Part shown: positions 1 to 64,000 of the stretch, in pieces | How positions within the stretch are numbered: the stretch's first letter is position 1 | How the letters are laid out: each line of letters starts with the position of its first letter | The notes under the pieces: generated by a model | What the model was told of the DNA's origin: nothing | Seen by the model: the letters and a program-made list of their open reading frames with translations, nothing else | Database searches by the model: none | Program-made: the position numbers and the translations under genes | Assembly (NCBI GenBank): GCA_949775045.1 | Contig: OX459100.1 | Span: 7,043,462 to 7,107,461, forward strand | Direction: 5' to 3' | Source of the DNA: Metridium senile | Taxonomy: Eukaryota > Cnidaria > Anthozoa > Actiniaria > Metridiidae | Length of the DNA: 64,000 nucleotides

Positions 1-120
1 TCTTTCACTAGATAAATTGAAAGATAGCTTTTCACTAAAACATCTAATCTGACTTAGAATTGATACTATATTGATCATGACTTATTTTAGTTTATAAACT
101 GTGCAATCCATTTGTTCTAA

Positions 121-222
<102 letters not shown>

Positions 223-344
223 TGACAGAAGTATATTTATAATCTACGCCTGTCAGATAAAAAAAAAACAATTAATTTGAACAAATATTTTACTGGTCCT
301 ATGCTAAAAGATACTGTTTATTTAAAGTGTTTTTTTATTGGTAG

Positions 345-3877
<3,533 letters not shown>

Positions 3878-3879
3878 TA

Positions 3880-5140
3880 ATGGTTAACCAAGTATTGGAC
3901 ACAGTAGATTGTGCTATTCAGTCTTTGTGTGTCCTGTATATCTCACTCAAGATAAGAGTTATCCAGTGTTTAATATAAATACACAAGTGATGATAGAAAA
4001 TGGAGTGCTGTCAAAAAAATTACCTTTTTTCGCGATAGTCACATACTTCATTTCGCAAGGTTTTAGAAATAAGAAATGAACAGTTAATTTTTCTTCACAA
4101 AAAGGCTGGTTATTTTTACTTTTTAAAAAAATAAAAAAAAATCACTTTTGTATTTATATGCACCTTATATGCACCTCAGGCTCAGTCAATATCGGTAAAT
4201 AATAACCTTCAGACTCCATCTCGGATATGATTCACTTTGCCTTTGGCAAATAATTGTTAAATATAGAGCTAGCCTCCTTCGCAGGCAAGTGCTTTTCCTC
4301 CTTTGGACTTTTTTTTGGTTTGACCATGAGGAAGCCAGTCATGCCTATGGAGAAGGCCAGTATAGAAATTGAAAAACTTTAAATTCAAATAGGTGCTATA
4401 TTTTTTATTCAACCAGCCCCAGATAAGAGGTTTTCTTTGTCTAACATGTTATTCATTTGTAAGAGATGAGTAATTATTTAGTGAGGAAGTTGTAAGTTTT
4501 TCTGTAACATAACCTTTTATACATTCAGCCTCAAATATGAGATAGTCAGTGCATTAGTTAGAATTTGTGATCAGATATCTTCTTGATAAGGATTTAGTGG
4601 TATCTGGTTGTTTCGCTGATGGACTGTTTCACCCATACCAGTTCACCCACGCATTGGTACTAGTTTTGTCCACGGATCATTAGTTTCGCCCACAGTTTAT
4701 AATTTATAGCTTATTATATGTGTTAAAATTACATTTGAACCAAAACAACCATAATTTGATTTAATTGCAAATCGCTTTGTAACCAATGGAAACTTTAGTA
4801 TAAACTTATTAGTATTGAATTGCTCTATAAAGAAAATTGAAAAGCAAATAAAAAATTATATACTGTATTCATTGTATTTAGTTTAAACATCATTTAAATA
4901 AAATAGATACTTAACACAATTTACTAGCCATTTAGTGTATTGCTCATGAGAATAATACACAAGAGACTTCATTATACTCTTTGTGTCTTGAAATGTTCTT
5001 GGTAAGCGATATTATTTATTAGGTCTAATTCAAACGTCTCATCTCACATGTGTCAAATCTAATAATGCAAATAAGCAAAACCTATTGTTTTTGTTCTTTT
5101 GCATCAGATTCGGCATGTGAGATGAAACATTTTAACTAGA
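3880..5140. other. Intergenic stretch downstream of copine
   Basis: The copine 3' untranslated region must lie at the start of this stretch, but I cannot place its end with confidence. AT-rich sequence follows. The piece at 4193-4265 resembles the right end of the palindromic repeat near 49,070-49,175 (ATCGGTAAAT, then GGCAAATAATTGTTAAAT). No open reading frame or RNA gene could be supported. Confidence 0.5.
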
Positions 5141-5146
5141 CCTTAG

Positions 5147-5181
5147 GGGGCTTTCAAGCGCATTGAGATGCCATAAATACA

Positions 5182-5276
<95 letters not shown>

Positions 5277-5505
5277 GTGTATAGGGGGAGGGGGGTTGGC
5301 AAAATCACCTGTTGTCTTTTCCAAATATTACCCAACCCCCCTCCCTGCTTTGCAAAAATATCATACCCCCCCCCCCTATATTTTGTCCAGTTTTTACTAA
5401 ATCCCTATAAAACACAATTTGTAACAACCCTGCCTCTGAAAATATTGCTGACCTCCCCCCCCCCCCCCCCCCCCCCCATATACACTAAGAAATGAAAGCC
5501 CCCTT
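5147..5505. mobile_element. MITE-like insertion carrying a TTA array and poly-C runs
   Basis: The ends are GGGGGCTTTCA and its complement TGAAAGCCCCC. Inside are a pure (TTA)n run at 5183-5276 and long C runs at about 5367-5378 and 5455-5477. Short inverted ends around non-coding sequence suggest a hAT-type MITE, but the ends are short and the family is not established. Confidence 0.5.
5183..5276 (+). repeat. (TTA)n microsatellite, about 31 units
   Basis: An essentially perfect ATT/TTA trinucleotide run. Its six open frames give poly-Leu or poly-Asn artefacts. Confidence 0.97.
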
Positions 5506-5509
5506 ATTC

Positions 5510-6895
5510 ACATATTAGGTACTAACTGTTAGTATTTATTTTCATAATTTTTATTTCATGAATCAACTGTGTCTGCTCTAAACCAGAGACTCTCCCAGGG
5601 GTTTTAGGGAGCAAGGGAACAAGCACATTTATTTTTAGGGAACAAGGGATACTGCCAAATTATTTTCAGGGAACAACGGAACAAAATATGATAAAACAAT
5701 AGTTTTTGGGGATCATAAGGTAAAACATTTCAGGGAAACAGTTATTTTACTTATGGGGAACAAGGAAGAAAATGCAAAAAGATCAAGAGAACATGGGAGC
5801 GTGCATCCCCCTCTCCTGGGAGGGGCTCAATACATTACTTTAATTAAACAAATAGAGACAGCACTCCATATTTGTTGTACACAACATTTATTGGAATATG
5901 TAAATTTAACTTACAGCATTTGTAGAATAATGATACTCCAAACCAGGTAAATATAAATTACAAATTTACATCTGGTTATTTGGCTCATTATGATTTTAAA
6001 ATATAAAATAAAACTGCATTTTACATTTATATATTTTACTAAATTATTGTATAACGGTGATTATTATTTTCATTATATTATGCCTATATATCTGAATTAC
6101 ATTTAATTGTAGTATATTTACATGGTTTATATGTTGATATAAATATTCAATACATATATTTTAAAATGATTTTTTTTTACATGCTCATTAAAGTTTTGGT
6201 TTCTTCAAGAAAAATAAAAGTTAAGTGCAGGATTGCAGGAGCTTTATTTAATGCAAATTAACTATAATATTAAACATTGTTTCCTATTGCTTTGCATAAT
6301 ATTTCTAGCAATCCTGCACTGCATCTTAACATGACAGTGTGCATATATAGCAAATTCCACATTGGCTCATGCAGTTAAGTTCTATAATATTATATTAAAA
6401 TAATTTGGGCAACATGCTGTAGCTGCACAGGTTATAATCCTAGAGTAATTGTTACAATCTTCACCTAGACTCTTCTGCGGACAACCCTTCTTGAGGGGGG
6501 CATATGGGGGATTTTGTTAGCGCACACAAAAACAGACAAAAAACACACAATCCCACCAAAATTTGCTAAAAACGCAACAGTTTTGCAAAACTACAAAAAC
6601 GCAGGTATAAATGAAAAACAAAAATGCGAAACTGCATCACTGTAAACCCTTACGCCCCCCCCCCCTCCTTCTTTTGAGATAGTGCTTTATAAATATTATC
6701 ACTAAGGGATGATTATTTTAATCTGTGGCATCTCAGTCCTTCTCGATCATGCAAGACAGGAAGGCTGAAATATAAAAACGAATGGAGAAAGAGATGCCTA
6801 CAGGAAGGCAAGGCATATCTAAAAAAATTAATATTATTATACATGAACACTAGTACTACCCACTGACACCAAAAATATTACGTAAATATTTACAC
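5510..6895. other. Intergenic stretch with a GGGAACAAGGG-type repeat and a small foldback
   Basis: 5575-5830 contains degenerate repeats of the kind AGGGAACAAGGG. At 6222-6333 there is a foldback with arms TTAAGTGCAGGATTGC and GCAATCCTGCACTGC. No gene could be supported. Confidence 0.5.
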
Positions 6896-6906
6896 TACTA
6901 TCACTA

Positions 6907-7090
6907 CACCTACTTGCAAGAAAGTTGTCATACGAAAAAAGAACATTTATATTTAGTGTGTTAGGAATAAATTAAAAGCACAAAAGAAAGAGTTCAGCTT
7001 CAGTGATCATCTTTTGTACTTTTAATTTATTCCTAAAACACTAAAAACAAATGTTCTTTTTTCGTATGACAACGTTCTTGCAAGTAGGTG
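6907..7090. mobile_element. CACCTA-family MITE, copy 1 (184 bp)
   Basis: A near-perfect palindrome with ends CACCTACTTGCAAGAA, flanked by TA at 6905-6906 and 7091-7092. It shares end sequence and structure with 59,912-60,096. The TA target suggests mobilisation by a Tc1/mariner-superfamily transposase. Confidence 0.85.
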
Positions 7091-7254
7091 TATACCATAA
7101 GCATAAGAATTAAGACATATACAAGCAGATTAAAAAGTTTCCATTTCAAAAGCTTCCAGTTAATACTGTCTTGTAATAGATCAAAAACTGACTTCTCATT
7201 ATAATTCATTTGTTGTTTAATCTCCTGAGGCTAAAACATAACAAATTTATTCAG

Positions 7255-7335
7255 TGTCTTGATCAATGTGTTGATCAGTGTCTTGATCAGTGACATAATC
7301 AGTGTCATGATCAGTGTCTTGATAAGTGTTTGATT
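7255..7335 (+). repeat. Short minisatellite, units like TTGATCAGTGTC
   Basis: Five to six imperfect units of about 12-18 bp based on TTGATCAGTGTC / TGATCAGTGACA. Non-coding, between two MITEs. Confidence 0.7.
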
Positions 7336-7527
7336 GAGTATCAATTAAGACCTATGCACGTGACTGAAATGCAAAGTTGTTATTGGTCCCTGAGATAATG
7401 AATTATTAATAAGTTTGAGAAGCTTATGCTCAAGCTTGTGTACGTTTACAGGTTAACACTTGAACATGCTAATGCTTATGCTTTTGGTTAAGCTTACAAT
7501 GTCATCATAAGCGTTGCTATATATATA

Positions 7528-7786
7528 CACCTAATCCAAAAAACGTTGTCGGGTCCGCCGCACAGTCCTCGCGCCAAGACTGTGAAGGAAAACACAGTGA
7601 ATATTTTGATGAGAGTGATAAAACAAGAAAATAAAAGTAGACACAACACTATTTCGTTGAAAAAAGTACCACACTAGAGTGTGAACATGCAAATAAATTA
7701 ATTACTGGTTAGATATAACCAATATCTTTCACAGTCTTGGCGTGAGGACTGTGCGGCGGACCAGACAACGTTTTTTGGATTAGGTG
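7528..7786. mobile_element. CACCTA-family MITE, second type (259 bp)
   Basis: The ends are CACCTAATCCAAAAAACG, with TA at 7526-7527 and 7787-7788. The arms of about 60 bp include the GC-rich stretch GCCGCACAGTCCTC and its complement. It lies 40 bp beyond the ABHD stop codon, so it probably forms part of the 3' untranslated region or the polyadenylation region of that gene. Confidence 0.85.
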
Positions 7787-7826
7787 TATATAACTGCATC
7801 CTTCCCTACTAGTTACTTGTTATTTG

Positions 7827-10800
7827 CTATACAGTACTTTCTAAAACCACCAGTTCCTCCTCTTTCATGGCGTCCACCATTTCATAAACTTTTTCTAATA
7901 CTTCATTAAATGGTTCAGGTCTGTCGGCATAGACATGGTGGCCTGCACCTTTTATTATCTGGACATCAACAAACTTATCTGGTCGCTGATATTTCACATT
8001 ATATGCGGTCTCATTGTCCATCCATGACCTTGCGCCATAAATGAATGTTATTGGTACTCGCTTGTCCATGTTTCCTATTCGGTTGACCATTGGGAATTTT
8101 GCCCATCCATATGGTATGCTTAAATGCTTGAAGGCTGTTTCACCACTGAAAAATGAGACAGAATATGTGAAATGAGTCTGCTATCTTTAAAAGAGTGGAC
8201 ATAAATTACCAAACACAGAGTTTGAAAAACCATAACTCTGAGACAAGCATCCATAGAGTGAGATTATGAGAATTTGAATTGTTTTGGGGTACAATTGTCA
8301 CTGCTCTTGGACTGTAGATACGTCAGACTACATGTAATCAAGCACAACAGTGCTAGTAACTAGTGTACAAAGCAATTCATCAACTAACCTTGGAGACTGT
8401 GCGTTGCAGTGATAAATGTAATTGGTTATTGTATCATCATCAAATAATACTTGATACTTTTTCTGGAAATCTGGACGGAACTTCTCAACCATTGACGGCC
8501 CTACAAAAAGGTGTAAAAACACAGTTATATAATCTGAGTGTTCAGGGGCGGAAGGAGGGGGGTGAATTGGGTGACTTTTCACCCCCTTTTTGCAATAAAG
8601 TTCCGTTTTAGCAAAGAAAAGCAGGCACATTATGATCTTTGCGCTCTTGTTTCTGCGGTTATCCACCAAAAGGATATCAAAGTTCACCCCCCCTTGTCAA
8701 ATTTTTGGATCCACCCCTGGTGTTGTGTCCTTCCTTATCTTATGACTGCTTCCAACAATAACCTCTCACCATACGCGTGTGACATATTTGGGGTGCAAGA
8801 CCTGGCTCATATCAGGATGAGGAAAAGGGGGTACCGATCATGAATCACAGCTGGTTGTTTTATCATACTTTCACGGATCACAGAGTTACAAAATGGCCTT
8901 TTCACAAATCTTACAAATATACAAACAATAAGAATACTAACACTGACGTCTCATTTTACACAACCGTGTTGACAAGCTGTCACATTTCCAGAGTGCTGGA
9001 ATTTTTTGCTTTTCATGAACCACAGGCTGAATTTAGGATGACAGATTACCTCTTCCCCACTCCGTCATATATGGAGTATATGAGATTTGAGTCCGTTTGA
9101 TGAGTTACTCTCTCCCTTTCTTCAACAACCAGCAAGGGCGTTGAATGTTGTGTTGTGTAAATACTGAATTAATTAAGTCTTCACCAGTAATTGTAGGTGT
9201 ATTGGATACAACCCATGTATCAAATGATAATGCAACTCCCAGGGAGTTTTCAATGAAAAAATAGAACCTACCTAAGGGTCCAGCAGCTCTCAGACCAGCT
9301 AGAGGGTTAAAAGGACTAAGCACAGCACCAAGAACTTTCACCCAACCAGGTACACTTACATTTCCATCACCAGAAGGCTTCTCAGGAAAACCCCAGGGAT
9401 CAACAAGTATAAGATGCTTAACCTTATCTGGATGTCGCATCGCATATGAGCAAGTCACAAAACCTCCTAGACTATGCCCAAGTAAGATAAACTTTGTCAA
9501 CCCAAGCTCTTTTCTCCAACTTTCTATGGATTCTACAAACTCCTCTTCTGTGATGTCAGCTTCAGAACTGAACTGAGGTCGCGAGCTTCGGCCAAACCCA
9601 AGGAGGTCAAAGGTATAAACAGGGCGGTTCTTTGCTAATTTGTCAATATTGAGTGCCCATAGCCCAAGACCACCACCAAAGCCATGTACCATAACGAGTG
9701 GTGTATTGTCGCTGGCAGGATTGAATTTAATGGTCCATAGTTTGTTGCCTTTCACAACTGGGACATATTTCTTTTCGTAATGGGTTTTTACATCTACAAA
9801 AGTAACAGAATCTTTCTTGTAACATTCATATAAGAAGTTTAAATAGGAGGTTCATTGACTTTAATTGTATTTTGTATGGGACTTTGTATTATCTATTCAG
9901 CTTGATACTCCAGTTTCGTGTTATCTGGCACCGCTGCATGTACTGTTTGTACAAAAGGTGCATTTGTACATGCTGGGATAACCTTAGCCTCCTATGCAGC
10001 TGCTCCTTTGTATCATCACACAATACGAGTCTGGCTCGTATTGCGTGACAATACAAAGGAGCGGCTGCATAGGAGGCTAGGATAACCTTGACTTAGTGAA
10101 ATTCAAATGTGATTTCTATTGTTAATTGATAGCATTTTCCCGTGCTTTGCTTGGAATTTGTTAATATTTTTACAACAAATCGAGGATTAGCCTGCACAAT
10201 GACTTGTTTTGTAAAGAAGGTACAGTGGTGGTAGATAAATGGAAACTGGAGTATAAATTATATTAAACATTTTACAGCAAATTATCTGATCTTACTTTGT
10301 ACAAAATAAAATACTAATTAATGATATACGGTGGTACCTCTATTAAGCAGTCACCCATTAAGCGGTCACCCTCTATTGGCCTCTATTAGGCAGCCACAAT
10401 ATTAAAAAAGTCCCCAATCTATATTCTATACCTAATCCATATCTCTATCAGGAGCCAATAATAGGCTCCTGCCTCTATTCAAGGCCAATTTGGAAAGTCC
10501 CAAGGGTGACTGCTTAATAGAGGTACCACTGTAGTTATCAATTAAATAAATTTATTAAAAAGCAAGCAAAGTTTATCAAAATCAAGAGTCAAAAGTAACA
10601 AAAGATGTGTATGAAAAAGCTGACTCATGTTGACAAAAATGCCAAAAACTAACGTTTTAAAATCCTCGATTCAGCATATTCCAGCAATTTATCTGAAGTA
10701 GGACACCACGAGAACCAGCCTCTCGACGGAGGAGTTTCAGCAACTGCAAGATCACTGCAAAAGACAAAAAACTCATTTGGCGAACTTTGTTCACAAAGAT

Positions 10801-10899
10801 GGCCGATGTAAACAAAAGTTATGAAAGCTCAACATTTATCATATTTTCTTACGTTGTTCGTTCGATTTGTGTAACTTCACCGTCAGTAACAGCTTCCAT
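7827..10899 (-). CDS. ABHD4: ABHD4/ABHD5-family alpha/beta hydrolase, complete (5 coding exons, 366 aa)
   Basis: Members of this family are lipid-metabolism hydrolases: ABHD4 acts on N-acyl phospholipids, while ABHD5/CGI-58 is a catalytically silent co-activator of triglyceride lipase. Exons from the start: 10853-10899, 10654-10754, 9272-9793, 8389-8500, 7827-8145; phases agree and give 1,101 coding bases. Motifs seen: [10 protein letters not shown] near the N-terminus, the oxyanion segment [26 protein letters not shown], the nucleophile elbow [32 protein letters not shown], and the C-terminal [15 protein letters not shown] with the HX4D motif. The elbow keeps serine, as in ABHD4, where ABHD5 has asparagine, so the enzyme should be active. 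The ATG at 10897-10899 begins MEAVTDGEV. It is divergent from RABIF across 588 bp. Confidence 0.93.
8543..8720. mobile_element. hAT-like MITE in ABHD intron 3, ends CAGGGGCGGA
   Basis: The terminal repeats are CAGGGGCGGA and TCCACCCCTG. The same kind of ends occur at about 37,886-38,033 and 39,738-39,903. Non-coding. The 8-bp duplication expected of hAT elements is not clear here. Confidence 0.6.
9979..10085. repeat. Foldback repeat with ~49-bp arms
   Basis: The inverted arms (AGCCTCCTATGCAGCTGCTC and its near-complement) close on a short loop near 10,030. It lies in the intron between coding exons 2 and 3 of the ABHD gene. No coding content. Confidence 0.75.
10329..10531. mobile_element. 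pogo/Tigger-like MITE, copy 1 (203 bp)
   Basis: The ends are C(G/A)GTGGTACCTCTATTAAG, flanked by TA on both sides. A second copy is at 32,315-32,490. The CAGTGGTACC-type end with a TA target is typical of pogo/Tigger-derived miniature elements (family knowledge). It lies in an ABHD intron. Confidence 0.8.
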
Positions 10900-11487
10900 A
10901 GTCCTTCCAGTCTATAACTAATGAAATCTAAGTTCTAAATCAAGGTACATGGCATGTTTACATCACTTCTTTTGAATGATCCTCATGATCCTTCTTGTTA
11001 TGTCACATGACTTGTAGTGACGTCACGCTTGCATGAGTCGGCGAAATATTTCATGAATGAAAACTACGACAAAAATATTAATAGACCCAATTTTTTTAGA
11101 AATTATTCGTTGATGTTTAAAATGTGTAAAGAAGGTTTTTGTAAATATTCCACCGTTTTTTTAATTTACAAAGTTAAGACAGTGCTTACGTCAAAAGTCT
11201 ATAAAAAGAATATGACGTCATTTAAATATAAATCAAAATTTCAATAATTAATTTTTCCACCTACTCTTGTCATCACTTTCAATCGATATTTCATTACAAC
11301 TATTGTTTCAGCAATTATTATTTTTTCTTATATTATAAAACAGTAATTAAATATTTGACAATTTCGCAGTTCATAGTTGGGCTTCCTGTGTAGTGCTCAG
11401 TAACCGCTCCATCTAGTCTTTCAAATTTTCGTTTTCTGCAGTCTAGCTAGGTGTTTTAAATCGCAAAATATCAAGCCCAAAACAAAT
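10900..11487. promoter_or_regulatory. Shared promoter interval between ABHD4 and RABIF
   Basis: The two start codons (10,899 on - and 11,488 on +) face away from each other across 588 bp, so both promoters must lie here or in untranslated exons. No TATA box could be assigned. The interval also holds an open stretch at 11,017-11,247 that lacks any family resemblance and is not called. Confidence 0.55.
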
Positions 11488-12552
11488 ATGAGTGGGGAGA
11501 ACGAAGAAAAACAGACAGATAATGAACTAGATATTGACTCTTTGGTTGTAAATAACAAGAATTCCAAATGGATTGTGTGTAGTCTTTGTGGTTCAAAGAT
11601 ACTTAGGCCCGACTGTGCTGAACTCGTCGATAAAAAGGTATTTTGTTTTCTCCATCAGTTCTTTCAACATCTAAGGTCTTTCAACTCTTCATGTTGAATT
11701 TAATCATCTGTAATCTTAGCTGTAGTTAGACGAAAACTCCCCAACCCCACTCCCTCACTTGATCTTTTCGCACCACAGGGATCCCACCCCATGATGTCTA
11801 GCAAAAATATGTTTTGTTACTGTGCGACTCGCCATACCGTAGTCACTTACAAAAAATTCATCAAAAACATAACTGACCATGAAACAATAGATTCCAGTCA
11901 AGGCTGGAGTGGATGAATCTATATACATTCGCTGTACTTTATCTGCTACAGCCTCAATGTAATCTATGGTTTCATGATCAGTGAAGCGAATTAGGAAATG
12001 GTTTATTTGTCTGCTTTTCTCCACATTCTCATGTTTTTGCAACCAGATCACTGATGACGACCTGAGTGTATGTCATCTTTAAGAGTAAGACTGTTCACTT
12101 TGTCAAAATTGTCAGTCACTTCTCAAGACTACACACACCCAGACAATCACTATATCCCACTAAAAGGTACACAGAGGAAATATTTTCAACCCCATAAGGA
12201 GTGCCGCTTATCCCTACCACTTGGACAAAGACTATATACACAACCATAACTTGGGTTCAAACCAATATTGCTCTTATAACATTTTTTCTGTTCTTAGTTT
12301 TTCTTACCAAGTATGCAACAAAAGACAAAAGTATGTCTGGACAATCCAGAAGGAGATGAATTAGCCAAGCATTGGGTGGTCAAAGATATGATGACTTTTG
12401 AAAATGTTGGATTCTCGCATACCGTGAAAAACATTAAATACCTTACATGTGCCGATTGCGAGGTTGGACCTGTTGGATGGCACGACGTTGAAGACCTTAC
12501 TAGTTTCTATGTTGCTGTACAGCGTGTTAACTATCTTGAAGATAAAAAATAA
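11488..12552 (+). CDS. RABIF: Mss4/RABIF, Rab-interacting factor, complete (2 exons, 134 aa)
   Basis: Mss4 is a small zinc-binding protein that binds nucleotide-free exocytic Rab GTPases. It was first described as a slow exchange factor and is now usually regarded as a holdase or chaperone for them. Exons are 11488-11637 and 12298-12552, with donor AAAAAG/GTATTT, acceptor TTCTTAG and phase 0. The first zinc pair is CSLCGSKIL in exon 1 and the second is CADCEVGPVGWH in exon 2. Between them are HWVVKDMMTFENVGFS and KNIKYLTC, the most conserved Mss4 segments, followed by SFYVAVQRVNY near the C-terminus. Human RABIF is 123 residues, so 134 fits a complete protein with a slightly longer acidic N-terminus. 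The likely poly(A) signal AATAAA is at 12,773-12,778. The gene converges on rhophilin. Confidence 0.94.
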
Positions 12553-12772
12553 ACTGCAACACCAAAAATGAAACTGCTTTTAAAGACCCATTGCCACTTA
12601 CAAGCATGCACTGCACAAGACTGAATTTTGTGGACCATGAAAATAGCCAATCAGACATTTCAATAACTTTTACGATGTGAGTTGGTATTTGCAGTCTTAC
12701 TAAATCGTTAAGTATGTTGGTGCATTTGTTTTCTTGTAATACAACTGACTGTGAATGAATTATAATACTCAA

Positions 12773-12778
12773 AATAAA
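12773..12778 (+). terminator. Candidate poly(A) signal of RABIF
   Basis: AATAAA lies 220 bases after the RABIF stop codon. It is the first canonical hexamer downstream, so it is plausible but unproven. Confidence 0.45.
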
Positions 12779-13467
12779 CAATGCAAAGCATGCTGGTAAG
12801 TGACCATGGGTCGTTAATAGTCCCCTTCAGTTCTCTGTGCCATCTTGAAATGTACTAGTAACATATAGGTAGCAGTTGCATCAAAGTGAGACAAACATGT
12901 TTCACATTTCTTTATCATTGCAAGCTCAATGTTTGTCTCTCTTTGAATCCCTTCAACTTTCTGAGTTGTACATGACACTGATACTAGAGTATATATAAAA
13001 TATTCTTTATTACTCATTATTTTGTGTCTGTAACAATTTAGTTATTTGTAAAATGAGATATTACATATAAAAGTGTCATACTCTAGCAAAGTACATGTCA
13101 CCAATGGTACTATGTATCTTAATATGTACATTAATGTAAGTTTGAAGGTAAAATGGTTCATTTTTCTTGTGTGTGAATTTAAAATTACTGTAGGCAACAT
13201 CTGTGTTGCTAGGGAACCAATTAGAGTAACTGAGACTTGTCATGAACACTCACAGCTCATGTGTCAAACTACTAAACTTAAAAATAAACACTGTAGCCAA
13301 TACTAGTTTCAATTTAAAAAATAAACTACACTTGTACAATAAAATACAGTACTCAAGATAACTATTTCTCTAGTTGGGAAATTGAAACCTTGTTTTTCTG
13401 ATTACTGGTTTTGAAACTATTCTTTAAAAATAAAAGTAAATTCTCTGATCATGAAACATTGTGTTTT

Positions 13468-13770
13468 TAGTGGTAACTGGTTGTTAACTCCGCAAACACA
13501 AACATGTATAACATGTTTAAAAATAATATGTATAAAAATAATGGTAACTAAAAGGGGAAGCAACATGTAATAAAACAAATGCTAACCACGTCAGGAAAAG
13601 TCTGGATTTGACACACTGAGTTTTTAGTGGTATCTGGTTGTTTCATCACATGTTAATTCCACAAACATGTATCACATTTCTAAAAATATGTAAAAAACAT
13701 CAATGTAACTAAAAGTGAAAGTGACATGTAATGAAACAACTGCGTCAGGAAAAGTCTGGATGTGACACAG
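13468..13770 (+). repeat. Diverged ~150-bp tandem duplication
   Basis: The unit starts TTTTTAGTGGTA(A/T)CTGG and ends near CGTCAGGAAAAGTCTGGA; copy 1 is at about 13,468-13,617 and copy 2 at 13,618-13,770. The opening segment is also found at about 4,597-4,617, so the unit is probably a dispersed repeat that was duplicated locally. Confidence 0.7.
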
Positions 13771-14074
13771 GAAGCTGTGAAACTAGACTTGACTCCAATC
13801 AAGACTTGAGTACATTGTAAGAGATGTTAATCTAAATGACAAAGTATCTTTTCCTTATAAAAGAATGATACTCGTTTTGTTTATAATAATAATTTATACA
13901 AATAAATAGCAATGCCATTGGCTTCAAAGTCAGAATAAATTTTATATTAATATTATCATTGGAGTGCAAACAGTATATCTGTGGAAAAATAGTAAAAACT
14001 ATTGCACAAATTTGTCAATAGTCTTAACACTCAACTGCAAATGGGATGATAATCTGGTAGCCATCCAGAAAACA

Positions 14075-14080
14075 TTTATT
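14075..14080 (-). terminator. Candidate poly(A) signal of rhophilin
   Basis: AATAAA on the minus strand, about 690 bases beyond the stop codon. It is one of several AT-rich possibilities, so confidence is low. Confidence 0.25.
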
Positions 14081-14768
14081 GGAAGGGGTTGAAAATAGAT
14101 AAAAAAATAATGTAACTAATATTAGATTAACAATGTGGTATGTATTGTTTTCCCTGTTCATTGACAGGTTATCTTATCATACATATTCAAAATACCTTTG
14201 TCAAGTTGTTTAGTGGTTCTTTCCACATGAACAATTCAAAATGGCTGCAGTAAAATTGAAGTTTGTATTTCATGGATATACTGTTTGCAATTATTGCAAT
14301 AAATTATAGTTATTAGCATTATTGTTATTTTCATGCATTATATTTTAAACATTACTGGCTTGATTTTATGAGATTTTAGCAAATAGAAATGGAAAAATTA
14401 TTAGATTTGTTTTTAAGCAAAACATTTCAAAAAAGTCACATAATGTATGTATTAAAACTTTCATTTCTCTGTCCTTTTGATAATATAGTAATACCAAATT
14501 TAAAATATGCATCATTTGGGTAACTTCTTTTCTGAACTGACTAGCTTTTCATTCATGAAAAAGTCTTGTGTTTACAGGTGAAAAAGTCAAAATCTTTTGT
14601 GTATTTGAGTCAGGAAATAGCATCCAGATGTGTTTGCCATATTTCAATGTGGTACACTTCTCTTGAGTTCTTATCATCTGTCTATTCTCTTCACAAGTGA
14701 CTCCAACTCTGCGACTAGTATAAACAAGGCACTGTAACAAATTCCGTAAGAAGAAATGATGTCCTTTT

Positions 14769-17700
14769 TCATTTTACAAAAGGATCACTGCTGTATCTAA
14801 ATATAGGTTTTCTTCGTCTTTTTATAGGGTTACTACTTTCAGAGTCATTTGAACCATTGTCGCTGATACTAGGGTTTAGCGATGATGATGTTGAACCATC
14901 GCTACTTATTGACATCTTGTCATTAGTCGATATGGAGCTGTCACTCTTTATAACTCGAAGATTACAGTGTGTTGCGATTTCCCGTAATGAATTTGGAGTT
15001 TTGATTTCCAGCGTTACAGTATCTGTTTTGTTTCTAATGATTTCAACAACATCCGAATGTTGGTCCCATTTGACATCAACTCTGTCAACACCAATAATTA
15101 TGTCACCAACTTGTAATCCAGCATCCTGCGGCATGAAAAATCAACAATTAGGATTATGATGATGATATTGATGATGATTTTGAAGATGATGATGACGGTG
15201 AAATAATAACATAGTAACATTGTTGATGATAATGATGAAGATGATGGTAAATGATCTTGATCCTGGTGATAATATCATGATGATGATGTACACCGGTATG
15301 ATGATTGTGATGACAATGATAAAGGTTATGATGATGATGATGATAGAGAAAATGATAATGAAGATGAGGATAATGATTATGATAACAATTATTATGATTA
15401 TGATAGCTATAATAATGTTTCAGATTATGACAAAGATGACAAAGATGATGTTGATAAAAATGGTGGTGATGGCATCAGCAAATTAATGCTACTCTGGCCA
15501 CAATTAAACAACATGCCCTCCAGAAGTGATGTTATTGTCCTACTTTTTCTACCTACCCAGGCTGCACCATGTTCTTCGGCACACTGTACAATCACAGGAG
15601 CAGAGCTGACCACACTGAAACCATAACTGCTATTTTTCCTTGCGAAACTAATGGTTCTTGATCTACTTAGATTGGAATCAGCATTGAATACATGCACTGG
15701 ACCCTATGACAATGAAAAAAACCCGAGCATGTATTACCTTGCCAATGAGGAATTTTGTAAATCTTTTTCAGTGACTGTGTATGATGATGATTGTCAGGGT
15801 ATAGTAAGAAATGTAAAGAAAATATTTTCAGGACTTCAATGGGATTTTGTTGTTAGAAGAAAACAATTGTCCTCTTGTACTATTATTTCTGTTTTGATCC
15901 TCCCCTAGAGTGCTTACACTATGTCCATGAAATAAAATCTAAATAGTTACTAACTAATAGTTTTTATTTAGTGACTATTAGTCACTATCACTCAACTGGA
16001 ACAGCTTTAGTAACAATACACAATGAATAAAGTATTAACTTTCTATGGTTTTGAGTATTTGATTTCCCTTGTGGTCTATTGTTACTAAAGCTGTTCCAGT
16101 TGAGTGATAGTGACTAATAGTCACTAAATAAAAACTATTAGTTAGTAACTATTTAGATTCTATTTCATAGACATAGTGTAAGCACTCTATTACTCTATAA
16201 GAAGATTTGTATTGAGACAGAGTTCATTGTAATATATACAATATTAGCAGTCGATCTGTATACAACATCGAAGATGAGCCGTTGTATATTGCATACAGAT
16301 TGGGCGTGAATATTGTATGGTACTTATGAAAGTCCAACATTAGTTCTTTCACATTTTACTAAAATTGTCAAAATAAAAGTAAATTTGCCTGAGAAAATTG
16401 GGTTGAAACTTCAAATCAAATCAGGATGAAATCTCTGTGATTTACAGAATTTGTCACGGAGGTGATTTCTTTTGTAAAATTATAATTATTTATTCATGAA
16501 TTTTAAAAGTGTAATTACAGTCAAAGCACTCGAACCATGAACACTTTGGTCTTTTTTTTATCTTTTTTCGGCCTTTTTCATGCATAATTAACGGCGACAT
16601 CCAATCAGCGTCGACGATCTAAAAATAACAAATACATTTTTCGAGACTTTTTTCAGCATTATTCAAAACATCGTAGAGTAAATTGTAGCGCAGCAATAAA
16701 AAAGTTATTCATTTACTGGCAACTGATTTCTATGTAATTAGCTTCGATTTCCGCAGCTATTGATCAGTGTGACACGAAAATTAAGATTTGTATATTCACG
16801 CTGGCGGTAAATTTCGCAACGGTTCATTGTAGGCAATGGCTTACGCTGCAGCAAACGTTCAAGGTATAAATCAAACATGCATTTTATATTTGACATTTAT
16901 TTTCGTTTATTTTTACAATTTCTGTGTACATTGTGTAAACTTACTGTTTTTTGACATTAGGCAATTGTAATCTCACTATAAACCTTCGAGGCGGTTTATA
17001 TGACAACGGAAGAGAGCTTCCACAAATATATCGAGAGAGAATTCTTGACTTACATCATCAAGGTACATCACAAAGAGCAATAGCTGACGAATTGCGAGTT
17101 AGTCCAGCATATGTAAACAAAATTGTACAATATTACGATCAACATAATACATCACTTCCCGCAGTGAAGAAATGTCCATCTAGAGCTAAAGTAACGTCTG
17201 AGGTTTCAGAGTACATAGAAAACGAAAAGTTATGCCAACCCACGATATACACAGCCGAATTAAAGAATCGCTTGCTTCTCGATGGTGTATCTTTGCCTAC
17301 AAATGTGCCTTCTGAATCTTCAATTCGAAAATCTGTACGAGAGGACTGTATGATGACAAAAAAGAAAATCACTCAGGTGCCGACAGAATCATTGTCACAA
17401 GCAGTTGTCGATTATACAAACAATTTTCTTGATCAAGTCTCACAGATAAACTATACAAAAATTCATTTCTTCGATGAATCCAGTGTAATTGTAACATCAG
17501 GAAACCGCACGTACGGCCATTCTTACAAAGATGAATGTGCAGTCGAGTTCCAACGCTATGCTTCGAATGCTAATTACACTGTGAATTTACTTCACTCTGT
17601 CCATGGAGTAGACTATCACGATATACTGAAAGGTCCTTCAAATGGAATGGAAATGTTGAACTTTTTTGACGATGCTCTCTCCGTTTACAGACCCGATGGT

Positions 17701-20700
17701 TCAGCCATCATTGAACATGGTGATACTATTGTTATGGACAATTGTAAATTTCATCACGGACAATTTGCAGAGCCCTTGTTGAGAGGTATTTTGCAAGACA
17801 GCGGTATTCAACTACTGTTCCAGCCTGCCTACTCCCCTCATTTAAACCCATGTGAATATTGTTTTCATCAGGTAAAATCCTACTTAAGGCGAAATACCAC
17901 TCTAACTAGCAAAGAAACTGAAATAGCAATTCGTGAAGGTATTTCTACGATAACTGCAGCAAACTCGATTGAATATTTCAGACATTGCGGATATGTTGAT
18001 TGACAGGTCTAGCGCGTGTAAAATTCGCGCCAAAAGTTAAAAGAATTATACTAGCGTCACAGTCTCGCAACATGGCGTGTGAAAGAGAAACTGAGGTTTT
18101 CTCATGGCTAAAATCCATATCTCCGAACATGAAACTTGAACGACTTTCCCCTCATTTCGAAACAAGAGGTTTTAGATCACGAAGGTCATTGGCGTATGTA
18201 AAAGTAGATGATCTCGACGTATTTTTTGACTCGCCTAACAAGTTATTACTAGCGGAACGACGAGTTTTAGAAGCCGAATTGAACAAAATCAAAGCACAAG
18301 AAAATAAGCACCAGCAGCCTGAACGTCCAGAATCTGCGAGAAAACTACACTATGATAGTACTTGTAATGCTCAAGCTTTGCCGTCTGCCCATTCAAGTTC
18401 GTCATCTAGCCATGAAGCTGGAGGTACAATGAGCGCTCTAGATCGAAGAGCTATGGAGCACAAAGAAAGTTTGGAGTTGCTAAGTGCACAAGTTGAAAGT
18501 GTAAAACAACATCTAGAAGGAAAGAGAAAGGCAGTAGAGAGATATTCTACTGCATCTGTTGGTCGACGAGGTAAAGTCTGTACTTTGTGCCATAAATCTG
18601 GACATAATAAAGCGAGATGTAAAGGATTTCCGTGCCCTGATATAACTGTATGTCAACTACAAGATAAACACCCCGAAACACAAACCGAAATCCGTGAGAT
18701 TCAAAAAGAGTTGAAAGAGCTAGAGAGCAAGTACACAAAGGCAAAGAACGATAACGACGTTTTCAGTGCTTCACGACTGCGTGCAAAATCTAATTTCTTT
18801 GCAATTATGAGACCGCGACTAAAGCAACAAAACCAAGCCAAGTATGTAGATCGTAGTGCACTAGATCGAGACCTGCAGATATTGCAAAGAGCACTCACCA
18901 ACAAAATACCCATAGACACAGCTAATGACTGGCGACTGCCTACGATGATTGAAGAATATAAGAGAGGCGTAGATGCATACCGTCCGCTGAACAATCATGA
19001 TCAAGCTTTTGGACCCAGTTATACATCAAGCAGTTCGACAAGCAATACTTATTACCACATGTAACTTATGTAAACACCAGTGTTGAAATTGGAAAACAAA
19101 ATATATATAGTTGTGTTGAAATATGCACGGTATTTTGAAGTTTATTGTAGTTTTTTGTATCTAGCAAATTGTGAAGGGCGCAATGCTCTTTGTGAGGTAT
19201 CTTGAATGATGTATCTCTCTCGTTGTGTTTAATTGGCTACATTTGTTGGATGCAAAAAAAAGTTTAAGCAATGTACGTACACAGAAGTTGTAAAAAATGA
19301 ACGTCAATAAATATGAATTATAAAATGCAAGTTTGATTTATATGTTGAATGTTTGCCGCAGCGTAAGCCATTGCCGACAATGAACCGTTGCGAATTTTAC
19401 CGCCAGCATGAATATACAAATCTTAATTTTCGTGTCACACTGATTCAAATTGCTAAAACTCGTCAAATAGCTGCGGAAATCGAAGAGAATTAAATAGAAA
19501 TCAGTTACCAGTAAATGAATAACTTTTTTATTGCTGCGCTACAATTTACTCTACTATGTTTTGAATAATGCTGAAAAAAGTCTCGAAAAATGTATTTGTT
19601 ATTTTTAGATCGTCGACGCTGATTGGATCGCCGTTAATTATGCATGAAAAAGGCCGAAAAAAGATTAAAAAAAGACCAAAGTGTTCATGGTTCGAGTGCT
19701 TTGACTGTAAAAGATCTAACATCTTACCAGTCTGTGGAACAAATCTTCAACTGCTGTGTCACTGAAATCTGGAGGAGTTGGTTGAGCCTTTTGTTGTGCA
19801 TAAGCTACAACAAATACAACATAAAAGAGAGTTTGAAAGAGCTCATTATTTTAAAATTTATACAATGCTGAAACACACCAATACAGCGCCTTTCATAATC
19901 ACACAACAACTGACATTCAAATGCAAACAGTATAAAAAAGATTGTACACTACTGTCAATCAAAAATAATCAATCAACCATTGATATTTTGGTTTTACAAG
20001 TTGTTGTCTCATCTTCAATGGCAGTGTAATTATGAAAGGCACTGCTAATATTCATACAGAAAGAAATAAAATTTTGATAATCAACTATGTCAAGATCATG
20101 CTTGCAGCGACATCAGATAGAGATAGTTGGAGAGACAGGGATGTGGGAGTCTGAGCAGATGATGCCAACATAAGACAACAACAAAAGATTGACAAAATAT
20201 TGAGTACCTTTGACAGGGGTGGGTGACATTGGGTCATCAAAGTCATCCTCTTCTTCCATCGATATTAACTGCTTCATTGATTGGTTCCGAGACTCTGCTA
20301 AAACCTGATAGAAGTTAACAACATTTAGCTATTTTACAAGTGACCTACAAGTATCTCAATATGGAAGTACTGGAACAAATAACAGTAAAATTACCAGTTA
20401 TAACAAGTTATCCTTTTAACATTTATTTAACAATCAAAATATTCAAATAACCCAACTAAAAAAACAACAACAAATGAACAAACAAACAAGCTAGCAAACA
20501 AGCAAACAAACAAGCAAACAAACAAGCAAACAAACAAGCAAACAAACAAGCAAACAAACAAGCAAACAAACAAGCAAACAAACAAGCAAACAAGCAAGCA
20601 AACAAACAAGCAAACAAACAAGCAAATAAACAAGCAAACAAATGAACAAACAAACAAACAAGCTATCAAACAAACAAACAAGCAAACAAACAAGCAAACA

Positions 20701-21593
20701 AACAAATGACCAAAAAAGCAAGCCAACAAACAAGCCAACAAACAAGCAAGCAAACAAACAAGCAAGCAAACAAACAAGCAAACAAACAAACAAGCAAGCA
20801 AACTAGCAAACAAATGAAGAAACAAACAAGCTAAAAAAACAAATAAACAAACAAGCAAGCTAACAAATAAATATCCGCCAAAATGTTTATGTCCAGACCT
20901 TTTGTAGAGAGCCCATCTTTCTGCAGTAGCTACAGACTTGTTTTGCTCTAACTGCCTCTTCATGGTTGCGCAATGCAGTGTGGAGATGTGCTTTAGCTGA
21001 AGAAGAAATCATGATTTAGATCAACACAATTGAATCTGAGAATGTTTAAATATTTTGCACGCAAAGCACTGGAGATACTAAGTTTCTAATATAACATACA
21101 TTTATTTGTGCAGAGGTTATTAAATTATGATATGATGATTGTCAAAATAAACTACAATAACTTTTAATTAAAAACAATTACTAAAACTACTTAAATTAAT
21201 TACTTGAACCTGATGATCATCATAACACTCAAGTTTCATAAGCCTTACAGTTTTTTAAGACTTCTGATATAATTTAAGTTTACCAAGCTTTCCAGCAACC
21301 TATTCTAATCCACTGTAGTTAGTTGTGACAAAAAAAAAACAGTCTATCCCCAAGCTGGTAAATTAAAATATAATATAACTTTGTATTAACCTTGTTTTTG
21401 TAAGACATTTCTACCAGAGGATGGTGGGATGTATAACGACGGCATCATCTCAAATAACAGGGATTCACAGTTTTGTGGAGCTGTAAAAAATCAATTGGTC
21501 ACTAAATCAGTAAGTCAATCAGACCAATCCATCAATCAAAGAATCGGTCTACCAGTCAATCAATCAATCATGCAATCAACCAATCATTCAATT

Positions 21594-21624
<31 letters not shown>

Positions 21625-24431
21625 CAATCAATCAATGGAACTATCAATCAATCAATGGAACTATCAATCAATCAACCAGATAATCAATCAATCAATCATA
21701 CAATCAACCAATCAGTCAATCAATCAACCAATCAGTCAATCAACCAGTCAATCAACCAATCAATCATACAATAAATGGACCAAAAAATCATTTAACAAAA
21801 GTCAGTCAGCTATCCAGCCAGCCAGCCAGCCAATCAATCAATTATTCATTTCATCATCAGTTATATGTTATGGATAATAAACAAATGCCTTTTTGTTTTA
21901 CTAAACATTTTATAAGCATCAAGTGTTAATAAACATGTTAAATACTCACAATGACATTGTAGAAGTCCAATTGCTGTGTAATAATGTGAAAGTGCTTTAT
22001 AATAAAGATGCATAATCTAAAAAAAAAAACAATTAAAATATTAATATCTTGGTTATATCATAGCAAATTAAAAATGATTTTTTGTTGTTCTTTACTTACT
22101 TTGACCATATTTCTCCAAGCCAATGGTATTGCGTCCATACATATTCCAGTATTCATTAATAAAAACACTTTATTGTATCCTTGGCAGATCTGTTCATTCC
22201 GAATGAAATGATAATGAATGATTGAACAAATGAAGGAATGGATGGATGAACAAATAAGGGAGGAATGGATGGATGGATGAACAAATGAAGGAAGGAATGG
22301 ATGGATGGATGAACAAATGAAGGAATGGATGGATGAACAAATGAAGGAATGGATGGATGAACAAATGAAGGAATGGATGGATGAACAAATGAACATATGG
22401 ATGGATGAACAAATGAAGGAATGGATGGATGAACAAATGAAGGAATGGATGGATGAACAAACGAAGGAATAGATGGATGAACAAACGAAGGAATGGATGA
22501 ACAAACCAAGGAATGGATGGATGAACAAATGAAGGAATGGATGGATGAACAAATGAAGGAATGGATGGATGAACAAATGAATGAAGGAATGGATGGATGA
22601 ACAAATGAAGGAATGGATGGATGAACAAACGAAGGAATAGATGGATGAACAAACGAAGGAATGGATGAACAAACCAAGGAATGGATGGATGAACAAATGA
22701 AGGAATGGATGGATGAACAAATGAATGAAGGAATGGATGGATGAACAAACGAAGGAATGGATGGATGAACAAACGAAGCGTATTTTATAAATAAGCGTAT
22801 TTATGAACAAATTGTTCATAAATGAAAAAATTAATTGATAAAGATGAGATGAATGAATGAATGGATGAATTAATTAATGAGTGAATAAAGGAATGGATGA
22901 ATAAATAACTGGATGAAGGAATGGATAAATGAATGCATGAATGAATGAATGAATGAATGAATGAAAATATGAATATTGAGTGATCAAGTAATTAATGCAA
23001 ACAAAGGAATAAATAATATTTATTAAATACAACATACTAACCTCTGCACATTCTTGTCCTGCTCTAATGTTTTCTTCAAAATCATCCTGATGAATTTCAT
23101 GTGATTGCAATTTCTTCTCCCATAAACAGGCTTGTGCTTGGACCTAACGAAAAATAATCATCTTGTATAACTATTTAAAAAACTCATGAATAATTAATGA
23201 GGCATTTTCAAAAGAAACCATGACCATGACGAGTGTTGTAAATCTGATACAACACTAGTGTTGTATATCCTGATTTGCATAAGTTTTAACTTGTAATTTC
23301 ATGTTGAAATTTATTTTTATCTTGAAAATTTTGGTAAAATATGAAAGATCTTACCTAGACGTTTTTTAAGTCGTTTACAACATTCGCGCCCGTGTTGTAT
23401 CGGCCGATACAACACAGCCACTCATGTTGTAAACATTACGTAGATGCTAACAATGATGATGATAATGGTAATAATGATAATGGTAATAATAATGATAATG
23501 GTAATGATAATGATAATGGTAATGATAATGGTAATGATAATGATAATGGTAATGATAATGGTAATGATAATGATAATGGTAATGATAATGGTAATAATGA
23601 TAATGGTAATGATAATGATAATGGTAATGATAATGGTAATAATGATAATGGTAATGATAATGATAATGGTAATGATAATGGTAATGATAATGATAATGGT
23701 AATGATAATGGTAATGATAATGATAATGGTAATGATAATGGTAATGATAATGATAATGGTAATGATAATGGTAATAATGATAATGGTAATGATAATGATA
23801 ATGGTAATGATAATGGTAATGATAATGATAATGGTAATGATAATGGTAATGGTAATGATAATGATAATGGTAATGATAATGGTAATAATGATAATGGTAA
23901 TGATAATGATAATGGTAATGATAATGGTAATAATGATAATGGTAATGATAATGATAATGGTAATGATAATGGTAATAATGATAATGGTAATGATAATGAT
24001 AATGATAATGATAATGGTAATAATAATGATAATGGTAATGATAATGATAATGATAATGATAATGGTAATAATAATGATAATGGTAATGATAATGATAATG
24101 GTAATAATGATAATGGTAATAATGATAATGGTAATGATAATGATAATGGTAATGATAATGATAATGGTAATGATAATGATAATGGTAATGATAATGGTAA
24201 TAATGATAATGGTAATGATAATGATAATGGTAATGATAATGGTAATAATGATAATGGTAATGATAATGATAATGGTAATGATAATGGTAATAATGATAAT
24301 GGTAATGATAATGATAATGATAATGATAATGGTAATAATAATGATAATGGTAATGATAATGATAATGATAATGATAATGGTAATAATAATGATAATGGTA
24401 ATGATAATGATAATGGTAATAATGATAATGG

Positions 24432-24466
<35 letters not shown>

Positions 24467-24701
24467 GTAATGATAATGATAATGGTAATGATAATGATAA
24501 TGATAATGGTAATAATAATGATAATGGTAATGATAATGGTAATGGTAATGATAATGATAATGATAATGATAATGATAATGGTAATGATAATGATAATGGT
24601 AATGATAATGATAATGATAATGATAATGATAATGATAATGGTAATAATAATGATAATGGTAATAATGATAATGGTAATGATAATGGTAATAATGATAATG
24701 G

Positions 24702-24735
<34 letters not shown>

Positions 24736-24764
24736 GATAATGATAATGGTAATAATGATAATGG

Positions 24765-24795
<31 letters not shown>

Positions 24796-25274
24796 GATGA
24801 TAATGGTAATGATAATGGTAATAATGATAATGATAATGATGATGATAATGGTAATGATAATGGTAATAATGATAATGATAATGATGATGATAATGGTAAT
24901 GATAATGGTAATGGTAATGATAATGATAATGGTAATGATAATGGTAATAATGATAATGGTAATAATGATAATGGTAATGATAATGATAATGGTAATGATA
25001 ATGATAATGGTAATGATAATGATAATGGTAATGATAATGGTAATAATGATAATGGTAATGATAATGATAATGGTAATGATAATGGTAATAATGATAATGG
25101 TAATGATAATGATAATGGTAATGATAATGGTAATAATGATAATGGTAATGATAATGATAATGATAATGATAATGGTAATAATAATGATAATGGTAATGAT
25201 AATGATAATGATAATGATAATGGTAATAATAATGATAATGGTAATGATAATGATAATGGTAATAATGATAATGG

Positions 25275-25309
<35 letters not shown>

Positions 25310-25544
25310 GTAATGATAATGATAATGGTAATGATAATGATAATGATAATGGTAATAATAATGATAATGGTAATGATAATGGTAATGGTAATGATAATGA
25401 TAATGATAATGATAATGATAATGGTAATGATAATGATAATGGTAATGATAATGATAATGATAATGATAATGATAATGATAATGGTAATAATAATGATAAT
25501 GGTAATAATGATAATGGTAATGATAATGGTAATAATGATAATGG

Positions 25545-25578
<34 letters not shown>

Positions 25579-25607
25579 GATAATGATAATGGTAATAATG
25601 ATAATGG

Positions 25608-25638
<31 letters not shown>

Positions 25639-28600
25639 GATGATAATGGTAATGATAATGGTAATAATGATAATGATAATGATGATGATAATGGTAATGA
25701 TAATGGTAATAATGATAATGATAATGATGATGATAATGGTAATGATAATGGTAATAATGATGATGATGATGTCAATTGAATAATTCACGATGATCATGTT
25801 GTTGACTACGGTAATTTTGGAAATGTTATAATGAGGGTCATACCAGCATGAGATCCATCAAGGCTTCTAGTGTGTCCTGAGTTATATCTACACTGGGTGA
25901 GTTGACAAAGTTATCCTTGGTGTAAGCAAACACTCCTGTGATATAACCATAAACAACAATGTTTTATAATATTTTTAAGTGTTATAATCTAGAAATGATT
26001 TGACAATAACCAGCCAAAAAAAAATTAAACAAAAAACTAGCAAAATGAGTTGAGCTTTCATATGTTGGCTAGGAAAGAATGAGTAGATACTGTCTTAAGT
26101 TCAATCTGTAGTATGATTTGTTGGAGGTTTTGGGTCAAAGACAGGACTATTTAGCAGTAAGGACCAAATGTTAAATAAGAAAGAAAAAGTACAATATATT
26201 AAGCACTAACCAGCTGCCTTCTGGAAGGAATTGAAAGCAATCTTTACTCCTTCTTCTGTGCTTCTGTCCTGGAAGTGGAGAAAATAATAATTATTATTAA
26301 TTAGTACAGTGTGATATATGCTAATAATATAATAAAAGAGAACCATTATCACAATCAAAATCATCATTATAATCAGTACGACAATCATCATCATAATCAT
26401 CATTATCATCAACACTAGAACTTTCATCATTATCATCATCATTACAACAACAACAACCACCACCATCACCATTATCAGTATGAACACATTCATTCATCAT
26501 CACCATTATCAGTATGACCATTGTCATTCATCATCACCATTATCAGTATGACCATTGTCATTCATCATCATCATTATCAGTATAACCATTGTCATTCATC
26601 ATCACCATTATCAGTATGACAATTGTCATTCATCATCACCATTATCAGTATGACCATTGTCATTCATCATCATCATTATCAGTATGACCATTGTCATTCA
26701 TCATCATCATTATCAGTATGACCATTGTCATTCATCATCATCATTATCAGTATGACCATTGTCATTCATCATCACCATTATCAGTATGACCATTGTCATT
26801 CATCACCATCATTATCAGTATGACCATTGTCATTCATCATCATCATTATCAGTATGACCATTGTCATTCATCATCACCATTATCAGTATGACCATTGTCA
26901 TTCATCATCACCATTATCAGTATGACCATTGTCATTCATCATCATCATTATCAGTATGACCATTGTCATTCATCATCATCATTATCAGTATGACCATTGT
27001 CATTCATCATCATCATTATCAGTATGACCATTGTCATTCATCATCATCATTATCAGTATGACCATTGTCATTCATCATCATTATCAGTATGACCATTGTC
27101 ATTCATCATCACCATTATCAGTATGACCATTGTCATTCATCATCATCATTATCAGTATGAACATTGTCATTCATCATCATTATCAATGCACGGTTCCAAT
27201 GCACACCTGTTTTGTAGCTATTTGTGACCATAAAGCTGCTATGTTGAACAGCACGCTGGCCTGCAAGGCAAAAACATGATTGAATACCTAATTAATAAAC
27301 AGACTTTTTAACAATTTATACCATGCCTACTATATTTGTTCTACATCTAATTCGAATGGTAGAGTCACCCTGGTTAACATCTATCTATCTTAAGAGCGAG
27401 TCCGCGTGAAAACCATGCAGACCAGTCTACACCGTACATCACCGATTTTCTTCAAACTTAGCTCAATTGTACATCTTAGTTAACTTATTACTTTGGTGAA
27501 TTGTTTTGGCTTTAAATTAAAAAGGCTTAAAGTTACAACCATTTGAGTATTTTACCCTAAAAACGGTCAAAATTTGCATAAAATATACCTAACGTTTTAC
27601 GGCCTCGTATTTCCTTTGCAGATTGTTTCCTGCACCAATATTCTGCCCACGTTTAGCACATTATCTTATTAGTACTTTAAGTTGAATAAAAAGTCGTGAA
27701 ACAAATATTGGGTTGTTTTATAAAGGGTTGAGTTATTGCTATTTTTCAGCTTTGACGAAAAGTGTAAAAATATACTCTAGAAAAGAGCTATTTGCACCTA
27801 TCCGGCAGTTATTCATATAACTTTGAAACCTTTATCAGATAGCATGATGATAGAGACAATGTTTTATCGAAAAAAAAGTCTGTAAAGTATTTATTTTTCA
27901 AGCGAAAAATAACTAAGAAAGTGATGAAATTTACATTGTTTGAAGTTGTCACGTGACAAAACTAAATATACAACAAATCTACAACACGCTAAATATGATC
28001 CCAATATAATGATAAGAATCATAAGAATCAATTATATGAATTAAAATAATGATATTCATCATTACATATAAGATAATCTTACAACAAATAACTAGGTTTT
28101 AGGCTTGTAAGCCGAATACAGTAATGTTTTGTCTGTCTACCTTCGGCTTTCCTATGTCTGGTAAAAACGATATTTCATAATATTTTTTTCACAATATTAT
28201 CATTTTTTTAAATAAAATAATTTTTACAGTATTAGAATTATGCATTTATTAACCTCACACACAACATGTTAAAGAAATTATTGAACTCATGCGGTTGCTA
28301 AAAACAGAAACAGACAAAGTAACAGTGTACTATATAAAACTATGTAACCTTTTTGATTTACTATTTTCCTGATTATGATCACTCTCCAGGGATATGAATA
28401 CGTTTTCATAAAAATATATTGTTAAAGTTCTAGCAAAACACATTTTAATAAAAGACATATATTTTACTTCAAGTGTTCTCTTTGTTGTTTTGCATAAATT
28501 TGAAATTGACATTCGACTAATTGGCATGTTTGGTAGACACCGACATTAATTCTCATTTTACGTGCATTAGTTGAGGTTAATTTTGACATACAGTAATTAT

Positions 28601-31600
28601 TTTATGGCGGTTTTCTCTTTTCACAATCTTTCTGTGGAAAATTATGGAAGTTCTCGAAGAAACAATGACACCTGTTTTGTTTTGCTACCTTTAAAATCTT
28701 GTACAAGGATTATCTGCACCCATCTACTTGGCTGTTTAAAAACTTCTTCCAAAGATGTGAAGTACGAGTGGGAACTTTGTCTTTTAAGAGCTGGTGTTTT
28801 TCAAACTGAAAATACAGATGATATGACAATATGTCCGCTGCATAGAGACCACTTTGGTTTAGGCTGGCGTCCCAGTCGAGTCTGTAATCATCCCCCACAC
28901 GATTCTAAACAAAAGCCTGTCAGAGGTGGACATGCAAAGCGTATTTCTCAAGAGATGTTCGAAACATGGGGAATGTTATGCAAAATTGGTCAAGGTATTG
29001 TTACATCTAAGTAAGGGTTGCATTTTCGATCCCATCTTGAGTTTCGGTGAAATTAAAAATACTAAATAGTTTATTATATCGTTTAAAGGAATTTTCATTG
29101 AATACTATATATATTGACAACTAGTATTGAAGAGTTTTGAATTGAGCCGTTTCTTTTTTACGTTGAGATATCTAGAGAGTGAAGAAGATGAATCTGGATT
29201 ACCATCGATTTTTAAGTATTAAAATACTTGACATTCCCGCCAAACGACTGTGAAGCGATTCTGTTCCGTCAATCAAACATAATTGGTCTAGTCTAGTGAT
29301 AATTACTATAAACAACTGACAATGTGAACAAAAAAACAGCTAGGTAAAAAATATTATTTCAAATAGAATAGCTGGTCCAAAAAATATACATTTATTTAGT
29401 TTTAACGTTCTGATACCCATAGAATACATCGTTAGGCTAAAATTTGTTTTCACTGACATTAGTATGCAAATATTTTAATAGACAATTTGTTTGACGGAAG
29501 AGAATCGCTAACTCACTTTACGATCTCTGTTGAACCGGCATTATTTTATTTTATTGTTATTATCACTATTATTTCATTCCATTTTTTATGTCATAATAAC
29601 ATGCTTTTCTGAAAGTTAACTCTAAAATGGTTAACGACCGGGAACCAGTTCATGACAGTTGATTGTTTAATACTGATAATCACACTTGGCTACGCTGTCG
29701 TTGTCATTTGGATAATTTCCACGTTTTCGACTTTTATTTTACGAATCTGCAGTCTTAAAGATGTAAGTTTCGAATATTTATACATATTAAAATCAACTCA
29801 AGGCTCTTTGTTGTAATTTGAACCATTTGATCAGCTTAGCATTATCGTTGATGCAAACTCGGTATGTTTTTGTGTGTATTTCTTTCGGAAAATAAAATAA
29901 AAACACCGTATAGTTAAAATATTTTAACATTGTACATTTATGACTTCTTAAATCGCCCTACTACATTAGCTGTTGTTTTTAGGTAAGTATTTTAAAACTT
30001 ATCGGCTTTTTTAGTCGCAAATGGTCATTAGTCTTATAATTGGATACGTGTAAAAACGCCAAATTCGTGATACTGTATCTCTTCACCCATGTTTTTGTGT
30101 GTATTTCTTTCGGAAAATAAAATAAAAACACCGTATAGTTAAAATATTTTAACATTGTACATTTATGACTTCTTAAATCGCCCTACTACATTAGCTGTTG
30201 TTTTTAGGTAAGTATTTTAAAACTTATCGGCTTTTTTAGTCGCAAATGGTCATTAGTCTTATAATTGGATACGTGTAAAAACGCCAAATTCGTGATACTG
30301 TATCTCTTCACCCTTAAAACTTTACAGAAATTTTTTTCTTTGTATTTGTTAACCATTATCAGTTGTACATAAAAGTCAAACTTTGTGGTTTTAAAAAGTT
30401 GCCGGATCTTGTATATCGAATTGTTAAGAATGCATACTCAAAATATAGATTTCATAGCCTGATATGTAAATAAGCAAAAATTTTCTTTAAATAAATCTTT
30501 TGATACTTTGATACTGTCGTTGTATTTATTATATGTTGTAGTAGGTCTGTACGAATTCCAGGTAAGAAAAAAGCTATATTTTTAGAGAAATTGATTTGTA
30601 AAGTTGGTGTAAATTTCAAGCAATTTTTATCGTTTGTCTGACTACATTCCCTTAAACCTCGATATCTGCTAGAGAATTTAATATTTTTGTTTTATATTGC
30701 ACACAGTTAATATTTACACTAAAATACATATCTCGGCCAAAAATGAAAGAAATCGGTGATACCCGTTGTAGACACATTTTTCGATTTTGCATGGTTTTCA
30801 CACGGACTCGCTCTTAAGTGCACTATATAAATTACATATCATATAAATCATTTATATAAATTAAATGCGCTATATAAATCCCACAACATTGTCATTATCT
30901 ATTAATGAAATATAAAAAGCTGCAGTATATAATTACAGCATTAAATACCTTTTCAAATGCAACAGATCTTTGAACTTTTGGCAGTGCTGTAAGGGCATCA
31001 TACCTTGAAGAGAAATGGATCATAAATGTAATACAATTCTTACTTGTCACTACAGGGATTGAAGTAAACTTCTGGGTAGTACCAGTTAAGTTGTATCACT
31101 AAAACAATTCTTGTTGGATGCTATGGGCATTGAAGTAAAGGTCTGGCTGGTACCCATCAAGTTGTCCAGGCAAGACTAATTTTGCCTGGACCCCATATTT
31201 GTTACCAAACAACTGTGGACTGACATTGACTGACCATTATTTTTTATGATATTATTTCAAACCATATACCATACAAACGTATTATATATGATAGAGAAGT
31301 CAAAGCAATCTGGAATTGGTGAAGTACTTATCCTTTTACTTACCATTGAAAATAAACTGGCATTGATCCTTTTTTGGAAAAAAACTTCTTCTCAAGGAAG
31401 AATAGCTGGTTAAAATACTGGTATAATTTCTGACAGCCATGTTCATCTCGGGTTGGATTACAAATAGACTGAAGCATAAACGTATGCAAGTTTACAATGA
31501 AGGTAATTTAAAAAGCAAAGATGTTATATAGAGCAAGTGTAGTTGAACTCAAATCACTCATATATTGGACTAAAAATAACCTATGGTATCATAATAAAGC

Positions 31601-34600
31601 AAAAACAATTGAAACAAAAAAATATATATATTTACCTTCCTCATTTCTGCATATTCTTCAAGTTCACCCTCAAATTGTTCTGGTTTTAGATGGTAGTGAG
31701 ATTTGATGAAATCCTATAAAAACATGCACAACTTATACTATAGGGTAAGAATAATAAATTAAATTAAATGAATGCATAAATGAATGAATGAATGGATGAA
31801 TGAAAGAATGAATGAATGAATGTAAAAACTATATCAGTGGGTTTATCTTCTTTTACAGTTATGTCTAGTGCATGATGTTAATAGAAGAAAGAGGAATAAT
31901 AAAACAAAGATAAAGTGCTATTCACTTGTTTACAAGGTCTTGTGAAAATACTTATTAATTCACAAACAATAACATCAGAGCTTACACTATAAACAATAAT
32001 ATTATTTTGGAAAAAGGTTGTATGTAATGGAAGCTCTGAATCAAGCAAAAATGTTAATAATTAGCATTAGTTTTCCTTTAGTTAGAAGTAAGCTGCTCTC
32101 TGAGAACTCTGCCATAACGTTATTCCCCCCACCCCCTTTCTATCATTGCTCCATTTTACAGGTGTTTAAAGCTACTCAAAGCTAAACAGAATGGCTAGAA
32201 GTCAAAACCAGCACTTGTGAGGCCACTGGGGACTTAACTGAGAAACTCTAGCTCTGAAAGTGGTACACCAACCAACAAATGAATTGTTTTCTCGTGAATA
32301 CTAGTTCTAAGATACAGTGGTACCTCAATTAAGTGGTCACCCTCAGGACTTTCCAAAGTGGCCACTTAATAGAGGTTGGCCACTGAAAAAAGGTATAGAA
32401 TAGGTATAGGAATAGATTTGGGACTTTTATTGTGGCCGCCTAATAGAGGGTCACTGCTTAATGGGTGGCTGCTTAATAGAGGTACCACTGTAGTTCACAT
32501 TGTTACTAACCATGAATGGTAGTTTAAATTTCAGTTCTGCAGTTTCTCTCAACCCTAAGGATACCATGGGTATTTGCTTTTCCATACTCCTAAAGATTAC
32601 AATAATATATACTGTAAATTATCATAATTATAGTTGTATTACTATTGCCATCATCATCCTCATTATCACCACCATCATCATCATCACCATCATCATCATC
32701 ACCGTCATAACCATCTTCATCATCTTATCACAATCCTCACTATCAGTATCACATCATCATCATCACCACCACTATATCAACATCATGACCACCACCACCA
32801 TTATTATCATCAATATCATCACAACCATCATTATCATCATTATCAACATCACCATCATCATCATCATTATCAACATCACCCCATCTTATTTTCATCATTA
32901 TCACCACCAACATGATCATTATCACCTTGTCACAACACCGCCACCACCACCATCGTCACTACTATGCTCCTAATAACACATTACTATCTTTGGCCCTATC
33001 TGACATTCCCAATGCAATTTCCCCTAAACTCTTTACACTTTATATTACATTTAACCCAAAGCTGGTAAAATTCCCACACTTAACATGTACAATTTGTTTT
33101 TGATTTCCTGTGTTTATCTCACTCTAAGTACAAAGTGAGAAAAATGCAAATATTTTTTGTCAATACCTATAATCATTTTGAAAATATCTTCCTTAAAAAA
33201 TAACTCAATGAAAACAAGAAACTTCTATCAGTAAAAAAAAAAAAACAATTTAAGTATTAAAATATTAATGTAAACTATAAACCATAAAAAAAAAAAAAAA
33301 TTTGAAGTTCAAGATGTTTTAAACATTTACCCTTTGTCAGAGAATAAAACAATAAAAGAGAGATTTCATATTGGGACTTATGTTGAAAGGCATTTGCAAA
33401 GAAAGAACCAGCTTTACAGAAGAAATTTGTGAGACATTCTAAAATTATACGTCTGTCTATTTAAATAGACCTATTTGGCTAAAGCATCGCCTGAGAATCA
33501 GACATTCTTTCACTCCTCTTCCACCCACGTAAATTTCATGGGGGAAAGTTGAGCAAAAGGAAGTCTGTTTTCTCAGGCGAGCTAAAGCATTGCTGTGTAT
33601 GTTTCAGACCGATTCAAATCAGCCAAAAATGTTATGTGTGTTTCCACCAAATTCAAATCTTTTGGGAATAAGTTTCATTGTCTTTTGTATTTCGATATCA
33701 CATAAAAATCCTTGGAAGACAAGTTTGAATTGGATGGAAATATACAAAGTATCATGTCAGCCAAGTAAGTCTATGATAGGTTACATGTACTTACTCATCA
33801 AATTGGTAGACATCAAAGGCTGAATTAATTCCTTCCAGTTCTTCTCTAAGACGGTCAAGTTGTGAGCTTGCATTGCTGAGTTCCATTTTTGCTGCTTTCT
33901 TAATACGGCGATCATTAGTGGCTCTAATAGAATGGAAATCATAGACAGATAGATCACTATGACATATATGGAAACAGATAGCTTAAATTATAATAACAGA
34001 TAAAAGTGAAGGCAAAAATCATTGTGATTATAAGCACCCACTAGAGAATAATGGTGAGGTTGATGTGTGATTTCATTGCTGAGTATCGCCTATAAACGTA
34101 AGTTTTTATTGTAATAATCACTATAGGGTCAAATGATTTGATTGGTTGATCGATGAATTATTTACATCCAGCAAATAGGAGGATCATATATGGCAGATGA
34201 CAAACAGACAGACAAACAAACAAACAAACAAACACATAGACAGACAGACAAACAAATAGACACAGACAAACAGATAGATATATTAATGGATGGACTGACA
34301 AACAAACAACCAAACAACATGACAGAAAGATTGACATACTGTCTGACAAACAGACAAACAAATAGACAGACAGACAGACAAACAAATAGACAGACAGACA
34401 GACAAACAAATAGACAGACAGACAGACAAACAAATAGACAGACAGACAGGCAAACCAACAGACAGACTGACAAACAAACAAGCAACAAATTGACAGACTG
34501 AACAACAAACAGACAGAACGTTAATTTCTTGAAAACCTTTTTTATATGGTGTGTACCAAAGTCTTTACATCTATTTAAGCGATGTCAGACTACCAAATGA

Positions 34601-36720
34601 GCTCAATGATGTAATAATTAATTAATTTAAAATTTCATGGCTTTGTTTTGAATTCAATAATTTGCATAATTTGTAAAAAATTAGGAATTTGTTTAAATCA
34701 TGCAATTTCTTTGCAGTTCTTATACATGTTTTAATTGCTGATAAAAATTGGAATCAAAGAGGTGATAAGGTGCAGTTTAAACATAAAGTTCAGTGAGAAA
34801 ATACACAAGTGCATAGAGTTTGCGGAATTTTTCTTATAAAGCATGATGAAAGGATAGCCAATGTAATACATTGAAATCTCTCTATAATAACAGACCTTTA
34901 AAAAAAACAGAATTCTCTCGAAAAATGGACACAATTTTTAGGACCATTTTTTTCTAAAGCTCAATAAACTTGAATCCTACTAAATCATACATTATTCTTG
35001 GTCTCAGCACCGTCCGATAAAAAAGAGTTTCACTGTATGACACACAACAATGAATAAATGTAAAATAGATACATGAACTTGGTGCGTGAATAAACACGCA
35101 TATGTTGATATTGACACGCAAATATTATAAAATCCTCACAGTAAATGTATAATGGCAAAATAAAATTCTAAAGTAAATATTTGTCAGAGATAAATGGATA
35201 CAATATTTCAAAGAAAGTAAATTTGTTAAAAAATTTAAAAAATATAGAATAGGGCATTAATTTTGATGATTGTAGATTGTAGATTATGGTCACAATGCAA
35301 CTTCTATGACAAATAACCTATAACCACAATATTTCAGAATGAATTTGTTGCACCAACTGAAACGTGCTGAACTCCGCAGGGTTTATGTATGAGAAGGTAC
35401 TACAATAGTTTAATTGGCCAATATTTTTCAACCAAAAATTGTTGTTTTTTTATTTGAAAATGAAAAACATGTTATAAAATATTAATAGAATGGGTTAAAT
35501 GTGTGGCATTTTGGGGATGAAAAGATCACACATTTCTATGATAAAATGTACTAAAACTTTGTCGCTTCCTTGTGGAAAAAGTAATGATCTTTCGGGGAAG
35601 AACGTACATTAGATGTATTTCACATCATAAATAATTGTAATCATTAATTGACAGCACTTGAACTGTCTTACCAAAGATAGTCAAATTGATGTTTATAATG
35701 TCCTCCTTTTGTAAGGTACATTAAAAAAAAACATAATTTGTTGTTTCGTTTGCGATTTTTCTCAATAAACTTTTTTCACGTCGGAATTAGCGCATTTGCC
35801 CTAATAACTTTAGCTGTCACAGGGTGGTTAAAATTATTTGTCTCATCAAAGTTCATTTATCATACAAATATACGAAATATCATATAAACAACACGGTAAC
35901 ACAGATACTGTATACTTTAGATATTAATCTTTTGGGATTTTCTCGTAAACATTTGCTATAATACGCAGAAAATCGAGTAAGTTGAGAAGCCTTTTCGTGT
36001 GAAATCAAATAGGGGTTTCGACCTTTCATTTTTGATCGTTTCGATATGTCATCGAAGCAGTTAAAATTAAAATTCACAATGATCCAGAGGAAATTGTGGA
36101 ATGTAGTTTAAACTTATACAGTCAGAAAATAATAAAGTTTATACGAAACTCACCTCAAAGCTTTCAGTAAATTTTCAGCGCCATCTCGAAGTTTCATTTG
36201 CTTGTAAATTTGCTGATTCACCTCTTGTCTCTTGTTCTGCAATTTCCATCTTCCTGACCGTCGAAACGCTAACTCGGCGTCGTTCTGAAAACGAAATTCA
36301 ATTAATTTGTATTCAAATATAATGCACTTAACAAGAATAACTTCTCGTGGGAAGATCTTTGTTTACTTCAAAGTATTACAACCAACAAACTCTGTCAACA
36401 GTTCTTTACATCTGATCAAAAGTGGAAGTTCACATTCAACAACAATTGGATTTTTTTCGTGTTCTCTCGCACAAAATTTTCGCCGATTTAACACCCAATT
36501 TGACACCTAAACATTTGAAATAGAGTAAACATTGTCTTTAGAGTGTTCATAAAATTAAGATTTTCGACCTGTCATAATAAAAAGAAAGCAAATTTTCGAG
36601 ATGTTCATAGTTGACATAAACTCTTACCAGAGCGCGTGTTAATTCTTTGACTCCGTCATGAGTCGAGTTCTTTAAATTTGATCCCAAATCTTCCAGCTCT
36701 ACTTTATCACTTCGTTCCAT
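14769..36720 (-). CDS. RHPN: Rhophilin (HR1-BRO1-PDZ Rho effector), complete, 19 coding exons, 672 aa
   Basis: Rhophilins bind GTP-bound Rho through HR1 and act as scaffolds on actin and endosomal membranes. Exons from the start: 36628-36720, 36154-36284, 33795-33923, 32511-32589, 31636-31713, 31344-31468, 30949-31003, 27207-27260, 26211-26268, 25844-25935, 23042-23143, 22100-22189, 21950-22016, 21391-21480, 20899-20996, 20208-20304, 19728-19804, 15557-15703, 14769-15125. Every phase agrees. HR1 (about residues 15-117) includes GRWKLQNKRQEVNQQIY. BRO1 (about 120-470) includes IPMVSLGLRET, YFNQLFFLEKKFF, WYDALTALPKVQRSVAFEK, ASVLFNIAALWSQIA and YYKALSHYYTAIGL. A linker with VEDLFHRL leads to the PDZ domain (about 515-600) with YGFSVVSS and DAGLQVGDIIIGVD. 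The tail is Ser-rich. Human RHPN1/2 are 670-686 residues. Exons are split by large repeat and transposon insertions. Confidence 0.94.
15155..15480 (+). repeat. GAT-rich degenerate trinucleotide tract
   Basis: Imperfect GAT/ATG/GATAAT repeats fill most of the last rhophilin intron between exons 18 and 19. Open frames here reflect the simple composition. Confidence 0.9.
15908..16187. mobile_element. GAGTRC-family foldback MITE (280 bp)
   Basis: The ends are GAGTGCTTACACTATGTC, flanked by TA at 15,906-15,907 and 16,188-16,189. The arms of about 110 bp are nearly identical. It lies in rhophilin intron 17, upstream of the large Tc1/mariner-like element. The GAGTRC end and TA target link it to the smaller elements at 45,651-45,781 and 58,735-58,879. 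Confidence 0.85.
16518..16940 (+). repeat. Left terminal inverted repeat of the Tc1/mariner-like element
   Basis: It pairs with about 19,272-19,707. It contains the whole putative promoter, the transposase ATG (16,836), the first splice donor (16,864) and nearly all of the first intron. The right copy keeps the ATG context (GGCAATGGCTTACGCTGC) but has changed the donor from AAGGTATAA to AACATATAA. Confidence 0.88.
16836..18003 (+). CDS. DD38E transposase with N-terminal paired-type domain (356 aa, 2 exons)
   Basis: Predicted to cut and join transposon ends at TA sites in the nucleus. The continuous open frame begins at a TTG; a better model splices a 28-base first exon (16836-16863, MAYAAANVQ) to 16961-18003 across a 97-base GT-AG intron, in frame. 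Residues ~18-138 resemble a paired domain: LRGGLYDNGRELP aligns with the Pax beta-hairpin GGxFxNGRPLP, LHHQGTSQRAIADELRVS and YVNKIVQYY with the first helix-turn-helix, and VPSESSIRKSVRE with the end of the second. The RNase-H-like catalytic domain follows, with HFFDESS (D181), VMDNCKFHHG (D269) and SPHLNPCEY (E308); 38 residues separate the last two. No stop or frameshift is present. The first exon lies in the left terminal repeat. Confidence 0.9.
18072..19064 (+). CDS. Transposon ORF2: SAM-like, coiled-coil, CCHC zinc-knuckle protein (330 aa)
   Basis: Not recognised as a known transposon protein. The frame is open from 18,000, immediately after the transposase stop; the first ATG, in context AACATGG, is at 18,072, 68 bases after that stop. 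Residues ~8-70 (EVFSWLKSI, HFETRGFRS, VDDLDVFF, AERRVLEAEL) have the helical spacing of a SAM domain. A Ser-rich linker follows, then a likely coiled coil (~125-160). A CX2CX4HX4C zinc knuckle (CTLCHKSGHNKARC, Cys170-Cys183) and another helical region follow. The knuckle is typical of nucleic-acid binding, so this may bind RNA or DNA or help to assemble the transposase complex; that is inference. It is on the same strand as the transposase. Whether it uses its own promoter, splicing from the first exon, or bicistronic translation is not visible. Confidence 0.75.
   Translation: MACERETEVFSWLKSISPNMKLERLSPHFETRGFRSRRSLAYVKVDDLDVFFDSPNKLLLAERRVLEAELNKIKAQENKHQQPERPESARKLHYDSTCNAQALPSAHSSSSSSHEAGGTMSALDRRAMEHKESLELLSAQVESVKQHLEGKRKAVERYSTASVGRRGKVCTLCHKSGHNKARCKGFPCPDITVCQLQDKHPETQTEIREIQKELKELESKYTKAKNDNDVFSASRLRAKSNFFAIMRPRLKQQNQAKYVDRSALDRDLQILQRALTNKIPIDTANDWRLPTMIEEYKRGVDAYRPLNNHDQAFGPSYTSSSSTSNTYYHM
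19272..19707 (-). repeat. Right terminal inverted repeat of the Tc1/mariner-like element
   Basis: Reverse complement of the left repeat, closest over the outer ~340 bases; the inner ~85 bases are more diverged and contain small indels. Its outer end abuts the TA at 19,708-19,709, only 18 bases from the rhophilin exon-17 donor. Confidence 0.88.
20456..20865 (+). repeat. AAACAAGCAAAC minisatellite (12-bp unit)
   Basis: About 34 imperfect copies of a 12-base unit in rhophilin intron 15, ending about 30 bases from exon 15. It produces minus-strand frames of Cys-Leu-Phe-Val repeats, which are artefacts. Confidence 0.93.
21500..21845 (+). repeat. (CAAT)n-rich tract
   Basis: Irregular CAAT/CAAC tetranucleotides in rhophilin intron 13, starting about 20 bases beyond the acceptor of exon 14. 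It contains a GAACTATCAATCAATCAATG pair. Confidence 0.9.
22210..22790 (+). repeat. 24-bp minisatellite in rhophilin intron 11
   Basis: Units of GGAATGGATGGATGAACAAATG plus AA, with variants in the order of short and long units. A block of about 165 bases (around 22,440-22,590) is repeated at about 22,610-22,745, which shows a higher-order duplication. It gives Ser-Ile-His-Pro-Phe repeats in minus frames, which are not real proteins. Confidence 0.93.
22840..22975 (+). repeat. GAAT/GGAT simple repeats
   Basis: Degenerate tetranucleotide run (GAATGAATGGATGAA) between the minisatellite and exon 11 of rhophilin. Confidence 0.85.
23178..23440 (+). repeat. Dispersed repeat B, copy 1, joined to a GAT-rich array
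   Basis: The block runs from CATGAATAATTAATGAGGC to CTCATGTTGTAAAC and contains GTGTTGTATATCCTGATTTG and palindromic GATACAACAC motifs. It matches 40,078-40,385 at roughly 90% by eye. In both places the right end runs straight into trinucleotide or hexanucleotide simple sequence. Confidence 0.85.
23445..25777 (+). repeat. 2.3-kb GATAAT/GGTAAT satellite array with an internal 843-bp duplication
   Basis: Alternating ATGATA and ATGGTA hexamers fill rhophilin intron 10 almost completely. No stop codon arises in several frames, so very long Asn-Asp-Gly, Ile-Thr, Leu-Ser-Pro and Met-Ile 'proteins' appear on both strands; none is real. The rare variant GGTAATAATAATAATAAT occurs at 24,430 and again at 25,273, and the surrounding order of variants also repeats with that 843-base offset. 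Confidence 0.95.
26380..27185 (+). repeat. 34-bp minisatellite in rhophilin intron 8
   Basis: Unit of 34 bases containing TATCAGTATGACCATTGTC and CATTCATCATC, about 21 copies from ~26,470, preceded by CATTATCAATC-type simple repeats. It ends 20 bases from exon 8. Confidence 0.95.
28604..28994 (+). pseudogene. Remnant first exon of a transposon protein with a Cys/His segment
   Basis: An open frame from ATG (28,604) to a GT donor after CAAG (28,995), continuing open to 29,014. About 130 residues include SVENYGSSRRNNDTCF, YEWELCLLRAGVF and the Cys/His-rich ICPLHRDHFGLGWRPS followed by CNHPPH. I associate this kind of segment with proteins encoded by transposable elements in cnidarians and other basal animals, but cannot name a family. 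No following exon is evident inside the element, so it is likely a relic. Confidence 0.5.
29864..30313 (+). repeat. Exact 225-bp tandem duplication
   Basis: 29,864-30,088 and 30,089-30,313 read the same throughout, beginning ATGTTTTTGTGTGTATTTC and ending CTGTATCTCTTCACCC. Lack of divergence implies a very recent event, or an assembly artefact. Confidence 0.93.
32315..32490. mobile_element. pogo/Tigger-like MITE, copy 2 (176 bp)
   Basis: The ends are CAGTGGTACCTCAATTAAG and CTTAATAGAGGTACCACTG, with TA at 32,313-32,314 and 32,491-32,492. Its right end lies 20 bases from rhophilin exon 4. Confidence 0.85.
32640..32975 (+). repeat. ATC/ACC trinucleotide tract
   Basis: Imperfect CATCAT/CACCAC repeats in rhophilin intron 3. 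Frames read poly-His or poly-Ile and are not genes. Confidence 0.92.
32990..33790. other. Non-coding part of rhophilin intron 3
   Basis: AT-rich intron sequence with poly-A runs at about 33,230 and 33,287, and a possible small inverted pair around 33,470-33,590 (AGCATCGCCTGAGAA and TTCTCAGGCGAGCTAAAGC). Nothing coding is seen. Confidence 0.5.
34190..34520 (+). repeat. CAGA/CAAA tetranucleotide minisatellite
   Basis: Repeats of the type ACAGACAGACAAACAAATAG in rhophilin intron 2. Open frames (poly Cys-Leu-Ser-Val and Thr-Asp-Lys-Gln) are artefacts. Confidence 0.92.
34525..36150. other. AT-rich part of rhophilin intron 2
   Basis: No repeat family, RNA gene or exon could be supported here. It appears to be ordinary intron sequence. 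Confidence 0.5.
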
Positions 36721-36911
36721 CTTATATTCGATTCACACATTGGAAATAGGGTGGTTTTTTTTCAGCCTGTATTCAATCCGACCATTAAACACTGAAGCCC
36801 ATCTCACTTCGTTATATTTCAACTCACTCAACGAGGTTTCAAGTGACAACACAAGTGTCACGTGACCGAGATCGATTTCACATGGCCGGTGCGCGGGCTT
36901 TTTGCGCATCA
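36721..36911 (-). promoter_or_regulatory. Rhophilin promoter and 5' untranslated region (putative)
   Basis: The ~190 bases upstream of the rhophilin ATG separate it from a 500-bp palindromic element. They include a CACGTG (E-box type) at about 36,861 and the GC-rich patch GGCCGGTGCGCGGGC. The transcription start cannot be placed. Confidence 0.4.
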
Positions 36912-37416
36912 CATACTATGCATCCCAGTAGACCGTGACAACCTCGAAATTTTATCGCGACCCGTCGATACGAAAAATTGATCACGTGATGCACATTTTA
37001 TGTACCACGTGATGATATTCTTCTGTACCACGTGAACAACATTTTTCGTTTGGCGCGGGTTCACATACGATCTTCGATCGAATCATAGTGATCGAATCTT
37101 CCCACGGCTTAATTTATACTAGAGAATCTTTGCCTTCAACGTATATATACGGAGAATCTTTGCCTTCAACGTATAAGCGCCAAACAAAAGTAGTATTTCA
37201 AGTACTAGTATAAATGAAGCCGTGGGAAGATTCGATGACTATGATTCGATCGAAGATCGTATGTGAACCCGCGCCAAACGAAAAATGTTGTTCACGTGGT
37301 ACAGAAGAATATCATCACGTGGTACATAAAAAATCCATCACGTGATCAATTTTTCGTATCGACGGGTCGCGATAAAATTTCGAGGGTGTCACGGTCTACT
37401 GGGATGCATAGTATAT
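36912..37416. mobile_element. Large palindromic foldback element upstream of rhophilin (~505 bp)
   Basis: The two arms of roughly 210 bp are near-perfect inverted copies starting ATACTATGCATCCCAGTAG, separated by an ~80-base spacer holding the repeated AGAATCTTTGCCTTCAACG. The arms carry several CACGTG/CACGTGA sites, CGATCGAA and GGCGCGGG. No open frame. The flanking duplication is not clear. Confidence 0.85.
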
Positions 37417-37419
37417 AAT

Positions 37420-39300
37420 GTTAATCGAGTTTAAATATTAGAAATGCCTTTTGTTTAATTTTTAATTCTTAGGCCTATTATCTTAATTCAATTTTAATGT
37501 CTTATTTGATGCTTATATTATAATATGGCTATTTTATTTACATAAAATATAAAGCTTTTTTATTCAAGTATATTTTCCAATTTATCTTAATAATTATTCT
37601 TCTCTTTCAAATATTAAATTATCACTCTTTTGAAAATAAAACAAAAACAACTAACAACATAAATAAAGATTTTTATCTTGTGGGGTCCATCACTACATTC
37701 TTATTGTCTATGCTTCCAACTCACATGTTGGTTTTTGTGGAGAGAAACTCAGAAAAACTCTCATTGCTTGTGAAAGGACAACACATCAAACAAACTCTAT
37801 TCACTTGTCGCCCAAGCCAGGATTCGAACCCATGTCAGTGGTGAAAGGCCAGGGCTCTCACCACTTGCTAGGCCACCCATACCAACAGGGGCAGATCCAG
37901 GGGAGGGGAATTGGGTGACTTCCCCCCCCCCCCCTCTTTTTCTAAGCAATAATATCTTACGTCCGGGATAGCTCCAGCATTATTGTTTTCCAAAATCCCC
38001 CTCCCCCCTTTTGAAAATCCTGGATCCGCCACTGACCAACATAACCCTTAAATAAAAAGCTCAGAAATGAAAAATTAAACAGAATAGTTATATTTCCCTG
38101 AAGGCAAACAGCTGACCCAGTCACATCAGTGAAAGTAGAATAATAATGGAATATTAAACTTAGAAAAAACATTGATCTGACAGCAATCCAAAATATGATG
38201 AGAAATTTTATTACAATACCAGATGGGGAAAAAGATGGTGTGAGTCACTCTTTTATGATGAGTTTTATTAGTATTCAGATTTTATTTTGAAAATGTAAAA
38301 CATTTTACAATTCATTTTATACATAGTGCAAACAACATTTATTTTCCCAGGGTTTTTTTTTCTTATCTTCAACTTCCAGAACATGCAGTTCCCAAAATCA
38401 TTTAAGAAAAGAAATGAACAAGAAAAAAATAGCTTTTGTTGTCATTTAATTACTTTTCGTTTCTTTTTCTTTACTATTTGCAATGAACATGGTTTGTTAT
38501 ATAATAGTCTCAAGTTTTCCAAACGTTTCAATGAAAAAGAAAAAGAAAAAAAAAAGAAAAAAAAAGTGATCAAAATATTATTAATTTTTCTATTTTTCTA
38601 TTTTCACATGACAATATTTTTTTAATTTTTAGGTTTATCTGGAAACAACACATAACATAAAAGGCAAGGTTAGAGTGTCTGCAAAACATGTATTGTTGTT
38701 CAATTGTTTATTTGGGAAAGACCACTTGATTTTTGATAGGGACCAAAGCCCCACTAAAATAGAACAAGGCCTTTTAAATTCAAAAAAATATTGAACAAGA
38801 TAATTCCAGAGAAAATTAAATTTCAAACATATTATTGATTAAAATATCTTGCAAATTGTGTAGCTATAAAATTAATTGAGTACACTAAAAATTGAACCCT
38901 CCCCATCAAAAAATCAAATGGTCCATGCCTTAGCATTACCTAAAGAACTGCTTATAATACAGAAGCTTCCATATATTTCAGCAACTATTGTTCTCGACTG
39001 TCTTGCCTCATGTTCATGTTGAAATACATTAGAATATTCCAATATGTGTGAGAGGCTAGACACCCAAGAACTATCATAATTAATTTTAACGAGTGAAAGG
39101 TCTGCTACCTCATCTATATAATTAATTTTGATGTGAAGTATGTTACTTCTGGTAATTTTGTATGTATATGGTAATTTACAACATACAACAGGTAGTTTCG
39201 GGTTGTACATCATATTGCTGCACTTTCCATTTTAAATGTCCATAGTTGTTGGTGTAGTAAGTGTGGAAGTTACAGACTTGCAAGGTTAGTTATTGCATTC
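37420..39300. other. Intergenic region between rhophilin and RAB5IF
   Basis: AT-rich, with the hAT-like MITE at 37,886-38,033 (separate entry) and an AAAG-rich patch at 38,540-38,570. 37,795-37,870 has GCCCAAGCCAGGATTCGAACC, which resembles the B-box region of tRNAs on the minus strand and could be a tRNA-derived SINE fragment; I could not find a matching cloverleaf. The RAB5IF 3' untranslated region should begin below 39,313. Confidence 0.45.
37886..38033. mobile_element. hAT-like MITE, ends GGGGCAGATCCAGG
   Basis: GGGGCAGATCCAGG at the left and CCTGGATCCGCCACTG at the right, with C-rich runs inside (37,921-37,934). Same end type as 8,543-8,720 and 39,738-39,903. Confidence 0.65.
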
Positions 39301-39312
39301 TATGCTTGCTCT

Positions 39313-41744
39313 TTAAGGGCTGTGTAATGCCGAGTATACTATGATCCAAAATACCTGCGAATGAGGAAACATAAAGTAATCAAAACCATATAAAAATATT
39401 CATCAGTTTGAGCTGCTACATGTAGTTTAACCATTTTGTATTTTTATTTTGACAAACTGTTTCCCTACAAACTCTTCTCCTCTTCAAACCAATTAATGTT
39501 GATCTAGCTTCAACCAATGAGTGATTTTGACTTCAAAACATTATTTTGTATGGAAGGAGAAAGTTGAATTGACTCAAAAGATAAAATGGAGAAAACAGTT
39601 TTGACCAAGAATGAGCTATGATCTATGAGTAGACTAAAGTGTAAATACTTGAGAAAAGCCAGAAAAGAACACTGGTCCTTCTGATTAAACCTAGCAATTA
39701 GGTATTGATCATCTAGAGATTGAGAAGGGATGTGCCCAGGGGTGGATCCAGAAAACAAAGAAAGGGAGGATTGAACACTTCATCCCGAGTGAAAAACCTC
39801 AATCCTGTATGCAATTTTTTTATTTTGCCAAGTTTAAAAAATAATAATATAAAACGGTAGGGGCTGTGACCCAGTTGGCCCGCCTCTAAATTTGCCCCTG
39901 GTACAAATAAGCAAACAGTACACAAGACTTACAAAGAAAACAGCAAATGAGGTCATAAATCCTTCTTTTGTTAGCTCCCATGGACCTCCAAATTCATCTT
40001 CATCTACTTTTTGAAAGCTACTGAAGTATATATATGCAACTCCTGCATTAATTAAACAAAACCTGGAAACAAAGAATATTAAAAAATTCATGAATAATTA
40101 ATGAGACATTTTCAAAAGAAACCATGACCATGACGAGTGTTGTAAATCTGATACAACACTAGTGTTGTATATCCTGATTTGCATAAGTTTTAACTGGTAA
40201 TTTTACGGCAAAATTTATTTTAATCTTGAAAATTTTGGTAAAATATGAAAGAGCTTACCTAGACATTTTTTAAGTAGTTTACAACATTCGCGTCCGTGTT
40301 GTATCTGCGATACAATCTTGCGCCTTCGGCTTGCGATTGTATCTGCCAATACAACACGGCCGCTCATGTTGTAAACACTACATATGATTACTGTTATTAT
40401 CATAATAACTATTCTTTTGATCACATTGATCATAATCATCATCATCACAGATCATTATAAACAACACCAACAACATTATCACCATTATTATCAAAATTAC
40501 CACAATCACCAAATTCAACAGCTTTATTACAGTGTGACTACCGAAACCGGGGCCACCCAAACACATGTCAAAATAAATAGTTTTTGAGATCAAACAAACA
40601 AGAGGGTTCTCACAGGCTAAGATGTTTCTTATTCAATCTTTATCTATTCCGTTCACAAATAATGAAAATTATTAGCATTTTAAGCAAAAAAAGTCAAACA
40701 TTTGTAGAGATTCTATTGTTCATATTCTCGATCATGATTGGATAATCATGTTTTGGGGCCCTGTTTCAGTAGTCGTACTGTAATATCATCATCACCATTA
40801 TCATTGCTATCATCCTCAACACCATCTTCAACACCATCACCAACATAATCATCAACACTGTCATCATCATATCATCATTACCATCATCATCATCACTACC
40901 ACCATCATCTTCATCATCATCACTGCCACCACCATTATCATCACCGCCACCGCCACCACCATAATCATCATTATTATTACCACCACCATTATCATCATCA
41001 CCATTATCATTATCATCACCACCACCATTATCATCATCACCGCCACCACCATTATCATCATCACCATCACCATTATCATCATCACAACCACCATTATCAT
41101 CATTATTGTTACCACCATCATCATAACCACCACCATCATCATCATCACCATTATCATCATTATCATCATCATCACCACCATCATTATAATCATCATCATA
41201 ACCACCACTATTATCATCATCATAACCACCATCACCATCATCATCATATACTTACAGTCCTATAGCCAAGATTCCTTTCAATGGGAGGATACCCCATAAA
41301 ATACCCAGTAATACAGCAATTATTTGTCTTAACCAATAAATAACATCCAAGAACTCTTCCTAGAGAAGTAAAACAAGTAGACAAACCATCAGATAACAAC
41401 CAGTTCTTTTGTATTCCAGTCAATGTTCGGTGCACGTGATTTGTATTTCGACCGGCACACAAAGACAAGATCGATTAAGCCCGGTCATTCAACCAGCCAA
41501 TCAATCTACATTACTGAACTCCAGAACTAAGGACGTTTAAGTAGAGTTTCTATTTACTCAAGGGAAGAATTAAATCATCTCTTTCGTAAACAGAATGGCA
41601 TTAAAACTACAACTATTTGGCTAAATGCTGACGTACCTTATCTTCCCAAGTGGAACCTGATTTAAGAGCTTTTTTGAACGTTTCCGAAACCGATCCTTCG
41701 GCACTAAGTTCCTGGGGAGTCTTTCTTCTTTTCTCTATTGACAT
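39313..41744 (-). CDS. RAB5IF: RAB5IF/C20orf24 family membrane protein, complete (4 exons, 127 aa)
   Basis: In mammals this small multi-pass membrane protein (also called RCAF1/OPTI) was found as a Rab5 interactor and has roles in respiratory supercomplex and ER membrane-protein assembly. Exons: 41637-41744, 41256-41359, 39933-40062, 39313-39354, all with GT-AG borders and agreeing phases. Seen: STWEDK followed by EEFLDVIYWLRQIIAVLLG, then ILWGILPLKGILAIG (first hydrophobic pair), FCLINAGVAYIYFSS, DEDEFGGPWELTKEGFMTSF and the last hydrophobic stretch AVFFVFWIIVYSALH. The short final exon (13 residues and TAA) is deduced from this conserved ending. Human protein is 137 residues. The gene is divergent from RPL13. 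Confidence 0.94.
39738..39903. mobile_element. hAT-like MITE in the last RAB5IF intron
   Basis: The ends are CAGGGGTGGATCCAG and CTAAATTTGCCCCTGG, the CAGGGGYGG type found at two other places in the window. It lies about 30 bases from exon 3. Confidence 0.55.
40078..40385 (+). repeat. Dispersed repeat B, copy 2, joined to simple sequence
   Basis: It matches 23,178-23,440, with one extra internal segment (TTGCGCCTTCGGCTTGCGA) between the GATACAA motifs. It lies in RAB5IF intron 2 and runs into an ATC/ATT-rich tract (40,385-40,510). Confidence 0.85.
40385..41250 (+). repeat. ATC/ACC trinucleotide tracts of RAB5IF intron 2
   Basis: 40,385-40,510 and 40,790-41,250 are imperfect CAT/CAC repeats, the second ending about 5 bases from the exon-2 donor. 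Open minus frames rich in Met, Val and Ile are artefacts. Confidence 0.92.
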
Positions 41745-42587
41745 TATTTGTAAATTACTAAAAGAACTAATAAAATATACGAGATTTTTGTCAGCGTAAA
41801 GTTTTGTTTCGAGAACAGCTTTGTAAAACACTTACGAGGAAAACCGCTGTATTGATTTGCGGGCGCAAGTCTGTTTGCCCACAAGTCCCTGCGCGCCGCT
41901 TGTCTCGTTCTCTTTCTCTCGATCTGGTGGAAATTTAGATAGAAGGTTGGTATAGTGAAAACAATCGGCCAAAATCTCCATCATCCTAAATGATATTAAT
42001 CTAAAATCAAGGCATATTAAAAGAACAATGTTCGATGTATTATACTGACGGCGTATTTTTGTCTAGGATGATAAATAACTTGATAATTCGTCCAGTGTAA
42101 TATCCCTACTGGTCATGTGTATTTCAAACTTCATTTACTTTCGAAGCAATTGTTTTGAAATTTCTCTATAAAATATCGTGAAACGTACTCACCAATATTT
42201 GCTGAAACGTTTGGTGAAATTATTACTCCCTATCTTTTGCACGTTGAGTAATATTCACAGAAATTAGCATGAAAACATTGATGCTTTTCCTTCGTCATAT
42301 TGTCACAATCATAGTTTTCTATAATTTTATTAGAAATTGTGTGTATATTTTAATCATTTTTCATGTACTCTCTTAAATTCAAATTTCCTCTCATTTTGCA
42401 GTGAAAACATTTGTTTCATAGCTGCATATCTGTTGTGATATTGGTCTAAATATCTTGTAATTTAGCAAATCCTTCGATAGAACGCTAATTTTTGATCAAG
42501 CACAAAAGTACAATTTTTTTTTTTGGTGTATCTTTGTTAATTTTTGCTTTTGTTTTTATTGCAAAGGTTTCCCTTCACTAAACCACC
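41745..42587. promoter_or_regulatory. Divergent promoter and 5' regions of RAB5IF and RPL13
   Basis: The two ATGs (41,744 on - and 42,588 on +) lie 843 bases apart. On the plus strand the pyrimidine tract at 41,900-41,925 (CTCGTTCTCTTTCTCTC) resembles a terminal oligopyrimidine start, the translational control element of ribosomal protein mRNAs. The RPL13 ATG follows a probable untranslated-exon acceptor (TTATTGCAAAG at about 42,566). The upstream donor is not assigned with certainty. Confidence 0.55.
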
Positions 42588-45108
42588 ATGGCTCCCAAGC
42601 GTAACAATGTGATCCCCAATGCTCATTTTCACAAAGATTGGCAGAGATATGTCAAGACCTGGTTCAATCAACCTGGACGCAAGAAGAGAAGACGCATAGC
42701 TCGTAAGGAAAAAGCCGTCAAGATCGCTCCCCGTCCTGTCACTGGTGCCGTCAGACCCATCGTCCGATGCCCTACCTTTAGATATAACACCAAGGTCAGG
42801 GCCGGTAGAGGATTTACCCTTGAAGAATTGAAGGTAGAATGTCATTGTTTTCTTGTCTCTCACACAATGTACTTACTACACAGTCATATTATCCATGTAA
42901 CATGGTGCTTTACAATTATTGAATGGTCTGCTGGCGGCTTGCAATCGTGAGGAAATAAGTAGTTAGTATGAATTAGTATAAGATAATAATATTATATAAT
43001 GAATTTAAATGTGTTGAGTTTTAAGTGAAATACAGATACATGAGAAAAATATCATATGCCCTTGGTGGGAATTGACATATATTATATATATGAGTATTAT
43101 CGAGTGGTGAAAGTGTAACTTGTGGTGTTGCGCAAGCTGAATCTACATGAAAAATAATTTTCCTTAGCAAGTTTTTACTGTTATTATTGCCAATATTTAT
43201 AGCCACATTTGCTTTGTTGTCTGTATACATAATCAAATTGTATCATTTGTCACTAAAATTGTTGTATCACAACCTCCAACTTCTGTTGTCCAGTCTATCA
43301 TCCTTGGGGGCAGAGCTTATATAAACTTTTTCATCAACATCATTGGTTGATTTGATATAAACTCTGACTCCAAACTGATTTATAGATCAGGAAAAAATGA
43401 TACAGGTTTTAAGATCCAAAACATTTTTAAGATATTCCATTGACAATAATAATTTATATAAGTATTTATTGAGGTTCAACAACACTTTACAATGTCAGCA
43501 ATATAAATGGAAACTAGCAAGTAAACTAGTATAGGCTGCATCGGTGTTTGATATAAATGATAGGTAATACAATGAAATTTGTAACACCAAAAAATATTTA
43601 CTGACTTTTCGAGCTTTCGCCCTTCATCGGAGTAAAAGAGTTAGACTAAGAGAGATACTGAGTATAAATAGGAAACGTGAAAAGTGATGAACCAATCAAA
43701 AAGCGATAAATAATGTAGGAGGAGTTTACTTTTTATTTTATTACCACTACAGGCTGATTTGTTGAATATTAAGAAATAGTCCAAAACATTAAAGTTATGT
43801 AAAGATTATTGTGTGAGTGAAAGATATTTGAAAACTTGATTTCTCTTTGACACCAGGCTGCTGGAATTCCCCGTAAAGTTGCTCCAACCATTGGTATAGC
43901 TGTAGATCACCGTAGGAAAAACAGATCTGCCGAGTCTCTTCAAGCCAATGTACAGAGACTTAAGGAATACAAGAGTAAATTAATTGTCTTCCCTAGAAAG
44001 GCCAACAAGCCCAAGCAGGGTGACAGTGAGGTAAGTCTAGAAGCACTCTCAAAATGCTTGTTTGAAATCCTGTCTTATTTTTGTACCGTGGGATAATAAG
44101 CACTTAATGACTGGTCCCGAGTGAAACAGTTAGTTTTGTTTCCCAAGAATCTCAATGTTGAGATTCTCGGGAAACAAAACTAGCTGATTTCCTGAGGGAT
44201 CAGTCATTAAGTGTTTTATTATACACCTATTTCAATTAACGTTGTGCATCTGGAATGGTTGATCTGAGACCGATAGGAATTGTGGGAGCTCGTTAAACTG
44301 CAAATGCACTATTATTATCACGCTTGAATATTAATGTTTACTTCTGAAATACTGTTATCTGTAATTCAGCACCATTCAAGCGTCTCAGATCAACCATTCC
44401 AGATGAACAACGTTAATTGAAATAGGTGTATACCCTATTCAAACGAAGAAACATTTTCTCTCCATTTTGAATTTTTTTTATTTACGTGGATTTATTCCCC
44501 TCTCACCAGGGGAATAGATTGATTTATTTCCCTCCACGTGACGTGCTCTCAACCAATAAGAAAACGAGTTTGAATAGGATATATAATAATGTATTTTGCA
44601 AATCATTTTGCCCAAAAATAGTTGTGTGGTACAAAAACAAAACACCACCACAGGCCAAATAATGACCCGAGCCTCCTTAACTACTGTATTTTATCGTTAC
44701 ACAATTCAAAATCTCTTACATATATCTATAAATCATCCAGTTGTATCTAGTCTTGTGAATGACTGATGTTAGTTACTTACATTTTAAAGATGACACACAG
44801 GCTTGGCAGCTGAGCAATCTTAAAACTGTCATCACAATTCACTTGTATACAATTTTGAGATTTGGACTGATTTTATGTGTGTTTACCTTCAGGCTGCTGA
44901 TCTGGCTAATGCTGTCCAACTACAAGGACAAGTCATGCCAATCCAACAACCTAGCACACAGATCAAGGCTCGTCCTATCACTGACGAGGAGAAGAAATTC
45001 AGCGTCTTCAAACATATGCGTATGGAGCGTTCGAATGCTCGTCTGATTGGTATCAGGGAAAAGAGAGCTAAGGAAAAGGCAGAGGCTGAAGCCATGAAGA
45101 AGAAGTAA
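42588..45108 (+). CDS. RPL13: 60S ribosomal protein L13 (eL13), complete (3 coding exons, 211 aa)
   Basis: A structural protein of the large ribosomal subunit. Exons 42588-42833, 43857-44030 and 44893-45108 join in phase 0. The ATG has an excellent context (ACCACCATGG). Seen: [94 protein letters not shown], and the C-terminal [18 protein letters not shown]. Human RPL13 is also 211 residues. The candidate poly(A) signal is at 45,125-45,130. Introns hold MITEs; ribosomal protein introns often host box C/D snoRNAs, but I could not identify a convincing one here. Confidence 0.98.
43502..43645 (+). mobile_element. Foldback MITE, family A, copy 3
   Basis: The leading segment GCAAGTAAACTAGTATAGGC and GATAGGTAATACAATG, with a shortened stem (TTTCGAGCTTTCGCCC). 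In RPL13 intron 1. Confidence 0.75.
44098..44218. repeat. Foldback repeat in RPL13 intron 2
   Basis: The arms AAGCACTTAATGACTGGTCC and GGATCAGTCATTAAGTGTTT close on TCTCAATGTTGAGA. It is separated by only five bases from the CACCTA-family MITE. Confidence 0.8.
44224..44428. mobile_element. CACCTA-family MITE, third type (205 bp)
   Basis: The ends are CACCTATTTCAATTAACG, with TA at 44,222-44,223 and 44,429-44,430. The arms of ~55 bases include GGAATGGTTGATCTGAGA. In RPL13 intron 2. Confidence 0.85.
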
Positions 45109-45124
45109 ATTTCGAGATCAGAAT

Positions 45125-45130
45125 AATAAA
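45125..45130 (+). terminator. Candidate poly(A) signal of RPL13
   Basis: AATAAA starts 16 bases after the stop codon. Ribosomal protein mRNAs commonly have very short 3' untranslated regions, so this is plausible. Confidence 0.6.
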
Positions 45131-45278
45131 AAAATCTACATTTACAAACTCTGGTTTGATAATTTGTGTCATTAAAGATTGAAAGGTTGAAAAGGAGGGG
45201 TGCTTGTAAATTTGTGCAAAACTGCAGAGACATTTGCACTTGTTCAAGACTATATTTCCATACCGTGAATAGCATAAG

Positions 45279-45999
45279 TGCAAACAATATATCCATGAAA
45301 TATCAGTTATATTACTTGGTGCAACTTTATGCTAGAATACAAATAATTATATCTGTGAAACATTAGTGAAGCATTTGTCATTAGTGAAAGATACTTTAGT
45401 ATACTACTCTTTGATTCACCTTAATTCCATTGCATCCTTTTGTTATTATTTGCCTATTACACTTGAACTAATGCACTTTCTTTCACAGATTAATAAGAAC
45501 AACTCTTTGAGTGGTTTTCATTAATCTGTGAAACAAAATGTATTAGTTAAAGTGTAATAGTCAAATAACAACAAAAGAACACAATGGAATTAGAGTGTAT
45601 TAAAGAGTGATACACTAAATAGTGTTTCATGGGTAATGAAAACCACCCTAGAGTACAAGCACTAAAAGTGTGCAGCATAAATACCACTAAATACTGCTAA
45701 ATTAGTCTAATTCTATTGTCTAATCAACACTATATACTGCTAAATAGTGCAAAGTGCTGCACACTTTTAGTGTTTGTACTCTAATACCATTTGGTACAAT
45801 TTTGTGCTAGTTTATTTAGCACTATTTTGTACTATTTAGTAATTTGTAGTTCCCAGATAGAGCTGTGTTCATTAACCCTACTAATACACATTGTTTTATG
45901 GGTTAATGAAAACAACTATGTAATGTGCACTCTATTTTGTTGTTTGGTTAGCACTATTTAGTAATTTGTATTCCATGGGTATATTGTTTGCACTCCAAT
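45279..45999. mobile_element. GTGCAAACAATATA-ended element containing two nested foldbacks (~720 bp)
   Basis: GTGCAAACAATATATCCATG at the left and CCCATGGGTATATTG-type sequence ending TTTGCACT at the right are inverted copies of about 25 bases. Inside are a foldback at 45,401-45,611 (arms with CACCTTAATTCCATTGC) and the GAGTAC MITE at 45,651-45,781. No coding sequence. Confidence 0.6.
45651..45781. mobile_element. GAGTRC-family MITE, small type, copy 1 (131 bp)
   Basis: The ends are GAGTACAAGCACTAAAAGTG, with TA at both borders. It closely matches 58,735-58,879. Confidence 0.85.
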
Positions 46000-47695
46000 C
46001 CCTTCTTACAAAATCATTGTTGGTTGGCCTTCCCAACACAATACAGGCATTTCAGACTAAACACCATATTCTTGATAGGGAAAGAATATGCAAAATTTTA
46101 ATTCTTATCTAAATAAAAGTTTGCCTACATCACACACACTGCCCTTCTGGTCAAGATGCTTAGTACCGCTTTGCCCCACACCTTCTGGGTCCTATAGTAT
46201 CGTATAATACCCCCTGTTATTGTAAGCTGTATGGGAGTAGTTGGCTGCTTCCAGGCACCATGATCAAAGATAGTTTTAACAATCCCATTAGCTTGCCCCA
46301 AGCAAATTTTCCCAGAAGAAAGTCTGGGATGGGATTGTTACATGGAACACAACCAGAACAAATAGAGTGAAACAATATTAGTTAAAGTGTAAGTCAAAGA
46401 GCAATGGGATTAGAGTGTATTAAAGAATGGTACAGAGTGTTTCCCAGGTTAATGAAAACCACTCGATGAAGGCCCGAGCAAATGCACGCAACATTGTTGT
46501 GATACGGTTTGTTGAACACGAGAACAAAAGAAATGTTGGATGAGTTTCATCAAACATCATCCAACAATGTTGCGTGCATTTGCACGGGCCTTAACATTAA
46601 TAGAGGATATTACATGGGCGCTCAGAGATACCAATTTTATCTTTGAGTGTTTAACTAGTGTGCGCAGCGAACACAACCCAGGCCACATTTCAATTTTGCA
46701 ATGTTGGGACTTGCACTTGTTTTGAGGTAAATAATTTTGTGTCGAGTAACAATGAATAGTAAATATATGTTAATTTCAATTGTTAATAATATACTGTACA
46801 AAATTACTCAATTCTGATTGGACGAGAGAGGTAAAATTTAATTGTACTCTGCAGAGTACCAATTAAGTTCCTATGGCAACAGCAGTTTTTGTCCAATTGG
46901 AATGCGTGTTGGATCAGGCATGTTTGTGCGCGCACTCCTTACGCCACCCACATTTGAAATTTTAGTAAAAAGGACAAATCAGTTTGAAATTGGCTTGGAG
47001 CTTAATTCAACAATCTTTTTTCAGTATATTATTAATAAAAAATCGCACGATATTCTCGTACAATTCGCAATTAATACATACTCGTGATGTTTTGAAAGTT
47101 ATCAAATTGGACTTGCCTAAAGCCTCCAATTTTGAAAACTTTCAAAACATCACTCATAGTTGTGTATGAGTATATGATCATCGCGGAGTAAAGCAATTGT
47201 AGTAATTGCAATTATAGAAGCCCAAAAAAAAATTGGGCATCACTACATCACTCATACCTATTTTTAATACTGCAGTTTTCGACTTTCTGCGAACTATTAA
47301 AGACATTTCAACGGCTCATTGTGAAATACGTTTTTAGCTGCCGTCAATTAAGGATTTAAAAGGTACCGACTAATTAGTTTTGATTGACGGAAGCTAGAAA
47401 CGTGTTTCACAATAAGCCGTGGGAATGTCTGAGTTCGCAGAAAGTGGAAAACCGCAGTAAATTACGAATTGTACTCAAGATCATGCGATTTCCTATACAC
47501 ATCATCATCATCACAACACTAATGAAAAATGTTTTGGCCAAAATTCGAAAATATTCGCTTCCATATTTCAAAAAAAGAAATGAAAAAAGTTTTTTTTTCC
47601 AGTAGTCCAGTCCTTTCCCGGTCCAAACTTTCTCCTTCCACGTGGTCGGTCATGGTGGTCCCATCATTCTCTGCATGCGGCTAAGAGTGCGGGAA
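46000..47695. other. Repeat-rich intergenic DNA without genes
   Basis: It holds a half copy of the 45.4-kb foldback (about 46,375-46,450), a foldback at 46,470-46,592 (arms GCAAATGCACGCAACATTG), the repeat shared with 3.6 kb at 46,800-46,860, a short inverted pair at 47,078-47,172 (CTCGTGATGTTTTGAAAGTT) and a foldback at 47,271-47,461 (arms with TTTCTGCGAACT). No protein or RNA gene was supported. Confidence 0.6.
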
Positions 47696-47700
47696 ATTCA

Positions 47701-48233
47701 AGATGGCCGAGTTTTGTTATGGTCGCAGATGTGGCTGAAAATTCAGCTTTTTTGCACGGTAAGAACTGCTTAAATGTTTCAAAATTATCCTAAGAATGTT
47801 TATAAGAGATTTATAAATCTTCCTAGAACAATTTTTGCTCATGAAAAGATAGAATTATACATTTTTTTCGATTTTTTTTTCTTGAATTTTGACTTCATTT
47901 TTCTTACCACGTGGACGAAATTTCTATCCCAAAAAAATTACTTTTTTCAAACACTTTTCGATAAAGCAAACAATTTATATTTAAGTTAATCATATATTTA
48001 CATTCATTAAGCATTTCTAACTTGTTTTACTCAGTTTTTACCTTCATTTATATGTGTTTTTGTTTTGCAGACTGACTGACATCTCGAGGTGACAATTCCA
48101 TTGAAAGTTTGCAAACCATTCAAGAAAAGAAAATATCCAATGTTTAAGAGATTCACAAACTGAACACCATCCTAGACAACTAAGCAAGAGGTTAAGCAAT
48201 GTGGTGAGCTATGAAATAGGAATGTATGTGTTG
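47701..48233 (+). pseudogene. Broken, inverted copy of the end of the 59.5-kb gene, possibly a spliced non-coding transcript
   Basis: 48,095-48,425 is an inverted copy of about 59,215-59,575. It includes a frame ending ESLQTIQEKKISNV-stop (stop at about 48,146) that matches the terminal exon there. Here the frame is closed by TGA right after the strong acceptor GTTTTGCAG (exon would start at 48,071), so it cannot be a normal terminal exon. A possible first exon ending at 47,758 (donor GCACG/GTAAGA) starts near AAGATGGCCGAG but its frame stops after 11 codons. The strong donor TTG/GTGAGT at 48,233 hints that a non-coding RNA may be spliced from here. Confidence 0.45.
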
Positions 48234-48688
48234 GTGAGTACATGAGATATTTTTGTAGTTTCTAGTTTGCTGTTGTTCACTTGTTTAGGAGTAAAACTAT
48301 AAAAATGGCTTCCTCTTTGAGGGAAGTTTTGCTTATTATATTAACTAGAAATTGTTCATTTTTACATAGAATACATTAAGTCTAAAAATTGATGTTGGTA
48401 TTTTGTACAATAATATTTATGTATATTTGTTTATTTATTTAATAATTTTATTTATTACAGCAATTTGCACTTGGACAGGCTGCACATTATTTCTCTATTT
48501 TCAGACGTTCACTAACTAAAGCATTTGAAATGTCAATGCACTAAATAGTTACTGGCTGGAAATCAACATTATTTTGGCAAGCAGCTTACTCAAGTGCAAA
48601 TCACTGTTATTCAAGTATTTAAATATTTGAAGGTTATTTTTTTATTCATAAATTTTCTTATAAATATGAACAACAACAATAACAACGT

Positions 48689-49172
48689 TTAGTATAAATA
48701 CAAAGGTGATTATACAAAATCGCGTGCTCTGATTGGTTTGCTATCTCGGATTATCAGCCGATAATCACCTTTTCGGACAAAATGGCTGCCAGTAGTTGTT
48801 AATTTTGTCACTGTTAGCGAAGATGAAATTGAAAACTTTAAAGAAAATGCTGTCCCAAAATTGACAAAAGAAGCTACTAAGTTTGGTGTCGAGCTATTTA
48901 AAGGTATCATAATAAATTTTCACGTTGTTTTTTTGTCATTATATGCGAGACAAAGTTTACAATTTTTACGCGTAACGGTCGCGCTTAATAAAATATTTTC
49001 ACTTTCAATGCTGTTTCCTTCTTTCTTTTTTGAAATAATCACCTTTGTATTTATACTAAAACGATTATTCACCTCAGGCGAAGTGATTATCGGTGAATAT
49101 TTACCTCGCAGCTCGAAGACTCACCGCTCGGTAAATATTCACCGATAATCACTTCGCCTTCGGCGAATAATT
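48689..49172 (+). mobile_element. Decayed foldback transposon with one relic exon
   Basis: The inverted ends TATAAATACAAAGGTGATTA (48,691) and the complement at 49,037-49,060 bracket the relic exon at 48,782-48,903. A second palindrome (49,067-49,172, arms with GAAGTGATTATCGGTGAATA) follows directly. The class is not certain. Confidence 0.6.
48782..48903 (+). pseudogene. Frameshifted first exon of a transposon-type protein
   Basis: ATGGCTGCC at 48,782 is out of frame with the downstream coding stretch that reads FVTVSEDEIENF, KENAVPKLTKEATK and FGVELFK before a GT donor at 48,904. A single-base loss near the start explains the mismatch. A short N-terminal segment of this type (VSEDEI, then TK-x2-TKFGVELFK) is one I recall in large, transposon-like protein families of cnidarians, sometimes with Crypton-type recombinase relatives; the assignment is tentative. 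Confidence 0.5.
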
Positions 49173-49180
49173 GTTAAATA

Positions 49181-49318
49181 AATGGAAACTAACGAGTAAA
49201 CTAGTATAGGCTGCATTGGTGCTTGATATAAACAATAGGTCAAATAATAAAATTTGTAGCACCGTAAAAATGTCAACTTTTTTACGGTGTTACAAATTTC
49301 ATTATATTACCTATCGTT
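49181..49318 (+). mobile_element. Foldback MITE, family A, copy 4
   Basis: It starts AAATGGAAACTAACGAG and continues GTAAACTAGTATAGGCTG, with a short stem CACCGTAAAAATGTCAAC/TTTTTTACGGTG. It is more diverged than the other copies. Confidence 0.75.
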
Positions 49319-49769
49319 AATAACGTTTAAGATGATAACAATCATAAAATATTGCAATAAATGATTTTGGTTCAATAAAATGAGGACAATGCTACTGGTG
49401 ATGGTGATGGCGATGGCGACTATGATGTTGTTGCTTGTGGTGTTGATCATGATAATGATAGTGCTTACATTTATGGTGATTCACAGGAAAAAAATATGAA
49501 AAACCAAATCTGTTTTTAGTCGTTTTTTATCTGTTTTTTTCGAAATCCATATAACAAATGTTATCCAAATATGGTTTTTACCTGGTTTTAAAAAGATATC
49601 AATAAATAGCAATACAAAAAACAGTCCTGGTTTTCTGTAAATCCATGCTTAACCTGTTTTGCTTAAAAAACTTACTTGTTTTTAATAAAAACCAAAAATG
49701 GATTTAAAATATTTTTTTCCAGACATGTTTTTTTCAAAATTTCCAGATGTGGATTTTACAAATACCATG

Positions 49770-51160
49770 CCTGGATTGCAAAGAATCCAGTATAACAAAT
49801 AACCAAGACTGGATTACCAGCTAACCAAATCTGGATTGTTTCAAACACCATGCCTGGATTGTAAACAATCCAGTATAACAAATAACCAAGACTGGATTAC
49901 CAGCTAACCAAATCTGGATTGTTTCAAACACCATGCCTGGATTGTAAACAATCCAGTATAACAAATAACCAAGACTGGATTACCAGCTAACCAAATCTGG
50001 ATTGTTTCAAACACCATGCCTGGATTGTAAAGAATCCAGTATAACAAATAACCAAGACTGGATTACCAGGTAACCAAATCTGGATTGTTTCAAACACCAA
50101 GCCTGGATTGTAAACAATCCAGTATAACAAATAACCAAGACTGGATTACCAGCTAACCAAATCTGGATTGTTTCAAACACCATGCCTGGATTGTAAACAA
50201 TCCAGTATAACAAATAACCAAGACTGGATTACCAGCTCACCAAATCTGGATTGTTTCAAACACCATGCCTGGATTGCAAAGAATCCAGTATAACAAATAA
50301 CCAAGACTGGATTACCAGCTAACCAAATCTGGATTGTTTCAAACACCATGCCTGGATTGTAAACAATCCAGTATAACAAATAACCAAGACTGGATTACCA
50401 GCTAACCAAATCTGGATTGTTTCAAACACCATGCCTGGATTGTAAAGAATCCAGTATAACAAATAACCAAGACTGGATTACCAGCTAACCAAATCTGGAT
50501 TGTTTCAAACACCATGCCTGGATTGTAAACAATCCAGTATAACAAATAACCAAGACTGGATTACCAGGTAATCAAATCTGGATTGTTTCAAACACCAAGC
50601 CTGGATTGTAAACAATCCAGTATAACAAATAACCAAGACTGGATTACCAGGTAACCAAATCTGGATTGTTTCAAACACCAAGCCTGGATTGTAAACAATC
50701 CAGTATAACAAATAACCAAGACTGGATTACCAGCTAACCAAATCTGGATTGTTTCAAACACCATGCCTGGATTGTAAACAATCCAGTATAACAAATAACC
50801 AAGACTGGATTACCAGCTAACCAAATCTGGATTGTTTCAAACACCATGCCTGGATTGTAAAGAATCCAGTATAACAAATAACCAAGACTGGATTACCAGC
50901 TAACCAAATCTGGATTGTTTCAAACACCATGCCTGGATTGTAAACAATCCAGTATAACAAATAACCAAGACTGGATTACCAGCTAACCAAATCTGGATTG
51001 TTTCAAACACCATGCCTGGATTGTAAACAATCCAGTATAACAAATAACCAAGACTGGATTACCAGCTAACCAAATCTGGATTGTTTCAAACACCATGCCT
51101 GGATTGTAAACAATCCAGTATAACAAATAACCAAGACTGGATTACCAGCTAACCAAATCC
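49770..51160 (+). repeat. Left subterminal array, 83-bp unit, about 16.7 copies
   Basis: Each unit holds the small palindrome CTGGATTGTAAACAATCCAG and the motif CCAAATCTGGATTG. Copies differ at only a few positions (TAAAC/TAAAG, ATGC/AAGC, AGCT/AGGT), and these variants recur in blocks. The period is not a multiple of three, and the open frames on the minus strand are artefacts. Confidence 0.95.
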
Positions 51161-51164
51161 CTCT

Positions 51165-52610
51165 GAGGCCCCTGAAAAAACGGCATGGCGTGACGATTTT
51201 GAACCCTATAAAGGGATACCACATGAAAAAAAAATTAAAAAAGAAAAAAAATGTACGGATTCCAGTTCCTTTTATGATCCCCTGAACTGAGATAACTAGA
51301 TATAGATACATTTTAGAATGTTTAAAATTAAGTTTAAAACCGTACTGAAAGGTGCAAAATCAATGATATATGCTTGTTTGTAAGTTCGTTAGGCTCGTTT
51401 GTTTTATTTGTTCGTCTGTTTGTTTGTCTATATGTCTATATGTCTGTTTGTTAGTTTGTTGTGCGTGTTTGTTTTATTTTTGATTGTTTTCCTTTTTTTT
51501 CTCTTCAGTCGGTCTGTCTGTTTGCTTCCTTTTATGTTGTTATACGAGTAAATGATTGGGGTTCCTGTCTCAAAAATCATTAGCCAATCAAAGCGGAGAT
51601 ATTGAATCACGTGATTGAAATCAAATTTTGGCGCAGAGCGGCCATTTTAACCGTTTGCCTTGGGGGAATTACAAGTTACTTTTCTGTTAAAAATCATCCG
51701 TTTTTGATGTTTTAGTGTATTGAGCATTGTAGAAATACTTGGGAAATATTGCTTAATGTCCATAGCGGAAGGGAGAGTATGTTTTTGAGTTACAACAGCT
51801 GATTTACAAGACTTTCACAAGACTCGAAAATTTGTCAGCTCGAATCGACAGTTTCAAATCTTTGGTAAGTGTAATTTAGCATTACTTACATAATTATCAG
51901 AGTATTATTGTGTTATTACATTCCATTGACATTATTATGGACATCAGCAGTATTTCAACTGTGTTTTAAAACATTGAAGCACGTACATACAGCCAAATCT
52001 TGCACGTTTGCCTTGCATATTTGAAAATTGCATTATTGCGAAAAATTACTAACTAAAAGCACAGTAAAATAACTCAGTAATTTGCTTCTTTTATTACTTA
52101 GGTTGTACATTATTGGGTCCTTAATAAATCTACGAAAATGAATTGAACAGGAAAAGAGCATCTAAACTTGTAAACAGGCAATCAACGAGAGATAGATAAG
52201 TGATCTTGCATGGATTGATATATGTGCTTTTTCTTTGAAAGCACACACTTTGTAGAGGTTGTGCTAGACTGGTTATTCTATAACTAAGATAATCAATGAG
52301 TTAGACATTGAAAAAGTGATAACTTGATCGAAGAAGTTCATTAGGGGAAAAGGAGAGTCATTTTGGTAGGGAAAAGGCTTCTCAACTTTGGCGCCAAAAT
52401 TTGCTTTATGATCAAAGTAATCTATAATACTACAATTATTATTTGAAATACCTTGACTAAAGGATCTTTAAATTGAAGAAAACCTCTTAATTTGGCCATT
52501 TTGTTACTAAAAGTAGCAAATTAATGACAAAAAGAACAAAAAGAATTTTAAAATTTTGAATTTTGGTGCCAAAATTGTGATCTAAAAATCTCAAAAATTA
52601 AAAACATCTC
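51165..52610. other. Interior of the CACTA-like element, left half
   Basis: 51,370-51,530 is GTTTGTCTGT-rich simple sequence. 51,590-51,864 looks like a promoter and untranslated exon (TTTGGCGCAGAGCGGCCATTTT, then a donor TTTG/GTAAGTG at 51,864), as if a gene start had been retained. No coding frame follows. Confidence 0.4.
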
Positions 52611-52614
52611 AAAG

Positions 52615-53805
52615 TAAAAGTGATTTAGGGCCATATTACAAAGTGAAGTTGCCTTTTTGACCTTTGTCATAGACGCATCTGGCTTTTTTTTTGCTGTAGT
52701 ATGTCACTTTGTTACAAAGCTCTTTCGCTTTTGACGTTTCTTCGTTTGAGCTTTGACATTTTATCTACAGGAGATTTGTCAGTACAATATCAAAGTCAGA
52801 TTCAAAGGCATTTCTTGTGCACTATAGAGAAAGGACTGTTAACTATATACATGTGCTTTGATCAATCAATCCATCACTTTGTGCATGCATATTTACATGA
52901 AATATAACATCCATTCTTGCTGGAAATGTAAATAACTATATAACATAAATATATCTGAGGTTGTTGATTTATTTCAAGCAGTTTCATCTCCACAAGGCAA
53001 CCTATTTAGTCTTAACTTTGATTATTTAAAACAACAATTCTAGTGCAAAAAATACATCCGTGAAATACAAATTATTAAATAGTGTAAAATAGTGCTAATA
53101 AAACAATAGAATTTGCATAAAATTGCACTAACTAGTATTATTAATGTTTCACAGATATACTTTTTGCACTCTATTCAGTTATTAAACCTGACTGATGGTG
53201 ATTTTCAAATATTGCAAAGAATTAAGTTCCTTTCGGATATACAGTTAGCACTCTTTTAGAACAACGCAAAAACAATAGATTCAGTCTGATTTAAAAACTG
53301 GCTAATCATTGTAATCTGTGCCAAATTAAAGTTAAGATGTAAAACAAATCACTTTCTGGAGAGAAAACGCTGGAAACCAATCACTAAACCTTTATCCAAA
53401 AGAGAGGAAATATTTACCTGCAAGAACATCATATTTTAAAACAAAGAAATGAATTATTTTAGAAGCCACTTTTCATGGTATACATGTAAAATGCATACAA
53501 GACAGTGGTGGATTGTTTATAGTTACTAGTCCTTTCTCTATAGTGTGCAAGGAACACCTTTGGATCTGACCTTGACTTATTGTCGCTCTTGGCCACTGTG
53601 AACAAGAGTGGCAATAAAAAAGTCAAAATGAAAAAAGAAAAATGTTCAACAGAAAAACGTCAAAAGCAAAATTGTTCTGTGACAAGTTGCAATGGGGCAA
53701 AGTGTTTTGTGACAAAGTGACAAAATCAATTCTAACTAAAGTCAGATGTGTCAATGACAAAGGTAAAATAGACAACTTTGTAATATGCCCCTAAATCATT
53801 TTTAA
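52615..53805. mobile_element. Large palindrome nested inside the CACTA-like element (~1.19 kb)
   Basis: The arms (about 52,615-52,915 and 53,455-53,805) are inverted and diverged. Landmarks are TGATTTAGGG / CCCCTAAATCA at the tips, CTTTTGACGTTT / AACGTCAAAAG, and ATAGAGAAAGGACTGTTAAC / the complement near 53,535. The loop contains a smaller TA-flanked foldback at about 53,045-53,172 with GAGTGCAAAAA-type ends. Confidence 0.7.
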
Positions 53806-54289
53806 TTTTGGACTTCTTGATTTTTTCACTGAATTTTTAACTCCTGCTCTCAGGCAGCATACAATCAATGCTCCACATAAAACCTCAAAATCAACATTTT
53901 TATTTAAAACGTATAAGTCCAAAACTTCATACTACTTTGCCATCATTTTTGAATTATTTCAATCAGTAAATGCTTTTCTTGACACCACGGGCCATTACTC
54001 AAAAACTAAGCATTTTATCAAAACAGAAGACACAGTTTTAAAGATACATATGTACTGGTTGACATAACTCAAAAATCATGGCAAAGCAGTTTAATAAGAA
54101 CTTTTTGACTTAAATACGTTTTTTATCAACTCGCAAATGAAAGCGTTCAATTTTGGGGTTTTCTTGTAGCACATTAGATATCATTAATCTGAGAAAAGAA
54201 AGGGCCAAACTCTTGCTGAAAAAAACAGCTGAAATATCACTGAATCAATCTCTGGTTTAAAGAGAATTTTAACCTATGATAAGTGTTAG

Positions 54290-54415
54290 TCTACAATTAA
54301 AATCCCTGACCCAGGATGAGTAAATCCTAGGTTAAAAAATGCATTGATCAAATGGGAAACTAACCCTGGATTTACTCATCCTGGGTCAGGGATTTTAATC
54401 AAGTACTAATTGTAG
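54290..54415. repeat. Foldback repeat in the CACTA-like element
   Basis: The arms AAAATCCCTGACCCAGGATG and CATCCTGGGTCAGGGATTTT are nearly perfect over ~45 bases. No coding content. Confidence 0.8.
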
Positions 54416-54734
54416 AGTTTTAGTTATTAAACAAATACATCTATTTAGCTTTGCTATTTCATTACAGTATGGACTGTACATCACAATCTGACAGTTGAGG
54501 TATATAGCTGCAATTTTTTATTAAGAACAATGCTGTCAGTGCCTTGTACAAAGTGTTTCATGGATGTTTAACCAATGCACTCTACATAAAGGTTAAGAAT
54601 AAAGTGACTTATAAATAACATGTGATGCTGAAGTAAATAAATATATAACTGTATGCTTGTTAATGAATGAAGTACAGTAAATTGTATTGGTATATTATTA
54701 AAGGGATTAAGCCACACAATCATATTTATCATGA

Positions 54735-55165
54735 TTTCCATAGCAGAAACCAGACCTGTTCAGTGTGAAAATCCAGATTTGTTTTGTTGCATTTCCATAC
54801 CAGGTTTCCAAGGAAACCAGACCTGTTTAGTGTGAAAATCCAGATTTGTTTTATTGCATTTCCATATCAGGTTTCAAAGGAAACCAGACTTGTTTAGTGT
54901 GAAAATCCAGATTTGTTTTGTTGCATTTCCATACCAGGTTTCCAAGGAAACCAGACTTGTTTAGTGTGAAAATCCAGATTTGTTTTGTTGCATTTCCATA
55001 CCAGGTTTCCAAGGAAACCAGACTTGTTTAGTGTGAAAATCCAGACTTGTTTAGTGTGAAAATCCAGATTTGTTTTGTTGCATTTCCATACCAGGTTTCC
55101 AAGGAAACCAGACTTGTTTAGTGTGAAAATCCAGATTTGTTTTGTTGCATTTCCATACCAGGATT
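54735..55165 (+). repeat. Right subterminal array, 67-bp unit, about 6.5 copies
   Basis: The unit contains CCAGACTTGTTTAGTGTG, AATCCAGATTTG and CCATACCAGG. One copy near 55,020-55,060 carries a partial internal duplication (TTTAGTGTGAAAATCCAGA twice). Confidence 0.93.
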
Positions 55166-55367
55166 GTCAAAAGACAGACCTGGTTGTCAATAAATCCCAT
55201 GTTTATTCCAGCTTTGGTTTTGTGAAAAACCGAACCTGGTTTCAAATGAATATCCAGATCTGGTTTTACTGCAATTTAACCAGATCTGGATATTTTTTAA
55301 AAACCAGAGTAAATCCAGGTAAAAACCAGTTAAAAACCTGGCTGGTTTTTGATGATTTTTTCCTGTG

Positions 55368-55620
55368 ATTGTGATGTTGAAAGTGGTGATGATGGTGACT
55401 GTGGTGTTGTTCCTAGTGGTGACAGTGATGATTGTGGTGTTGATAATAATAGTGCTTACATTTACGATGATTGATGTTGAAGGTGATGATGATGGCGACT
55501 GTGGTATTGTTCCTAGTGGTGAAAGTGATGATTGTGGTGTTGATAATGATAGTGCTTACATTTATGGTGATTGTGATGTTGAAAGTGATGATGGTGTTGA
55601 TGATTTTGATTATGATAACA
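55368..55620 (+). repeat. GAT-rich ~104-bp tandem units flanking the CACTA-like element
   Basis: Two and a half units of GGTGTTGTTCCTAGTGGTGA and AGTGCTTACATTTA type. The same unit is found left of the element at 49,385-49,481, so the element inserted inside this array. Confidence 0.85.
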
Positions 55621-55774
55621 GTGCATAAATTGTTTATACAAATATTATGATAAATAATATATAATGAAGTTGCATTGATAAAAGTTGAAAGTTGTTAAAC
55701 ATATTTCAATGTTAAGCACAAAGTTGCTTATGACCAATAATGTTAAAACATTGATCTGCTGCTGAAGAAAAAAT

Positions 55775-56530
55775 AGACAACTCTCAAGAAATAAGAAGTT
55801 ATTTTTGAGAAGATATCAAGAACATTGTCAGCAAATTTTGAGTGAAGAAAACAAAGAAGGGCAAAAATAGTTCTTTTCAAGAAGATGTCAAGAAATATTA
55901 TCAGCAAATTTTGAGTGTGAAGAAAACAAACAAGGGCAAAAACAGTTCTTTTCAAGAAGATATCAACAATATTATCAACAAATTTTTGAGTGAAGAAAAC
56001 AAAAAAGGGCAAAAACAGTTATTTTCAAGAAGATATCAAGAATATTATCAACAAATTTTGAATGAAGAAAACAAAGAAGGGCAAAAACAGTTCTTTTCAA
56101 AAAGATATCAAGAATATTATCAACAAATTTTGAATGAAGAAAACAAAGAAGGGCAAAAACAGTTCAATTCAAGAAGATATCAAGAATATTATCAACAAGT
56201 TTTGAATGAAGAAAACAAAGAAGGGCAAAAACAGTTCTTTTCAAAAAGATATCAAGAATATTATCAACAAATTTTGAATGAAGAAAACAAAGAAGGGCAA
56301 AAACAGTTATTTTCAAAAAGATATCAAGAATATTATCAACAAATTTTGAATGAAGAAAACAGAAGGGCAAAAACAGTTATTTTCAAAAAGATATCAAGAA
56401 TATTATCAACAAATTTTGAATGAAGAAAACAAAGAAGGGCAAAAACAGTTCTATTCAAGAAGATATCAAGAATATTATCAACAAATTTTGAGTGAAGAAA
56501 CAAAGAAGGGCAAAAACAGTTATTTTCAAG
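55775..56530 (+). repeat. 72-bp tandem array (about 10.5 units), codon-phased in its middle part
   Basis: The units encode EENKEGQKQFFSKRYQEYYQ plus QILN when read in one frame. The frame is kept for about 190 residues (55,842-56,423) but has no ATG; in the first units and after 56,490, indels and a TAG break it. Substitutions (K/R, F/L/N, E/K) are a mixture, and no splice context was found. It may be a decayed coding minisatellite or only a non-coding array whose period happens to be divisible by three. Confidence 0.75.
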
Positions 56531-56534
56531 AGAA

Positions 56535-58730
56535 TAATAAAATATCACTCTTTTTGAGTAAACAAAAAAAAGTTTGAAAGAAAGAACAAAATCTATCACT
56601 TTCCAAGAGAGAAACTGGGAAATCTGATGAACAGCATGCTCTTTTGAAGACAAGAAAATATCTTTTGTAAGAAAGAAAGACAATCTTTGGGAATGAACAA
56701 AAAATACTTTGTAACCTTGATCTCAAACATCTAAAACTGTAAAGAATATTATCTTTCTTCACCATCCTGTAAATAGAAAATTGGTGAATCTTGACTTCTG
56801 AATGTCCTCCTCTTACACTTTTCAGTCTTTTCCAAGCCCAGTTTATCTGTCAATTCTAACTACTGAACACAAAACAAGGACCTTTGCCTTTTTTGGGAAT
56901 CATATTATTAGTCATAACACATAGTTCTCTGAAGGTAGTGGACTGAAGGTAGTGGCTGCTAAGTGTTCCCATGGAACAGAGGGTAGTTCAGTGTGTGTCA
57001 TTAGCTCTGGTTTGTGTGGTTGGCCAACCACAAGAAAATATCTTCTTCAGAACAATTCTGGTCAAACAAGATGATTTTTGTCAAAGATTTTCAGAAACAT
57101 TGAATTTAAGAATCCTAAGCTTAAAAACTTTGCTTCTCTATACACCAGCAAGATTTTTTGCCAAAAATAAATTTCAAATGTAAGGAACACGCTTTGAAGG
57201 TGAATTGACATTTAACATTGTTCAGCAACATTTCTATTTTAACACAACACTTTAAACTGTTGGAGCTTTGCATACTAACAAGAAGAAGGGAAATGAGAAT
57301 CCTTGGGCATAACCTATGAATATCAAAAAGCAGCTAATTAAACATCTTTTATTGGAAAAGATAGTGATATTTGTGGCTACTGTCACTAAAGTTAAATAGC
57401 CACTATTGCTACCACCTAGAATGGGTGAAAAATAACCATCCTTTGCCTCTGAGATCGGTTTGTTTTGCAATTTGGTCATTCATCTCGAGAAGTTTGTAAA
57501 TGTTTTTTATTACTGTTTACAGTTTATTGATACAAGCGGTAGCCACATGCAGTCATGGACTGCCTATTTTTGTTCATGGGCAACATCAAAAATCCCATAT
57601 ACAAAAGATAACTCATATAAACCAACAATACACTTGATTTCTAAAATGGAATATTATTTCCTTTGGCTTAGTTGACAACAATATAAGTAAGATTGTTTTG
57701 TTATAGTCCTTGACAGGAAGTGAATCTATATGTCTACCAAGAGTCTACTGACCCTTAAATTAGCAATCACATCTTCCTAAGAAAAGAAAAAGGGACCGAC
57801 TGAGAGTAGTCTCCCTCGCAGCTGTTATATATTAGTGTAAGGTTTCCTGTCCCTGTGAGGGAGACTAGACTAAGAGTTACTTAGAAAAGAAGAGAGGGCT
57901 CTTGAGGACATTCACAACCATTGTGTCTGCATGACAAGAAACGCCTGAATGTTTTTGTTTATATCAGAAAAACTAGAGGGTGAACAAATCTTCAAAGTTT
58001 GCAGCTAGAATCTGAAAAACCAAGACGATGTGACACTTGAAAAAATATGTTTAATACACTGACTGTGATACTAACTCAAAACTAGAGTAATGGCTGACTT
58101 CACAACATGGTCCATTCACTGGGCAAAGCACTCTGGGAATGAATTTTACTTTTTATTATTTTGGCTCATGGAACTTCTATGATGGCCTTATTTTACCAAG
58201 TTTGAAGAGAGAAACATGGAAACATTTTTTCCTGTTAACGCCCTTGAAGGATAGAAGTACTTGCACAGAACATGGTGTAGCAGGAAGATTTTTGTAAAGA
58301 TTGTTTTTGGAAGCTTGGTTTACTGTGAGCGTTAAAAAATAAGGATTTTGTGTGGTTGATTCCATGTCAACCCTTCTTAATACACTATTTTGTACACATT
58401 ACAAAGTAACCATTTCATTATTTGTACACATTGTACACAAAGCATAATACATAGCATGTGACGATAAACAAAAGAAAGTTCAAACATTAGAGAAAGTTAA
58501 AATGAAAGTGAAAGGCACAAGTGGTTTAAATAAATGTAGTTTTTTATTTCTGTGCACAAATGATGATGAGTAATATCTGGCTTTTATAATTACCGTTAGT
58601 CCAAATTAATCCTGTTCATGATATAAAGAACAATTACAAAAAAAGGTTTTTATTTATCTATTATAATATTTGAGTAGGGAGCCTACCGGTATGTGTTAAA
58701 AGAGTTTTTCAATGGGGCCCTACGTAGCGA
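56535..58730. other. Unassigned region between arrays
   Basis: Mixed AT-rich sequence. 57,795-57,880 contains an imperfect inverted pair (AGTCTCCCTC and GAGGGAGACTAGAC). The frames at 56,971-57,183 and 57,460-57,675 look hydrophobic but have no family resemblance or splice support and are not called. Confidence 0.45.
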
Positions 58731-58734
58731 AATA

Positions 58735-58879
58735 GAGTACAAACACTAAAAGTGTGCAACATAAATACCACTAAATACTACTAAATTATGCAAATTCTTT
58801 TGTTCTCTATTATTTAATCAACACCATTTAGTGGTAAATAGTACAAAGTATTGCACATGCACTTTTAGTGTTTGTACTC
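58735..58879. mobile_element. GAGTRC-family MITE, small type, copy 2 (145 bp)
   Basis: The ends are GAGTACAAACACTAAAAGTG, with TA at 58,733-58,734 and 58,880-58,881. Highly similar to 45,651-45,781. Confidence 0.87.
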
Positions 58880-59214
58880 TACTACCGTATAATAGAATAG
58901 AATATAATTTAATTACAATCAACAAAAATCTAAACATGGTATTAAATATTGATAATATTTACAAACAAATAAAAAAATAAATAACTAATATCAATGTAGA
59001 CTAACAAATAAAATTATAAGAAAATGAAAGTTATAGTTATGTAAAGTTTATTCTATTATTTTATTTCAACAATAAGTTGTGTCAACCTAAATAGCAAATG
59101 CTAAAAAGGAAACAATTTATTTATTAAGAATGCCTTTTTTATGTTAATGTATAACTTAAAGAAAAACTTACACCAAAGATTATAAAAGGCTTAAGTATGT
59201 CATTAGTATGTCTT

Positions 59215-59575
59215 TAAGAGTTATTCATTTAGATATTAGTTCTGTTCTTTGAGTTAAAAATATTGAATAGTTTAAGCCAATTTGTTAGATTTAATGTATT
59301 TTTTGTATAGATGAACCATTTATAGTTAACATGTGAAGTAAAACTTCCTTTTAAGAGAGGTCCATTTTTATAGTTTGACTCTTCAACAACTGAACAACAG
59401 TAAACAAGAAACAACTACAAAAATATCTTGTGTACTCACCAATACAACACACATACATTCCTATTTCATAGCTCACTATATTGCTTAACCTCTTGCTTAG
59501 TTGTCTAGGAATTGTCAGTTTGTGAATCTCTTAAACATTGGATGTTTTCTTCTCTTGAATGGTTTGCAAACTTTC
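59215..59575 (-). repeat. Inverted duplicate of 48,095-48,425
   Basis: The similarity covers the last ~15 codons of the minus-strand gene plus about 310 bases of its 3' untranslated region, with several indels. The copies are 11 kb apart in opposite orientation and bracket the whole CACTA-like region. Confidence 0.8.
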
Positions 59576-62500
59576 AGTAGTTGCTACATCCTTTTCATCA
59601 CTTAGTTGCTGCAAAGAAGCTGTTTTGTTGAAGTGTCTGATGGAAATGGCTGATGGTGGCACATGGATGGACATCACATTGGTATTCACAGTGTAAGCAA
59701 ATAATAATTATAAAATCAATATAATAAATAATATTATCATTGTAAAATAGCAATACCTGATTTACATGCTTTGACAAAAGGATATATATATATCTAGGAT
59801 ATGATCTGTTGAAACCCTTGACCTACTTATTGTACACCAGCAAAATGCTTTGCTTTTTTCACAAAGTATGTAAATTCACGTTTTGGAATTTCATACTATT
59901 TACAACACATACACCTACTTGCAAGAACGTTGTCATTAACATTTGAACATTTGTAATTTAGTGGATTAGGAATAAATTAAAAGTACAAAAGAAAGAGTTC
60001 TGCTTCAATGATCTTCTTTTGTACTTTTAATTTATTCCTAATCCACTAAATTACAAATGTTCAAATGTTGTATGACAACGTTCTTGCAAGTAGGTGTACA
60101 CATTACTGCTCTCATTACTGCATGACCAACCCAGATTAAAGTCAGACACTATAGAATGAGATTTTCTCATCTCAATAATCATTGTACATTGCACAATTCT
60201 TACCTGAAGAGAAGGAAAATATGTGTCATCCTTGAAAAGAAAGAAAGACAAAAAGAGAAAGAAAGGGAGAGAAAGAGCAGTACAAAAAATTGATATTTTT
60301 TTCTGGGTTGGCTATGTGGTGATATGATTGGTATTAACTGAATGTATTTTATTTTCAGGACCACATTGTGAAGATTGTGATGCAGATGTGGGCAACATGT
60401 AAGTTATGAAGACATTCTAGACACTCTTGTACTGTATAGTTGAAGGAAAAGACTGTCATTCTTACAGAGTTGTGTGTTGTAAATATGGAATGTAGAGGTA
60501 GTGAGTGTGAGTAAACCTCACGGAAGAGCCCTGACGGGGAGTGATGGTTGTAAAATAGTTTTTTTAGTTTTACTGTCTGATATTGTGATAATAATGGTGG
60601 TGGTGAATGTAGTCTTGAACAACCTCAGTGCATATTGTATGGGTGTGTGCAGCCGTAAGAAAGCACAGCTAGACTGTCATTGTTATTGTCTGATATTGTG
60701 ATAATAATGGTGGTGGTGAATGTAATGTAGTCTTGAACAGCCTTAGTGAATATTGTATGGGTGTGTGCAGCCGTGAGAAAAGACTGTCATTGTTATTGTC
60801 TGATATTGTGATAATAATGGTGGTGTTGAATGTAGTCTTGAACAGCCTTAGTGAATATTGTATGGGTGTGTGCAGCCGTGAGAAAAGACTGTCATTGTTA
60901 TTGTCTGATATTGTGATAATAATGGTGGTGGTGAATGTAGTCTTGAACAACCTTAGTTAGTGAATATTGTATGGGTGTGTTTAGTAGTGAGAAAAGACTG
61001 TCATTGTTACTGTCTGATATTGTGATAATAATGGTGGTGGTGAATGTAATGTAGTCTTGAACAGCCTTAGTGAATATTGTATGGGTGTGTGCAGACTTGA
61101 GAAAAGACTGTCATTGTTATTGTCTGATATTGTGATAATAATGGTGGTAGTGAATGTAGGTAGGTGACAAGTAAGTAATGTTTGCTGAAATGATAGCTAG
61201 TGTATACAATAGGGGTGGTGAAAACAACCATGTACAGGACAGTGATGTTTGTAAAATAAGTCCTGCATGTACTCCATGCACTATATAGATGAACTAGAGA
61301 TACAGTACCCATAACATGAACCATTATGATGAACATTTGAGCTCCATCTCCGCCTGATCTATAAGTCCTGTACTCCTTGCACTATATAGATGAACTAGAG
61401 ATACAGTACCCATAACATGAACCATTATGATGAACATTTGAGCTCCATCTCCACCTGATCTATAAGTCCTGTACTCCATGCACTATATAGATGAACTAGA
61501 GATACAGTACCCATAACATGAACCATTATGATGAACATTTGAGCTCCATCTCCGCCTGATCTATAAGTCCTGTACACCATGCACTATATAGATGATCTAG
61601 AGAATGATACAGTATCCATAACATAAACCATTACATGCCCCCACCCCAATCATTTTGAAGGTGTTACGGGGGGGGGGGGGGGGGGGCTCACCTATTGATT
61701 TCTGAAAATAGCCCTGAAAATAACTACCATTCAATAAACTCAAATCATGCCTTTAAAAATTATTGGGGGGGAGAGGGCACTGGCCCCCCTGCCCCTCCCC
61801 GTGCTACGGCCCTGTATTATGTATTATGTATTATGATTAACTTAAACATTTGAGCTCCATCTCCTTCTGATCTATACATGCACAAGACTGGTTGATTGTC
61901 TCCTAGTTATATACAAGTCTCTAGGACTGTTGTAATTGACTTTACTACATCTATTGCTTCAATAAAAGACAAGCAAAATAATAAGGAATATCTTGGGCTA
62001 TTCACCACCCCTAATTCATTGTTCTTTACATCTCCTTCTGATCCATACATGCACAAGACTGGATGATTGTCTCCTAGTTATTTACAACCTGTAAAGTCTC
62101 TAGGACTGTTGTCATTGACTTGACTATATATAGTGCTTCAATAAGAGACAAGCAAAATAATAAGGAATATCTTTGGCTATTCACCACCCCTAATGATTGT
62201 TCTTTACATGTATGTTGTTTGTGTACCATCATGACATTACATGTCTTACAAGTATGTTACAGATTTATATTGATCCTGCTGAGTGAACTAAATCAATCTG
62301 AATCTACTTAATGCACATTGCACTGTTGTTAATGAGTGTAACAGCTTGGGTACAAATGGTAAAAGATTGAGATATTGAACAACAGTAATACTGTATTCAA
62401 CAAGGTACAACAGTTACTATATTCAACAAGGTACAACAGTTACTGTATTCAACAAGGTACAACAGTTACTGTATTCAACAAGGTACAACAGTTACTATAT

Positions 62501-62865
62501 TCAACAAGGTACAACAGAAATACTGTATTCAACAAGGTACAACAATAATACTGTATTCAACAAGGTACAACAATAATACTGTATTCAACAAGGTACAACA
62601 GTTACTATATTCAATAAGGTAAAAGAGTAGGATGTAATTAGCTTGCCTTAATGTTATCACCAAGCAGTACACAGGGATGTAAACTATTTCAACATTACCA
62701 ACACAGACCTTGCCTAGTTACACATTATAACTGACATTGCAAAAAAATAATAATTTGAATATGTTTATCAAATGAATTAAACATAGAATATCTGTGTTCT
62801 GAGGTACTTACACATGGTAATTTGTGTGTTTGGTTTACATCCCTGGTGCTTTGATGAAATATTGC
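59531..62865 (-). CDS. Unidentified gene, last three exons (partial)
   Basis: Not recognised. Three minus-strand exons join in phase 0: 62812-62865 (AIFHQSTRDVNQTHKLPC), 60204-60230 (DDTYFPSLQ) and 59531-59608 (QLSDEKDVATTESLQ then TIQEKKTSNV and TAA). The acceptors are TTTCAG, TTTTCAAG and TTCTTTGCAG; the donors are GTAAGT and GTAAGA. Consistent phases and strong signals support a real gene, but the predicted product is short and polar with no domain. Earlier exons should lie above 62,866, and I could not place them; they may be outside the window. The final exon and 3' region were duplicated in inverted orientation at 48.1 kb. Confidence 0.5.
59912..60096. mobile_element. CACCTA-family MITE, copy 2 (185 bp)
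   Basis: The ends are CACCTACTTGCAAGAACG, with TA at 59,910-59,911 and 60,097-60,098. Same family and length as 6,907-7,090. It lies in an intron of the unidentified minus-strand gene. Confidence 0.88.
60555..61155 (+). repeat. Tandem array of ~105-113-bp units, six copies
   Basis: GATATTGTGATAATAATGG recurs at 60,579, 60,692, 60,802, 60,907, 61,016 and 61,126. The remainder of the unit includes GAATATTGTATGGGTGTGTG. The spacing varies by a few bases, and the frames are not preserved. Confidence 0.93.
61255..61620 (+). repeat. Tandem array of ~101-bp units, about 3.6 copies
   Basis: Units start GCACTATATAGATGAACTAG and contain CATGAACCATTATGATG and GCTCCATCTCC. The last copy has decayed. 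Confidence 0.92.
61625..61815. repeat. G-run and C-rich repeat fragment
   Basis: A run of about 18 G at 61,669-61,686, then AT-rich sequence and CCCCTGCCCCTCCCCG, ending TGCTACGGCCCTG. It resembles a short hAT-like MITE with C/G-rich ends, but no clean inverted termini were found. Confidence 0.4.
61855..62215 (+). repeat. ~171-bp tandem duplication
   Basis: CATCTCCTTCTGATC at 61,858 and 62,029 begins two copies that both contain CATGCACAAGACTGG, AGTCTCTAGGACTGTTGT and GACAAGCAAAATAATAAGG. The copies differ by small indels. Confidence 0.9.
62390..62630 (+). repeat. 26-bp minisatellite, about nine copies
   Basis: The unit is GTACAACAGTTACTGTAT plus TCAACAAG, with variants AGAAATACTG and AATAATACTG. 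Confidence 0.94.
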
Positions 62866-62869
62866 CTGA

Positions 62870-64000
62870 AACGTCTGAGTGAAAAGACAAGTAATCAAAG
62901 AGATGATATCAATAATCATGTGGATTAATGCTGGATTCATCCACTACCATAGAGAGATTTTGCCCTCCAAAATATCTCTTATAAAAATTACTTTGCAACA
63001 ACTTTTGTGTCCCCAATTAGTTGTATAAACTAAATACATAGACACCTGAATAAAGTTTATTATTATTATTTATTATTAACAAGTGTGGAAGGGACACTGA
63101 AATGTGTTACAAAGAAACTATGCTGACAAAAGTATTGCACTGACAAGTGATCAGAAGTAACAGTAAAAGATACAAAAGACAAACATTAAGATAACATTAA
63201 GGCAAGCTTGATGTATTAGTTATAATTGCTGTACTCTGCAGGTCTATGTTTTACTACTAACAATGTTATTTCAAGTTCTTATCTTTGACAGTTTCTGTAA
63301 ACAAGATTGTTTAGAGAGAGTATTTTCTTAAGAAATTACCACAAGAGAAGATGAATGGCCATGATCCCTTCTTGTTGCTAAATACCCTACATGTGCTAGC
63401 ATACCTGTTATATAGAATCCTGTGGATATACCCCTGTAGTTTATTTGCTACTAACTACCAAACCAGATAAGTTGAACACCTTTTTCTTTAAAACTTCATG
63501 ATGTGTTAATCGGATGTTGTGAAGTACTACTGAGAAAATTTGTTGTTTCTGAAAAAATAGAGGATCATATATAGCGGCAGGTTGATGACTGTTTTTTTTA
63601 CAATGGAGTGTAATTGAAGATATCAAATTATCAACTGTCAACCAATCATCCATCATTTCAATCAATCAATCTGTCCATCATGATATACAGTTATTACTAT
63701 AACTAAAGAAACAATGATATTTACATCAATACTATAATATAGAGGGTACCCCTTATCCACAGGATTCTATGCTACACATGGTTGATCCCAAATACTTGTT
63801 GATAATAAACTACAACAAACTACTACATAACAATGCACACACAACACAAACATTGTCTTGGTGAAGTCTGTTATTCCTGTGAACCCAGTTACAACTGACA
63901 AATGGTATTCAGGTAAAGTGATTCAGGTTTTTGCACAGATGAAAACCATCTACAGGAAAGGATAGTATGCAGTTTTGATCTTTGGCTCTAAGAGAGATGG
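62870..64000. other. Window end, no supported gene
   Basis: AT-rich sequence with a short TTATTA run at 63,058-63,077 and CAATCAATC near 63,660. It may be an intron of the minus-strand gene whose final exons start at 62,865. No further exon was convincingly seen. Confidence 0.4.

Follow-up and report, generated by a model that had tools for sequence, protein, structure and literature searches.

Transposons of the Tc1/mariner superfamily usually carry a single transposase ORF, as does Sleeping Beauty, whose catalytic triad is of the DD34E type. PIF/Harbinger elements place a transposase gene and a second, Myb-like gene between their inverted repeats. The DD38E element Intruder is described as 1.5–1.7 kb in length with a single ORF and terminal repeats of up to 272 bp (PMC7731502). 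That the paired domain originated in a transposase was proposed by Ivics in 1996 and by Breitling and Gerber in 2000, as cited by Burglin and Affolter 2015 (PMC4901127), and PMC8290160 likewise derives Pax from a Tc1/mariner element. As outgroup to bilaterian Pax, Burglin and Affolter used acorn worm and oyster transposases that contain a region of similarity to the PAIRED domain; the tree as described in that paper uses about 100 residues, covering the end of the PAI unit and all of the RED unit, and the passages describing it mention neither a transposase hairpin nor a second gene. The transposase described here shares with those the paired-domain-like region, so that the kind itself is already in print (PMC4901127) and the present element is a variant of it.

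The window analysed here, a 64,000-nucleotide stretch of the Metridium senile genome, contains an element that we interpret as a two-gene transposon of DD38E Tc1/mariner type, the complete paired domain of which probably attaches to the transposon ends and probably has a common origin with that of Pax, rather than being a copy of a present-day host Pax gene. We give this reading as a whole a probability of about 0.75. The fold and the splicing of the transposase are predictions.

Organization of the element and its copies

The element is a two-gene Tc1/mariner-type transposon of 3,190 bp that is present in multiple copies in the M. senile genome. Its principal features are as follows (window coordinates).

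16518..19707, no strand: whole transposon, CAGT...ACTG, with TA adjoining at 16516-16517 and 19708-19709
16518..16929, plus strand: left terminal inverted repeat, 412 bp, matching the right repeat at about 90%
16836..16863, plus strand: exon 1 of the transposase (MAYAAANVQ-G), predicted from the sequence, within the left terminal repeat, ATG at 16836
16864..16960, plus strand: phase-1 GT-AG intron, 97 bp, predicted from the sequence
16961..18003, plus strand: exon 2, encoding the paired domain and then the DDE_3 catalytic core, stop codon included
19277..19707, minus strand: right terminal inverted repeat, 431 bp

Twenty transposase loci were fetched from the genome, eight of which belong to the family of the window element. 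L009 is the window's own element, and six further copies (L010 to L015) have both ends present and are 98.0–100% identical to it over the aligned pieces, with L014 a 100% match and L012 and L015 carrying inner deletions; L021, also of this family, is without the left repeat. Comparison of the 1.5-kb flanks of the seven copies with both ends gave three matches in all, one joining both flanks of a single copy and the other two linking L011 with L013, a pattern consistent with transposition rather than with block duplication.

The dinucleotide TA lies directly beside both ends in all 15 copies counted, which represent six families (L009 to L016, L018, L020, L022 to L025 and L028), with TTA before and TAA after the element; the boundary was set at CAG by analogy, and in each of the 15 the TTA/TAA itself falls within the inverted repeat, so that the adjoining TA is a candidate target duplication at most. 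L017, L019, L021, L026 and L027, in which an end is lost or not clear, were left out of this count. A search for an inner repeat of the transposon terminus within the first 430 bases in six families gave nothing clear against 200 shuffles, the best match being equalled by 14 (window), 158, 26, 40, 199 and 6 (L028) of them. The Pax core site TTCACGC occurs once in the first 430 bases of the window element and was absent from the first 430 bases of the other five families.

Two further repeats were encountered. Positions 15906-16189 of the window hold a 116-nt inverted repeat with arms 97% complementary and 52 nt between them, likely a small hairpin-type element. In the genome, ORFs of Tc1-like transposases, mostly of 373–384 aa, lie about 4–5 kb apart in many arrays (G000:C14:1362280-1395947, C7:12621123-12682140, C2:7801585-7846446 and C5:12346200-12402002), as if the element had turned into a long-unit tandem repeat.

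The paired domain and catalytic core of the transposase

The transposase gene spans 16836-18003, with its first exon predicted; the open reading frame itself extends over 16951-18003. Exon 1 and the intron were predicted because exon 2 contains no in-frame ATG ahead of the paired domain, and a similar MAYA exon can be recognized by eye in the relative L024. The parts of exon 2 are listed below, with residues numbered from 16963.

16972..17004, plus strand: paired-domain β-hairpin, residues 4–14, predicted from the AlphaFold model
16978..17340, plus strand: paired domain, Pfam PAX positions 5–125 of 125
17023..17145, plus strand: first helix-turn-helix unit (PAI), residues 21–61, predicted from the AlphaFold model
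17197..17346, plus strand: second helix-turn-helix unit (RED), residues 79–128, predicted from the AlphaFold model
17473..17475, plus strand: catalytic D171, D in 63 of 63 rows
17737..17739, plus strand: catalytic D259, D in 63 of 63 rows
17854..17856, plus strand: catalytic E298, with 38 residues between it and D259, E in 61 of 63 rows

The initial annotation had claimed a whole Pax paired domain, hairpin included, at the N-terminus of this transposase, running into a DD38E core, and each part of that description was borne out. Against the whole transposase the Pfam PAX profile scores 67.2 bits (E = 1.6e-18, cut-off 22) over profile positions 5–125 of 125, corresponding to exon-2 residues 6–126. 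The AlphaFold model places a hairpin (strands 4–6 and 12–14) before two helix-turn-helix units (helices 21–32, 37–44 and 48–61, then 79–91, 97–106 and 118–128) and then the catalytic core, so that the hairpin, PAI and RED units that make up the approximately 125 residues of a Pax paired domain are all represented, the hairpin as read from the model. The domain aligns with those of PAX8, PAX5 and prd with zero gaps, and the alignment with that of PAX6 needs a single pair of one-residue gaps in the linker, which offset each other. In a phmmer search of the PDB with the first 138 residues, the match to Pax8 had an E-value of 4.6e-18 and Pax5, Pax6 and prd were also found, followed by the PAI unit of Sleeping Beauty at 4.8e-5. 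The core that follows has the Tc1/mariner DDE/D fold with an intact triad of D171, D259 and E298 (DDE_3, 59.7 bits), and the spacing between the last two residues, counted by alignment columns, is 38 in 62 of 63 rows. No homeobox match was found in the window transposase by Pfam profile search, and the DDE_3 core after the paired domain sets the protein apart from a Pax transcription factor, which is a regulator without a nuclease core and in many cases also has a homeodomain.

The recognition helix of the transposase differs from that of Pax and would suit another target, likely the terminal repeats. In the mechanism we propose, the hairpin together with the PAI and RED units would dock on these repeats, and the DDE core would excise the element and insert it at TA, which here lies within TTA...TAA in every case.

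The domain might alternatively be a generic pair of Tc1 helix-turn-helix units that scores as PAX merely by virtue of a shared fold, and the matches to HTH_23 (26 bits, just above the cut-off of 24.6) and, weakly, to HTH_SB (24.4 bits, below the cut-off of 43) point in that direction. A shared fold would hardly account for 67–104 bits across the full PAX profile, hairpin columns included, or for the hairpin strands in the model, and the control transposases L035 and L041, both Tc1-like and from this genome, match DDE_3 and HTH_Tnp_Tc3_2 but gave no PAX match at E up to 0.1, so the PAX match is not general to Tc1-like enzymes. We consider this explanation very improbable and rejected it on the strength of the controls, the full PAX match and the modelled hairpin; the outcome that the initial annotation had named as counting against its claim, a generic helix-turn-helix score with neither a PAX hit nor a modelled hairpin, did not occur.

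The combination of domains extends to relatives of the window protein. Among 120 homologues listed of 215, 92 carry PAX in the precomputed annotation and 28 do not, the query coverage of the latter being 56–92%. All 66 members of our alignment match both PAX and DDE_3, 65 of them having been chosen from rows listed with PAX. Searching the genome with the HTH_SB profile gave zero matches above the cut-off, and the eight rows above 34 bits are places on the PAX list. Most of the named near homologues among the matches listed are coral proteins, 50–66% identical, and for a few members the source is given (Oculina, Porites, Dendronephthya and Mytilus). Together with the linked PaxD-like loci described below, the coral homologues point to an anthozoan host.

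Relationship of the transposase domain to Pax genes

An unrooted tree of the paired domain was built from 63 transposases and nine Pax sequences over 122 columns, the transposases comprising nine from among the 20 loci and 54 database proteins no shorter than 320 aa, with a single representative for each cluster at 72%. All Pax sequences lie on one side of a branch supported at 100/100, and the group of L019 adjoins them with weak support (91/76). The transposases form group III (31 rows, including the window; 100/99), group I (14 rows, including L019; 89/71) and group II (18 rows), which sits on an unsupported fork (42/0). The tree of the catalytic core recovers groups I, II and III at 98/94, 98/89 and 100/98, respectively, and distances in the two regions are correlated (Mantel r 0.763, with 0 of 2000 permutations as high). 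This agreement indicates that paired domain and catalytic core have largely travelled together, the former having been joined to the latter ahead of the radiation of the family. Filled hairpin columns that keep the key glycine and have Y, F, H or I at position 12 are seen in 12 of 14 rows of group I, 8 of 18 of group II and 29 of 31 of group III; many group II members either lost the hairpin or lacked it from the start. Residues N14, G15 and R16 of the hairpin turn, which are expected to contact DNA, are all present in the window transposase and are conserved in 21, 29 and 23 of the 31 group III rows, respectively, and group I has mostly P, G and K at these positions.

The host genome contains at least seven Pax-like loci (L001–L006 and L008), presumably of PaxA- to PaxD-like classes and including linked PaxD-like loci, so that M. 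senile itself could have supplied a Pax gene for a recent capture. The window domain is 28–36% identical to five host Pax domains and 31–39% identical to those of PAX8, PAX5, PAX6 and prd; it is thus no nearer to host Pax than to PAX5, 6 or 8, which makes recent capture unlikely. Joining Pax to the window domain alone is moreover rejected (AU p 0.0006), and the domain follows the catalytic phylogeny over the 63 transposases. On these three grounds a recent capture was discarded as next to impossible, and the preference of the initial annotation for shared ancestry over such a capture stands.

Its further suggestion, that the window element would be an especially close relative of the ancestor, is not supported. 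The strongest PAX match of the scanned transposases of the genome is that of L019 (G000:C10:11814202-11814564), at 103.5 bits, and this locus is the nearer candidate for comparison with Pax. It has an ATG directly before the domain, and ORF2 was not found there. When Pax is moved from group I to group II or III, the likelihood falls by 1.4 or 5.3 log units (AU p 0.43 and 0.30); with L019 as its sole partner the loss is 11.8 log units, and this placement is not rejected (AU p 0.143).

An older capture, in which the common ancestor of the transposases took the domain from a Pax gene before the groups split, would be compatible with the same unrooted tree, which allows the transposases to attach at several points within Pax without significant loss (p 0.28–0.48, with 41/40 for the best tree there); the Pax rows are also short-branched and separated from the transposases by a long stem (0.88). 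Tc1-like outgroups from this genome do not root the tree, the branch being too long and group I broken up. Such a capture is not needed, however, to account for helix-turn-helix units before the core, which are found in the HTH_Tnp_Tc3_2 controls and in the PAI unit of Sleeping Beauty. The latter also lies somewhat nearer to the transposases than to Pax, weak as this comparison is, scoring 54 bits with the transposase profile, the more diverse of the two, and 26 bits with the Pax profile; single-sequence medians are 18.8, 15.3 and 16.2 for groups I, II and III and 14.4 for Pax. We regard an ancestral capture from Pax as unlikely, and from the sequence comparisons consider it likely that the paired-domain transposons share an ancestor with Pax genes. 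Since helix-turn-helix units precede the core in other Tc1-like enzymes as well, descent of Pax from a transposon appears more likely than the reverse.

If Pax did arise in this direction, putative splice acceptors beside the paired box may bear on how. Phase-1 acceptor-like sites, picked by eye among several AGs, occur at paired-domain position 1 in the Pax-like loci L001, L002, L004 and L006 and at position 2 in L008; the transposases L009, L016, L020 and L024 have theirs at −1 or 0. These positions would suit an exon-capture idea, although two events at a domain border could match by chance. L003 has no such site within 45 bases of the paired box, and in L005 phase-1 sites at −8 and −4 are followed by an ATG. 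Among the transposases, L022 and L028 offer nothing better than phase-0 or poor acceptor-like sites, L019 has poor phase-1 sites but an ATG beside the domain, and in-frame ATGs in exon 2 of L016 and L024 mean that an intron is not needed there. It is conceivable, and in our estimate distinctly unlikely, that Pax genes go back to the insertion of one of these two-gene elements into a homeobox gene of an early animal, the exon for the paired domain being joined to that gene by splicing at the transposon's acceptor; the phase-1 acceptor before the paired box in host Pax genes and in these transposases would then be a relic of the event.

The second gene and comparison with known elements

Three features lie beyond the initial annotation, namely the predicted first exon, the terminal repeats with TA, and a second gene, ORF2, situated between the transposase and the right repeat.

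18072..19064, plus strand: ORF2, 330 aa, with an N-terminal region that aligns with relatives matching SAM weakly, a zinc-knuckle-like CxxCHxxGHxxxxC and a KHPE motif
18579..18620, plus strand: zinc-knuckle-like motif CTLCHKSGHNKARC of ORF2, assigned by motif pattern, Pfam zinc-finger matches all being below cut-off

The window ORF2 has no Pfam match above cut-off. At the N-terminus of ORF2, PB1 exceeds its cut-off of 23.6 in L016 (24.1) and L020 (25.2), and SAM_1 remains below its cut-off of 23 in L022 (16.8) and L028 (16.6); neither domain is listed by Pfam for ORF2 of the window or of L024. PB1 and SAM domains often oligomerise, and ORF2 may serve as an accessory factor, forming oligomers on the DNA or the transposase. 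The PB1-type ORF2 (L016, L020) lies on the strand opposite to the transposase and the weakly SAM-like type (L022, L028) on the same strand, as if N-terminal domain and orientation had changed together.

By tblastn, 18 of the 20 transposase loci contain ORF2, in 13 cases oriented like the transposase and in five oppositely; L019 and L026 gave no tblastn match, although an opposite-strand ORF near L026 looks ORF2-like by eye. Its absence from these two loci and its occurrence on either strand could mean that ORF2 is an unrelated passenger or host fragment in what is a one-gene transposon like other Tc1/mariner elements. Against this, ORF2 is 29–56% identical between families over the matched parts, and the CxxCHxxGHxxxxC, KHPE and MRPRL residues are invariant in six aligned members. 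A profile search, in which the 7,996 candidates sharing most words were scored, yielded at least 91 relatives, 15 of them with PB1. For 11 of the 91, the longest contig is exactly equal in size to that of one of 179 transposases, compared with 0–5 matches in 20 shifted controls, and 10 of these 11 contigs are big enough for both genes; the size matches are indirect evidence that ORF2 and transposase are linked elsewhere. We give the passenger explanation a minor share of the likelihood and favour ORF2 as a genuine second gene of the element.

The family also has a bearing on gene surveys. The Hydra viridissima genome paper (PMC7642931) gives 61 and 57 PAX-domain genes for two Hydra species in its transcription factor table, and its homeobox table gives one or two Pax4/6 and no Pax3/7 for the same species. 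Most of these 61 and 57 genes are likely paired-domain transposons, and the counts serve as a practical warning for tallies of PAX-domain genes.

Among the open-licence papers searched, we found no report of a Tc1/mariner element that has two genes and combines PAX with PB1 or SAM-like parts. The elements described here add a second, unnamed protein to a superfamily that usually encodes one, and a second conserved ORF in 18 of 20 loci departs from that norm. A whole domain with its hairpin and, for some of the elements, near-identical copies make both DNA binding and the direction of evolution testable. The window transposase and Sleeping Beauty share a DDE core of the same fold and a similar PAI unit, but the match to the latter (E 4.8e-5) starts after the hairpin strands, at window query residue 16. 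Both Intruder and the window element have 38 residues between the last D and E (PMC7731502), a spacing that by itself does not establish kinship, and judged by its description Intruder is set apart from the 3,190-bp element with its two ORFs and repeats of 412 and 431 bp. The arrangement of two genes is common to PIF/Harbinger, compared likewise by description, which belongs to another superfamily and has a Myb-like second protein, unlike ORF2. With Pax genes the window transposase shares a paired domain that includes the hairpin and aligns gap-free to PAX5, PAX8 and prd, whereas its DDE core, its lack of a homeobox match and its different recognition helix distinguish it from them.
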